DNA of 64,000 bases from Cryoendolithus antarcticus (Eukaryota > Ascomycota > Dothideomycetes > Cladosporiales > Cladosporiaceae). Shown here in pieces: positions 1 through 64,000 of this stretch (position 1 is its first letter; each line of letters opens with the position of its first letter). The stretch spans positions 581,001-645,000 of the forward strand of contig NAJO01000011.1 of assembly GCA_002077065.1 (NCBI GenBank), read 5' to 3'. Position numbers and translations under genes: made by a program. The notes below the pieces were generated by a model. That model ran no database searches and was not told the DNA's origin. It worked only from the letters and a program-made list of their open reading frames with translations.

Positions 1-1718
1 ACCAGATCGTGAACAGGACCGGCTGGACAGAGACCTTTGTGCAATGGTCCCCAAAAGGCACATATCTCATATCCATGCATGCTCAGGGTGTGCAACTTTG
101 GGGAGGGCCAAATTGGTCAAGACAGAAACGGTTCATGCACCCAGGCGCGAACCTCGTGGATGTCTCACCGGACGAGCGGTATATCACGACGTGGTCCCAC
201 AAGGCGATGGAGGTGCAAGAAGGAAACCCAGTGCTCTCGCTCGAGGAGGATGGCAAGAACTACATCATCTGGGATGTCGCAACGGCCAAGCCAATCCGCT
301 CATTCGTCACACTCGATCTCGCTGGACCTACAAACGACGCGGAAGGCAACCCCATCAAGCAGAAGATCCAGTGGCCAGCGTTCAAGTGGTCTTCAGACGC
401 CAAGTATGTGGCGCGAATGACGCAAGGCCAGAGCATCAGCGTGTACGAGCTGCCCAAGATGAACCTGATGGATCGGCAAAGCATCAAGATCGAGGGTGTG
501 ATGGACTTCGAGTGGGCACCAGCAAGCCCGCAACGTGACAACGTCAAGACCTACGAGCAACTCTTCTGCTACTGGACACCCGAACTTGGCAGCAACCCGG
601 CAAAGGTCGGACTCATGAGCATTCCCAGTAAAGATATTGTCCGCACCCGCAACCTGTTCAACGTGTCTGACGCGAAGTTACACTGGCAATCCGAAGCGTC
701 ATTCGTATGTGTCAAAGTCGACAGGCACAGCAAGAGCGGGAAGAGCAAGGCGACTAACCTCGAGATCTTCCGAGTACGAGAGAAGGGCGTACCCGTCGAA
801 GTCGTCGACAGCATCAAGGATACCGTCATCAACTTCGCGTGGGAGCCCAAGGGCGACCGTTTTGTACTCATCACCGCAGGCGAAGTTCCTGACGGCGCGC
901 CCGTACCACCCAAGACTTCGGTCTCATTCTTCTGCCCGGAGAAATCGAAGGGCAACACCATCGGAAACTTCAAGCTCATCCGCACAATCGACAAGAAGAA
1001 CAACAACGCCATTCACTGGTCGCCCAACGGCCGTTTCGTCGTTGTCGCCACAGTCATGAACCAGCAATATTTCGATCTCGATTTCTGGGACCTTGACTTC
1101 GAGGGCGAGAAAGACGAGAAGGACAAGGACTTGACTGCGAACTTGCAATTGATGACAACGGCAGACCACTACGGCGTGACGGACATCGAGTGGGATCCTT
1201 CGGGACGCTACGTGGCTACCACGGCCAGCTTCTGGAAACATAGGGTACGTCACCTTGATGGACTTGCACCTCATGAACACACGCACTGACAATCCTCACA
1301 GATGGAAAACGGCTACCACCTCTACACCTTCTCCGGCACCACACTCCGCGAAGAGCCCACAGAGCAATTCAAGCAGTTCTCCTGGCGCCCGCGCCCCGAA
1401 CGCCTCCTTTCAAAGGATGAAATGAAGAACGTGCGCAAGAACTTGCGCGAGTACAGCAAGACGTTCGATGAGCTCGACGTAGCCAAGAAGTCCTCGGCGA
1501 ACAAGGCTGTTGTTGAGGCACGCAGGAGGCTATTGCAGGAGTGGCTTGCGTATCGCTCGCGGGTGCAGGAGGATCTAGAGGAGGAGAGGGAGGCGCTTGG
1601 GTTGGCTGCTGTGAGCGAGGAGAGAGCTGCGTTGGAGGTGGAGGATGATGGGGAAACGAGGGTTGTGGAGGAGGTTTATGAGGAGATTTTGGCGGAGGAG
1701 GAGGAGATTGTTGACTGA
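1..1718 (+). CDS. PRT1: Eukaryotic translation initiation factor 3 subunit B (5'-truncated by window edge)
   Basis: C-terminal about 550 residues of eIF3b, the scaffold subunit of the eIF3 complex that loads mRNA onto the 40S ribosome in the cytoplasm. The reading frame enters at base 3 with no start codon visible, so the N-terminus (including the RRM) lies outside the window. Exon 1 runs to 1244; a 57-nt GT-AG intron (1245-1301) in phase 0 leads to the last exon 1302-1718. The body is the WD40-like propeller of the eIF2A/eIF3b family, with repeated WSP(N/K)G blade turns. The last exon carries the family signature [20 protein letters not shown] and then an acidic, charged helical tail that binds other eIF3 subunits in known homologues. 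Identification is by family resemblance and is secure. Confidence 0.93.
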
Positions 1719-1996
1719 GCGAAGCAGGTGCATGAGTGATTGTGGGCGAGGGAGTGAAGGAGTGAGTGTGGTAAGCTCGGACGTGAAGCGGTCTATTCGG
1801 AGCGTGGATCCTTTCGAAGATCGTGCTGAGCTCTCTCGCAAGTATGCAGCTCGAGCACGCCATCGCGTTGTGGTAAGGCAGAGCTCACAGATCAGCGACT
1901 CCGAGGATGAGCCGATAATGCTTTTTCAGACCACTCAACAATCAACACAGCGTTGCACTCCGTCTCTCACTTCTCTTCTCTTTTGTTCCCGCGGCT

Positions 1997-3520
1997 ATGT
2001 CTTCCCCTGCCCCTCTTCGCGTCGCTATCACCGGCGCCGGCCCAGCTGGTCTTGGCGCCGTTATCGCTCTGTCTCAGCTCCCCGGCGTGGAAGTCGAGGT
2101 CTACGAGAGAGCTACGGAGCTGCGCGAAGTAGGTGCTGGGATTCGTAGAGGTTATAACTGCTGGCGAGTCCTTGAGCTACTTGGTGCGAATGAGGGTGTG
2201 AGAGGGCATCATAAGACTAGGGTGAATCATAGGTACGTTCTTATAGACCACGATCGCAGTCTTGCCGCCAGATGAAATGGGGACGATAGAGTATGCGCAG
2301 AGCAAAGGGGACTGACTTGGAATGACAGAAATGGACTTACCGGCGCGCTCGTGGGCAGGCGGTGGATGCGGAGCTGATTGTTGGAGGGGACGGGATCCGA
2401 TCGGTGAGCGATGCGTTGTGCAAAATTCAGTGCCCGTTGGCCAATGCTGATCGACTGCTGTAGGCTGTGAGAGATGCGGTCTACCCAAACCACACGACCA
2501 GATTCACCGGGACGATCATCTGGCGGACGCTGATTCCGTGGCCGAGGGTAAAGCATTTGCCTGAGATTACCGAGACGACGACATGGTGGTATGGCAAGGA
2601 TGGGCATGTGTATACATCGCCTGTCGATGATCCGGAGGAGTTGTGCGACGAGGAGAGAATGCTGGAGATCTCGTGTCGAAATTTGGTGGATCCTGCAACT
2701 GACAGCACGACGAGGTTCAGTTGGAGTGTCCCAGCGACCAACGAGCGGGTGGTTTCGCACTTCACTGTTAGTCTTCCTTGAACAGCCCTAGACCAAGCTT
2801 GGTCGAACTGATGGTCATCTGCTACCAGGACTACGATCCGCAAGTCCGCGGAGCCATGGCAGTGGCTCCCGAGGGGACCTGGAAGGAGTTCTCTGCTTTC
2901 GCAGGAGCGCGACTTGACAAGCTAAAAGGCATGGGACAAAGTTGTCCTGCTGGGAGATGCCAGCCATCCTCTCTCTGGTAAGTGGATTCTACGGACGGAT
3001 GTCTCAGTGTCATGAATAGAAGCTCATTCGGTCATACAGGAGCCTTCGGATCCGGCGCTGCATTTGCACTGGAAGATGGCTGGATCCTTGCTCGAGCTAT
3101 CGAATACATGAGAGGGTCGATGCACGCTCTGTGAGATGCTCTGAAGATTTTTGACGAGATCCGCTCGCCGTACTATTTGAAGATGTAAGAGTTCTGGTAT
3201 TGCTAGATCCTGAAACATAGCTGACCCGTGTCTGAAGGTACGAGTTCCTCGATGAACAGAAGCAGAAGGCACAGGCTGTGGAGGGCCGCGACCCCGAGCA
3301 GTGCTTCACAGCAGCGTTGAGCCTACGGGCGGATGGACTGAACATGGAGTCCAAGATGCCGTGGATCTACATGAATGACATCGTCCACGTATGGAAGCAA
3401 TGGGTCGCTAAGCATGAGGAGGTGGTTCGCCCAGAGGGTCGCAACAGCATGGGCGAGCAAGGCACCGTGCTGCTCGATGACCTGCGAACGGCCATAACTG
3501 AGGTCTCGATCACTGCGTGA
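1997..3520 (+). pseudogene. Broken FAD-dependent monooxygenase (salicylate hydroxylase-like)
   Basis: Remnant of a class A flavoprotein monooxygenase. The N-terminus has the Rossmann FAD motif GAGPAGLGA; further on come VGGDGIRS and the conserved block WDKVVLLGDASHPLSG, then GSGAAFALEDGWILARA. Several lesions prevent translation. After the first intron (donor 2233) the roughly 80-90 residues normally found between the NHR-NG region and the GDGIRS motif are missing, and the frame changes. At about 2929-2932 the frame shifts just before the GDASHPLSG motif (two extra bases or one missing). An in-frame TGA at 3132-3134 interrupts the C-terminal helix (MHAL-stop-DALKIFDEIRSPYY). Exon-intron structure is otherwise still recognisable (introns near 2767-2828, 2989-3040 and 3186-3239), so decay looks recent. 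It sits just downstream of eIF3b with its own start context. A sequencing error could explain one lesion, not all three. Confidence 0.82.
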
Positions 3521-3902
3521 TCGGTCTAGAATGATACGACCTAGTGACAGGGAACAAGTGCTACCTTAATCCATCTCGCGCGATCGCGTTTCAAGTGCAC
3601 GTGCTGACGCGGAGGCGGAAGGCGCCGGAGCCCGGACATGCACGCCCAGCCAGCAAGTTACTAGCTGACAGCTTGCTGCGATGTTTATTGGAGATCGCTC
3701 AACTCCTGAACCACCCATTACCGTTATACACCCCATTGTAATTCCCTCACACTCCTTTAGCGTGCCGATAGTCGGATCGGAATCACCTGATCTTCTTCGA
3801 AAGCGAACCTCAGCGACCTGCCGAGCGATTGACCAGGGGGAAGCTGCGGCCATTGCGGCATAGCCGATTGATGAAGTTGCGCATACATACACTTCCTCCA
3901 TC
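3521..3902. other. Intergenic, upstream of clathrin heavy chain
   Basis: About 380 bases between the monooxygenase remnant and the clathrin start. I see no convincing coding sequence, tRNA or repeat; it presumably holds the clathrin promoter and 5' leader. Confidence 0.5.
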
Positions 3903-6900
3903 ATGGCGGCGCTTCCAATCAAGTTCCAAGAGAAGTTCAATCTCACCTCCGCTGGCATACTGGTGAGTGATGATATCTGGCGTGGCGTTTCCAGTAGTGC
4001 AAAGACCGCCAAACTGTATACTGACGCCTGGGAAAGCCGGCATCCATAGGCTTCAACTCATGCACACTCGAGTCAGATCACTTTGTGTGCGTGCGGCAGA
4101 CGGCGGAAGGCAGTACCTCTCCGGAAGTCATCATCGTCAACCTCAAGAACAACAACAATGTCACGCGGCGGCCCATCAAGGCCGACAGTGCCATCATGCA
4201 CTGGTCGAAGGAGATTATCGCTCTCAAAGCCAGCGGCAAGACGCTGCAGATCTTCGACTTGGCGGCGAAGGCTAAGCTGAAGAGCGCAACGATGAATGAG
4301 GACGTGGTGTTCTGGAAGTGGTTCAGTGAGACGACGCTAGGTCTGGTGACGGACACTGCTGTGTATCACTGGAATATTTTCGACCCTGCTCAGGCTGCGC
4401 CAGCAAAGGTGTTCGACCGCAACAACAATTTGGCTGGCTGCCAGATCATCAACTACCGCGTGGCCGACGATGAAAAGTGGTCGGTCGTGGTGGGCATTTC
4501 GCAACAGCAGGGTCGCGTGGTGGGTGCCATGCAGCTGTACTCGAAAGACCGCGGTATCAGTCAGGCGATTGAGGGACACGCGGCGGCATTCGGTACATTG
4601 CGTATGGAGGATGCGCCCACAGACACCAAGCTCTTCACCTTCGCAAACCGCACAGCGACTGGCGCGAAGCTGCACATCGTCGAGGTCGATCACACCGCAC
4701 CGAACCCGGTGTTTCAAAAGAAGGCAGTGGATATCTACTTCCCGGCAGAGGCGACCAACGACTTCCCAGTCGCGATGCAGGTGTCGAAGAAGTACAAGGT
4801 GATATACCTCGTCACCAAATACGGCTTCATTCATCTGTATGACCTCGAGACTGGTACAACGATCTTCATGAACCGCATTTCGAGCGACACGATATTCACG
4901 ACTGCAAGTGACGAGGAAGGAACGGGCGTTGTCGGAGTTAACCGAAAGGGTCAAGTGCTCTTCGTTAGTATCGACGACGCTACCATCATTCCGTATCTCC
5001 TGCAGAGTTCCGAGAACGCAGAGCTGGCGTACAAGCTAGCTTCGAGAGCGAGCTTACCTGGAGCAGATCAACTGTATCAGCAGCGATTTGATCAGCTGCT
5101 TGCCATTGGCGACTATCAACAAGCTGCCAAGACTGCCGCCAACTCTCCACAAGGCTTCCTCAGGACACCGCAGACTATCGAAAAGTTCAAGGCCATCCCA
5201 CAACAAGGCGGTCAGCTCTCGGTCATCTTGCAGTACTTCGGCATGCTCCTCGACAAGGGCAAGCTCAATCAGCACGAGACGCTCGAGCTTGCGCGCCCAG
5301 TCTTGCAACAAGATCGTAAGCATTTGCTGGAGAAGTGGATGAAGGAGGGCAAGCTTGGATGTTCTGAGCAGCTCGGAGATTTGGTGCGCACTAAGGATGC
5401 CGCCCTCGCGCAGCTGATCTACCAAGAAGCTGGCGCCTCGCAGAAGGTCATCGCTGCAATGGCTGAGTCGGGCAACTTCGATGCGATTCTCCCGTACTCC
5501 AAGTCGGTGGGCTACACGCCTGACTACAACGCCTTGGTACAGCACGTTGTTCGCATGAACCCGGACAAGGGTGCCGAGTTTGCTACCGCGCTTGCGAAGG
5601 AGGACTCGAACTTGCTTGACATTGAGCGGACTGTCGACATTTTCCAGAGCCAGGGTATGGTGCAGCAGGCGACTGCATTCCTGCTCGACGTGCTTGGCGG
5701 CAATCTGCCAGAGCAAGGTCACCTGCAGACGAGACTGCTCGAAATGAACTTGATGAACGCACCTCAAGTTGCCGATGCGATACTGACGAACCAAATGTTC
5801 TCCCATTACGATCGGCCACGGATCGCGCAGCTTTGCGAGAACGCTGGACTTTTCGCACTAGCGCTCGACCACTACGAGAACCCTGCGGACATCAAGCGCT
5901 GTGTAGTGCAGAGTGACAAGATCAACGAAGAGTTCTTGTCAGCCTACTTCGGGAAGCTGACTGTGGAGCTCGCTCTTGAGTGCCTTGATGAGATGCTGAA
6001 AGTCAACATCCGCCAGAATCTGCAAGTCGTCATCAACATCGCGAAGAAGTACTCAGACCTCTTCGGGCCAAACCGCATCATCGACCTGCTCGAGAAGTAC
6101 CGCACCGCAGAGGGACTTTACTTCTACTTGGGCGGTATTGTCAACATCAGTGAAGACAAAGATGTCACATTCAAGTACATCGAGGCAGCTACCAAGATGG
6201 GTCAATTGCAGGAAGTTGAGCGCGTCTGCCGCGAGAGCAACTTCTACGATCCCGAGAAGGTGAAGAATTTCCTCAAGGAGCAGCGTTTGACAGAGCAGCT
6301 GCCTTTGATCATTGTCTGCGATCGCTTCAACTTCGTGCATGACTTGGTGCTCTACTTGTACAAGAATCAGGCATTCAAGTCGATCGAGGTGTACGTACAG
6401 CGTGTCAACCCGGCCCGGACTCCAGGCGTTATTGCAGGTCTGCTCGATGTTGACTGCGACGAGAGCATCATCAAGAACTTACTGAGCTCTGTATCACCTC
6501 AGAGCATCCCTATCGACGAGCTTGTACAAGAGGTCGAGTCACGCAACCGGTTGAAGCTACTGCTACCCTTCCTCGAGGCTACCCTGGCTGCCGGCAATCA
6601 GCAACAAGCTGTGTACAATGCTCTGGCCAAGATCTACATCGATTCGAACTCCAACCCCGAAGCCTTCCTCAAGTCCAATGACCAGTACGACACTCTCACA
6701 GTCGGCAAATACTGTGAGAAGCGGGACCCGAACTTGGCCTTCATTGCCTACAGCAAAGGCCAGAACGATCTCGAACTCATCAGCATCACCAACGAGAACG
6801 CAATGTTCAAAGCACAAGCACGATACCTGCTTGACCGCGCCGACCCGGAGATCTGGGAGTACGTTCTGTCAGAGAACAACATCCATCGCCGGAGTCTTGT

Positions 6901-9900
6901 AGATCAGATCATTTCCACCGCCGTGCCCGAGTCGCAAGATCCTGAGAAGGTCTCGATTGCTGTCAAGGCTTTCATCGATGCTGACATGCCAGTGGAGCTC
7001 ATCGAGCTGCTCGAGAAGATCATCCTTGAGCCTTCCACATTCAGTGACAACGCCAATCTCCAGAATCTGCTCATGTTGACTGCTTGCAAGTCAGACCGCG
7101 GTCGTGTGGCGAACTACATTCAGCAGCTCAATGCCTACAGTCCAGAAGACATTGCGCAACAGTGCGTTGAGGTCGGCATGTTCGAGGAGGCGTTCCTCAT
7201 CCACAAGAAGGCTGGTGACCACCTCTCTGCTGCAAATGTGCTCGTCGACCATGTCGTGAGCATCGACCGTGCACAGGAATATGCCGACCAAGTGGACCTC
7301 CCCGAAGTCTGGAGCAAGGTCGGCAAAGCCCAACTCGACGGTCTTCGCGTTTCAGACTCCATCGAATCCTACATCAAAGCCCAAGATCCCTCCAACAATC
7401 TCGAAGTCATCGAGACTGCCACCCACGCCGGCAAGGACGAAGACCTCATCAAGTACCTCCGCATGTCCCGCAAGACCCTCCGCGAGCCAGCCATCGACAC
7501 CGCACTCGCCTTCGCTTTTGCCCGTACAAATCAGCTCCCCGAGCTCGAGGAGTTTCTCCGCTCTGCCAACGTCGCCAACATCGAGGAGTCTGGCGACAAG
7601 GCCTACGCTGAAGGCTACCATGAGGCTGCTAAGCTCTTCTTCACATCCATCTCGAACTGGGCTAAGTTGGCAACCACCCTTGTGCACCTGGAGGATTATC
7701 AAGGTGCCGTTGAGTGTGCAAGGAAGGCGAACAGTGTCAAGGTGTGGAAGCAGGTCAACGAGACTTGTGTGGCGAAGAAGGAATTCAAGCTGGCGCAGAT
7801 CTGTGGGTTGAATTTGATTGTGCATGCTGAGGAGTTGGCGGATCTGGTGAAGCAGTATGAGAGGAATGGGTACTTTGATGAGTTGATTCAGTTGCTTGAG
7901 GCTGGTTTGGGACTTGGTACGTACCCCCCTCCCCTTTCGTATGTATGCCCCTTCCTTTCGACCCGGTCAAAAGAGCGCCTTCCTGGCGTGATCGGCACGC
8001 GTGATCGGCATGAACGATGGATATGAGGGAAGGCACCCAGGCTGGGAGGAAGGAACTGAAGGCAGCTATGCTGGCACACTTCGGACTCGACTTGCATCTG
8101 CTTCGTTGTTCTTCTGGCACACATCACACATTCATCAAAGCCATCGAGGAACGTCACAATCACACACGCAGACGAAACGAGGACCACACCAGGACACGAG
8201 GGAACCACACCGCCGCCATGAGCTCCGCTCACGAGTACGCTCTCTGGCTTTGCTGGGGCCTGATCACTCTCTGCACACCTGCACTACAAAACCCGGTGCA
8301 CAAGATGGTGATCACGAGCGAACAAGTTATGCAAGCGGCTATGTCAGCTGTCGTCTTTGCTCCAGGTCTTTTGGACGTCCTCCAAGGCTCTGTACCTCCC
8401 ACTCTCGCTTTCTTCAAGGGCTTGTCGGCAGATATCCGTGGCAACTATGGCGTCTACGTCCAGGTGATGGAGAAGACAGGCTGTCGCCCTCGTATCTTCA
8501 TCGGATCCGGTACTGGTAGGCACGGTGTTGCATCACGGTTCCTACACTACGAGAAAGGCAGTGATCGTTTGCCCGTATATGTCCAGTCGTCATTCCAGGA
8601 GGGCTTCTCCATTACCCACTCAGGTCTGCTCTGCTGGAGTCCCATTCCTGATCCCGAGGCTCGATTCGCCCTCCGCTCGCTCTTCCTCATTCTGGAATGC
8701 GTCCTGTCTCTCGCCTGCTGGACCATGCACTCACGTACCAAGACTTACGGCATGCCCAATTTTGTGTCCTGGCCTCTGACAGACTTCGAGTACGACGGTC
8801 TATGCCACCACTCATGCATCAGTGAACATGTGTGGGGCGAGGACGAAGGCCTCACCGAGGAACAGATCGCTGCGAAGCTCGTTGTCGCCGAGGAACGACG
8901 CAAGGAACAGGACAAAGCGGCACGACAGAAGTACTACGCCAAACGCAACGCAACAGACGCAGAGTACTGGCGCAAGCGCCGCAACACACAGAAGAGAGCC
9001 AGCGTCAACAAGATCCTCGACGCAAAGACCCACTGGTGCGAGCCCTGTCAGCAGCCTTTTCAGTCCAAGGGCGCGCTGGCGATTCACTTGACCAGAGAGG
9101 TACACAAGCGGGGCGTCCGGCTTGCCAAGCAGAGGGGGATGATGTCCAAGTGGACGTCGTCCAACTAGACCACACCGCCGCCACGCCTTACCAGAACATG
9201 ATCACGCCAGGACAGCACATACCCCCCTAATTTGACCGGGTCGATTTCATTGCACACACGATACTAATGACCAGCACTGACGCGTACTAGAACGGGTACA
9301 CATGGGTATCTTTTCAGAATTAGGAATTGCGTTAAGCAAATACCACCCCGACAGAGTGATGGAGCACCTGCGGATATTCTGGGGCAGAATAAATATCCCC
9401 AAGATGCTGAAGGCTTGCGAAGAGGCACACTTGTGGCCAGAGCTGGTCTTCCTGTACCAGCACTACGACGAGTTCGACAACGCCGCTCTCGCCATGATGG
9501 AGCGCGCATCGGATGCATGGGAGCACCACACTTTCAAGGACACTGTTGTGAAGGTGGCCAACCTGGAGATTTACTACCGCGCACTGAACTTCTACTTACA
9601 GGAGCAGCCATCACTCATCACTGACCTCCTGCAAGCACTCACGCCACGCATCGACGTCAACCGCGTGGTGCGCATGTTCGAGAAGTCCGACAACATTCCC
9701 CTCATCAAGCCTTTCCTGCAAGCCGTGCAGCCGCAAAACAAGCGCGCTGTCAACGATTCCATCAACGACCTGCTAATCGAAGAGGAGGACTACAAGACCC
9801 TTCGCGACAGCGTAGAGCAGTACGACAACTACGAGGCCGTCGCTCTTGCTCAGCGTCTCGAGAAGCACGACCTTGTCTTCTTCCGCCAGATCGCCGCTAG

Positions 9901-10424
9901 CATCTACCGCAAGAACAAGCGCTGGGAGAAGTCCATCGCGCTGTCGAAGCAAGACAAGCTGTACAAAGATGCGATCGAGACGGCTGCCATCTCCTCTCGG
10001 CAGGAGACTGTTGTCGAGCTGCTGAACTACGTACGTCCCCAATCACACCCGCTTGAGCCTTGCACCTCACTGACATGCGTCTCAGTTCGTCGACATCGGC
10101 AGCAAAGAATGCTACGTCGGCATGCTCTACTCTTGCTACGAACTCATCCCCCTCCACACTGTCATGGAGCTTTCCTGGCGCCACAACCTCACGGACTTCA
10201 CCATGCCCTTCATGATCAACTTCATGTCGCAGCAAGCTGCCACGATCGAGGAGCTGAAGCGCGACAACGAGGCGCGGAAGGAGCGGGAGAAGAGCGAACG
10301 CAAGGAGGAGGAGACTGGGCCGATTCTTGGGGGATCAAGGTTGATGTTGACGCAGGGGGGTGTGCAGCCGCAGCCTACGGGAGGGTATGGGGGTATGAAT
10401 GGTGGGTTTGGGGGGTTTAGGTGA
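3903..10424 (+). CDS. CHC1: Clathrin heavy chain
   Basis: Complete clathrin heavy chain, the triskelion leg of coated vesicles at the Golgi, endosomes and plasma membrane. Exons are 3903-3962, 4037-7916, 9291-10030 and 10086-10424, summing to 5019 nt (1672 residues), the usual family length. The start MAALPIKFQEKFNLTSAGIL joins in phase 0 to PASIGFNSCTLESDHFVCVRQ, matching the conserved N-terminal propeller. The middle is the clathrin heavy chain repeat solenoid. The junction over intron 2 restores the conserved LLEAGLGLER...HMGIF...ELGI. The C-terminus is glycine-rich and ends GGFGGFR, near the trimerisation and light-chain region. Introns 1 (74 nt) and 3 (55 nt) are normal, but intron 2 (7917-9290) is 1374 nt and contains a mobile-element-like insertion with its own ORF on the same strand. 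Donor GTACGT, branch TACTAAT (9262-9268) and acceptor TAG of this intron are intact. Confidence 0.96.
7958..7993 (+). repeat. Left composite terminal inverted repeat
   Basis: Outer block 7958-7971 and inner block 7981-7993, separated by 9 nt, each perfectly complementary to a block at the right end (9231-9244 and 9200-9212). Immediately inside, the 12-mer GCGTGATCGGCA occurs twice (7986-7997 and 7999-8010) with a 13-nt period, overlapping the inner block. This could be a binding site for the encoded zinc-finger protein (inference). Confidence 0.75.
8218..9168 (+). CDS. GIY-YIG nuclease-like protein with C-terminal C2H2 zinc finger, intron-encoded
   Basis: Intron-free ORF of 316 residues nested in clathrin intron 2, same strand as the host gene. 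I chose ATG 8218 because of its near-ideal context (GCCGCCATGA); the frame is open from 8017. Residues 74-114 form a GIY-YIG core: GVY at 78-80, then RIFIGSGT (FIG at 94-96 in the YIG place), followed by R107 in GVASRFLHYE, the position of the catalytic arginine. E160 in FLILECVLS is a good candidate for the metal-binding glutamate. Residues 212-266 are lysine/arginine-rich and helical. C274-x2-C277-x12-H290-x5-H296 is a U1/jaz-like C2H2 finger near the C-terminus. The combination of nuclease and DNA- or RNA-binding module resembles homing endonucleases. Absence of stops over 950 nt and retention of all key residues argue for selection. It could be expressed from the excised intron or from its own promoter in the 8000-8217 leader (inference). 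Confidence 0.8.
   Translation: MSSAHEYALWLCWGLITLCTPALQNPVHKMVITSEQVMQAAMSAVVFAPGLLDVLQGSVPPTLAFFKGLSADIRGNYGVYVQVMEKTGCRPRIFIGSGTGRHGVASRFLHYEKGSDRLPVYVQSSFQEGFSITHSGLLCWSPIPDPEARFALRSLFLILECVLSLACWTMHSRTKTYGMPNFVSWPLTDFEYDGLCHHSCISEHVWGEDEGLTEEQIAAKLVVAEERRKEQDKAARQKYYAKRNATDAEYWRKRRNTQKRASVNKILDAKTHWCEPCQQPFQSKGALAIHLTREVHKRGVRLAKQRGMMSKWTSSN
9200..9244 (-). repeat. Right composite terminal inverted repeat
   Basis: Inner block 9200-9212 and outer block 9231-9244 are exact inverted copies of the blocks at 7981-7993 and 7958-7971. The spacer is 18 nt, twice the left spacer; the extra length contains the 9-mer TACCCCCCT that also occurs upstream of the left end at 7922-7930. Confidence 0.75.
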
Positions 10425-11012
10425 GGAGCCAGTACATGATTCGCGGGTTTGTGGGGTGGGGATGCATGGAGCGCTTTGGGGGGCGTCGTGTATTTGTACA
10501 TCACGTATCGAGTGTTACCGTAATCACCAATTTTCAGTGCGATATGACCGACCAGCGTCCTTGTTCACTTGATCCAAGTGCACTGCGGCGTGAGAGTCAC
10601 TATCCATTGCAGCGTGGATGACCATTTGGGGATGAATGCGTGAGGCACGGGTGTAGGATCGGTGGAGTATGTCATCACTGTACTGGGAGTCCAAGGCCTT
10701 GTCTGTGTCCGACGCACTTTCGCCTCCCTTGCTTTGTTGCACTGACAGCAAGCCAAAGATTGAACTGGGTAGCGGATATGACGGCAAACCTGATTCAACA
10801 ATGTATTCGTACCCATGCTATGGAAGGAATACTACGTCGATTCTTCAATGATGTGCAAGATCAAGCGCCAAATGCGAACTGTGACAACTGGTCGATCCCA
10901 GATTTGAGGAGGACCTATCATACACACATGCGCAACTAGGTCCTAGTCTTACGTACCTGGCTCTCACGTTCTCTCTGCGGGACACCGTCTTTCTAGGCGA
11001 TGCATCTTTACC
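10425..11012. other. Intergenic between clathrin and the RING gene (convergent)
   Basis: About 590 bases holding the two 3' regions of convergent genes. Short open frames exist but none resembles a known family or has convincing splice sites. Confidence 0.45.
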
Positions 11013-11561
11013 TCACTGTCCCCGCCCACCCCTCCGATCCCGCCTTACCCGCCTAATCCACCGTTGCGTCAACCTGTTAGCCTGTGCAGCTCTCGTCTGA
11101 GGTGACGCAGCCACTGCAGGAACCTCTGCTCCTTGCGTAGTTGCCCTCCGGTCAGCGTCTTCCCTCGCAACTCTCGCAGCGACCAACACGCGATGCCGGT
11201 CGTTGATCATTCGCGCAGCTCTGGCCGCAAGTGCCTCTTCTAGCCGCGCTCTCGCGAGCGCTGCCTCAGCGTCAGCCCCGGTCTGGGTGCCAGCATTTTG
11301 CATCGCGGCTGGTATCGGTAGTCTGACGATCAGACTACGGTGGAAGAGCTCGCGACGGCACATGGAGCAGGTGTTGTGCTCTGGGGGACCGATGGACCAT
11401 GCTGTGATGCATTCGCGGCAGAAGACGTGGTTGCAGGGGAGACTTACTGGGTCTGTTGCTGGTTCGTCGCAGATGGGGCAGGTTGGGGGTGCGGTGGTGC
11501 AGATCACGGGGGTGATCTCGTTATTGAGGAAGAATTGGCAGGTGCGGAGAGGAGCTGCCAT
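11013..11561 (-). CDS. RING-finger protein, probable E3 ubiquitin ligase
   Basis: 182 residues from ATG 11561. A C3HC4 RING finger lies near the N-terminus: C28 and C31, C43, H45, C48 and C51, C65 and C68, with the usual PCNHVFCRECI core. RING fingers of this spacing bind two zinc ions and recruit E2 ubiquitin-conjugating enzymes. The remainder is an alanine/arginine-rich helical tail ending in a basic stretch (RWIRRVRRDRRGGRGQ) that could bind nucleic acid or act as a nuclear signal. The frame stays open upstream to 11888, so a longer N-terminus (up to 291 residues) is possible. However, two GTAAGT donor-like sites in the 40 nt before the chosen ATG suggest spliced leader sequence there. The substrate is unknown. 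Confidence 0.75.
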   Translation of the reverse strand: MAAPLRTCQFFLNNEITPVICTTAPPTCPICDEPATDPVSLPCNHVFCRECITAWSIGPPEHNTCSMCRRELFHRSLIVRLPIPAAMQNAGTQTGADAEAALARARLEEALAARAARMINDRHRVLVAARVAREDADRRATTQGAEVPAVAASPQTRAAQANRLTQRWIRRVRRDRRGGRGQ

Positions 11562-12000
11562 GGTGAAAGGGGAAGTTGACGAGGGACTTACCCGTTCAAA
11601 TAATGGACTTACCGGTAGGGCTTGTGTGGGAGCTGAGTGTGCGTGAGATAGACCGGCTATCTTTGACTCTGCTGCTATGGACTTTGCGGGTCGCGGATGT
11701 GGGTAAGCTCGCAGGAACGAGCTCGAGATCTCCGAAGATGCTGTACTTGAAGAAGCCATCCGTTTTTGTAAAGCCGCTGCTTTGTCTTCATCAATGTCTT
11801 GTCCGCCAGACAAGCCCTGAAAAAGCAGCATTGTGTTGACCCTGGCCCCAATTTGAAGTTTGTACGATCGCTTCGTGTGCTTATGCAATATCCTGGTTGT
11901 ATGGACAGAGGCTTGGCAAAGGGCTGAAGATTGGCGACTGTTGTAGGCTGGCCACGTTGTGACATTAACTCTCGCCGCTCAATAACGAGTCGGCCTCGGC
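11562..12000. other. Upstream region of the RING gene and 5' flank of nothing else recognisable
   Basis: Both flanking genes are on the minus strand, so this stretch holds the RING gene promoter/leader; the right neighbour ends at 12001. It contains tandem GTAAGT sites on the minus strand near 11590-11612 that could be donors of a leader intron. No other gene is seen. Confidence 0.4.
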
Positions 12001-15000
12001 CTACGCATCCTCAAGCTGCTTCGCTACCCTCCCATACCGCCAGTGAACATTACTTGGTATGATCGCCAGCACTTCCTTCATTCTGTCCACATCGAAAGCT
12101 AGGCCCTCCTTGCTCGTGGCGTCCGCGATGTAGCTCGCCACTGTGGACTGCGCGAGCGGTCGGTCACGCAGTAGCTTGGCAAGGTCTGGTAGATTGACCT
12201 GCTGATGATGCCAAATGTGCCATACGCAGAGGATGTGGTTCGTAGCCTTGACGACGTGGGTCTGCGGGAGTTCTGCGCGCCAGGACGCTATCCAGGCGCT
12301 GGCTCTGGCGTACTCTGGTGATGCCGTGGCGACTGTGGATTTGATCGAAGATATTGTTGAGTGCGCAGTCCTCAATGTAGCTGCCGCATTGCTAGAATGG
12401 CTGTGCGTGTTCGCCATCTTCGTGTCGTTCAGTGACAACTGAGCGAGGTCTGGGAGTTCGGGATAGGACACAACAGGATGCTCTGGGGCGAGCTCGTAGT
12501 CTTCCAGCTCTTCTTCGGCGTCTGCGAACTCCTCATCCACAGCATCATCGTTGTCGGGCATAGGCTTCGCCGTATCGCCGATAGCTTTCTTGATCCTCGA
12601 TCCCGGTATCATGACTTTGCCATTGGCTAGAACAAGTGGCTGATGCAGTTCATAGAATGCAGGTCGCGGCGGTTTCGGAGACATCGCGCGACGCTTCGAC
12701 TCGAGCGCATGATACAATTGAAGCCCAGCATACGCATCAGAGGCAGCATATGTGGATTGCTGTTCGTTGAGAGCCTTCGACCAAGCACTCGTCCTCACCT
12801 CACCCTTAGCCATGGGCAGCATCAAAACCTCCTCGACCTGACTTTGCAGAGACACAAGCATTTTGTTGACTTTGTCTGGGTTATCCTCCGAGAACTTGAC
12901 CACGCGATAAAGATGACTGAGCTCGAAGACGCCTTGCATGTCAATATCGAAACATTTCTTCAAGCGCGCGGCATCGCCAGAGACATTGACGCCAGTCTTA
13001 GCAACATTTGGGTTCTCTAAGATTTGTCGCAAGGCGGACGGAATGAGGGTGTCAGTAGTTTCGCCTTTGAACAGGGCAAGATGAAACAGTCCGATCCGAG
13101 CTTCACCAGCGATCTGTACCAGCGAGACACAGCGCTTCACCGGTGCCTTCCCTGGATGCGCATACGGCTCCCACTCGAGGTCGAAACCAAGAACCTTGTA
13201 GTTCGCGAATTTCGTGAGTTGCTCAACAGTCTGCTCGTAGGTTTTGCAATAGTGTACAACAGGCTGCTTGCCATCTCCGTCCTTGTACAGTCGATAGGAC
13301 CAGAATGCGGCACTGGTGTTCGGTGATGCGACCACCGCCTTCTTGAGGTCGTCCGGTGAAATCTTGTAAGTGAGCTCTGCTTCGTCAGATATGGAGGCTA
13401 TGCTGTTTGACTCCGAGCTGCTGTCCGCGAAGCTGTCGGAGTCGCTCTCTAGGACAGCAGCGGACATCGCGGCGGAGTAATGAAGGCGACTCGCCGGAGT
13501 CGATCCTAGCGTCGTGGGTGTCCGGGTATATTCGCCGAGCGCGCAAATACTACTGCCATGTGTGGTGAATGCAGCAGCCCGTGGCAAACCGTGCTGTAGA
13601 CACGACGTGGTGTTTGCATAAGCGCGCGGATGCAGCCGAGGCGGAGGCCCGTGCGACATGGAGTGGTACGCTCGTGGTTGCGAACCGGACCGTTTTCTCA
13701 AGCTGCGTCCTCCACGAGGACGAAGTTTCGCACTACTGAACTGGGGCGTGACTGGGCTGTATGTTACGCGAGCCACTGTTGCAGGGTGCGGTACGACTGG
13801 CGCGTCATCTAGTGTGATGTTCTCCATTCCGGAAGACGGCATGGTGATCGCGGGATATCGTGCCTCATGTTCCTCCAGTTGTGCTTGCAGTCGGACAGTC
13901 TCTCGTTCATACAGTCTACGCATGTTTTCAGGTGCGTTCTGCACCTTACGCGCTATACCCACCAGATTGCCACTCATGAGCTGCGATTTGATCGATGCCC
14001 ACTCCATCTGGAGCTGGCGCTTCATGTCCGTTGTGAGGCCAATCTGACCCAGTTGTCGTGCCAATAAGCCCAGCTTCGTCTGTAATCCAATGGTCGACGT
14101 GTTGCCAGCAGCTCTGCTTGGTGTCGACGCCTTCGTCTTAGACGGTGAACTTGCTCGCGCGAAGCCTGGCACTCGAGAGGCAATTGGTGTGCCGACATCA
14201 TGTAACGTTAAGGTACTCCTAAAATATCGTCCTCCGCCCGTCATGGCTCTCAGAGCCTCCAACTTCCGCGCCTCAGCTTCGCGAAGGAGTCTATCGAGCA
14301 GACGATGGAATTCCGCTTGACGCACGCTCGTCTGCGTAGGTTCCAAGCCTTGTGCGTATGTAGCCTCTTTGCGTGCCTGTAGAGCTATCGAGTTCATGCA
14401 CTCCCTGAACATCTGTCGAAGCGCACCTGTACTCCCCTTCACATCTGGGTGGTCGTCCAGATATTGTCTGTACAGGCGGTGCGACTCTTTGATGCTTTCC
14501 TCTGTCTCTCGCGTGCTCATGAACGCCTCCTGTTCCACGTACGGGGCACCCTTGACCGCCTGCAGGACGTCGTACTCGCGCTGATAGCGCAAAGCAGCGA
14601 GCATCTTTCTCGACGCTTGCTTCCTTGGCTGTATCGCGCGCAGGTCATGCTCTATTTCTCCTCTCACTGTAGCGTTGTCGGACTCTTTAGCTTGGAGAGC
14701 AAGTTTGGAGCGTTCTTGATCCATTCCATTTCGTAGATTGACAGCAGGCTCGCCGAGCAGAATGACGTGCATGAGCTCGACCGCAATATGCCGAGATGTC
14801 GAGCCATGCGAGCGAAGGGCACGTGTCACGCTGCGTGTCAGGTGGGCGGTACCCTGGAAGTCTGAAGTAGCCTTGGAGGCCAGTTCGCGAGCCGTCTCGA
14901 TGTTCTTGATGCCAGTTCCCCATTCTTGCGTTAGCTCTGCAGCCATGCTGATCAGGGCGTTTTTATACGGCGCAACACCGGATTGCACGCGACAGAAGTC

Positions 15001-16143
15001 TTGTAGATCTGCTTGAAGCTTTCGAACACGGTCGCGGCCTTTGACAAGCAGTCTAATGATGTCGTTTGACTGGGTGAGGAATCCGAAGCGCACCTCGAGC
15101 GCCTTGTCAAATAAAGCTTGATACTCACTGTAGTCTTTGCGTGCAGCGTCGCGAGCAGCCCTCCCTTGATTCTCCTGCAATACTTCTCTCTTATGTTTTC
15201 GTTTCAGCTCTTCGATCTCGTGATCGTGCTGCGACATGAGCCTCCCGACAGTGTCTGAGTGCAGTTCGCGCTCTCTCCTGAGCTTGGTATCTGTCTCTGA
15301 TAGACTTGCTTGCACTGGACTGAGAGCCATGTATGCCTTATCCCGTTCACGTAGCGCCGATTCCAATCTGATTTGCAGCGGTCCAAGCTCCTGCGCAACT
15401 TGTCGCTCTGCCACTTGATGGCCTCTGCGCCAAGCATCTTCCCGGTCCTTCTCTGATTGGGCTTTCATAGTGCTGATAGTGGCCTGTAGAGCCTTGCGTT
15501 GCTGTTCAAGATCTTCACGCTCGGACTTGGCCTTCAGTTTCTCCCTGGTCTCATTCGACAACTGAGCTTGTAGAGCTGCTTTCTCCCGGATATTTCTAGC
15601 TTTCTCGGACTCAGCAGGGGCCGCAGTGTCTTTCCGCTTCATATCATATCCCATGGGCGAGTCAGCAGGATTGTAAGTCTGTGCCGGCTTTGGGGTCAGA
15701 CTAGCACTGATGGGCCCTCGGGGCAAAGGAGGTGGTCGTACAGACGTGCCAGATGCGCCGGGTCTCGTCGCATAGTTTCGGTGAGCGCGGACAGCAGTCT
15801 GCCGAGTAGGGCTCTTTCCGGTCGACATTATGTGAAGCCCCAGGGTGGCTCTTCGATTCGTCTGAAAGGCCAGTCCCCGAGACTGGTCCCATCTTGCATT
15901 GATGGGCCGCTGCGAAGGCCGGCGTGCATCATCGTGGCTGTACGCATGTCGTGGTTCTCCAGGGCTCAGCCGGTGCTCTTCCTGGAAGTCGTAACGCAGA
16001 CGCCTGCGTGGTATGTACAGTCCTGAGCAGGTGGCGGCGTAGCTTGTTCGTGCTGCAGCATCAAATTGTGTGACCTGCCGGCATCGCATTCCCCACTGCT
16101 TGACCTGTACTGCAGGACAAATAGACACCCCAAACGCCTGCAA
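12001..16143 (-). CDS. Coiled-coil protein fused in frame to a DEDDy 3'-5' exonuclease
   Basis: One uninterrupted 1380-residue frame with two modules. Residues about 190-360 are strongly charged coiled coil, followed by helical sequence to about 770 that I do not recognise. From about residue 893 (an internal ATG with a GCCGCGATG context) begins a typical fungal WRN/Mut-7-like 3'-5' exonuclease. It has exonuclease motif I (FDLEWEP, near residue 986), motif III (YAASDAYAGL, near 1131-1135) and then a C-terminal helical HTH/HRDC-like region (SNVHWRYGRV near the end). Residues about 829-880 (MSHGPPPRLHPRAYA...) look like a mitochondrial presequence, suggesting that the exonuclease may start internally or that two genes have been joined. 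DEDDy enzymes trim single-stranded 3' ends of DNA or RNA. No intron signals are needed to keep the frame open. Confidence 0.8.
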   Translation of the reverse strand: MQAFGVSICPAVQVKQWGMRCRQVTQFDAAARTSYAATCSGLYIPRRRLRYDFQEEHRLSPGEPRHAYSHDDARRPSQRPINARWDQSRGLAFQTNRRATLGLHIMSTGKSPTRQTAVRAHRNYATRPGASGTSVRPPPLPRGPISASLTPKPAQTYNPADSPMGYDMKRKDTAAPAESEKARNIREKAALQAQLSNETREKLKAKSEREDLEQQRKALQATISTMKAQSEKDREDAWRRGHQVAERQVAQELGPLQIRLESALRERDKAYMALSPVQASLSETDTKLRRERELHSDTVGRLMSQHDHEIEELKRKHKREVLQENQGRAARDAARKDYSEYQALFDKALEVRFGFLTQSNDIIRLLVKGRDRVRKLQADLQDFCRVQSGVAPYKNALISMAAELTQEWGTGIKNIETARELASKATSDFQGTAHLTRSVTRALRSHGSTSRHIAVELMHVILLGEPAVNLRNGMDQERSKLALQAKESDNATVRGEIEHDLRAIQPRKQASRKMLAALRYQREYDVLQAVKGAPYVEQEAFMSTRETEESIKESHRLYRQYLDDHPDVKGSTGALRQMFRECMNSIALQARKEATYAQGLEPTQTSVRQAEFHRLLDRLLREAEARKLEALRAMTGGGRYFRSTLTLHDVGTPIASRVPGFARASSPSKTKASTPSRAAGNTSTIGLQTKLGLLARQLGQIGLTTDMKRQLQMEWASIKSQLMSGNLVGIARKVQNAPENMRRLYERETVRLQAQLEEHEARYPAITMPSSGMENITLDDAPVVPHPATVARVTYSPVTPQFSSAKLRPRGGRSLRKRSGSQPRAYHSMSHGPPPRLHPRAYANTTSCLQHGLPRAAAFTTHGSSICALGEYTRTPTTLGSTPASRLHYSAAMSAAVLESDSDSFADSSSESNSIASISDEAELTYKISPDDLKKAVVASPNTSAAFWSYRLYKDGDGKQPVVHYCKTYEQTVEQLTKFANYKVLGFDLEWEPYAHPGKAPVKRCVSLVQIAGEARIGLFHLALFKGETTDTLIPSALRQILENPNVAKTGVNVSGDAARLKKCFDIDMQGVFELSHLYRVVKFSEDNPDKVNKMLVSLQSQVEEVLMLPMAKGEVRTSAWSKALNEQQSTYAASDAYAGLQLYHALESKRRAMSPKPPRPAFYELHQPLVLANGKVMIPGSRIKKAIGDTAKPMPDNDDAVDEEFADAEEELEDYELAPEHPVVSYPELPDLAQLSLNDTKMANTHSHSSNAAATLRTAHSTISSIKSTVATASPEYARASAWIASWRAELPQTHVVKATNHILCVWHIWHHQQVNLPDLAKLLRDRPLAQSTVASYIADATSKEGLAFDVDRMKEVLAIIPSNVHWRYGRVAKQLEDA

Positions 16144-16470
16144 TCTATGATGAAGCTTAAGATGTTTGCTGCACGAAGCGCGTTATACCATTTGGAAGTG
16201 GGTGTGTAGCTCAATGAACGTATGTTCTTGCGGGAGCATTATACGGTAGCTCATCGTAAATATCTCTTGTATACACCGATTAGACCGTTTAGTATCTTCG
16301 TGGAGTCTGCTTTAAAAGCCAGGTTCGGGGTTGGCCGCCGCGCTAGTCCAGCTTAGTCAAGTAAAATATTACCGCCACTCTAGGTCCACAACAGTGAGAA
16401 CTGACGCTACTGGTAATTCAAACAAGAGATCGATTCGACAACGACGACATCCCTTCCATCATCACTCATC
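16144..16470. other. Divergent promoter region (exonuclease gene / LSM5)
   Basis: About 330 bases between two divergently transcribed starts. AT-richer than the coding flanks and without recognisable coding sequence; it presumably serves both genes. Confidence 0.5.
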
Positions 16471-16940
16471 ATGGCGTCCCAATTGATGCCTCTAGAGCTC
16501 ATCGATCGTTGCATTGGCTCTCGGATCCAGGTCATCATGAAGGGCGACAAGGGTATTTCAGTCCTTCTCCATCTATAACATTTCCCTTCCAATTACTAAT
16601 GGAGAACCACAGAGTTTAGCGGTATCTTGAGTGGATTCGACGACTTCGTTAGTTCGTAACGACCACTGGCGACGACGGTGTGCATAGATATCACTAACGG
16701 TATGGCGCAGATATGGTGCTTGAGGACGTGACAGAGCAGTATGCAATAGAGTGCAAAAAGCCCACGGTCCGTATTGACCAGCAGTGGTAGCGACTACGAT
16801 GGCACGACAACGAAGCTTTCGAAGATCCTGCTAAACGGCAACAACATCTGCATGGCAAGACATGACGTCGAAGCAGGCTGCGAAACGATCATGGACTGAC
16901 TGCGATATAGCTTGTTCCTGGAGGACTCGCTGACGACTAG
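16471..16940 (+). CDS. LSM5: U6 snRNA-associated Sm-like protein LSm5
   Basis: 80-residue Sm-fold protein of the Lsm1-7 (mRNA decay) and Lsm2-8 (U6 snRNA) rings. Too fragmented for ordinary ORF calling: exons are 16471-16552, 16613-16651, 16711-16738, 16791-16854 and 16911-16940 (243 nt in all). Sm1 is seen in [17 protein letters not shown] sequence (here [14 protein letters not shown]) followed by IMKGDKEFSG and [15 protein letters not shown]. Sm2 is the diagnostic [11 protein letters not shown] joined to LVPGG. The last intron (16855-16910) starts with GC (GCAAGA) and ends TATAG; using it restores ICM-LVPGG, and reading through it gives a divergent tail, so a GC-AG intron is strongly favoured. 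Phases of all four junctions agree. Confidence 0.93.
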
Positions 16941-17544
16941 TCATGAGACGAAGCGGAAGTGTGTATCACCAGGAACGATTAAGTCCTCTCTACGACAGAG
17001 TGAAGAAGCTAGAAGTGGGAATTGAAGACGTCAGTGCTGGCCTTGCTGCATTCTGCCTAGACATCCGCTGCGCAATCGCGCAGCAACACAATAATGCGCG
17101 ACTTCTGTGCTGGCTGTCTGCAAAGCGGAGGACACGATTTATTACTAAGCTCGGTTCGCGTTTCTTAAGCGAAGCACTGATCGCTCGCATTCGCAAAACC
17201 ACGCGAAACAAGTGACATCCTCGCTTTCGTTTAGCTCAAGCGAGAGCTCTGCTTGGGAGGACAGTCACGGAAAACCCTCAATGTTACGGTAACCCTAGGC
17301 AATGACTGTTGATACCAAGAAATCTTCGCAGCGTCAAGAAAGCATGTGCGTAGCATGGACCAGCTTAAGTATCTCCAATCTCCTACTCAAATCCGCTCCT
17401 CATCACACCAACATTCTCGATCATCTCGTGCTACACTCAGTACCGCAGCCACACCAGAGCAGTCACTGAACAGCAGTTGTCGACTCCATTCGATCAGCCA
17501 TTCCGCAGACGACACCCGTTCAATACAAAACAACCACCATCACA
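16941..17544. other. Intergenic between LSM5 and the NAD(P)-binding gene
   Basis: About 600 bases. A 90-codon frame at 16943-17215 shows no family resemblance and I do not call it. The last 150 bases are CA-rich leader-like sequence before ATG 17545. Confidence 0.45.
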
Positions 17545-18379
17545 ATGTCCACCAAGACTCTCGCCTTCTTCGGCGCCGGCGGCGACTCCGCCGGATTCTG
17601 CCTCGCCGCTGCACTCAAAGCCGGCTACCACTGCAGCGCCCTCGCACGCACCCCAGCAAAGCTCTCAGCATCGATGACCGCGAAGGGCGTCTCCCAAGAG
17701 ACCCAGGACCGCCACCTCACCATCATCCAAGGCGATATCCGCAACTCGGAAGCAGTGGAGCGGACTCTTGTCATCTGTGGCGCTGTGGTCGACATAGTCG
17801 TTAGCGGCGTCGGTGCTACTGGTGTGTTGCCCACACTACTTCTCCTTACTCCTGATCATTCACTGACGTCCGTCTCCAGCCGTTAAATTCGTCTTCAGCC
17901 TTTACCCAATGGTCCTCGCAGATGAGACAATCTGCCGCGACGCCATGTCCACCATCCTCGCAGCCCTCAGAACCGTCACGGCCGGCTCCACAGCAAAGAA
18001 ACCTCTCCTGACCCCCATCTCCACGACCGGCATTCCCGCCCCTGGCAAACCCCGCGACATCCCCTTGCTCTGGATTCCCTTCTACAAGTGGCTCTTACAC
18101 TCGCCGCACGTCGACAAAGAGGTCATGGACAGCTTCGTCCGCCAGGAGGTCCGGAAACCCGAGTCAGAGAGGGCTATCAGGGCGAGCGTCACAGTCCGCC
18201 CGAGTTTCTTTGCAGGCAGCACGAAGGGGTGGCAGAGTCTGAGGGTTGGCACGGACGATGAGCCGGCTAGAGGGTATTTTACTGAGAGGAAGGACGTGGG
18301 GGAGTGGATGTTTGAGAAGTTGGTCAAGGGGGAGCCGGAGAGGCAGTGGATCAATGGGGGTGTGCATTTGACGCATTGA
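17545..18379 (+). CDS. NAD(P)-binding Rossmann-fold protein, NmrA/SDR-like
   Basis: 258 residues from exons 17545-17821 and 17880-18379, with a 58-nt intron in phase 1 that joins GVGATG to AVKFVFS. The N-terminus TLAFFGAGGDSAGFCLAAAL is a dinucleotide-binding turn (GxGGxxxG) after the first strand, followed by a dispersed LIQGDIRNSE second motif, as in atypical short-chain dehydrogenases. Later sequence keeps the SDR-like order (VVSGVGATG, STTGI, PLLWIPFYKWLL). There is no clear YxxxK catalytic pair, so it may bind cofactor without classical SDR chemistry, as NmrA-like regulators do. Substrate and pathway cannot be inferred. The start is supported by an ACAATG context and by the position of the nucleotide-binding motif at residue 8. 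Confidence 0.75.
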
Positions 18380-18721
18380 GGGGTGGGAAGGGCCTTAGGT
18401 GGGACCGGGGACATTTGGCGTGGGAGTAGTCTCGTGGGCTCCATGTACTCTGCGTATGCTACTTTCGCTAACTACACGCGTCTTCCGTTTTATGGATGTG
18501 ATCGTGTGCGTGTAGAGAAAGCCTTATCCGAGTCTGACATGTGAATGCGCACGGACTATGTTTGTGCTCGCTTTCAGTCTCGCATTCAATGAGACGCAAT
18601 GCGTGTCGCCTGTGCAAGGCCGACCTATTCGCGACCAAAACCACTCCTACGGTTTGCCATTGATCTACCCTGACTGCTGTACTCCTATTATATACTTGCG
18701 CCCCGCGCGCCGATCTTCACA
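18380..18721. other. Intergenic, promoter of the Shr3 gene
   Basis: About 340 bases. A TATA-like ATTATATACTT lies about 35 bases upstream of the Shr3 ATG; nothing else stands out. Confidence 0.4.
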
Positions 18722-19440
18722 ATGCCCGTCCGCGGCACCGCACCCTTTGCGACATTCCTAATCATTGGCCGTACGTCTCACCAATCCACCAGATCTACAC
18801 ATGAATATCGCTAACATTCCTCTCAGCAACATGCTTCTTCCTCGGTATCCTCTTCGCCCTCTTCCCCTATGACTACCATGTCCTGTGGACGTCACCCATA
18901 GCCGCCCTGGGCGCAGACCCTTCGCTTGACCCCCGCGCACCCTTCTTCGACCTCCAGGAAGCTCATCTGAAGTTCCTTCACGCCAGCCCACCTCTGATTA
19001 GTCGCATATTACACATCGTAATCGGCACAGGCCTGCTCGGCTTCCTCATGAAGCTCTACAAACCATCCGAAGCCAACATGCTCTTCGACGGGGCCTCCCT
19101 AGCCCTCTACATGTGCGGCATCGCAGTCTACATCGCCAACCTCGTCAAAGGCATGCGGACAGTCACTGCGGGCGCTTATGGAGGCAAAGTCCTGCCCAAA
19201 GGCGAAAGCTTTGTGGCCAAGGTTGCGGATGGTGTTGATGCGGATTTCATTGGACGGGAAGATAGCTTAAGGGTCCTGGCTGCTAGTGATACTATCCTGG
19301 CGCTTGTGCTCGTCGGCGTATTGATCCTGCAAGCGGGGCAGTGGTATGCGCAAAGAAAGGAGGCGGAGGAGATTGCGGCCATGGATAAGGCTAGGGAGGA
19401 GAGGAAGGCGGCGGGGAAGGAGGGAAAGAAGACGAAGTGA
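18722..19440 (+). CDS. SHR3: Shr3 family ER membrane chaperone for amino-acid permeases
   Basis: 220 residues from exons 18722-18770 and 18827-19440 (56-nt intron, phase 1). Splicing makes FLIIGPTCFFLGILFALFPYDY across the junction, the hallmark first membrane segment and FPYDY loop of Shr3. Three more hydrophobic segments follow (around SRILHIVIGTGLLGFLM, SLALYMCGIAVYIANLV and ILALVLVGVLILQA), then a lysine/glutamate-rich cytosolic tail ending KKTK, compatible with ER retention. In yeast Shr3 stops aggregation of permeases and helps load them into COPII vesicles. The short first exon means the true start is easily missed. Confidence 0.9.
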
Positions 19441-20092
19441 GTGTATTGGCTGCGGTGAAGGCCAGCGGCTGGTAGGTAGATAGCATCGGATTGAATACAC
19501 ATGTATGCTGCGTGGGCCTGTGGCCCTACGCGATGGACCTGAAGCGATATCGAGTCCCTCTCGAGTACTGTATCTCGAGTTTTTTGCAACATTGCATTTT
19601 GCTAGCAAACCCACGACGAGACCTTATCATACTCGCTTAATCATTTACAACTATTGGTCCTTCCTCCAGTGCGATTCATGTACATGGAGAACCCGGAGGA
19701 TAAGCTATGTCACTGCCACATGGCATGTCGATCAAGAGGGCTGAACCAAGCTACGACCAGGTTCGCAGGGGCCAATGACAAGTGAGCCGCAACCTCAATA
19801 TTGCAGGACAGGGATGGACGTCGACAGTGCGCCATGGATGCTTTCCTCAATACTAGTTACTCATCGACTGATCTCTTCCCTTGCACTGCCATGCCCAACG
19901 AAAGCCCTCCCATCATCCCGAGTATTCCGGTCTCGAGTCAACAACCTTCTGTGATCGCCAACCCAGGGCGTCGGGAAGCTGTAGGGCTGAAACCATAGCC
20001 ACATTCCGAGGCAGTGATAGTTTTGAACACAGCGACCGAGGCTTGTCAGATAAGAAACTGTGGTGTAGTCTTTCGCGCCAGGCGAGCGCCTG
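19441..20092. other. Intergenic, upstream of the Kin4-like kinase
   Basis: About 650 bases. No recognisable coding sequence or RNA gene; contains the Shr3 3' region and the kinase promoter. Confidence 0.45.
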
Positions 20093-22939
20093 ATGCCACC
20101 GGCAAGAACGCCAGCAGAGTACGCCCTGCAGGAGCACAAGACTAAAGTATGTCTCTTCATGCTCTTCGAGACAAAGCCCATTGCTAACTCGGTTCAGCTC
20201 GCTACGTCCTACCAATCTCTCCTCTCCGACTTCTCCTCCCTCGACCTCACAACAGTAGGCAATTACTCCCTCGGCCGCCTGATCGGAAAGGGAAGCTTTG
20301 GCCGTGTCTACCTCGCCTCGCATAAACTCACCAATGGCTCTAAAGTCGTTCTCAAGAGCGCGAAGAAGGACGACGCGAATCTTGCCCGTGAGATCCACCA
20401 CCACAGGCAGTTCCTGCACCCTCACATCGCGCGACTGTACGAGGTGATAGTCACAGAAACGCTGGTATGGCTGGTGCTGGAGTGGTGTCCGGGAGATGAG
20501 CTGTACAATCACTTGCTTAAGCATGGGCGGATGGAAGCGGCGAAGGTGCAGAGGATCTTCACGCAGCTGGTTGGGGCTGTGAGCTATGTGCATGCGAAGG
20601 CGTGTGTGCATCGAGATTTGAAGCTGGAAAATATCCTGCTGGACAAGAATGGCAATGTTAAGTTGGTCGACTTTGGGTTCACGAGGGAGTACCAAGGGTC
20701 CACGAGCTATCTGCAGACATGGTGTGGTACTGTGTGCTACTCGGCGCCGGAGATGCTGAGGGGTGAGAAGTATGCTGGAGAAAAGGTGGATGTGTGGAGT
20801 CTTGGGATTATCCTGTATGCTCTGATTTGTGGCGAGCTGCCTTTCGATGAGGAGGACGAGAGTGAGACGAAGAGAAGGATATTGGCGGAGGAGCCGGTAT
20901 ATCCTGAGTACATGCCGGAGGCAGCGAGGGACTTGATCAAGAAGCTGTTGTCAAAGCGGCCGATCTTGAGGCCTTCACTGGGAGATATCCTGAAGGATCC
21001 TTGGCTTACGGATCACTCGCCGCAGCAACACGAGATCCTCAAGTTGCAGCAGCCTGCTCCGTTCAGCACGCAACTTGAGAAGGACACTCTGCAGCGCATG
21101 CGAAGTGCTGGTGTAGACATCGATACAGTCATCGAGAACGTGCTGTCGCAAAGATGTGATGCGTTGGCGGGCTGGTGGGCCTTGCTGATCGAGAAGGAAC
21201 AGAGGAAGGAGCGAAGAAAGGAACGGAAACGCAAGGATCGCGAGGCCGAGACAAAGTCATTGCGACGGCTAAGTGCAGCAAGCAGCAGATTGCTGGCCCA
21301 GAGTGCTCTGCTGGGCGAGATTCATGAAGGTGACGAGATTGCTCTTGGCGCATCCCCGCAGGCTAGGGGCCGGCGGATGTCGCGTCGTAATGGCAGTCTA
21401 CATCGCCATAGCCAGTTACTGGAGCTTCCAAAGGTACCTGAGCTGAAAGCGCCTTCACCCGAAGCAGAGCGAGATAAAAGGCTGCCTCTTCCCAAGCTAC
21501 TGCCAGACGACCGAGATCCGAGTCGAAGTCGGAGTCGACCCGCACCTCCACCAAAAGATCCGAACACCCCAGCTGTAAGACGAGCGCGGACGGTCAGTCG
21601 AAGTAGCACGAGCATGCTGCGAAATGTTACGGTCAATCCCGATCTTTTGAGTCCGTCTTACGTTCCTCCACCACAACGGAGGAAGAATTTCTACCAGCAA
21701 CCTCTCAAGCGACAGCTACAAATGTTCAAGCACTGGTTCAAGGAAGGTGCAAAGCGTACGAAATCACCCAACAGTCAGGGCAGCGACAAGTCTAAAGGCC
21801 GCGATAGTCCTGAGATCCAGATGAACGGTGTTCACGTAGCTGAGCAAGGCAGTCTCGCCCGCAAAGACATCACCCGCAGCGCCACGACCCTCACTATTCC
21901 AAGGAAGGCTATCGGAGACAAGGGTCGTCCGGAGCTCCTTCAACGACAGACACTCCCCGCCAGACCAAGACTGTACACTGATGCCTCAGCCGAGAGTCGG
22001 AACAGCATCATTCGCAAACGGCAGTCCTTGAGTCCTCACACACTGACCCCTCACTCTTCGTATCGTCGCTCCTCGGTCGGCCTTCGAGGTCGCACATCGA
22101 CGTCTTCATCCGTCTCATCGGTCCGCAGCGCCTACCCGTCTGCGCCAGCTCACGGCCACAGTCTATCCAAAGCCTCTTCAACGTCCAGCAACTCCGTCGC
22201 TTCGCCCTCGGGTCTCTCAGCGACATCCGCATCTCGCATGGCTCGCTCGCCTCACGGCTCAGTCAAAGTCCTGCCCGCTACGCCAGCGTCCACAGTCTTC
22301 CCATCTGGCATTCGAGTCTCCCGCCGACCTCCGCCTTCCACACTTGGCACGCTGCAGGGCTTTCCGCAAGCAGCAGCCGCACTCGGAGGTGAAGGGTTCG
22401 GTCCGAGCTCTCCCGGCTTGCCGATATTCGCCAGAAGGAAACGGTCGGTGTTCAAAGGTCCTATGGCGGGTAACTCAGCATCGCCAAGCGGCTTTGGTAG
22501 AGTGCCTATGGGCGCTTCCTCGAGATCTGGTAGCGTCCCTGGCCGGCGAAGCGGGGAGATGATTGGTGGGATTCAGGAGGAAGAAGAGGACGAAGATGAT
22601 GAATTTGACCCTGGACCTGGACTTCAGAGTGCACTTCCGCTGGATGAAGACGATGAGGACGATGGCGACGAAAAATGGGAGGAGATGGATCAGTTCGGCC
22701 CTGAACTCGGTAGTCCAGGTATGGGAAGCCCCGGGTTAGGAAGCCCGGGTCTACTTAGCGAAGAAGCCGAAAGTCCCATCAGTCCTCCTGAAGAGGATAC
22801 GCTGGTCGAGCCGAATGTCAATGGCAGGAGGAGCGCGGCTAGTGCGCACAGTATCCCGCTCACTGCTGAGGCGTTGGCGAAGAAGGATGCTGCGGATTTG
22901 GACGACGCGGCGCAGGGAGTGGCGGTGCCGCTGATATGA
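20093..22939 (+). CDS. Serine/threonine protein kinase, Kin4/Frk1-like
   Basis: Kinase of the CAMK/Snf1-related group. The catalytic domain starts near residue 40: glycine loop GKGSFGRVY, lysine in VVLKSA, catalytic HRDLKLEN, DFGF, and CGTVCYSAPEM with GVDVWSLGIILY-like sequence (KVDVWSLGIILYALICG). About 600 residues of basic, serine-rich, probably disordered sequence follow, with an acidic stretch near the end (EEEEDEDDEFD). A 51-nt intron (20147-20197; GTATGT, TGCTAAC, CAG) is likely although its length is a multiple of three and it has no stop. Removing it gives 931 residues and joins HKTK to LATSYQSLL. Kin4 in yeast acts in the spindle-position checkpoint; orthology is inferred from kinase-domain resemblance only. 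Confidence 0.87.
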   Translation: MPPARTPAEYALQEHKTKVCLFMLFETKPIANSVQLATSYQSLLSDFSSLDLTTVGNYSLGRLIGKGSFGRVYLASHKLTNGSKVVLKSAKKDDANLAREIHHHRQFLHPHIARLYEVIVTETLVWLVLEWCPGDELYNHLLKHGRMEAAKVQRIFTQLVGAVSYVHAKACVHRDLKLENILLDKNGNVKLVDFGFTREYQGSTSYLQTWCGTVCYSAPEMLRGEKYAGEKVDVWSLGIILYALICGELPFDEEDESETKRRILAEEPVYPEYMPEAARDLIKKLLSKRPILRPSLGDILKDPWLTDHSPQQHEILKLQQPAPFSTQLEKDTLQRMRSAGVDIDTVIENVLSQRCDALAGWWALLIEKEQRKERRKERKRKDREAETKSLRRLSAASSRLLAQSALLGEIHEGDEIALGASPQARGRRMSRRNGSLHRHSQLLELPKVPELKAPSPEAERDKRLPLPKLLPDDRDPSRSRSRPAPPPKDPNTPAVRRARTVSRSSTSMLRNVTVNPDLLSPSYVPPPQRRKNFYQQPLKRQLQMFKHWFKEGAKRTKSPNSQGSDKSKGRDSPEIQMNGVHVAEQGSLARKDITRSATTLTIPRKAIGDKGRPELLQRQTLPARPRLYTDASAESRNSIIRKRQSLSPHTLTPHSSYRRSSVGLRGRTSTSSSVSSVRSAYPSAPAHGHSLSKASSTSSNSVASPSGLSATSASRMARSPHGSVKVLPATPASTVFPSGIRVSRRPPPSTLGTLQGFPQAAAALGGEGFGPSSPGLPIFARRKRSVFKGPMAGNSASPSGFGRVPMGASSRSGSVPGRRSGEMIGGIQEEEEDEDDEFDPGPGLQSALPLDEDDEDDGDEKWEEMDQFGPELGSPGMGSPGLGSPGLLSEEAESPISPPEEDTLVEPNVNGRRSAASAHSIPLTAEALAKKDAADLDDAAQGVAVPLI

Positions 22940-23204
22940 AAATGATAGATTGGAAGAGGAATGGGTGCTTCTGGTTTGTGGCGTTCAAGCGAATGAGCGA
23001 TTCCTCGATGCACATTGGGCTTGAGAGTGGAGGATATGTAACAGTATTGTATGACCATGAGAGAGTATTTGTGACACAGGCCCTACGTTGCTGATGATCA
23101 CTCCCTCCGAGACTGTCTACTTTCTCCGATGCGAAGTAGCTCATGTTCTCACTCACCGCCACTTCACATCGCTGTCAATACTGCTCGCTTCCCGACATCA
23201 TCAT

Positions 23205-24711
23205 TCACGCTTCGCGATCCTTACACCACTTCTCCACCTCACCTTCCAGCTTCGCTCGCTGCTCCTTCACATTCCCCATCATCTCCATCGCCTTCTTTCC
23301 CGCCCCATCCCTCCCCTCTTCTCCCATACCTTCCCACACCTGGTTCATCAGATCCATAACAGCGAAGAGCTGATTGGGCAGCCAGGTCACGATCGGGCTC
23401 CCTCCGGTTGCAACCGCATACTTCGTCTGCCGCAGAATATACTCCCTGCTGAACAGCCAGTGGCGCCAGCGGAAAGATCTAACGTGGTCCAGAAGTCTCA
23501 GGTAGAGCACAGCAGTCTCTGCATCTTCCTGACAAGCCTCCCTCACGCCCAGCTTCTCGGCTCGCTGACGCACGTAAGCGAGGAACTCGCGATGCGGTTT
23601 TGGGCGATAGCTGCGGAAGTCCCGCAGTATAGCAGTGAGGGGGTTCTCGGGCATAGGAATTTGTAGCAGGGAGTCAAGAAGTGGGATCATCGAGTCGTTC
23701 GCGCCGGACTCGCCGCGGAAGAACATTGGCTCGTTATTGTTCTCCCCTTCGTAGACGACGCCATTAGGGAACATCGACTGATTTGTGATGCCGAAGATGA
23801 AGGTGCGGTAGGAGGTGTAGTCTTTGGGCTTGGAGTGGGACCACATTTTGTCCATGGAGGCTTCGATGGCTGACATGGCTTCCAGCAGAAGGTGTAGGGG
23901 CTGCGTCAGGGAGTGGTTTGATGCATTTGTGGGTTTGGAGGCGATGGCGTCGAGTAGGTCTATGGAACCGCGGACTAGGGCTGGCGAGCCAGCGGAGACC
24001 ATGTCGATGTGTGTTGCTATGAAGCCGTGTTCGGAAGAGCAAGGGTCGAGGCCGTGTTCGAAGGCGCAGATGAGGCGGAGGTTGGTGTACGCTGTAGGGT
24101 CTTGAGAGGATGTGAACCCGTTACGGTAGTTGTATAGACAGTAAGCGGCAGCGTACGCCATGAATGGATGAATTTCGAGGCTGCTATGCGTCAGTGATGA
24201 GGTGTGTCCGTTAAGAGAAGTGGGATATGTACAGCTTGGCGGTCTTCACCAGAGGCCCGGCGATGTTGCGTGGGAGAGTCTGTCGGCCAAGCCCTAACCC
24301 TCGCTCGCCTTTGCAGCGGCGCTCCCAGCACGGCTCCAGCAGATACGCTGAAGCCAGGAAGCTGTAGTCACGGAAGACTGCAGTGACAGCAACAAGGTCT
24401 GGCTTGCCATCAGGCGCAACGAGGTTGTCCACTTCGGATGCAAGGTCTGGCAGCACGCTTCCCAGGTCGATGGTAGGACCCAGCTGGAACGATGCGAGTA
24501 GACCTGGACCAGACGATGTCGAGATGGGCATGCGCTCCACTAGCTGCTGTACGGGTGTGAAGGCCTTGGGCAGGTCGACTTCGGGGGCTTGCAGAGGCAG
24601 GAAGCCTCGATGGACGTTGACGGTAAACGGATCCAGCGAGCGCGGAAGGTCGTGTGGATCATCTCTGATGTATTCGAGCGCATCGCTCGCATGTATCTCT
24701 GTACTAGCCAT
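23205..24711 (-). CDS. Indoleamine 2,3-dioxygenase-like haem dioxygenase
   Basis: 484 residues from exons 24711-24233 and 24180-23205; the 52-nt intron joins VKTAKL to LEIHPFMAYAAAYCL. Family hallmarks are the SMFPNGVVYEG and FRGESGANDSMIPLLD blocks and FRSYRPKPHREFL, where the histidine is the likely proximal haem ligand. Indoleamine dioxygenases open the indole ring of tryptophan to N-formylkynurenine, the first step to NAD or to tryptophan use. Fungi often carry several paralogues, some with weak activity, so whether this is the Bna2-type NAD enzyme cannot be told. It lies tail-to-tail with the Kin4-like kinase. Two 21-bp GC-rich palindromes lie 137 and 201 bases upstream of its ATG. Confidence 0.88.
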
Positions 24712-24847
24712 CTTGGTAGAAGGTCGAAGTATGTAGGGAAGAAGCAGGAAATTGGCTTGGCAACGTCACGTGAGGTAGTCCAATGAGGTCGAGGTCGATG
24801 AAGGGAACCAGAAATGAATCTGAGAAATTCGTGGAGATATACTCTGC

Positions 24848-24868
24848 GGCCGGAATTATATTCCGGCC
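24848..24868. promoter_or_regulatory. Palindrome 1 upstream of the dioxygenase gene
   Basis: GGCCGGAAT-TAT-ATTCCGGCC, 9-bp arms with a 3-nt centre. It contains CGG and CCG half-sites in inverted orientation, the arrangement read by dimeric Zn2Cys6 regulators (inference). Confidence 0.5.
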
Positions 24869-24911
24869 AACATGAGATAGTCCTATCTTGAGTATTCGAA
24901 TGCGATTTGTC

Positions 24912-24932
24912 TGGCCGGAAGGTTTCCGGCCA
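24912..24932. promoter_or_regulatory. Palindrome 2 upstream of the dioxygenase gene
   Basis: TGGCCGGAA-GGT-TTCCGGCCA, 9-bp arms with a 3-nt centre, sharing GGCCGGAA...TTCCGGCC with palindrome 1, which lies 43 bases nearer the gene. Repetition of the same dyad supports a regulatory role (inference). Confidence 0.5.
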
Positions 24933-25394
24933 CATGCGCGAACACAGATTTGTATTGGGAGAGCTGCGAGCGGGTAGGTATAAAACAGCTGCGGTTGATC
25001 GCTACCAGCGACAACAATCGCGTCATCATCTTCAGATGCTTCTTGGCTGCGTTCAGCTATCGGCCAAAGTGACGTTGAAATGACCATACTCAGACGTGAA
25101 CCCGCCAGCTCATTGTTGCCACTCTGTCTCTACAAGTCATTCGACTACCGTAAAGCTCCTTACTTGACTACCCATCAGTAAAGGCGAGACGGAGTGAGCT
25201 CGCAAGCACGTACTGCATCACCACATTGCCACGAATGATCCAGGCCTTGCATGGCTGCATTTCCTCTGCTCGATGGCGACACGTTCTGCCTACCATTGCT
25301 GTGCACGACGAAAGCTTGCCAGATGTAAAACGCTCCTGGAAAGCGGAAGATACATGCTGCGCATGTTTCGGGTTTCCTTACTGGCTGACTCCAA

Positions 25395-26048
25395 TCATGG
25401 TGTGTCGAAATTGAGAAGATCATCGTTGAAGCTCCGACCATTGCTCCCAGTCAGCTTCTCGACTTTCGCGGCGCTCATCTCTTTCTTTCCAGAAACAGCG
25501 TTCCTAGCCTTAGGCTCGTCTGTCGCTGGCGCATCCTCCGCGCATCCGCAATCGTAGAAGTCCCCGATCTTCGAGCAGTCGAACAGCTCCTTCTTCAAGC
25601 TCTTATTGACCTCATTATGCACGTGACATGCCCATGCCGCTGCGGAAGACCTCGAAGACGTCTGAGGGGGGAACTTGTCGATGATGGTCCTGAAGTGTTC
25701 TGAGCACTCTCCGCAGGGATACAAGCGTTGGAACAGTTGTATAAAGCTCGCCAATGTTGCGCTTTCCTCGACGTTCGGTTTGACAGGAAAGCGAGCCATG
25801 ACAGTGTGAAAGTACTTCCATGTGGCTCTTCCGAGCTCTGCCTTTGCCGTTTCGTTGCCCAGGTGTGGCATTATCGTGGGTCCAGTGCCAAATTTGGCTT
25901 CATATGGTCCAGCTGCCTTCGTAGCATAATCGGGCCCCCGAGTGCCCTGCGCCTGTGATCGGAAAGAGGTGATGAAGAAGAGGACTACGACTATTGCTGT
26001 TGTGATGAGTGTGAAAACAAAGCGCTTCGAGGGACCGGGTTGCGGCAT
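25395..26048 (-). CDS. ERV2: FAD-linked sulfhydryl oxidase, Erv2 type
   Basis: 217 residues, single exon. Residues 9-28 form one hydrophobic segment without a clear cleavage site, fitting a type II membrane anchor in the ER. The Erv/ALR domain follows: RATWKYFHTVMARFP, the redox pair C112-G-E-C115 in YPCGECSEHFR, and the FAD-binding W-A-C141-H-x-H-N-x-V-N motif. C158, C167 and C169 in the C-terminal tail can act as shuttle cysteines, as in yeast Erv2. The enzyme makes disulfides with oxygen as acceptor and passes them to protein disulfide isomerase. The divergent neighbour is ECM29. Confidence 0.92.
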   Translation of the reverse strand: MPQPGPSKRFVFTLITTAIVVVLFFITSFRSQAQGTRGPDYATKAAGPYEAKFGTGPTIMPHLGNETAKAELGRATWKYFHTVMARFPVKPNVEESATLASFIQLFQRLYPCGECSEHFRTIIDKFPPQTSSRSSAAAWACHVHNEVNKSLKKELFDCSKIGDFYDCGCAEDAPATDEPKARNAVSGKKEMSAAKVEKLTGSNGRSFNDDLLNFDTP

Positions 26049-26541
26049 AGCGTCGTTGTTGGTTGTAGACGGGGATCGAACTCTAGTGTAGGGACGATTT
26101 GATCATGGTCTTCGTCCTCACCGGCGATGATATCGGTCTCTAGCATCGGTGACTCATCATGACGGTCGTCTAGATGATCTTCGTTCTCGTTCCAGACGTA
26201 GCATTCCGAGGTCCCGTGTACATGACTAGGGTAAGATGATCCGCATCAGCCCTACAAACGCCACCATCTGGCGGCATCTAGGAAGTGATCGCTCTTGCTG
26301 TAGGCAGCGTAGAGTGCGTGTACATACAGAGTGACGCGCCCGGCCACACAACTCGGTCACTCGGACATTGCAGCCTTCAGGTACTGCAATCAAGTTCGCA
26401 GCTACTTCACCTCTTCACTTACACGTAATCGTTAAGCGGGCAATGTGAGCGATTGATGTAATTATCCATTCACGACTCCGCGACATATTCGGCGTGAGAA
26501 CGTGAAATCTCCAGGGATTTGAGCATCAAACTTCCTCGATC
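26049..26541. other. Divergent promoter region ERV2 / ECM29 with a coding-like acidic stretch
   Basis: About 490 bases. On the minus strand, roughly 26232 down to 26055 is open and codes for acidic sequence (for example ENEDHLDDRHDESPMLETD), in a frame different from ERV2 and running into its start. No start-to-stop gene can be built from it with confidence. Confidence 0.4.
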
Positions 26542-29500
26542 ATGGCGACGAACAACCAGTCCGCCGAGCAGCGTGAGCTTGCTTTGGTCGGCAAGGTCGA
26601 ACTGCGCATCGCGTTGACCGACAGCGACGCCAAACTGGAGACCACACTGAAGACGTATCTGGCCCCTCTGCTTCTCAAACTGGCGTCTGAGCATCAAAGT
26701 GTACGCAACAAGGTCATGACAATATGTCAGCACGTCAACACCAGAGTCAAGCCGGACTCGGTGCAGCTACCAGTCGCTGCACTGATGAAGCAATTCAAAG
26801 AGCAGCAGAGCTCGCTCATCAGGCACTTCGATCTGCTGTATATCCAGCAAGGCGTAGAACGACTGTCTGCTCCAGAAAGAGCAACGCTCCTGCCCGTCAT
26901 CATCAACGGGATCGCAGACAGCGACACACACGGTGCGACCATCTTCAATCTATTACTTCGGCTGCTTGAGACGTTCCGTTTGCCGCCTAGGGGAGACAGA
27001 GAAGATGTCGAACTTCGGAGTAAGTATGAGGTACGCGATGAAGACGCTGCCTACCTCGCAAAATGGATCGGAAAGGTCATCCTGTTCGCTCCGGTGAAGC
27101 CACCAATGCAGAGCTGTCCGGGGTTGACACCGGAGGAGTACATGTTCATTACGGCGCAGAGCAAGCCAGATGTCTTCAATCCTGCTCAAGGTGGGTTGAA
27201 CTTGCCGCGCACAAAAGTCCTTGCAGCACGCCTCATGGCAAGTGGGTTCTTCCATGACCACGAGCGCTTCCTCCCTGCTCTGTACGCTTCTGCAGATAGT
27301 TCTTCGTTGATCAGCGTTGTGGGCGAGGACATGATGAAGCGGACACTTCCGATGACAGATCTTGAAGACGAGACTTTGTTGCAGCAACTTTTTATGTTAT
27401 ACTTTGGAGACGGAGACGCTAGGAGAGTTCGTCCTCCTCTTCGGATCAAAATCTTGGGGCTACTCGGGCGATCGCAGCACAGCACAAGCTTCTCCACGAA
27501 GATCATGACCCTGGTGGAGGACGGAGTCGCACCGCCAGATGCTGGTGGGGAAGACAGTGTCATGTCCGGTGTTGCTGCGGAGTAAGTTCGCAATCCGTCA
27601 CACATTACGCAAAGCCTGTGCTGAGACTCTTCAGAGGTCCCGCAGTGGCTCGGCATCGTTGTGTTCATCACCAGAGCTGACAATTATGGCAGGAATCGTA
27701 CAAGCCTAGGTCGTGAGGCAAGCAAATTGCGCTCGGCTGTCTTCGCTTACGTCAATTACGTCGCTCGTAGCGGCGCACAGGAGACTCTTCACTCGATCGC
27801 GCCTCGCGTGGTCGGACGGTTGCGTGACTTCATTGAGAACCAAGGCTGGCCGAAGGTGGGTCAGAACGAAGACCTCGTGTCGCGTGGCTATGCGTACGAA
27901 GTTATTGGCCTACTAGCGAAAGCTGGGCCGCGGGATCTGTTGATTGAGAGTGATCAAACAGGACTGGACTTGCTACGCTGGCTGCTGAACTCACTGGCTC
28001 AAGACACGGCAGGTAATGCGATCACGGTCAGCATTGAGGAGAGCCTGTCTACTCTCATCACGGCTATTGCGCGGTTTGACCTGGCGGCCCACGAGAGGGA
28101 AATCCTGGAAGAGCTGCTAGTCGAGCAAATGATGCTATCAGCCGATCTGGAAGCCAACAAGCGTCTGCGGAGCACGCGATACGTTGCAGTTCGCTTTGCC
28201 AACAGATGTCTGCCCTTCGACTCAGTCAAGGCTCGCTGGATAGACGTTCTGGGCATCGGAGCACGGGACGACCGCGCGGAAGTGCGCGAAGAATCCGAGC
28301 GCGGACTGAATCCCTACTGGTACCAGATGCTGCGAGGCACAAGCGCTACTGGGGCCGAAGAGATCTTGTTCGCCTCCTTCGAGGATGTCGTCCGACAGTT
28401 CTTCGGTGGACGTACGGTGCGTAGTAAGGTCGAGCCCATGGCTGTGGTAGTCGAAGCACGCAAAGCGCACAAGCACTGCTTTGTTCACATGGTGGCGTTC
28501 GCACGTCGTGTACTGTTCCACGAGGCATTGATGGAAGCGAACATGTCACCGGGCCTTGACAACGAATGGGACCGCAGGATTGACGCCGCCGCTGAGACGG
28601 ACCCTAAAGCAAGGAGCGCGTTGAAGCAATATATCAGTGGAGTACACCACAAGTCACCGCAATGCCTCGCGGTGGTTCAAAGTGCTCTTTTCGAAAGTTT
28701 GACTGCAGATCCTTCGGCAGGTCAAGTCCGCCTCATCGAGTTCTTATCGCTCGTACCAGATGCTTCGATCGCACGATTGACACCTTATGTTGGGGGATTA
28801 CTACCTGTCATCTTGTCGAACCATCATACGCCTCGACTTACAGCTGCGCAGGCTTTTGGCATCGTCGCCACTCATGCAGAAGTGAATGAGTCGGACGTGC
28901 GCTCATCGACTGAGGATATGAGCCTTCGGATTCATTCATGGAAGACCGCTGCCGGTGCTTTAGCCAATCAAATACATGGCGCTGTTGTCGCCCTTGGGTA
29001 TTTCCACAGCAGAAGTTACTACAGAGGGCGATCAACTAGTGACGCAAAGGCTTTCACCCAGACACTGCTGGAGATACTGAAGGGCTCGAAGGACGCACTG
29101 CTTCGAGAGGCAACGTTCATTGCACTTGGACAACTGTGTATGTTTCGGACTGTTCAGTTGACTTCGGCTGAGGTCAAGCACGCTGCTGAGCAAATCTACG
29201 ACATCGCCAAGACAGGAAATGAGCAAGCGATCCTATGTCTCGGCCAGCTCTCTATGATTGTGGATGAGGAAGAGTCTACTGAGAGCGCAGCGAACACTAA
29301 GGTGATCGAGGAGCACTTACACAAGCTTCACGAAGTCAGACAAGCTGAGGTACACTTCAGCGTTGGCGAGGCGTACAGCTGTCTCGCTATTGGCTGGCAG
29401 TCCGATGCTCTTGCGACCAAGCTTGACATTGATGGTCCGCTGCCTACCCTACCAGCGCGAAGCGGCACACTTGGTCAGATCACTGATCGTTTTATCACTG

Positions 29501-32317
29501 ACTCGACGAACACGAAGCCCTCACTGAAGAAGGCGGCAGCAATCTGGTTACTATGCATGATACAGTTCTGCGGCGAGCAGAAAGAAGTCCAATCCCGGCT
29601 AGGCAAAATCCAGCAAGCGTTCAAACGCTGTCTCAGTGATCGAGACGAGCTGGTTCAAGAGACTGCATCTCGTGGACTCGGGCTTGTGTACGAGAAAGGC
29701 GATCGAAATCTCAAGGACGATTTGGTTCGTGATCTGGTCTCTTCATTCTCGTCCGACAAGCAGACTGGACTAGCCGGCGCTATGTCCGAAGACACCCAGC
29801 TGTTTGAGCCCGGCGCGCTGCCTACAGGCGAAGGGTCGGTCTCCACGTACAAAGACATTATGAGCTTAGCCTCGGAAGTGGGAGACTCGAGTCTCGTATA
29901 CAGATTTATGTCTATGGCATCATCGAATGCTATCTGGTCCAGCCGAGCAGCTTTTGGTCGCTTTGGTTTAAGCAATGTGCTGTCCGATTCGAGCGTTGAC
30001 GGCTACCTCGCACACAATCCCAAGCTGTACCCTAAACTGTACAGGTATCGATTCGATCCGAACTCGGGCGTACAACGATCGATGAACGACATTTGGGTCG
30101 CTTTGGTGAAGGACTCGTCAGCCACTCTCGATAAGCATTTCGACGCTATCATCGAGGATCTCCTGACGAATGTGCTCGGCAAAGAGTGGCGGACCCGACA
30201 AGCAAGCTGCGCGGCAATCGCGGATCTCGTACAAGGCAGAGTGCTAGAAAAGTATGAGCCTTACCTCGAGCGTATCTGGACATGTTGCTTCAAGGTACTT
30301 GATGATATCAAAGAGTCTGTTCGAGCTGCAGCAGCTTTACTTGCGAGGACGCTGACTGGGATACTCACACGATCATTGGAAGCCGATCACTCCTCTACCA
30401 AGACTGCATCAGCAATGCTGAAGCATGTGCTGCCCTTCCTCCTCTCACCTTCAGGCATGGAGTCATCTGCTCAAGACGTTCAGCTCTTCGCTGTCGTCAT
30501 ATTGCTGGAGATCGTCAAGAAAGCCAATGGCCAGACACTTCGCCCTTTCATTCCTGAGCTGGTTGAGAGGCTCATCGGGCTTCTCAGCTCACTCGAGAAT
30601 GAGGCAGTCAACTACATTCATCTCAACGCCGACAAGTACAACCTCACAGAGGAGAAGATCGACAATATGCGACTGTCGAATGTCCGAGGCAGTCCCATTA
30701 TGGAATCTATTGAGAGATGTCTCGATCTACTCGACGACGAAACAATGATCGTACTGCGTCCGAGACTGGAAAATGCCATGCGGACGGTAGTCGGACTGCC
30801 CTCGAAAGTCGGTGCGAGTCGTGTCCTTGTCTCGCTGAGCACGCGGAGGATGCCTGTATTCAAGCCCGTAGCTGACGACTTCTTGAAGCTACTGGAGAAG
30901 CTCGTCATCGATCGAAATGAGACTGTCTCGAGCTCGTACGCTGTAGCAGCTGGGTATGTTGCTCGAGGTACGTCTGACAAAGCGATCTTGAGGCTTGTCA
31001 CTTTTGCAAAGAAGATGTATTTTGAGAGTGATGGAGATCGAGAGGCGGTGACACCCAGGAAGAGCGTTACAGCAGGAGAGCTGATGTTTGCACTCGCAAA
31101 GCACTCGAGCGACCGCTTCAATAACCTCGCCTCGTCAATCTTACCCTTCATTTTTGTCGCCAAGCACGACTCGAACAAGACTGTGAAAGAACAGTTCCAC
31201 AATACGTGGGAGGAAGCTGTCGCCGGATCCCGCGCCGTGCTCCTCTACCTACACGAGATACTCACCCTTGCAGATACTCACTTGGACTCCGCGCAATGGG
31301 TCCTCAAGCAGACCGCTGCAAGAACAGTCGCAGATGCTGTGATGTCCATCGCCGCAAGCGACAACGGAATCTCCCCCGACACCGCCAAAGTGTTGTGGCC
31401 TAGTCTCGAAAAGGCATTGGGCGGCAAGACATGGGAAGGCAAGGAAGTCGTGCTTGGCGCGTTCGTCAAGTTCGTCCAAACGGCAAAGACGTGGTATTTA
31501 AAGGAGGCTACTGTGGCTGACGCCATCACCAAGGTAAGCTATTCCGTCATGCTGTTGTGTGACGATCTACGTGCGTTCGGGTTTTGGCGCTAGCGTGACT
31601 GACACGTGGGTGCCATGCAGATCGCCGTTCGGGAAGCAAAGAGGCAGAATGTGGCGTACAGACCGCATGCGCTCCAGACTGTGGCGCAAGTCTCGGATGC
31701 GAGGGACGACGTCGAGATCAGCAAGACGGTTCTGGAGATTGTGACGAGTCTATTCGATGCAGAGCTGCAAGGCGACAAGATGGATGTGGACGAAGATGCT
31801 GCCAAGGCGTCGAAGGACAACGAAATGTATGTCTCATGCCCACCGCTGTTCTCTTCTGGTGGACATGCCTTGCTGACTTTGAAGTGACAGCCGAGACAAC
31901 ACCTTGGCTGCTGCAGTGGAAGCTGTCTTCAGCTCCATAAAGCCCGACTTGTTCAAGCCCGACAACGTGCGCATTGCCATGCTTGCCGCTCTCACACAAA
32001 CCGATCGACTCTCGCATCCAGGTGTGGTGATTCGCAAGGCTCTGTACACCAGTCTGGCTAAATTGTTCGCCGGGCTCAGTGCCGAGAAGAGCAACCCGGC
32101 CGCGGAAGACTCCGAGATCGTCGCTGCTGTGAAGCACCTTCTTTTTCGAGCCGAGGGTGGCAGCGAAGCACTCCGACTTCTGCGCGCTGACGCTATTATC
32201 GCAGCAGGCAAGTTCTCATCTCGACTAGTTGCAGCAGTCCGAACACAAATTTCGGATGAAGCCGCCGCAGAAGCCTCGCCGACTGTTCGAGACCGCCTGA
32301 GATTGGCGCTAGGCTAA
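26542..32317 (+). CDS. ECM29: Proteasome-associated adaptor Ecm29
   Basis: 1837 residues from exons 26542-27581, 27693-31533, 31621-31826 and 31891-32317 (5514 nt). Ecm29 is a HEAT-repeat protein that holds 20S and 19S proteasome particles together and checks their assembly. The N-terminus QRELALVGKVELRIALTDSD and long runs of HEAT-like helices fit the family. A conserved block lies near YRFMSMASSNAIWSSRAAFG and LYPKLYRYRFDP, and the length is typical. Introns are 111, 87 and 64 nt. The first intron has several possible acceptors; 27692 restores the frame into RTSLGREASKLRSAVFAYVN. The last two short exons complete the C-terminus. Confidence 0.92.
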
Positions 32318-33801
32318 ATACTGCTAGGGCACAAGAAGCCGAGCACATGGCACAGACAAGGATCTTAGTGTTGCAGGGATCTGGTGAGAGCTTCCACGTG
32401 GAAGATCGACCGATCTGGGCTCCGTAAAGCCAGAGTGTTGGGATTTGGCGTACGCCCGCACATCGTCATGTCAATTTGTCAAAGTAAGCAGTGTCATTGC
32501 GCCGCAACGTCAATCGATCCCTGTGCCATGCGCCGAGCCTAGAGCGTATGTGCCTACATCTCCGTTGTTCTTTGGCCAGTCATCTCTGCATTACGATGAC
32601 ATCGAAAGCGCCTCGGAAGCTGAGTTTCGAGCTCTCGAAGAAACGGAAATTCTCCGCATCGACCTTGTGTTTCAGGTAAGGTCGCACCTCACCGAGTGCA
32701 GCACTGAATCGTGAATGGAGCAAGGGTGACGCCATCTGCGTACGCCTGCATCAACGGAAGGGAGCATCCGGACACCACTTGACAGTTGGCGAAGGATCGG
32801 GCCATGGCGTCCTCATCCCAACCCTACCTTCCGCATGACAACGCTAGGAGATGCAGGTTACCACGTGGGCATATGCGCCGTAGCCGAGCTTTGAGTTGCG
32901 AGGCCGGATCATGGCACATCTGGCTGCGGGTCGGCGTGCGAGTCCGGGAAGTGCAGGGCTTAGCGCTTCGTTAAGGCGGGAGAACGTTCTTTTTGTTCTA
33001 GTGTGCCCACTGATGCAATCGTTCACTATGTGCGCAATTTTGGCAAACGCCCCCAAAGGGAGGAGGGCTGGCAGGATCCTAGCGATTCAAAGACCTGTTA
33101 GTGCCAAACCCAGGTTAAGCAGTGGTGTAACCTGGGAATCGAGGTCCACCGCACGAACAGTGCGCGGGCCATAGGAACTGGCGACGAAATCCATATTTCC
33201 GGAAGTACGCGCGAAGATCTCCGGCGTGTGCTCGGCCACGAGGCAGCCCGGGATGTTGACTATCTAGCGCCTAGCCACCGAAATCCCGCTGCTAGCTTTT
33301 GTCCTTGCATACACTTCCTTCCCATCCAATCCGAATTGCATGGCGCCAGTGCAGCAATGTCCGTCATGGCGCCGCTGACTACAGGGGCAGCTCGCAGCGA
33401 TTGATGACAACAGTGACAAGCTTGCAGGCGATGCCATCCAACGCGCTGCCAGGTTCGGCCGTGGCTGCAGATGCTAGCGAGGTACGAACTGCCAATGCAT
33501 GCTTTCATATGTCTGGTCTTGGCCTGCGCGACTATGGGAAGTGTTGTGGGTATTCTCTCTCTGTCAAGTTTATCTTTCGAAAGAATACATGAGGGAAATC
33601 ACGCTCTCGCCAGCTGACACAGTGATGTCCAGGACGGCCTCGGGAGCTAACACGATATCTACTGTAATCCGCTTCCCACGATCCGTTGATTGCTTGACTC
33701 GAGCCTCCGAAACCTTCTCGTCCCTTCATTGGTGTCCAATGCTCGTGAATCATTGCCTTGAGTCCTCTTGATCTACGGTACGCACGTGCGTAATCAGCGC
33801 A
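32318..33801. other. Long intergenic region between ECM29 and the Zn2Cys6 gene
   Basis: About 1480 bases. Several frames of 60-100 codons exist on both strands (for example 32445-32714 +), none with family resemblance or splice support. No tRNA, satellite or transposon end was recognised. It may hold a long promoter for the transcription factor or a non-coding transcript. Confidence 0.4.
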
Positions 33802-36322
33802 ATGCAGCGACGCGAGGATCCTCCGCCGAATCAACCACGTCGAAGTACACTTCCTGCGCTTGCTCCTCGCAGCCCACAGGCTACATCGACCCGAGTACGA
33901 CCCTCGTCTTCAACAGCACATCGAAGGACACCACGATTATCGCATCGCTCTCGGGACGGCTGCTGTTAGTATCGACGTTGAATCGACTCGTCAGGGCTCG
34001 AACTTTCGCTGACTTGTGCACAGGGACTTGTCGTGCACGAAAGGTCACATCTCGCGAACCATCAGACTTCGCCTGCCAGATACTGATATTAGCTATAGGT
34101 GAAATGCGATGAGCAGCAGCCGACTTGCGGTGTAAGTATCTTCCTATCCCGACTTTGCACGACTTTTGGTATCCTGGACTGATGGTAATTCAAGCCTTGC
34201 GCTCGCCTGAGTCGAGAGTGCGACTGGGGTCAACGATGGAACGTGAGTATATTCGTGCCGAAAACTTACGGTAGTGATGTTGACGCGTCTGATAGTTCAA
34301 CGATGCGACCTCGGGAACAAAGGCAAGACACACCAATGTGTCGACGGAGGGTAGTGTAGTCTGGGACCGTAAGTCAATTGCCCGCATCATGTCGCATCAA
34401 TCTACAGCGTAAAGAAGACGTACATTTGACCGCTACCGACACTAACGTCACAGCAGCTACAGCCCGCGCAACAAGCTCCGACCCAGAGTCTGCCACGGCA
34501 TCGCGGAGTGATGACCTTCCCGACTTCGCCGCACTTACGAATGATAGTGATCGAGAGCGGAAGGCGATCACAAGACGACCAGGAACGTTCGCCGTAGTAG
34601 TCACACCGGGCAGCTTCGCCGAGCTACCCGAATACTCGTCCTCAGCATCGACAACGGAGAGCATGCAGATGAGCAGAAGAGGATCGAAAGCAACGATAAC
34701 GAGTGCAGACCGACGACGGCAAGACAGCGACCCAGATACGATCGTGCTGGAGAAGTTTGAGGATGTGGCACCTGGGTTAGCTGGTCCTTTCTCACTCGAG
34801 CCATTCGCACGGAGAGCCAGTCTGCCGAAAGCCTTGCAGAACATGACAATCATGTCCGTACCTCCGACGCCATCATTCAGGACGCCGACCTTCCCATCGC
34901 CCGTCCGCGCAGATATGAGCCCCGCAGAGTCCCGATTGGTAATTCATTTCCGGACCTACATTATGCAACTTCTGCAACCACAGGTCTTGGACAGTCAAGG
35001 TCCGCTTCAATGGGGTCAACAAGTTGGAAATAACATCTACGAGCAGGAAGCTGTGCGGTTTCCACCTGTAAGCCGGTCTTCGATGTCACATGGTGGACAA
35101 TACTGACAATCCCAGCTGCACCACGCGATCTGCGCCGTGAGCGCCCTCAATCTCAGTACTCGGGGACAAGCAACTCTAGAGGAAGCTATTCAGCACTACC
35201 AGAAGGCCTTGGATTCGCAATCATCCGCCTCGAGCAATGACATGATTCTTTCTGATGGCGTCTTCCTGCGACATTACCTTCTCTTCATCTACGACATATG
35301 TGCAGACTCGAGTGCCGACGACGATACTGCAATGTGGGCCAAGCACTTATACTCTCTACGGCACCTAGCGCGGAGCCGCTTTCAACAGTCGGGTAGAGAA
35401 ACCCATACCTACGTCCTCTCATCGATATGCACCCTCGATGTTTACGCGGGACTCATGGGCAACGGCAGCTGCGACTTCAACCGCACCGTACTAGAGGACA
35501 ACATGCTCGCTCCCCTCGCTGTAGAACTCGACAAAATAGCTTCATCGCATAGTGGAACCAACTCTTACCACGAAACACAGACATGGCAGGCGGTGCTCAA
35601 TCTCCATCGAGGTGTCCGAGTGCATGCGTCGAATGTCGCGCAAGCGGCGCAAACGTATCGAGCAGAGGTCGCAAGACAACGGCATCCCACCTCTCCTGCT
35701 TTTGCAGCGCATTGGCAAGGAGTCATTGCGGGGTTGGAGCACGAGTTGATTGCATATTGGAATCAGGCATACCCTCGATTCCTCGCGAGGGACTCGCCGC
35801 ATGCTGGACAGGCCTTGGTGCCGGCCATGCGGCTTGTGTTTGAGCACGTAAGTTTTCAATCACCAGTCAGTCTATCAATCAGACTGTATCGCTAATGCTC
35901 TTCTCCAGGCTCTCACGTTCTACCACGCTCTCATCCTCTACCTCCGAACACTACTGCCTCTGAGCCACGCCAACCCCGTGAATCCTCAGCTTCGTCCAGA
36001 CTCCGCCTATCGTATATCGGATATCTTCACGCTGGCGACTTTGTGCCTACAGCAACAGGAGTTCAATCGTCGCGACATCATCTTCCCGCTCTTCGTCGCC
36101 GGTCTTGCTGCCACCTCAGCTGAAGACCACATCCGTGCCCTGGACTTCCTGACGCACTTCGAAGGGCATGGCATTGGCCGGAATACAAGCGTGGTCAAGC
36201 AGCTGCTAAGCGAGGTGTGCGAAGAGCAAAGGCGTGCCGTCGCGCGAGGCGAGTCAGGATGGGTGGATTGGGTAGCCTTTGGCAGGGCAAGAGGCCTTGC
36301 AGTCGTGGTCTGCGGACTCTAG
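33802..36322 (+). CDS. Zn2Cys6 fungal transcription factor
   Basis: 711 residues in eight exons: 33802-33964, 34024-34043, 34099-34131, 34195-34242, 34296-34368, 34415-35067, 35116-35847 and 35909-36322 (2136 nt). The N-terminal binuclear zinc cluster is canonical, C54-x2-C57-x6-C64-x6-C71-x2-C74-x6-C81, but it is assembled from exons 1-4, so no single open frame shows it. A basic linker, a serine/threonine-rich disordered region, and a C-terminal helical domain of the fungal-specific transcription factor type follow (LHHAICAVSALNL, then repeated helices to the stop). The acceptor of exon 6 (34414) is the least certain junction. Target genes are unknown. It converges on the Ste20-like kinase gene. 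Confidence 0.88.
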
Positions 36323-36552
36323 ATCTCAACCACACTCTTTCCACACGCTCCAAGACCCGAGACTATCGTGGCAACCCGAAATAGGCATCGTGAGTCTCTT
36401 GGAGTAGTGCCGAGCGGGCCGAGATAAGTCATGGTTCTATTGCCAATCGTACGGAGTAGTGCAGAATCTTACAAGTCATTCAACGCTCGTGCGCCGATCT
36501 CTTGTTAGGATGCCGACGCTCAGACTCAATAACATCATAACCAGCAAATTCG

Positions 36553-38580
36553 CTACCCATCTTCCGCTTCGACCCTACACAACACCTCCTCCAGCACTCC
36601 CTCCAAGAATCCTTCAACACCGTCACCCATCCCCACTTTCGCACTCTCATCGATGGCATCGACTTCTCTCAACAGCTTCGAGATCTTCTGGACTTGCTTC
36701 CGCAGTAGCTCATGCTGTTGCTTGAGTTCCGCAAGTTGTAGGGAAGAAGGTGGCTGCTGTGATGGTGGAAGTTGTTGGCGTTTCTCGAGAAGTGAGAGCT
36801 GGTAGGTACGTCGATGTAGCGCGGCGTCGAGCGCTGGGAGAAGAACGGCGGAGAGAGCTGTGGGTTGTGCAGGGCTTATGGATTGGAGTAGAGAAGGTAA
36901 GGGCGGGGAGTGGGGTTGGGGTGCGAAGTCCTGGATGGCAGGTCCCGATCGTGGTAGTGGTGGTGCCAGCGCTGCGACACCGTTCTGTGAGATCCGAGAG
37001 CTACTGGACGAAGTCTGTGGTGGTCGAACATAGTCGCAGCCATTGACATACGGTACCGCAGCAGCACTTGACGGATTCGAGGGCTGAATGTCAGGCTGAG
37101 TGCTTCGTGGCGGCGATTTACTTGCAGATGATGAAGCGACGGACGCGGCTGGCGTCGAGCCATTCTGTATCGATAGGCCCTTCATATACTGACTCATATC
37201 ACTAGCAATACTTTGTTGCAAAAAGTCGTCATTGAGCAGTCTGGGCGACTGTGGTGTTGCAGGCGGTCTCGGTGATGGACCGCTCATACTTGGTCCACGT
37301 GGAGACTGTGGAGGCGTCTGAGGAGGTGGCACTGGCTTCCGCATGGGCGTGGCAGGCAACGGTACTTTCGCAGCCATGCTAGGCGACTGCAGTGGTGGTG
37401 GCCTTTTCGTAGGAGACGGAGTCTGAGGTAATGGTGGTGGCAACATGGCGCCTCGTAACGTCGGGTCATCGCCTTCAAAAGCATTCTCCTTGTTCGATAC
37501 TGATCGCTTTGTCGGCGAAGGTGGCGCTTGCGAGCTTCGCGAGTTCGTTCCTGCCTCGTTCATAGCTCTCAAAGGCGCGTTACCATGCCATCTCGCTCTG
37601 CCACCAACTGGTCGCACAGTGCCAAAGTCCCACAGATCTTCCTCCTCACTTTGCCTCTCTGGCGAGATCTCACCCATGTCGTCATCTCTCTCATCATCCC
37701 TATCACCTCTGTGCGTAGCCTGCCACCTCTCGTGTCGTTCAATAAGCTCTGTCAAGTAAGCCGTTCGCTTTGCCTTCCTGACCCATGGGTGCCGAAGGAG
37801 CTCCCTAGCCGAAGGCCGCCTCTGCGGCTCCTTTTGCAAGCAGATTCCCACAAAGTCCTTGAATTCTTTCGTAAAGTTGCCCTCCAGCGTTGGAGCAGGA
37901 TTCTTCGGAATTAAGAACAGCACTTTCATGGGATGTATGTCTGAGTACGGCGGTTCTCCCAACGCCAGCTCCAATGCCGTGATCCCCAGAGACCATATAT
38001 CCGCCTTGTGATCGTAGCCACTCTGCTTGATGACCTCCGGAGCCATCCAAAAGGGCGTGCCTACAAACGTATTCTTTTTCGTCATCGTAGCCGTCAATTG
38101 CCCTGACACTCCGAAGTCTGCCAACTTCACTTGTCCATTGGCCCCAAGCAATATGTTCGCGGCCTTGATGTCTCTGTGAAGCTTCCCATCTCCATGCAGA
38201 TAGCTCAGTCCCATCAACAGCTCCCGTACAACAATGCAGATATAATCCTCTGGTATCAAACCCGGCTTTAGCAGATCCCCACAGCTTCCACCTGAGCAGT
38301 ACTCCATGATGATCCACAGATCACTCCCCTTGAGGTAGGACCCATAGTACTTCGTCACGTAAGGCGAAGACAAGCCAGACAGGATCGATATCTCTTGAAT
38401 GATATCGTCGACTTCATCATCGGCATTCTCGACGTCTATGATCTTTATGGCGACCGATGCGCCGGTCCGCTTATCAAGCCCACGGTAGACTTTGCCGAAG
38501 GAGCCGCCGCCTATGCATGACTGCTTGGTGTAGAGGGTTTCTGGGTCGACATTGCTGGAGGACGGGGCCAAGGAGGCCAT
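36553..38580 (-). CDS. Ste20/germinal-centre-type protein kinase (Kic1/Nak1/Sid1 group)
   Basis: 675 residues, single exon. The kinase domain starts near residue 15 (IGGGSFGKVYRG, VAIKIIDVE) and contains HRDIKAANILL, DFGVSGQL and the GCK-type activation segment KKNTFVGTPFWMAPEVIKQ, then DIWSLGITALELA. The first subdomain and the MST3/4-like activation loop put it in the GCK-III group. In fungi that includes Kic1/Nak1 of the morphogenesis (RAM) network and Sid1/SepL of the septation network; which one this is cannot be decided from the domain alone. The rest is proline- and serine-rich (PPPLPQTPSPTKRPPP) with a short C-terminal coiled coil near LQLAELKQQHELLRKQV. Confidence 0.88.
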   Translation of the reverse strand: MASLAPSSSNVDPETLYTKQSCIGGGSFGKVYRGLDKRTGASVAIKIIDVENADDEVDDIIQEISILSGLSSPYVTKYYGSYLKGSDLWIIMEYCSGGSCGDLLKPGLIPEDYICIVVRELLMGLSYLHGDGKLHRDIKAANILLGANGQVKLADFGVSGQLTATMTKKNTFVGTPFWMAPEVIKQSGYDHKADIWSLGITALELALGEPPYSDIHPMKVLFLIPKNPAPTLEGNFTKEFKDFVGICLQKEPQRRPSARELLRHPWVRKAKRTAYLTELIERHERWQATHRGDRDDERDDDMGEISPERQSEEEDLWDFGTVRPVGGRARWHGNAPLRAMNEAGTNSRSSQAPPSPTKRSVSNKENAFEGDDPTLRGAMLPPPLPQTPSPTKRPPPLQSPSMAAKVPLPATPMRKPVPPPQTPPQSPRGPSMSGPSPRPPATPQSPRLLNDDFLQQSIASDMSQYMKGLSIQNGSTPAASVASSSASKSPPRSTQPDIQPSNPSSAAAVPYVNGCDYVRPPQTSSSSSRISQNGVAALAPPLPRSGPAIQDFAPQPHSPPLPSLLQSISPAQPTALSAVLLPALDAALHRRTYQLSLLEKRQQLPPSQQPPSSLQLAELKQQHELLRKQVQKISKLLREVDAIDESAKVGMGDGVEGFLEGVLEEVLCRVEAEDG

Positions 38581-39227
38581 GATCGAGAGTGCGTGTCAGG
38601 ACTCCGAGGGAAGCCAGGGAGTAGGACGACACAGTCGCGTTGATAGCGGCGGTTTTTCAGGAGCTTTGTTCCATCGCCAAGAGTCGTATAATCGTATATT
38701 TCAATGGCTTTTAGTGCGCATTGGTTCTCGAGACCAGCTCAGCTCCGAGTTCCTCTCAATTCCGTGGTGAAGACGCCAACGGAACGCCCAGGACTGTGGT
38801 ATAGGCGTGATCTACTCCGGTGGAATAATGGAAAACCTAGCTCGAACGTTCACAGTAGACTGGGCAGGATGTACGGAACTGTTGCATAGATGATGTTGCA
38901 GATCAACAAACGCGGCACGACCCACCGCGAAGTCGCGTTTCAGATCGCAACCGCTCGGCGCCAGACATTCCAACCCGAGACATCAATCTCGAAACCCGTC
39001 TCTTGTTCATCACGACGAGCATGAGGTATCGAAGCGATTGGTGAGTACTGGTCTAATCGAGCTAAGATGCTACACTACATGTACCTATGAGACGCCGACC
39101 AAAGTTTTCCTCCCCCAGATCGCCGCCACTACTTATGCACCCCAGCTAGATACTCGCGGTATTATACCCGACATCAGAGCCCGACTCTTCGCCTCTCCTG
39201 TCAAGGTCAATGACACTCTCGAGCAAG
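38581..39227. other. Intergenic upstream of the Ste20-like kinase
   Basis: About 650 bases between two minus-strand genes. A plus-strand frame from 39038 is mostly the reverse of the neighbouring gene and is not called. Nothing else is seen. Confidence 0.4.
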
Positions 39228-42200
39228 TCAAGCGACCATGCCCATCAACTCCACTAGCTTTTCGTCCATTTCGTCCCCCTCCTCAGCAGCAACTCCGCCC
39301 CTCTCCCGCTGGTCAGCAAGCTGCTCCACCACACTTGCAAGCTTGTCTGCCTGGCGATTCAATTCCTTCATCATCTTCTTCTTATGCTTCTCGAGAGCAG
39401 CGATCTGCTTTCCATAAGCCTCAAGGTGACTCTGCTCCAATATCTTCACCACTTTCTCGCCTTGTAGCCTGTAGTCATCAAGTGTGTCTTTCGCTGCTGT
39501 CTCCTGATCGACGATGTGCTTGACGAGCTTGTGCGACACAACGACCAAGGCATCGAAGAGGGAGCCTTGATGAGGCTCAAGAGCTTTGCGCCAAGTGGCG
39601 ATGGAGTCGCCCTCCTGCGAAGGGTCTGTTGAAGGCATGCTTGAAATGTCCGAGTCAGAAGTGCTAGCGTTGCTTGATATACTGATCATTCGCTGAATAA
39701 CGGACTGCACATGCTTTGAGGGCTGCTTCGCAATGCGTTTCGCAGGTGGCGCAGTGGGCTCAACGAGAGTCTTATCCGGATCCTCGTCCAGCAGTTTGCC
39801 ATCGGCAGGCTGACTTTTGCCTGGAGAGACTAGATCGCCAACTTGCTGACGTAGCTTCTCCTTGAATCCAGTGGTGAAGAATGCAGTCGACTCGCCGGAG
39901 CTCTGGTCGTCAGGTATATTGAAGGGATCGCTGCGTTCACGTTGCGTAATCAGCTTCGCGGCGTCTGCACCAGAGACTCTACAGGTGATCGCGCGAGATT
40001 CGTCTTGAGGCGGCGCAGGTACTGGCTTCGTATCACTCGACATGATGCTCCGCGGCTGGGCAGACGGCGGCGTAAGGTGCTGGGCATTCAATGGCAATCC
40101 CAAGCCGTCATCCATCTTAGCTGCGGCCACTCGGCTGTCGAGCGCTTCGTCAGAAGACATTTTGCTCTGTGACAGGAATGTGCCGACAGCGGTGCCGCGT
40201 GGTGGTACGTTCATCCCTTTGGGGATGGGACTTCCGGTCATGTCTACTCGTTGGGAGCCCTGCGAACCTTGACGCACTGTACGCGTTCGGCGGCGGATCA
40301 CTGGCACTGCCACTGGGCGGCTTCCAGGCTGAGAAATGTTGTGCTGCTTATTCGATTTCATCACGAAGTCGTCGTGAATACGCTTCGTTTCATCGACATG
40401 GTGGCTAAGGGCAACATTATCGGTCGTGCTATCGATGTCAGCAAAAGCAACGAGTGGCAAGGGGGCCAAGAGTACTCACAGGCTGGCCAACACCTTGTGA
40501 TCGATCTGTAAAAGCATACCAGTAAGCTTCTCGGCTATCCCAGGATAATGGGTGTGAACCTTCGGATACAGCACATCATAGAGCGACTGCTTCGAATGCT
40601 GCTGCGGTCTCGCAGTATTATTCGGAAGCTGTGCCGCTTCAATCGATCGCGTGAATGGCTTCGAGGGTAGTCCAAGCAGGTGATTCTGCTCTGCGCTTGA
40701 TCGAGGACCAAATCGCGATCCACTCTTCGCCATTTCTGCTTTCATGGTTGCCTCAGGCTCAAGCTCCTCGGGATCTTCATCCGTGAGATCCTTCCTCTGA
40801 CGCTTTGTGGCCCTTTCGTCTGGCCTATCGAAATTCTCGAGCGCTCTACGCTTGCCACGCCTCACTTCCTGTATACCGCTCGGCTCCGTTCCTTGATTGG
40901 CAAGTATCGCAGGTTGAGCAGGCGGACGATGCGCTTTCTTCACCTTCTCAAGTCGACCTCCCGGAGGCGGCATGGCTACTTGCGAAGCAGTTGGCTGCGC
41001 GTCTTCCATTAATTCGACCAGAGTCGTGCCTTCGAAGTCGTCGGTATTAGCATATTTGTCATCCGTCCGGAGTACGGGCGAGACCTTATCGTGGCCGTGT
41101 CCGTCTGGCTGCGCAGTGCTCCGGCTATTGCGGACGATCAGATGTGGTCCAACAGAGGATCGAGCGTCCTCCTGCCTACCAGGCGCAAAGGCCGCGAAGA
41201 CATCTTCGTCCTCGTCCGCTACGTTGGCTTGACGGATCTCAGGCACTCCCTTTGGCGCATTCATGTGGTTGCTAGCAGGAGTGCTTCTTAGTGAGTATCG
41301 AGACTGGTCCCTCTGGACACGGGCAGACGTCGCAGATTGTCCATTGACGGACGGCGTGCCTTGATTGCGCGGTCCATTGGCATCAAACGCGATGACTTGC
41401 GGCTTGCTCGACCCCCGCATATCTTGAGTACGTCTCGGAGGACTCGAACCCAGGACCGAAGGCGTTTGAGGCCTGATCAGGGTTCGCGCAGGTCTCGAAG
41501 TGACGATCACTGTGGCAGCAGGTCCTTCTATGACGGGAATTGTCGGCGGTGGTTTCTTGGATCCAAACACGCTATGCGCTGCTTTGTCAGGCTTCGTGAC
41601 CACCAACGGCAGCGTTCGCTCATCAGCCTGAGACTCCAGGTCCATGACGGTGGGTCCGCCCCGGCCTGATGCGGACCTCAAGGCGTCGCATTGCTGCGTC
41701 TGTTCATCAACGTCATCATCTTGAGCGTCGACCTGTCCAGGACGGTCTTGCTCGTATTGAACCACTGTGTCTTCGAAATCTTCGTACGACTCCACAGTAG
41801 GGTCCACATTCTCCTTATCTACACTAGTGATATGCTGCTTGGGTGAAGGGGCTCGCTCTTTCATCGTCTTTGCCGGATCTGACTCCCGTGCGACGCTTGC
41901 TTTGGTGCGCCAACTTTCTTGGAGTGATGGCGCCTTTGTAGAGGTCTTTGCCATACGTTGACGGGTTCTACTGCCCATGGCAGATCTCTCTGTCAAGACC
42001 ACGGAAATACGGGATTGACTTCCCTCCCGACGTCTTCTGTCAGTAGCGGAATCGACGGCGGCATATGTTTTTGCAGTAGGCTTCGGCGCAGCTTTGGAAG
42101 CCTTGCTGTGCTTCGTCACACCCCTTAATTCCGCTTGCGACGCCTCTACTTGCCCAGCGTTCTCATCTGATGGGACGTCGAAAGTTCTTTTGCGGCGCTT

Positions 42201-43587
42201 GCTGGGCTGCTCGATCGCAGCAGCTCTGTTTGGGCGCTTCAGAGCGCCGGGCTTACGCGCACTCGAAGCTATAGTGTTTTCTTGAGACTCAGTCACGGGT
42301 CTTGTAGCGCTTGCTCGTGCGAGTTCGCGTGCGCCGACATGACTACCCGCAGCGACATCTGTAGGATCTTCTGGAGGCTTCATGCGATGGGTAGGTAGCT
42401 CCCCAGTGGTCGTCATTGCAGCAGTCGTTCTAGAAGCAGCAGGATTCGAGGCCGGCGTAGGCAGCTGGTTGGACTTCTTCAAAGACTTCAGAGCGCCCGT
42501 TGCGGCGTCATTGGTCTTCCTCGCTGCCGGCTCGTAAGTCTTGTCACCAGGGTCGTCAGGCTCGTCAGTCCGCGTCGAGGAAAGCGGAATCCCTTTTCGA
42601 GCGCGCAACGCTTCCAGTGCAGAACCCTTGGCGACTCTCTTTGGCCTCTCCCCATCCAAGTCTTGAACTGTCTTCCGTACTGGTAGCGTGCTGGCTTGTG
42701 GACCTGATGAGCCGGCTTTGCCCCGTACGTGGCTAGAGAGAGACTGCTGCAATGCATGTTCTTGCATGTCTTGCAATGTGCCCTTCGCTTTCTTGGCAGC
42801 TACTGTCACGGATGGCCCTACCTTTCCCGATCTCGTAGATGGATTCCCAGCGACAGCACCGTCTTCAAGGAGGCTGGGAATCGCACCTCCAGCTGCATCA
42901 GACGTCGCGATCATGACTGCATTTACGTTCGGCGGGCCTGACGTTCCAGTGCTCGCAGGCTGCTCCTTCTGCTTTCGACTACCGGGGAGCGTCGTTGTCT
43001 CGGTGGGCAAATCCGATGCGACTAGGCTAGACCGAGGCTGTCATACGTCAGCAGAGCGCAGATGGATCGCATAGAGTTCTTACCTTCGTTCTTGGTATCA
43101 TCTCAGTCACCTGCGTCCTCCCCGTACGCCGAGCTGCGCCAGGACTGACAGTATAAAGGTCCTCGTCGTCATCACAATGATTCGGATTGCTTTGACTTGG
43201 ACCCCGGGTTCTCTGTTTGGGCTTTGATACTTCGCTCACTGGTCTCGACTGGATGACCTCTTCATCATCGTGGCCATCGTGTCCGCTAGATTGGAGCGCG
43301 CGATCGTCGCCGTTCTGAGCTCCAAGCTCGAGTGCTGCAGCCGCAGCCTCAACTGCCAGACGTTGCGGACAGCTATCTACAATTACGTCGGGAAACTGGG
43401 TTTCTTCAACTACTGGGCCACGCGACTGACCAAGGGAGCCTCCCGAATCCGGAGAGCTTGTCCGATGAATGGAGTCGGAGTCACGGTATTCACCTTTGTT
43501 GGGCGTGGGTTCGTCCTCGCCCTGGTAGCTGACGTCCAGCAAAGTCTCTGTGTGTTGGGAGTGCTGGCTGAGAGTCTGAGAAGCCAT
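39228..43587 (-). CDS. Large disordered protein with an internal MLLE (PABC-like) domain
   Basis: 1420 residues from exons 43587-43084, 43037-40480 and 40428-39228 (4263 nt; introns 46 and 51 nt). Most of it is low-complexity, charged and rich in S, T, P and R, with several KR clusters such as PSKRRKRTF that look like nuclear signals. Residues about 987-1042 resemble the MLLE domain of poly(A)-binding protein: LYPKVHTHYPGIAEKLTGML then a D...L..HVDE continuation. The core KLTGMLLQ (1005-1012) matches the KITGMLLE motif that receives PAM2 peptides. The domain is split by intron 2, whose removal is needed to complete it. Residues about 1310-1397 are a lysine-rich coiled coil. I do not recognise the whole protein. 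An mRNA-related or chromatin role by PAM2 binding is inference. Confidence 0.75.
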
Positions 43588-43995
43588 AGCGAATGCTTAT
43601 AGCGCAGTTCTGCCGAGGGGAAGGACTGCGAAAGGATCGTGTGGGCTGTGGTTGACTCTTGTCACATAGTCAGTAGGAGTGCGCCAAATAGCGTGGAGGC
43701 GAGTCCGGCACATGAGACCTCGGTGAGGTGAGGAAATGTTCGAGCTTTGGGAACCCATGGACCGGCTCTCAAGCACGGACTTATCTGAGCGAGCAGGTTC
43801 AAGTGTGTATGCGAGGCTAGAGGTGTGTTGGGAAATGAGGTGCAGACCTTCACAAGAGATCGGCAGGCGCTCCCGTCCTAATCATGCACGGCAGGTGCGA
43901 GTCGACTCGTGGTGCTCCTTCACAAACCTTACTTTGACGACAAGTGCGCACTCGTAGTAGACATGAACACAATAAGTGCACGATCCATAGAATTT
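43588..43995. other. Intergenic upstream of the MLLE gene
   Basis: About 410 bases between two minus-strand genes; no feature recognised. Confidence 0.4.
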
Positions 43996-45159
43996 CTATC
44001 CTGCCCTTTCGACATCATGTTCGGTCGGAGCCTCACCCGTCCGTCGCTGTGACTTGACTTCGGGTGCCTCATCGCCACCGTCGGGAATTGACCTCTCTCC
44101 ATCACCAAATAGCGGCTTGAAGAAACCATCATAGCTCATCCAACACCCCTTGAATATTGCTGCGGTGAGCTGCCTCAGCCATGTAGGCGTCAGTCCGTCC
44201 TTGTCAGCAAACTGCCTACCTAGTGCAAAACACAGCATGATGAACGGCAACCAAATACTCAAGAACACAAATTGCCCGATCCGTTGCTGATTCGAAGTCA
44301 CCGTATACGGTCGCAGCGCATGTAAGTAGTCTTGATACTCGTATGGCAGGCTGCATTCAGCCGCACCATCGGTAATGAGCTTTAGATACCGCGCCGAGGG
44401 CTGCGCGTAGCTTGTGTCTGGTCTCTGGAATCGGCCACCCTCCTTGGGCGGGCCATCACCATCTTGAGCTGCTGGTGCGAATAGCGTGTGGGCTTTGAAT
44501 GCTGGGAGTGTAGGGCTTTGCGGTACTGACGTGGCTGGATCCGACGAGGCAAAGGCATGGCAGTCGACCAAGATGTCCTGATAAGAGGCTCCGCCGCCTT
44601 CGGTAGCAATGATATGGGCGTAATCTTCTGGAGTGACTTCGTACACAACACCAACAAGGCCCTTGTGCCAGGAGTCTTTGCGGTACTCGCTCGAGCCCGG
44701 GTGGCGTACAAGCAAAGGCGTCTTCTCGCTTGCTGACGCTTTTGCAAAGGGCGAGGGCCGATCCTTCTCCGCGTTTCTGGTTCCACTGTTGGCAAAGCAG
44801 GGCTCCGCATAAGGCAGTCCAGGGAGATCGAACGTCAATCGTAAAGACGGAACTTGAACATTGACTTGGGACAGCGGCTTGATTCCACGCTTGCCTCTGA
44901 ACGTCTCATTGGAGAGATTGGAGCCGTATGCGAGGTAGAGTACGGTCCCTCGCTGCGTATCCGGCTGAGCGAGGTATTCATGAACGGTCAGATCGGACTC
45001 GTGTAGACTCGCGGCGACATGGACTTTCGGAGGTGGCGCGACGGTTGAGGGTTCATGTCGCGGGGAGATGGTCTTCAACACACGGGAAAGCGTCTTCTTT
45101 AGGCAGAGGGATGAACGTGTCGTGCGCAGGAGAGTATCGTCCTCTGCTGTCTTAGTCAT
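43996..45159 (-). CDS. Gamma-glutamylcyclotransferase-like protein with C-terminal membrane segment
   Basis: 387 residues, single exon. The signature YLAYGSNLS (residues 75-83) is the substrate-binding loop of the gamma-glutamylcyclotransferase (BtrG/GGCT) fold. Conserved sequence follows (SLRLTFDLPGLPYAEPCFAN) and WHKGLVGVVYEVTPEDYAHI with a glutamate in ATEGGGASYQD at the expected catalytic place. Such enzymes release 5-oxoproline from gamma-glutamyl peptides, linking to glutathione turnover; GliK of the gliotoxin cluster is a fungal relative. There is no secondary-metabolite cluster around this gene. Unusually, residues about 297-314 form one hydrophobic segment, followed by an acidic tail, suggesting membrane anchoring. 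Confidence 0.82.
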   Translation of the reverse strand: MTKTAEDDTLLRTTRSSLCLKKTLSRVLKTISPRHEPSTVAPPPKVHVAASLHESDLTVHEYLAQPDTQRGTVLYLAYGSNLSNETFRGKRGIKPLSQVNVQVPSLRLTFDLPGLPYAEPCFANSGTRNAEKDRPSPFAKASASEKTPLLVRHPGSSEYRKDSWHKGLVGVVYEVTPEDYAHIIATEGGGASYQDILVDCHAFASSDPATSVPQSPTLPAFKAHTLFAPAAQDGDGPPKEGGRFQRPDTSYAQPSARYLKLITDGAAECSLPYEYQDYLHALRPYTVTSNQQRIGQFVFLSIWLPFIMLCFALGRQFADKDGLTPTWLRQLTAAIFKGCWMSYDGFFKPLFGDGERSIPDGGDEAPEVKSQRRTGEAPTEHDVERAG

Positions 45160-45887
45160 GATCCGCCTTCGTGTCTGCTCCGCCTCAAGAAATCCAGTTG
45201 ACGAGGTCAGAGTAGGAGTTCTGGACTTCTACTGTATCCAGTTGTGAAGATATTGCATCTATCTATACATTTGTATGATATGATTGCGTCCATTGCACGT
45301 TGATAGGTAGTGATGACCAATGCTCCTGCCCTGCGACCGGGCTCGGGATTGAGTGAAGCCGAGCGCCTCTACATGACCACTCGAGCTACAGCTTGGCCAT
45401 TGGAGACATAAGGCTAAGAACCCTCTGTATCTGGTGCACGCGGTAATCTACAATCATGCCGTCCAGCGCTGACGACGGCGACCTCGCCAAGGTCAGCATG
45501 TCCAGGTCCTGCTGCACGCATTCCAATCGCTGACGGTCGACCAGGCGTTCCTCGAGCTAGCGAGGGGCGAGCGCACAGCCGCTGCGCTCGAACAGCAGTT
45601 GACCAGCATGGAGGCGAAGATCGAGGCGCTGCTAGCACAAGCGGAACAAGACCAGGAAGCAGTCACGAAGGCGAGGGAGCAAGAGGCTGCCTCCGCCGGC
45701 GCAGAGATGAAAGCAGTGGAGGATGGGAATGCTTGAAGGGATGGCCGGACGAAACACATCAGCGGCTCATTCACGCAGTTCTGCTTGCGTCCGTTGGAGC
45801 GAGCAAGGTTTCTGATGGAGACGTCGCGTCAGAAAGACCACGCAACATGGCACGGATTCGCTGCAATACATCAGACGACTCGAGGAA
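45160..45887. other. Intergenic with a coding-like fragment (45313-45736, plus strand)
   Basis: About 730 bases. A short frame from ATG 45313 to TAA 45411 is followed by a second open stretch, about 45476-45736, that reads like a helical, glutamate/alanine-rich coiled coil (for example LELARGERTAAALEQQL) ending at TGA 45734-45736. I could not join the two with standard splice sites, so this is either a small two-exon gene I have not resolved or a decayed one. Confidence 0.3.
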
Positions 45888-47124
45888 TTAGACACCACCT
45901 ATGGTCACTGGCTTCAGTCCCTCATTGTGCGCTTCCATCGCGAACGTCAAATCGAACTTTCCATCTGGTTCCTTCTCTACAACCCCGACCTCGGTAATGA
46001 TTCCATCGATCAGCTCCGCGGGCGTCACATCGAACGCAGGATTCCACACATCGATGCCAGTCGCCGCGATACTTACGGTCTCCACGCGCGAGACATCGAG
46101 ATCCACGCCATCAAACCGGGGACCTTTGACAAAAGTCATCTCCTTCCCAGCTCGTTCCTCAATCTCGATCTCGACTCCAGACGGCGTCTGCAAATCAATT
46201 GTCGTTCTTGGGGCAGCGACTAGAAACTTTACGCCATGAAAGCGAGCTGTGACGGCGAGCTGGTAAGTACCGATTTTGTTCGCGGTGTCGCCGTTCGCCG
46301 CTACACGATCGGCGCCTACTACGATAGCAGCAATGCGCTCTTCAGGACCCTGGGACTTGAGCAGAGCCGATGCCATGGAGTCTGTGATCAGCGTTGCCGG
46401 AATCTTGTCGTGGACTAGTTCGAACGCGGTCAGGCGCGAGCCTTGATTGTATGGGCGAGTTTCGGTGCAGAACGCTCGCTTCAGTTGGCCGTGACCATGT
46501 AAAGATCGAATCACACCGAGCGCTGTGCCGTATCCTGCAGTTGCGAGCGAGCTTCGAGAAATTGGTCAGCGCTTTACAAGCCAACTGAGCGATCTGATGT
46601 GCACTTGCACCTACTTACCCGGTATTGCAATGCGTCAGCACACTCACTTTGCCCTCGGCCGCGGTCCTGGTAATCCATTCCGCACCGTACTTGCCGATCG
46701 CTCGATTGTCAGAGACATCGTCAATCAGCATCTGCGCTGCAGCATCACAGTACGCCTTCACGACCGCCTTCCCATCACCACCACCCTGCTTTGCGGCATT
46801 GGAAACGACCTTCTGAAGCTTTCTCGAGGCATCTGCCAGGTTGACTGCGGTTGGTCGACTGGTGACAAGGTATTGCAGCTTCTCGAGGATGAATGCTCGG
46901 ACTTCTTCGGCATTGTCTGACAGCGTGGTGCATTGCAGCTCGACGGCCAGTGCTAATGCAGCGACTATCGCAATCGCAGGCGCGCCGCGCGTGCGCATCT
47001 CCTTGATCGCATGCCAACCATCTTCAGCAGATCGGATCTCGTCGTACTCTTCCTGATGCGGCAATTTCAGCTGATTGAGAATCTGCAAGCTCCCGGGCTT
47101 GTACCGAATGGCTTCAAGCACCAT
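45888..47124 (-). CDS. MRI1: Methylthioribose-1-phosphate isomerase
   Basis: 389 residues from exons 47124-46619 and 46551-45888, with a 67-nt intron that joins THCNTG to [12 protein letters not shown]. The enzyme converts methylthioribose-1-phosphate to methylthioribulose-1-phosphate in the methionine salvage cycle. Family motifs seen are [24 protein letters not shown], the catalytic cysteine in [19 protein letters not shown], and the catalytic aspartate in [20 protein letters not shown]. Length is typical. The start [19 protein letters not shown] is the usual one. It shares a short divergent promoter (47125-47372) with the aldo-keto reductase. Confidence 0.94.
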
Positions 47125-47372
47125 CCTAGCAGGACTATCGAACCAGGCACAACGTCTGTCCCATCGTATACAAGCCCAAAGAAAAAGCTGAGCGTTGATG
47201 CAAACACGTGCTGGAACGCCGTCGGCAAAATGGTATTCCGGATGTCGTCACGTTAGATCTGCCCCACTATTGGCTCACTCGAAACATTTCGAGGAATATA
47301 CAACGGTCTGCTGTGATGGTTCGATCTCGACTTGATCCAAAACTAAGATCAATCTCGACTATCGCCGCCACC

Positions 47373-48218
47373 ATGTCCAAGATCACGCTCCAATCGACCG
47401 CCAAGCTCAATGCCGGCAACCAGCTGCCCCTCCTCGGCTTCGGCGTCTGGGATTCGCCCTCCCACCTCACCACAAAGTCCTGCCTCGCCGCCCTGAAGTC
47501 CGGCTACCGCCACATCGATACCGCCCAATACTACGCCAACGAAGGCGAAGTCGGCCAAGCCGTTCGAGACTCCGGCCTCAAACGGAGCGAAGTCTTCATA
47601 ACCTCGAAGATCATCTCTCCCGCCTCCTCAGACCAAGAAACTTACGACTCAATCCTCGGCAGCGTGACAAAGATCGATGGCAAAGATGGCTACCTTGACT
47701 TGATGCTCATTCACAACTCCGCCTGTGGGCCGGAGAATGTCAAGAAGCTCTGGACAGCCATGGAGAAACTGTACAAGGAGGGCAAGATAAAGTCCATAGG
47801 CGTCTCCAACTTCGGCGTTGGACACATCAACGCCATGAAACCATACGCCTCGGTCTGGCCGCCGGCAGTCAACCAACTCGAACTTCACCCCTGGCTGCAG
47901 CAACGCGAAGCCGTGGCGTTCAGCCAGAAGAACGGCATCGTAGTGGAAGCTTACTGCCCGCTAGTACGGAACCAGAAGAAGGATGACCCTGAGCTGAAGG
48001 GTATCGCGGAGAAACATGGCAAAAGCACGGCGCAGGTTTTGCTGAGATACTGTCTGCAGAAGGACTGGGTGCCGCTGCCGAAGAGCGATAATGCGGAACG
48101 CATTGGGCAGAATGCGGATCTGTATGATTTTGAGTTGAGTGGAGAGGACATAAAGGCGCTGGATGGGAAGGATACGGATGGGAGTGGAGCGCTTGTCATG
48201 GCTGTGAGCAATGAGTGA
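47373..48218 (+). CDS. Aldo-keto reductase
   Basis: 281 residues, single exon; ATG 47373 has a strong GCCACCATG context. The fold is the AKR barrel with the full catalytic set: D49 in GYRHIDTAQ, Y54, K79 in ITSKI and H114 in LMLIHNS. SIGVSNFGVGHI and the C-terminal LPKSDNAERI give the phosphate-binding part of the NADPH site. Length is near the short fungal AKR3/AKR5 type. Such enzymes reduce aldehydes and ketones with NADPH; the substrate is not predictable. The frame is open upstream to 47208, but the longer N-terminus has no family match and poor codon use. Confidence 0.9.
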   Translation: MSKITLQSTAKLNAGNQLPLLGFGVWDSPSHLTTKSCLAALKSGYRHIDTAQYYANEGEVGQAVRDSGLKRSEVFITSKIISPASSDQETYDSILGSVTKIDGKDGYLDLMLIHNSACGPENVKKLWTAMEKLYKEGKIKSIGVSNFGVGHINAMKPYASVWPPAVNQLELHPWLQQREAVAFSQKNGIVVEAYCPLVRNQKKDDPELKGIAEKHGKSTAQVLLRYCLQKDWVPLPKSDNAERIGQNADLYDFELSGEDIKALDGKDTDGSGALVMAVSNE

Positions 48219-48479
48219 TGAGCAGGATGCTGAGATGCACAAGCGGAGAGGCGTGTGGCCGATGTAATTGGGGTACGAGCATAGAGCGCGACAATGCCCT
48301 TCTCGACACACCGATGGCCAGTACGGCTGTCATTGTCAGCTGCGATATTTCAGCAGAATCGCGCATTTGCTCGAGTCGGACCCGACAAGACGCAGCTACT
48401 ACGTACGGTTCAGGCAAAGTAGCAGGTCCACATAGACTAGTGCAGTAGTCATGAAGATCTCGTAAATGCATACAGATGT

Positions 48480-49579
48480 CTAAACACCAACTTTTTCGTA
48501 TGCACCATGTCTACCAGCAATGCCGCCGCGTTTGGGTGTGCGGGCCTTGATCCATGCAGCACATCCGCCAACGAGCACAGCCCCAAAGCCGAGCTTTGCC
48601 AGAAGGCTCAATCCTTGCCCAGATACAACAGGCGAGCTTTTGACAGCCTCATACGACTGTTGTAACTTTTCGCTTATCTTATCGACAGACTCCTGAGCGA
48701 CAGACTCAGCCTTCTCGGTCACGATCTCGTTCGGCCCAAGCGCAACGGCTGGCTCAGCAGTGCCCTCGATACCTACCATCACCCAAAGCGTCAGCATGCC
48801 GTCCTGAATCCAGTACATACCTTGCATTGTACGTACTGGCTCTCTAGAGTTCCGCTCTGATACCTTCTTCCGGTACTTCCAGCTCTCCGCTCTTCTTGAT
48901 CTTGATCGTCTTGCTCGGCTTGTCGCCAGCGCCCTTGGGAACGTTCTCGATCTTATCCACAACGTCGTAGCCCTCGAGCACTTCGCCGAAGACGACGTGC
49001 TTGCCGTCGAGCCAGGAGGTGATGGCGGTTGTGATGAAGAATTGGGAGCCGTTGGTGTCTTTGCCGGAGTTGGCCATGCCTAGCATATTGTAAGTAGGGT
49101 GGGTGAGAAGTTTGGAGTACGGATCGACGTACTCATGAGACCCTTCTTGCTGTGCTTGAGCTTGAAGTTCTCGTCTGGGAACTTGGCGCCATAGATGGAC
49201 TTGCCACCGGTGCCATCGCCCTTGGTGAAATCGCCACCCTGGATCATGAACTGCTTGATGACGCGGTGGAAGGTAGAGCCTTCATATCCATAACCCTCCT
49301 CGCCCGTGGCCAGCTTTCGGAAGTTCTCAGCGGTCTTGCATATGCTCAGGTCAGTAAATTTTCTGCATCGATTGCAATTGCTCGTGCTACCTTTGGCACA
49401 GTCTTGCCGTAGAGACCGATCACAATCCGTCCAAGGTCCTCGTCGCCATGGGTAATGTCGAAGTAGACTTTGTGGGAGATCTTAGGTCCATTGGCGGCCT
49501 CGGTCGATTGCGCGAAGTAGAGGAAAGTGGCTGTCAATACCACGAGGAACGAGATCAAAATCCGCTGGAAGCCTGCCAT
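48480..49579 (-). CDS. cypB: ER peptidyl-prolyl isomerase (cyclophilin B) with probable membrane-anchored isoform
   Basis: Exons 49579-49391, 49334-49133 and 49079-48864, then an optional intron 48863-48773 and exon 48772-48480; this long form is 299 residues (900 nt). Residues 1-28 are a signal peptide. The cyclophilin core has [20 protein letters not shown] and the usual [25 protein letters not shown]. If the last intron (donor GTATCA, branch GCTGAC, acceptor TAG) is retained, translation stops at 48844 after EEGIRAEL, giving a soluble 208-residue form with a weak KDEL-like end. If it is removed, EEG joins IEGTAEPAV and continues into a helical stalk and one membrane segment ([19 protein letters not shown]). 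Catalyses proline isomerisation during folding in the ER. The core is certain; the two forms are inferred from phase and coding character. Confidence 0.88.
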
Positions 49580-49843
49580 GATTGCTGCTTGTAGTTTTCA
49601 AGATGCGCAATCACTATCCTTCTCGAGATCGAATATCTAACAGCTGGCGGTCAAGATGTGGAGGGCGCTGCAAGGTGGCATCGAACCCCCACCTTGTGTG
49701 GCTTGTGCTTTCGATATCACGTGCTCGCACAGCGCTTTCCCGAACTCCGTGCTCGAAGAAGATGGATGCCAGTGAGACGAAACATCTGCTTAGCACATCG
49801 TCTCAATATCGTGCGCTCAAAAGACCAGCAATCACCCGTAATC

Positions 49844-50257
49844 ATGGTCCTCATATTTGGCGTCAACTTTCCCGAATCGCAGCTCGTCTCACGCAGCTTG
49901 CGCACCTTCTATGGCCTTGGACCGCAATTGACCACGTCCCTGATGGCGAAGTTCCACATCCACAAGACTGCCAAAGTGGGCGTCTTGGGAGAGAAACAGA
50001 TCAACAGCCTTGCCGCGGAGCTTTCAGGCATGACGCTGGAGAACGACTTGCGACGGCAGCTGGTGGACAACATCAAGCGATTGAGGGACATGGGAACGTA
50101 CCGCGGGAGACGACACGCGATGGGTCTGCCTGTGAGAGGTCAAAGGACGAGAACACAGGTGTGTATCCGTCACGTGCGGATCAGTACTTATGCGGTGCTG
50201 ATGATGGTGCAGATCATGAATGCACGAAAGTTCAACAGGATCGAGAGAAGAGGTTGA
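49844..50257 (+). CDS. SWS2: Mitochondrial small-subunit ribosomal protein uS13m
   Basis: 119 residues from exons 49844-50158 and 50213-50257. The sequence MVLIFGVNFPESQLVSRSLR, GLGPQLTTSLMAKF and RLRDMGTYRGRRHAMGLPVR is the S13/uS13 fold that touches 16S-type rRNA and the tRNA in the ribosomal head. The C-terminal RGQRTRTQ-IMNARKFNR is restored by removing a 54-nt intron (50159-50212, GTGTGT...CAG). The intron is a multiple of three with no stop, so a naive reading would keep 18 extra residues. It is short for a mitochondrial protein and lacks an obvious cleavable presequence, as is common for this subunit. Divergent from cypB. Confidence 0.88.
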   Translation: MVLIFGVNFPESQLVSRSLRTFYGLGPQLTTSLMAKFHIHKTAKVGVLGEKQINSLAAELSGMTLENDLRRQLVDNIKRLRDMGTYRGRRHAMGLPVRGQRTRTQVCIRHVRISTYAVLMMVQIMNARKFNRIERRG

Positions 50258-50759
50258 TCGCAATCTGTTGGACCTCTTGAATCCCATATACCCCATTCTA
50301 TTCCTCAGGACCAGCCCAAGCGTCTATCGATCTATCTTACTGTCGGAATCTCCAAAGCCTTCCTGCCCAAAATGGCCGATGAGCCATCTGCCTGATCAGC
50401 ACTTGATCTAGGCTGCTATAATGCCTCCCGCTATACCGCGCCGCTTGCAAACATAACAATCAGTGAACTATCCGCATCCTGGTAACCTTCTCGCATACAG
50501 CATCGCAGTCGCTATCCCGCATCGAGTCCTGGCAATCGCTTGCCTTCAATCGCAACCTCTATACCAACGCCAAGGTTGGGGCCGCAGCCACGACCTCAAA
50601 TCAAACGGGTGCCCGCACCTCCCAAACGCAAACATCCTCCCTTGAGTCATCAGATCAATCATGCGGATGCCATGTTGTCTCAGTTGCCTGCAGGAGTCAT
50701 CGTCAGCAACAGGCACTACTATTTGGGAGATAGCCGATCAACAGCTATAAAGCCGTCAG
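50258..50759. other. Intergenic (convergent 3' regions)
   Basis: About 500 bases; no coding sequence or RNA gene recognised. Confidence 0.4.
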
Positions 50760-51353
50760 CTACACACCTGGATCCCTTGGTTGCGGCTCAGCCATCCTCC
50801 TCATCCTCCTCTCGTCGAAGTTCATCCCAACGGCCTCTCGGGACAACCTCCCGTTCCCTGGGTCCCGTGGCCATGGCGGTGGTCGCGGCTTCGGCCGAGG
50901 TGGCTCCCTACCCATTCGCACCGAAGGCTGATCAGCAGTCACGACGGCGGAGTACGGACCGAAGTTAGAAGCGTTCGTGCTTGGGTACCGGTAGTCGCCA
51001 TCGCGCGGTTGTGGTGGCTTGGGAGGTCGTGGACGGACTGGGCGTCCTGAGCCATTGCCGGGGTCCCTGGGTTGAGGGTCCACCCGGCTGGGTGTGTTGC
51101 GATATGTGCTTGCCATTGAGCTGAGGTTGACTTGCTGTGGGATTGGAGTCGGGTCAGCAGGCAGGATTCGGCCGGCGGCGGCGAGTTGTGTCAGAGCGGT
51201 GTGATGATATATCGAGGGTGCCTCTGAGTAAGCTTGGTCTCTTCTTCTGATTGTTGTGAATAGTTCTTGTTGTCGTATTGGTATGGCGAAGGAAGTAAAG
51301 AACATGAAACATGTACGGCACAGCAACAGATATACCAAGAGATTTACAACCAA
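50760..51353 (-). CDS. Proline/arginine-rich hypothetical protein with signal-peptide-like N-terminus
   Basis: 197-codon frame. The N-terminus MVVNLLVYLLLCRTCFMFFT is strongly hydrophobic and followed by SFAIPIRQQ, compatible with a cleaved signal peptide. The mature part is low in hydrophobics and contains repeated PRDPGNG-type units (around VDPQPRDPGNGSGRP, PPWPRDPGNGRLSR and the terminal AEPQPRDPG), separated by PRPPKPP-like runs. No family is recognised. It could be a small secreted or wall-associated protein. The low-complexity composition and position at the edge of a gene-poor stretch mean it could also be a chance frame. Confidence 0.42.
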   Translation of the reverse strand: MVVNLLVYLLLCRTCFMFFTSFAIPIRQQELFTTIRRRDQAYSEAPSIYHHTALTQLAAAGRILPADPTPIPQQVNLSSMASTYRNTPSRVDPQPRDPGNGSGRPVRPRPPKPPQPRDGDYRYPSTNASNFGPYSAVVTADQPSVRMGREPPRPKPRPPPWPRDPGNGRLSREAVGMNFDERRMRRMAEPQPRDPGV

Positions 51354-53264
51354 ATGTACCCGTATTGCAGGGCACTGCCAGCCAAATCGCGCACCAACAG
51401 ACCTACCAGCAATTGACTGCCTCAGGGCGGAGCATTTAGCAGGCAGCGAAACAGGTGACTCTAGGTCGAAAGACTCACAGCGGCCCCAAGAGCCGCAGCG
51501 CCCTCAGGCCTGGGGCACCACAAAGGGCGCCGGCCGTGTGGCCTCTGAAGTCGTAACATGACCACGTACTACCTTCGTCTATGACTGCATATTCAATGAC
51601 AGGTAACACTTCCAATGACAGTGGCGAACGGCCTTGAGAAGCGTTTGAGACCAGTGCTAGAAAGGAATAAGGGTCGTGCAGCTGCCTTGGGATAGCCTCA
51701 CGCTACTGCGTGGGCTGTGAAAGAGAAGTAGAGGCTAGTCTCTGTCACGGCCTGGTGGGAGAGTGGGAAACGCATTGCGTGAGGTGACTCCAACCAACCA
51801 GAAGCGGTTGGCTTCTTGTTGGTCTGATAAAAGATAGCGGCCTGCCTTTCAGCTGCGTCCCTTAGGCAGACCTGGAGCCTGGCGGGGACTTGGCAGACAC
51901 GCAGAGGCCGTGGGCGCCGGCGATGAGCATTGACTCACTGCCGTGGGAGAGCGACGGCACGGCTTGTCAGAGACGATCGAAAGCAAGAGAGGTTGCGCGT
52001 GATGAGTGTGGAGCGACTCACGATGCAGTGTTCGAGGTACCGGGCTCGCCCGCTATGAGGCTCTGTGATCCTGCGCCAACTCCGAACACGCGATACGGGA
52101 TCCTGCAGGCCATGCTGGCGACGCCGACGGAGCGTTTGCGCCAATATTATTGGAGAAGTAGCCAGTCAAGGCGTATGCAGGTACGATCCCAAACATCTGC
52201 ACGTCACAACCGTTCGATTGCACTGAAGCAGTCATTGTTAAGAGTAGGCTGCTCTAGCTGGCCGTTCTGTTGGCCGCTCTGTTGGCTGGGCTGCATGGCG
52301 GCATCGCTTTTGCAGTCGGCGCACCAACAGACGCGATCTGTTGGTTTTTGCGGCCTCGCAACCACAGCCACCATTTCAACAATTGCCGTGCACTCTTTCA
52401 AACCAACAACATCGATGCGCTAATTGGCGGCCATCGGCTTAATGACAATTTCCTTCTAGAAGGCCTCCCTCCAAGCCACGCCGCCCGCGCGCCGGCCATG
52501 ATGACGGGGCCAACGCAGCCAGTGGCATGACCGCTGCCCATCCCGATGAGGCCACCGCTACCTGAAACGCAGATTCTACGGGAATTCTCGAACATCACAT
52601 TCAACTCGCGCCACACTATCTTACAGCTGCATAGCATCTGTACGAGCGATCCCTCAGAATCATTTCCGGATCTCGGCTACGGCAAAGAACCGAACTGCGC
52701 TCCATCCTTCAGCCTCATCAGCCGCAACAGCTGACCTCGTGCGTCGTGATTTTCCACATCAAAAGTGCCTCACGCCCACGAGATCGATTGTTCCCGATCA
52801 CTTATGTCGCGCGTTTTGCCACCCTGTGGCTATGATGCGCGAACGCGAGGGGCCGGCGTGCCAATGTTGGGCCGCTTGGGAGGCTGCGTGAGGGCGTTGT
52901 ACCTGCATGATAATGGTCGGCTCTCACTTCAACAATTGCCTTGTCTCCTGTGCGAGGACATGGACATGTATCGCGAACGCGAAGGGCCGGCCCTTGCATG
53001 CTGCAAGGCTTCAAGGCTGCATGGAGGCGTTGCACCTGCGTTGCGCTGACAGCTGGACAAGCAAGTCATACATGACAAAGTAGTGGCCTCAGGACATAAC
53101 TCTTGATGAGTCACGCTCAGTGGTCTTGGTATCGCCACTCGGCTCTACAATGAGGCCCATGAGGCTACGGGCTGTGAGAGGGTCACGTTTACGACGCTGT
53201 TGAAGCGAAAAGGATGCCAAGCCACTCGTTTGGTGAAGACTTCTTTCCTCAGTACCACGATTGC
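51354..53264. other. Gene-poor region with a decayed direct repeat
   Basis: About 1.9 kb without a gene I can support. Frames of up to 177 codons (51890-52423 +) show no family resemblance. A diverged direct repeat occurs at about 52840-52910 and 52973-53043 (entered separately). This is the largest non-coding gap in the window and differs in texture from the flanking gene-dense DNA. Confidence 0.45.
52840..53043. repeat. Pair of diverged direct repeats
   Basis: Two copies of about 70 bp, offset by roughly 133 bp. They share CGAACGCGA(G/A)GGGCCGGC at the left, GGCTGC(G/A)TG in the middle and GCGTTG(T/C)ACCTGC at the right. Many differences are G/A or C/T changes. Origin unknown. Confidence 0.45.
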
Positions 53265-56200
53265 CTAAACCGAATCCTCACTGCTCCCAGGCGTCTCCCC
53301 ATCCTCACTATCGTCGTCACCATCATCGTCGTCCTCCTCATCATCCTCGTCATCACCCTCCGCGTCATCACCGCCAGGCACCTCCAACCCATAATCATCC
53401 TCGAAGTCGGCCAATGCCTTAATCGCTACATCCGTGAACCCAACGCCCTTTAAATTCTCCGCCAGCTTCTCAGTCATGATCTGCGCGCAAGTGACCAACA
53501 GATTCGCAGTCTTCGGATTGAACAACGGCACCATATACTTCGTCATCGCCTCCCTTATCTGCGCTGGTGTCACATCTCGCACCTTGGCAAGCATGTGATG
53601 ACTCCAGTCCTTCTCGATCCCCAGCACAACTTGATTCGTGAAGCTCGTAGCAGCCGCGGCAGCCATGGTAGGCTGCTCGTTCGCCATGTTCAGCACAATC
53701 TCGCTCACTGCGCCTTCGAGGGCGAACTTATCGAAGTTCAGCTTTCCGGAAGCATAGCCCTCGACTTGCTCTTTGGCGGCCATGTAGGCTTTGTAGATGT
53801 CGGGCGATCGGCTAATGCTAAACGACACGAGCCCAGTGCTGAGGCGGTAGCCACAGTTTGTACCGTAAGCTAGACCATTGCCTCGGACAGCTACCCAAAG
53901 TGGACCTTCGACGGAGTCTAGCGCTGCTTGAGCAACAATCAGGGCCGCAAGATCTGGGTGCAAGAAGCTCGCTATGCCTTTACAGGCCAAGCGAGCGTAG
54001 GAGGAGTCTATTGAGGAAAGAGGGATGATGTAGGATGCGCTTCCGGGCTTTCGAGCATAGTCTGTCAACTTTTCCTTGCGGTCGATGAGTGGCTCAAGAG
54101 GCTTGCTGAGGTCAAGAGAGGATGTGAGGGACTTCCAGGCTGATACAGGGTTGGGAAGCGTTTCGATGTTGCCCGCGACTCGGATGCGAAGGTTCTCGGG
54201 GCGGTGAAGGGACGTGCACAATTCGGTGAATTGAGCTACAACACGATCAGGATCGTCCTTGAGGAGTTTTCGCGTGCGCTTTAGATACAGTGACTTTGCT
54301 AGAGTGCCGCAGGCGCGTCCACTCGAGGTCTGGTCGAAAGAGAGCATGGCCTCGACTGCACCAAGCATGCTGGAGCCGCTGCGCTTCTCGCTAGGTATGT
54401 CCACCAGAATCTTTGTAAGCGAGGCGTGGAGTCGCACAGGGTCGTGAATCGCATCGAAGAGGAGGGTCCGTATCCGGCGAATGATCTTCTCGTAGCTGTC
54501 TGGTTCGGTCTCGAAGGCGATGTAAAGCATCTCTGCGTTGGACCGCTCAAGATCGATGCCATAGCCGACTGTCTCACGCTCAAGGTCAAGGACCAGTTGC
54601 TCGAATTCAATCCGCTTGCCATCTTCCATCACAGGTGTTGTGAAGAAGTTCATAAGGTATAGGCTGAGCAGTGGTTTCAGCTCGACTGGTAGGGAGCTCG
54701 TTCCCAACAGGATCTTTATGCGGACAAAGTTGCTTGGGATGTGTTCGAAGTGTATGAAGAGCGACGAGTCACCCTCATCCCTGTCGATGATCTGCTGTAT
54801 GCTGTTGTCGAGATTTTGCTTGTCCGACTTCGCTGGACCAGAGCGGGCTGTCACTGTCGAGATGAAGTGGACTGATTGCGTATCTGGCACTGGGAATTGC
54901 TCAAGTAGCGAGTCTGGTATGGGCTTGTCGTTGTCAGCTTTAGCTTGCTTTAGCTTCTCGGCAAGCTCTTTCAGTCCTTCCTCGCCCAGCTTCTCTTGCT
55001 GTGCCTTTACTCTAGCCTTCTCGTCGTTGGTGATCTTCTTCGACATCGCTTTCGAAGGTACACCGAGTATCGACACGTGATGTGCATCAGACAGCCACTT
55101 CCGCATGAAGTCTCGCCATTGCTGGTCAGTCCACTTCTGGATCGTGTCGAGCTCTTTGATGTCTGCGAACTCCCTCAATTCACTCCCGTCTCGCGGACCG
55201 TATAGGTGGTCTTCTATGATCGGGTCTGCGAAGAAGTCACCTGCGTTCTCGCAACGCAGCTTGATCTGTCTCCGCCACCGGTTAATACAATCGTGCATGT
55301 ACGGCATATCAAGCGGATTCGATGCGGTATCTTTGAGCAACTTGAACAGTCGCTCTTCGACCTCAGCAAGCTTCTCAGTCTCAACTGAGCTCAGAACGAA
55401 CCAAATTACCAGGTTCGGTCGAGTGTCTGTACTGTATGATGCTGAGCTACAAAGTTGCTCCCGCTCCACAAGGGTGTTCTCCATGACAGAGATTGATGAG
55501 CCACAAAGATAGCTCAAGAGGACGCCGAGTGCAGCGCAAGCGATCTGATCGTGGACGTCAGGTCCCAGGAAGCCAGCCATCACTTCGCCCATGGACTCGT
55601 CTTCTTCTGGGAATTCGCATCGCTCAACGATGGTCTTCGTCAGTGCAGGTATGGGCTTAGACTCGACCCATGGTCGTTTGAAAGGCGCATCTAACGATGG
55701 TACATCGTCGATGATCGTCTCCTCGAAATCGTCCAGTATGTTCAGCAGATCATCGTGATCGACTTCACCTGTCAGGACTAGGCACATGTTCTTCGGCTGA
55801 TACATCTCCTTGTGAAAGTCACGTATCCGCTGTGCTGTGAGAACTCGCAATTGCTCCATCATACCACCAGTCTCATAGCGGAAGCCGATGCCCTCCGGGA
55901 ACAGCAGTCGTCTTGCCTGCAAATCCATGAGTTCGCCACTCTGGTTCTGTACACCTTGCATCTCTGAGTACACGACACCAGAGTCCTCGCCAGCTCCATC
56001 AATGTGGTGGACCTCGGTATAGCAGCCAGCATCAGTCAGCGTTGGTACGATCAGATGCTCAAGATACACCGGCAAGATCTGCGCGAAGCCATCCCAGCCT
56101 GCAGTCTCGAGCGTATATGCTGTGTGATCAGTAGCCGTCCATGCATTCGTACTGCTGAACGCTCGAGTGGCCAATTTGTCGAGAAGTCCTTTGTATCGGT

Positions 56201-56513
56201 AGGACTTTGACCCCATGAAGCAGAGATGCTCAAGAGTGTGAGGTGCGCCAGAGTCATCGTGGATCTCAGTAGCAAGGGCGAAGTAGCCGTTCACTTTTGG
56301 ACCCTCCTGGTCGACGACGACGCACCGCATGCCGGTGCGAGTGGACTCATATTGGGTGAAGGTCACTGGACAGTACTTGAGATCGATGGTCTGAACAGTC
56401 TTAAAGTGCGGTTGACTTCTGGCCTTGGTAGCTGGCATCTTTGTGAGGCTTGCGATGTGGTCTATGGGCTTTAGCAGCCGCCGACGGATCGTCGTTGCTC
56501 GAGGCACCGACAA
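53265..56513 (-). CDS. M16C zinc metallopeptidase (Sdd3/YOL098C-like)
   Basis: 1082 residues, single exon. The inverted zinc motif H92-T-L-E95-H96 lies in GAPHTLEHLCFMGS, with a distal glutamate in the following SGVVYSEMQGVQNQ block, as in the insulinase/presequence-protease family. Two further M16 domains complete the clam-shell of about 1000 residues. The closest characterised relatives in yeast are the YOL098C (Sdd3) type, cytosolic peptidases of uncertain substrate. Translation could start at MSVPRATTIRRR or at MPATKARSQ 25 codons later; the first would give a basic N-terminus that might target mitochondria. The C-terminus is an acidic run (about 35 residues mostly D and E), unusual for M16 enzymes. 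Confidence 0.92.
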   Translation of the reverse strand: MSVPRATTIRRRLLKPIDHIASLTKMPATKARSQPHFKTVQTIDLKYCPVTFTQYESTRTGMRCVVVDQEGPKVNGYFALATEIHDDSGAPHTLEHLCFMGSKSYRYKGLLDKLATRAFSSTNAWTATDHTAYTLETAGWDGFAQILPVYLEHLIVPTLTDAGCYTEVHHIDGAGEDSGVVYSEMQGVQNQSGELMDLQARRLLFPEGIGFRYETGGMMEQLRVLTAQRIRDFHKEMYQPKNMCLVLTGEVDHDDLLNILDDFEETIIDDVPSLDAPFKRPWVESKPIPALTKTIVERCEFPEEDESMGEVMAGFLGPDVHDQIACAALGVLLSYLCGSSISVMENTLVEREQLCSSASYSTDTRPNLVIWFVLSSVETEKLAEVEERLFKLLKDTASNPLDMPYMHDCINRWRRQIKLRCENAGDFFADPIIEDHLYGPRDGSELREFADIKELDTIQKWTDQQWRDFMRKWLSDAHHVSILGVPSKAMSKKITNDEKARVKAQQEKLGEEGLKELAEKLKQAKADNDKPIPDSLLEQFPVPDTQSVHFISTVTARSGPAKSDKQNLDNSIQQIIDRDEGDSSLFIHFEHIPSNFVRIKILLGTSSLPVELKPLLSLYLMNFFTTPVMEDGKRIEFEQLVLDLERETVGYGIDLERSNAEMLYIAFETEPDSYEKIIRRIRTLLFDAIHDPVRLHASLTKILVDIPSEKRSGSSMLGAVEAMLSFDQTSSGRACGTLAKSLYLKRTRKLLKDDPDRVVAQFTELCTSLHRPENLRIRVAGNIETLPNPVSAWKSLTSSLDLSKPLEPLIDRKEKLTDYARKPGSASYIIPLSSIDSSYARLACKGIASFLHPDLAALIVAQAALDSVEGPLWVAVRGNGLAYGTNCGYRLSTGLVSFSISRSPDIYKAYMAAKEQVEGYASGKLNFDKFALEGAVSEIVLNMANEQPTMAAAAATSFTNQVVLGIEKDWSHHMLAKVRDVTPAQIREAMTKYMVPLFNPKTANLLVTCAQIMTEKLAENLKGVGFTDVAIKALADFEDDYGLEVPGGDDAEGDDEDDEEDDDDGDDDSEDGETPGSSEDSV

Positions 56514-57179
56514 TTTTACCGCGTCGTTCAGAACCCTGATGTCGTTCAGAATGACCTAGAGGGTGACTGATGGAGTTGAGCGATTGGTATAGATCTTCCG
56601 CAAACTACAATGAGCGTCACTTCTAAATGAAGCAGAGGGTAAGAAGTGAAAGACAGCGTGAAGTCGTGAGTGCACGTCCCCCGGCCGGCTCCAAACACGC
56701 TCTCCCACAAACCGATTCTAAGGCGGCATTTTGATGCTCGCTCAACAGCTCGATTTCGACAAGACTTTTCCTTCGCAGCCGATGTTCGCTGGAGGTCGTC
56801 CGCTAAGACTTGTAGTCAAAGCTGCGCCGACGCATGCGCTTGTAGTGTTCTGTACATTACCTCATGAGCAGCGATGGAGATGGAGCTAAATAACCACAGC
56901 GGCGCGACAAAAGGTCTGAGCTTGAGCTTCATCTGATCAGGCCAGTCCCGAGGGTAGGCCATTGTTGTGCCGCGTGGGTGCAGGAGCGTTTCGCCACTGT
57001 GCCTTCCTACTTGTACTTGTACGCTGCGTTGATATGTACATATGTGTTGTTGATGCTCCGCGATGAACACGATGAATTGATGGAAGCTGGAGCAGTCGCG
57101 ATCAATGGCATAGAGCAAGGAATATAGATTATTCAGATGTAACGGCAGGTCGCAGGCGATCTTGATACGCATACACAAC
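56514..57179. other. Divergent promoter region (M16C peptidase / IES1)
   Basis: About 670 bases between divergent starts; no coding sequence recognised. Confidence 0.45.
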
Positions 57180-59785
57180 ATGTCGGCACTGGAGAGTATC
57201 CTTCATGCGGAACCACCTGGGCCAATGCCCACAGCAGCTGGCCCACGACCAGATAGCTCCAATGCGCCGAGCGATGTAATGGCTCCGACCAGTATCTTAC
57301 AGTCACAACCGGAAAGGAATGAAACATTGGTAGCAGACAAGGCCATCACCGAGGACGCCGTACTCGATCAAGCTCAGACACCAGACGGAACCGGGAACAT
57401 CAACTCAATCGCCACATCTGTACGGCGTAATGCCAGCGGGAGTGTGTCCTCTGTCTACTCTGGCAACAAGATACGGCACTTGAAGAAGGAGGATGGCATA
57501 CCACTGTGGCGAAAAGATATACAGTATGAGTTCCTCAAGCTCATACTGTACGACAAAACCCGGTGCTTCACGAAGCAGAGCGATGGCACGGGAGGGCATA
57601 CATTCGCGGACGTGTATGTTGATGCCATGGCGAAGAGCAGTAAGTGCAGTAAGATCTTGAAGGAGAAGCTGCTGGTGGACATGGAAGGCGCGATCAGTAT
57701 GGCCATGGTGTGCCTGCTGGTCAACGTGGGGCGGATGAACACAACCCTGAACTGTACGATACGAGCTGAACCTGGAGTATTAAGGACAGCAATGCTTACG
57801 ACTCAATAGTCTTTCCCGAGATGCGTGCACAGCTGCGGACATACCATTCCATACCAGCCCTGCAAGCACGCCAAGACCCCAATGCCTACAAGCAGCTGCA
57901 GGACGCTCCTCGATTGAAGTCAATACTGAAAGGAGCAACAGAAGACGAACCACAGCCGTCGACTCTCGACGATGTCAAACTTGCCTCGAAGCCGCGAACG
58001 AATCCCGTGAACCTCATTTTCATCCTCGCGCAATTCGCCCCAAAGATCAGCGAAACCCACTTTGTGGCACCCAGAGACTTCTATGACCTTGTCATGCGGC
58101 CTACTCTGAGCAGTACGAGTAGAGCGAGAGCTTTTCTCTGGCTGATCTGGTGGTACCTCGAGTCCGACTTCAGTCTGGCCGATACTCAGCGCAACCCATT
58201 TGGTGCCGGACAGTATGGCGAAGGCGAAGAAGGTACTGGTGTTCTGCCACTGAAGGTCCCAACGCTGGAGAGCTTGACCGAGGAGCAAGCGGCTCTCGAG
58301 AACATAGACACCGATGATGAGCAGCTGTTTGGTGAAGTCAAGCGCAAGGAGCGCATCGCGATACTCGCTAGCGAGCCAAGTCCGGCCATGACTGCACTCA
58401 AAAGGGCTCGAAAGGAGAAGGGCTTGGGTCAGGGCTACAAGTCGGAGGACGAGGGTAGCGAGTCTGGCTGGTGGAAGAATGGCGACACGAAGTCAGGTGA
58501 GTGGTGTCCGTTTGCCCTCAGTCCCCGGTTACTGACAGGCAGAGTAGTCACGTCGGCGATGCAGCACGCATACGGACCTGACAACGACAGCATGCACACC
58601 CGTACTCCTTCGCCCGTGGCCGGACGGATCTCTGATGCCAAGCCTACCGCGGCCATGCCGTCTGACATGCGCATCACCACACTGCTCAACGACGAAGAGA
58701 CACCTTCTCGAGCGTCATCGCCTTTGCCAACGCCCCAAGCTAGCAGCAAGAAAGGTCCCGGGCCAGGCCGAGGCAATTGGCGCCGCACGAAGAACAAAGA
58801 TTCCGACGAACCCCACGCTGCCCGCTCGATCTCTCGCGAAGCATCTCATCAAGTCCCACTCCTCCCAAGCACACCCTATGGCTTCGTCTCCCAGCGCGTC
58901 GAGCCTGCGAAACCCACTCCCGGACTTCCAGGACCCTCCACGAATCCATCTGCACCCGCTCAACCATCCCGCACCTCCTTTGGCACCTTTCCCTCACCCG
59001 TAGCTCGCACAGATCAACACGTCCCCACACCTTCCTACCAAGCCCAGAAACGCAACCGCGGCGTCACGCAGCATCAAAGCGCTTTGATCAATCATCGTAA
59101 GCAGCAGATTGAGTATACGCTCGACCGCCGGATTCGGCAAGTCCACCACCGCGCTCGAGAGGCAAGGGAAGACGAGGGCGCTATCTTCCGGACCTGGAAA
59201 CGGATTCGGCTTATGCCGGTTGAGTATGACTCTGAGGTGGAGGGGATCAAAATCCGGAAGGCGAGGGAAAGGGGGGAGAAGGATGAGGATTTGAGGAAGA
59301 TGGAAGGGAAGATTGGAGATGAAGTGGAGGCCAAGAAGCCGAGGGTCCTGATGGCGGGTTTCGTGCCGAGTGAGGGGGAGAATGTGGATTTGGGAGAAGA
59401 GGTGAAGAGTGTAGGGAGCTCGCTGAGGAGATGCAGGAGGCGGTTGGAAAGGTGGGAAAGCTCAGGGATGATGGCTATGGCTGTGGGCAATGCGAGGAGG
59501 AGATGGCAAGATGAAGCGATTGAGAGAGATAGAGGGCGAGGGCGGAGGAGACTGGATCTTGATGCTGGCGGAGTCGAGTATGCTGAGAGTGGTGCTGGGA
59601 GAGGAGCACAGAGTGGTGTCGCTGGTCGTGGTCATGCTCATGGTTTCGCTGCACATACCGGCGGTGGCCACATGAACGGAGCTCCCAAGGGAACGGAGGG
59701 CCATCACGACGACGAGCAAGTCTACGCCGACTACGCTGAGATAAGCGAGGACGATGAGGATGACGAGATGGTGGACGAGGAGTAA
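57180..59785 (+). CDS. IES1: INO80 chromatin-remodelling complex subunit Ies1
   Basis: 832 residues from exons 57180-57753, 57810-58496 and 58548-59785 (2499 nt). The conserved fungal Ies1 region is GIPLWRKDIQYEFLKLILYD, HTFADVYVDAMAKSSKCSKIL, NMAMVCLLVNVGRMNTTLN-like sequence (here SMAMVCLLVNVGRMNTTLN) and, after the first intron, FFPEMRAQLRTYHSIPALQ and RARAFLWLIWWYLESDF. The second intron is 51 nt and stop-free; a 42-nt version with an earlier acceptor (58538) is also in frame. The C-terminal half is basic and disordered, then helical, ending in an acidic stretch. Ies1 is part of the yeast INO80 complex that slides nucleosomes in the nucleus. Confidence 0.92.
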
Positions 59786-60468
59786 GACTTCCCAATCGGG
59801 TGCTCGCTACTTTAGCCTTGTACAGAAACAAGATTCGCTTCCACTTCGGCGCGGCGTGCAAACCTTGCAACGAGGTCTTGTCTCGGCGCCCTATGTTGCT
59901 GTTTTGCTTGGGAATTACGCAAGTCTTCACACTACTCGGCTGTGCGGCTTGCGCCAAGGGTAAGATAGTACCGTTTTCACCGCAGGCGATAAGATATCCT
60001 TCGTCTCTACACCGTCAGAATGATAGCCAGAGGCGCTGCAGAAGCCGATTCCTCGCATCCCCTCCATGCAACTGCATAGACTTTGGCCGTATGGACCTAC
60101 CCCTCCACCAGCGAATCGCTGTCGCTGCCAACGCGATGCGATGCCTTGGCCAAGCAGCACCAAGCCTCATGCTAGCATTCTTGTCTGACTTCCAATCAAC
60201 GCGCTAGTGCAGCACGTGCTGAAGCTTACGACGCAAGCAGAAACACTCGTTGTCAGCTGATATCTAATGCGCCGGAGCGGCATCTCCGCCGAGGTTGTCC
60301 TCTTTGTGCATAGCAACGCGCTCACATTGTCTCGATAATGACTGTATGGCTTTGCGACACCTTCCGCTCATCGCGACACTGTTTTGAGAATTCTTGAAGA
60401 TCGGCGCTTGGCAGGGTAGTGATAAGGGTATTGCGATCGCTGGCAAAGCGGCTGGGACCCGCGTTGCG
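59786..60468. other. Intergenic upstream of the C2-domain gene
   Basis: About 680 bases; a 135-codon frame (59800-60207) has no family resemblance and is not called. The frame of the next gene is open from 60394 but the first ATG is 60469. Confidence 0.45.
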
Positions 60469-62495
60469 ATGTCACGGAATGTTGACGCTAGACCGGTTGT
60501 TGATGGGGAATTAGCGGAGCATAATACTCGACAAGAGGATCATGGAGTTATCAATGAGAAATCGCCAGAACAGCAGTCTTCCTCCGTGAGCGGGGCATTA
60601 TCGGATCCGCCCTCCAAGCCAGAGCAAGACAACGATGCTGCGCCAAAGTCAGGCATCGAGAAGAAGAAGGACGAGAAGAAAGGCGATGGCCCTGCCGGTG
60701 GCTACGATGCGACGCCCGTACCCTTCCACCAGGCCGGGTACACCCTCAAATTTACCATCCACCGCGCCTCGAATTTGCCAATGGCAGACGTCAATTCCCT
60801 ATCCTCGGATCCATATGTGTTGGCGGAGTTGAAGACAGATCACCAGACGCGGCATAAAGAGGATCCACCACTACAGCTCCGCACGCCTACGATCCGGCGG
60901 AGCACAGATCCAGAGTGGAATGTGGACTGGATCGTCGCTAATGTGCCAGCCTCCGGGTTCAAGCTGAAGTTGCGATTGTACGATGAGGACCCAGCGGATC
61001 AGGACGATAGGCTGGGGAACGTGCATGTGCATGTCAACTCCCTGAGCGAGCACTGGGAAGGTCTCAAAGAGCAGCGGTATGCTATTGGGAAGCGGACGGG
61101 TAGTAAACGAGCTTACGCGATAAGAGCTGTGGCTACGTGCTTCAGAGTCGCGGAGCATATGCATGGATATCTGTACCTCAGCGTGTCCATGGTCGGACCC
61201 ACGCCCGAAGACGGGCAGAACGGAAGACTCTACACGATCGGACCGCAGTGGTGGACACGACACTACAGTCCGCTCCTCGGTCGCCTAGCGAACGTGCAGG
61301 ACCCGGGGAATGATGCGCTGGAAAAGGACCACGAGAAAAGCAAAGCGAAAGAGGAGAGTGATGGCAAGGACAAGGACGGAAAGGCTACAAAGCACTACGA
61401 TTTCCAAGCCAACCAGATCCAGCTCCGTGGCCCGACTCCCGCACCCCTCTACCACCGCTTTGTAGAGTTCAAAGGCTGGATCAAGGGGATGTTCACTGGT
61501 CATGGCATCCAAGGCTTCCTCCTCTCCAAAGCACTACATCACCAGCATTATCGGGTCTACAACTTCGATCGCTCCACGCAATGGGGCCACTTCGAAGCCG
61601 ACCCTGGGGAGAAGGTCACGCGGCAGTTCCTGGATCTCGTGCACTGGGATCAGGGCGGACGAATGTTCACTTACATCCTCACGCTCGACGCGCTTTGGCG
61701 CTTCACAGAGACGGGCAAAGAGTTCGGCATTGATCTGCTGAGTAAACACACCATGCACAGCGACGTTTCGATATACATAGCCTTCTCGGGCGAATTTTTC
61801 ATCCGACGCCTGAAGCACAAAGACCGCCCTCCACCACCCGAACCAAGCGAATCGACATCCCAAGTCCATCCTCCACCTCACGCAGAGAACCCTGCCTATT
61901 CTCCTGATGAGATCTCCGGCGGTCCCCCAAAGCAAGCTGAAGGCCCGAGAGATCCAGCGAACTACGAGCTAGTCATTGACAACGACTCTGGCACCTATCG
62001 CCCAAACGCTGATCTCTTGCCTTTACTCAAGGACTATCTTGCCGCGAATCTTCCCGGCCTGCATATCCAGGTTCTGGATTGTAATGGCGATAAGGAGAAG
62101 ATGGACAAGATGAAGAAGGCGCAGCGGGAGTGGAAGAAGAAGGAGGGCGAGCGGATCGTGTATAAGCAGGGGAGCCGGTCGAGCTCGATCAGTAGTTCGG
62201 ATGAGTCGGATTTGGAGGATCTGGCTGAGGGTGAGAGTGGTGGAGGGGCTGGCCATGAGCGTGGAGCTTTCGGGCAGTATGCGAGAGATCGCGTGATGAT
62301 TAATAATTCGAAGTGTAAGTCCCGCCTTCCTTCACGATGGCGCGTGATTGGAGTGCTGACCAAGTTGCAGGGAACAAAGTCAAGCGTGACTACGGCGGAA
62401 AGGGGAGGCGAGGCTCCGATGCTGCTGTTGAGGACGAAGAGCCGAGCAGTGGTGGGAAGCCTGAGGCGAGTGCGAACGCTGGCGCAGCGTCTTGA
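60469..62495 (+). CDS. C2-domain protein
   Basis: 656 residues from exons 60469-62314 and 62371-62495 (1971 nt). A C2 domain lies at about residues 90-215: YTLKFTIHRASNLPMADVNS, SSDPYVLAEL, STDPEWN and LRLYDEDPADQDDRLGN, with the aspartates of the calcium-binding loops present. The following region contains conserved fungal blocks (LYTIGPQWWTRHYSPLLGRL, RFVEFKGWIKGMFTGHGIQGF and YSVFNFDRSTQWG-like YRVYNFDRSTQWG) that I know only from uncharacterised fungal C2 proteins. Splicing of the last intron gives SKWNKVKRDYGGKGRRGSD and a stop at 62495; reading through would give unrelated sequence. A calcium-dependent membrane role is likely; partners are unknown. Confidence 0.85.
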
Positions 62496-62710
62496 TGGGT
62501 TTGCCTGGCGAATTCATCTCCAGTGGCCGAATGAGTGGCGTGGCGTTCTCCAGCTCGAGCTGCTTTGGTCGTTTGACCAATATTATTTCCTTCGCGACAT
62601 ATATACCCGCGACTTAGGCATTGCCATTAGTTCGCCAGCCTTTGCTGCTTAGATAGCGTTCATTCAGGAGAAAGCTCCAGATTTCTATATCCAGGTCTGT
62701 TGGGTACCTT

Positions 62711-63205
62711 TCAGGCATCTCCGACACCGAACAGGACTCTTAGCCAAAGACTGCACCCGCGGCACCCAGTAATGAGCTCGCCATCCTCGACGTTCCTTTC
62801 CAGCTCGGCCTCTGTGACTTGGAAGCCTTTGTCGTCACCACATCTGCAGCTTCGCGTCCAGACTCCGCTTGCCTCATCCAGATCCAAGTCGTCTAGGTCG
62901 ACGGTGTCGAGGCCGGTGTGGAAGACTTTGTCCGACCCTGGCTGAGCACTGTTTTGCTCAGCGAGTGATTGGTCGTAAACTGACTTTAGGGACGGCGTGG
63001 AGAGAATCTTGTAGGCTAGAGCAATTGTGTCGATCGATGGTGCCGAATGGCCTGATCGTTCAGAACGCTGCTTGTCGGGATGATGTGTTAGCAGGGATCG
63101 TTTGTAGGCTGCTTTGAGGTGCTCTGGCTTGAGTGATCGCTGGCTTGGGTCGAGGCCAAGGACTTCGTAGTAGTCCAGTCTTGCTTCCGACCTTACAGAG
63201 GGCAT
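62711..63205 (-). CDS. DPH4: Diphthamide biosynthesis J-protein Dph4
   Basis: 164 residues, single exon. An N-terminal J domain with H42-P43-D44 (LLTHHPDKQ) is followed by a CSL-type DPH zinc finger with C120-x-C122 and C148-x2-C151 in WTRSCRCG and ELITGCRGCSLWLRVLF. This domain pair defines Dph4/Jjj3, which supplies electrons or iron and Hsp70 stimulation for the first step of diphthamide formation on elongation factor 2. Length is typical. It is convergent with the C2-domain gene. Confidence 0.94.
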   Translation of the reverse strand: MPSVRSEARLDYYEVLGLDPSQRSLKPEHLKAAYKRSLLTHHPDKQRSERSGHSAPSIDTIALAYKILSTPSLKSVYDQSLAEQNSAQPGSDKVFHTGLDTVDLDDLDLDEASGVWTRSCRCGDDKGFQVTEAELERNVEDGELITGCRGCSLWLRVLFGVGDA

Positions 63206-63600
63206 GTCGAAATCCGTTCCATGCGCAAAAGCGATTCCAACCCTTTCGCAGGGTCACAGATCAATTTGTTATTCGGATGCAGCAGTAGCCGGCGCTTGAG
63301 AATATATTCGAAGAATATGCGGTTGTTGAAGCGCATGGTTAGTAAGCATCTGCGGGTCTTCAGATTCCAGCATCACTTCGTTCCTGTTGTGCTTCATCAT
63401 ATTCTCTTCGCACCTCTATAATCGTGAAGCACCTGTCATTCAACATAACACGGAAGCTCCTATACACATGATCGCCTAACACTGAATGCGTGCGCTTCAA
63501 CAGCAGCCTGCATTGAGCAGTGCCCTTCGCCAATCCCAGAATCTCGGGGGCCGTATCTCCTGAAGATATCCAGCAACAGCCTCTCTGGGGCCATATGGCG
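63206..63600. other. Intergenic upstream of DPH4
   Basis: About 400 bases; no feature recognised. Confidence 0.4.
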
Positions 63601-63930
63601 GCACTTTCAGACTGACACAACCGCTGCTATCGAATCATGCCCGCTCTACGCTCTGCCCGTCGAGATATACGACATAATCCTGGCTTATGCATTTCCTCAC
63701 ACCTCGCAATTGAAAATCCTCCACTCGTCAGACTGGAACGGCAGGGAACACAGAGGCGAAAATTATCCCTGCAATACACTGTGCGACCCACGCCTGCACC
63801 GAAGGTCAATGAGTGGCTCGTATCGAAGAGGTTCTTCTATGACGCAGCGCGAACATGGTTCGCCGCTCGAACGATCTCTGTACTCATGCGTTGCGCCTGG
63901 AACCCGAAACCAGAAGACCTACCACCGTGA
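63601..63930 (+). pseudogene. F-box-like protein fragment with a frameshift
   Basis: One frame gives PLYALPVEIYDIILAYAFP, an F-box-like opening common in large fungal families, followed by LKILHSSDWNGREHRGENYP. Near 63770 the sense moves to the next frame, which continues VRPTPAPKVNEWLVSKRFFY and ARTWFAARTISVL up to a stop at 63930. Removing one AC from a TACACTG (about 63776-63782) would keep the sense in one frame, so a 2-bp insertion is likely. The downstream part may reach the window edge. It could still be a two-exon gene, but I see no GT-AG pair that does this. Confidence 0.4.
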
Positions 63931-64000
63931 GCGAAGACTTCTCGCCGCAGCGCCACCATGACCTTCTGTGCCACGCTTAGCACCCACATGCTAAGCAAAC

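Follow-up and report, generated by a model that had tools for sequence, protein, structure and literature searches.

The clathrin heavy-chain gene in the window (the whole 64,000-nt stretch of DNA that was analysed) is interrupted by a phase-1 spliceosomal GT-AG intron (7917..9290, + strand) that carries a GIY-YIG nuclease gene, is absent from this genome's other clathrin copy and, in our judgement, is probably a spliceosomal homing intron residing in a fungal nuclear genome. The sequence-only reading of this DNA had pointed out the intron with its nuclease ORF, an observation that we confirm, and had proposed a homing-type nuclease residing in a spliceosomal intron; this proposal has gained support from the predicted fold of the protein, from eight further genomic copies and from the intronless clathrin copy. 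The mechanism that we envisage would begin with the intron-encoded GIY-YIG zinc-finger nuclease cutting a host-gene copy that lacks the intron-ORF, either the other gene copy of a duplicated genome or alleles in other strains. With the occupied copy as template, repair would then transfer the intron to the broken gene, together with its ORF and part of the adjoining exon, and the host spliceosome would take the intron out of the mRNA, so that the host gene would be spared. Expression, cleavage, copying, splicing in vivo and the direction of change are steps that we infer.

The 316-aa ORF (8218..9168, +) comprises a GIY-YIG domain core (residues 75-165; 8440..8712, +; GVY 78-80, FIG 94-96, R107, Y111, E160), a long predicted helix (residues 214-268; 8857..9021, +) and a C-terminal C2H2 finger (residues 272-297; 9031..9108, +; C274, C277, H290, H296). 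Its predicted core, beta-beta-alpha-beta-alpha, resembles that of I-TevI and UvrC, in agreement with the nuclease assignment made from the letters alone. Across seven aligned copies, the catalytic Arg and Glu are both conserved in 7/7, the GIY Tyr is retained in five (being gone from two) and the YIG Tyr in six, the window copy with its Phe being the one exception. No GIY-YIG model appeared among the best 25 of 31 Pfam families listed (8 rows), and the PF01541 profile matched only two other genes of the genome and no family member; membership of the family in the GIY-YIG superfamily rests on the predicted fold and on these residues. The two genes matched by PF01541 (L062, C62:327385, and L063, C1:1616952) are perhaps a homologous pair of host genes.

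Protein searches with each of three members returned the same set of nine loci, with main matches about 28-45% identical, and the search with one member added a weak place (C62:614505-614756, E 0.006, matching the finger part of the eEF1A-intron protein only) as well as debris in the eEF1A intron. Eight loci beyond the window were thus found, and seven of the nine copies in all are intronic, each on the host sense strand of a different conserved housekeeping gene: clathrin (the window copy), pyruvate carboxylase (PYC, L010), HSP70 (L013, read by us as BiP), ATP synthase beta (ATPb, L014), eEF1A (L015), PEPCK (L016) and carbamoyl-phosphate synthase (CPS, L017). Both remaining copies are non-intronic. 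One (L011) is antisense and stands at a place where the second copy has the middle of a gene that we read as transporter-like (no Pfam match for three pieces); the other (L012) lies upstream of an alcohol dehydrogenase, and its 1815 nt are replaced in the second copy by 871 nt of different sequence. When L011 is compared with L073 and L012 with L074, the segments with the nuclease copy are seen to replace, not interrupt, the DNA of the second subgenome. Scans for relatives in viral contigs (with three single members) and in genome contigs (with one member), both sensitive to close relatives only, found none.

The family is old, as judged by the deep divergence of its copies (end branches with a median of 0.83 changes per column) on a tree of seven copies, from which PEPCK and CPS were excluded as frameshifted. 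Supported pairs on this tree are eEF1A with ATPb, clathrin with PYC, and the C84 copy with the C24 copy; the sister copies in PYC (C13:568.8 kb) and clathrin (C13:589.2 kb), with ~40% identity, lie 20 kb apart. In all 21 of 21 pairs, codon positions 1 and 2 are better conserved than the third (third-position identity ~0.27-0.41), which indicates that the proteins were selected for function during divergence. A stop or frameshift within the matched stretch is present in seven of the nine copies, only those of the window and eEF1A being free of them: PYC, C84 and ATPb have a single stop before the nuclease domain, followed by 356, 302 and 338 open codons, respectively, HSP70 has a stop within the finger, and in C24, PEPCK and CPS the frame is disrupted inside the nuclease domain or at its margin. 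L011, L012 and L014 share an in-frame TAG at one aligned column, early in the conserved part and directly followed by ATG in L011 and L012; shared decay, readthrough or restart may underlie it. Decay of copies can be tolerable given a second gene copy. Homing elements pass through a cycle of gain, fixation and decay, which the pattern of decay observed here fits.

The window intron has a spliceosomal donor and acceptor with no group I/II signature, and includes a candidate branch site TACTAAT (9262..9268, +) and an alternative candidate CACTGAC (9275-9281, +). Canonical splice ends characterize most (but not all) of the seven introns (5/7, eEF1A via a nested intron); those of PYC (L010 near 4512, oriented) and CPS (L017 near 4074) have no AG where the frame demands the 3' end, and ordinary acceptors are found in the second copies of both genes. 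GIY-YIG nucleases are usual in group I/II introns, which speaks for a hidden self-splicing intron, of group I or group II, that houses a conventional homing endonuclease; the canonical signals at five of seven introns, together with Rfam results (no match with E up to 1 for window positions 7000-10600, and none at gathering level at the eight other loci), make such an origin highly improbable. An ordinary 59-nt intron interrupts the donor of the eEF1A ORF intron (L015:2435-2500) after the first base, in the layout TACTA|G[ GTAAAAAATT...TTTCACAG ]TAAGCAATACC of a [D1,2] stwintron, a layout not noticed by casual inspection at the 5' end of any of the six remaining introns.

For all eight genes examined, aconitase and the seven hosts, a further copy lies on a different contig, and the genome behaves as duplicated or hybrid, two-subgenome assemblies of such kind being known from Hortaea werneckii (as described in the available part of PMC5952469). 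The empty allele called for by the sequence-only reading was found among these second copies, namely as the intronless clathrin gene of the same genome. The ORF is missing from all seven second copies and the whole intron from four of them (clathrin, HSP70, eEF1A and PEPCK), where the exon is continuous across the insertion point with no gap. The others have short ORF-less introns, of 79 nt at the same position in PYC, of 56 nt and 1 nt away in CPS, and of 53 nt and 4 nt away in ATPb. The occupied ATPb copy also has a GC-AG intron that is absent from the other copy and is without the other copy's intron, which looks like the exchange of an entire segment.

These second copies could instead have lost the ORF (three genes) or the whole intron (four genes) from ORF introns that were old to begin with, a reading with which the deep divergence of the family and the short intron still there in three second copies agree. 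However, three more distant HSP70 paralogues also match across the site without an intron (as judged by coordinates only) and the PEPCK second copy retains another intron 14 nt away, both of which favour gain of the ORF intron over its loss; moreover, the peak of divergence around the clathrin junctions is not predicted by loss. We therefore regard intron loss as improbable and, on grounds of parsimony, infer gain.

The divergence peak emerged from a comparison of exon flanks at the seven sites and two control junctions (within 60 nt of the junction vs. beyond). The two clathrin copies differ at 36/120 exon positions within 60 nt vs. 114/1080 beyond (p 4.9e-8), the zone of divergence extending from about -126 to +66, with 40 of 64 codons different, 37 of them synonymously; it includes a 5' flank of raised, mostly synonymous divergence (7791..7916, +) and a 3' flank of raised divergence (9291..9356, +). 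Such a trace is expected if sequence of a more distant donor was co-converted; had the empty copy been recoded so as to evade cleavage, the outcome would look identical. HSP70 (9/120 vs. 21/318), eEF1A (5/120 vs. 7/224) and PEPCK (9/120 vs. 28/265) exhibit no rise. At ATPb (13/120 vs. 17/268), CPS (11/120 vs. 34/318) and PYC (16/120 vs. 41/320) a rise is seen on the 3' side only (10/13, 10/11 and 14/16 of the near differences, respectively), none being significant over both sides, and these one-sided rises are not clearly beyond that at the aconitase control junction (12/120 vs. 17/264, the 3' side holding 9/12); the other control, clathrin intron 3, gave 8/120 vs. 84/810. Co-conversion as a general feature of the family was rejected, the signal being clear only at clathrin among the seven sites and two controls.

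All seven intronic copies share a palindrome, TTGACCNGGTCAA, which at up to one mismatch occurs at 14 sites in the seven introns (11,326 nt), compared to a mean of 0.015 in 200 shuffles; six introns have two or more and HSP70 just one. The window intron has a left motif TTCGACCCGGTCAAA (7957..7971, no strand assigned; family form TTTGACCNGGTCAAA) and a right motif TTTGACCGGGTCGAT (9231..9245, no strand assigned), along with a second, nested 13-nt inverted repeat (left arm 7981..7993, +; right arm 9200..9212, +). The palindrome mostly flanks the ORF, with some copies within it, and older nuclease ORF debris lies between the donor site and the left palindrome in the HSP70 (L013:2597-2767) and eEF1A (L015:2591-2815) introns, in both cases most like the ORF of its own intron and parted from it by the palindrome. 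The motif may be where nucleases of this family bind or cut, or may form one end of an ORF cassette. As an RNA clamp shortening the intron in pre-mRNA it has no general role: among six introns folded, palindrome pairing amounted to 12.9 of 13 expected pairs in clathrin, 6.7 in ATPb and 0.0 in eEF1A, PEPCK, CPS and PYC. A further repeat, the TGCCGATCAC doublet, is present in three of the seven introns, those of ATPb, PYC and the window (in inverse orientation, as the tandem pair GCGTGATCGGCA, 7986..8011, - strand).

If the palindromes were ends, the ORF could form a transposon-like cassette with the GIY-YIG protein as transposase, inserting in introns or bringing its own splice signals and thereby creating introns, in the manner of introners. 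The presence of the motif in every intronic copy far above shuffles, its location at most 2 nt from an ATG in three copies (PYC, eEF1A and PEPCK) and directly after the stop in eEF1A, the nested repeat of the clathrin intron, and the PYC (perhaps also CPS) intron that seems older than its ORF all agree with such a cassette. Nevertheless, the intron ends carry no target-site duplication or terminal repeat (end repeats of 0-3 nt at the seven introns; the longest shared word near the ends is 5 nt, in clathrin and ATPb), and the palindromes, lying ~40-650 nt inside these ends, cannot alone explain the absence of whole introns from four second copies. A single palindrome in HSP70 and none, with two mismatches or fewer, in the scanned parts of the two non-intronic copies further count against a cassette, as do copies that are old and seemingly site-bound rather than recent and numerous; we consider it unlikely, if the strongest competitor of a homing intron.

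Genome-wide, the palindrome occurs at 44 sites vs. 12 for a reversed control, 11 of the 44 being in family copies. Among 16 of the other 33 sites, none has the ORF by profile; three fall within a multicopy recombinase-like ORF, a gene pair accounts for two and an aconitase intron for one, and part of the genome-wide excess is thus coding repetition. The multicopy ORF (L039, L043, L044), which looks like a tyrosine recombinase, has, at a comparable position of its coding sequence, a stretch resembling TTGACCGGGTCAA. The 54-nt aconitase intron (L045:1476-1529) contains one exact TTTTGACCGGGTCAAAA palindrome and no ORF, and could have been a target in the past or become one in the future; in the second aconitase copy this intron is also present but reads TTTTGACGAGTTCAAAAG in place of the palindrome, and point changes may have produced the motif, which would then mark neither an empty site nor the scar of an excision.

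Beyond the clathrin intron, we assign roughly even chances to the broader proposition that whole nuclear introns, splice sites included, act as autonomous homing elements with their own site-bound GIY-YIG zinc-finger nuclease, entering intronless housekeeping sites by double-strand-break repair and leaving an ordinary short intron after decay of the ORF. The homing reading is weakened by a flank signal that is strong only in clathrin, by broken ORFs in seven of nine copies and the losses of catalytic Tyr, by the PYC and CPS introns without a 3' AG, by the two non-intronic copies, and by the junctions, across which no shared target sequence was seen by eye. If true, it would provide a mechanism of intron gain without transposition, and thereby a direct route, for the long-standing question of the origin of new spliceosomal introns, and a possible virus-host exchange to seek; occupied and empty copies side by side in one fungus would render intron homing testable in the laboratory. 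Overall, the analysis suggests a selfish mode of spread for ordinary introns.

Among known systems, group I introns with GIY-YIG homing endonucleases of the I-TevI type are alike in nuclease fold, in conserved host genes and in empty vs. filled sites, and the raised divergence at the clathrin site resembles their co-conversion; unlike them, the fungal introns have no ribozyme match and depend on the spliceosome for removal. Introners are transposon-derived introns and, as here, are present or absent as whole introns at single sites, whereas the fungal family has no end duplication, consists of copies only about 28-45% alike and carries a nuclease gene. Ascomycete introner families are described, in the available part of PMC12403724, as outliers without end repeats, and in a fungus a missing duplication alone is thus indecisive. 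The same source, in whose main text the words "homing" and "endonuclease" are absent, covers in its available part the fungal [D1,2] stwintrons, which the eEF1A intron, split after the first donor base by an ordinary intron, resembles.

The closest counterparts are the shintrons, or spliceosomal homing introns, of Mirusviricota (PMC12768974, November 2025, as far as its available text goes): 334 endonuclease genes in spliceosomal introns, 132 of them GIY-YIG, for which homing by recombination was proposed. Homing introns had been linked to self-splicing RNA until this report (PMC12768974), and the earlier supposition that homing nucleases belong to group I and not to spliceosomal introns does not stand for mirusviruses. 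According to the same source, eukaryotes and other viruses seem to have no counterparts, and no cellular shintron was reported among the literature matches listed. Likewise, the suggestion of an undescribed mobile system was overtaken by the mirusvirus introns (PMC12768974) and retains its force, apparently, for a cellular nuclear genome. In both systems an endonuclease gene sits in a spliceosomal intron, the splice sites are canonical, group I/II signatures are lacking and conserved core genes are preferred, so that, two introns without AG aside, the fungal family has the structure of shintrons; its occupied and empty sites and its preference for certain genes also correspond, the latter with one copy per gene and hence without a statistic such as that of PMC12768974. 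Shintrons reside in virus genomes, mostly in virion genes, whereas the fungal family resides in housekeeping genes of a cellular nuclear genome and is further set apart by its C2H2 finger, by the palindrome common to its introns and by the empty second copies within one genome. What appears to be new here is therefore the occurrence of shintron-like introns in housekeeping genes of a cellular nuclear genome, with empty sites in that same genome.
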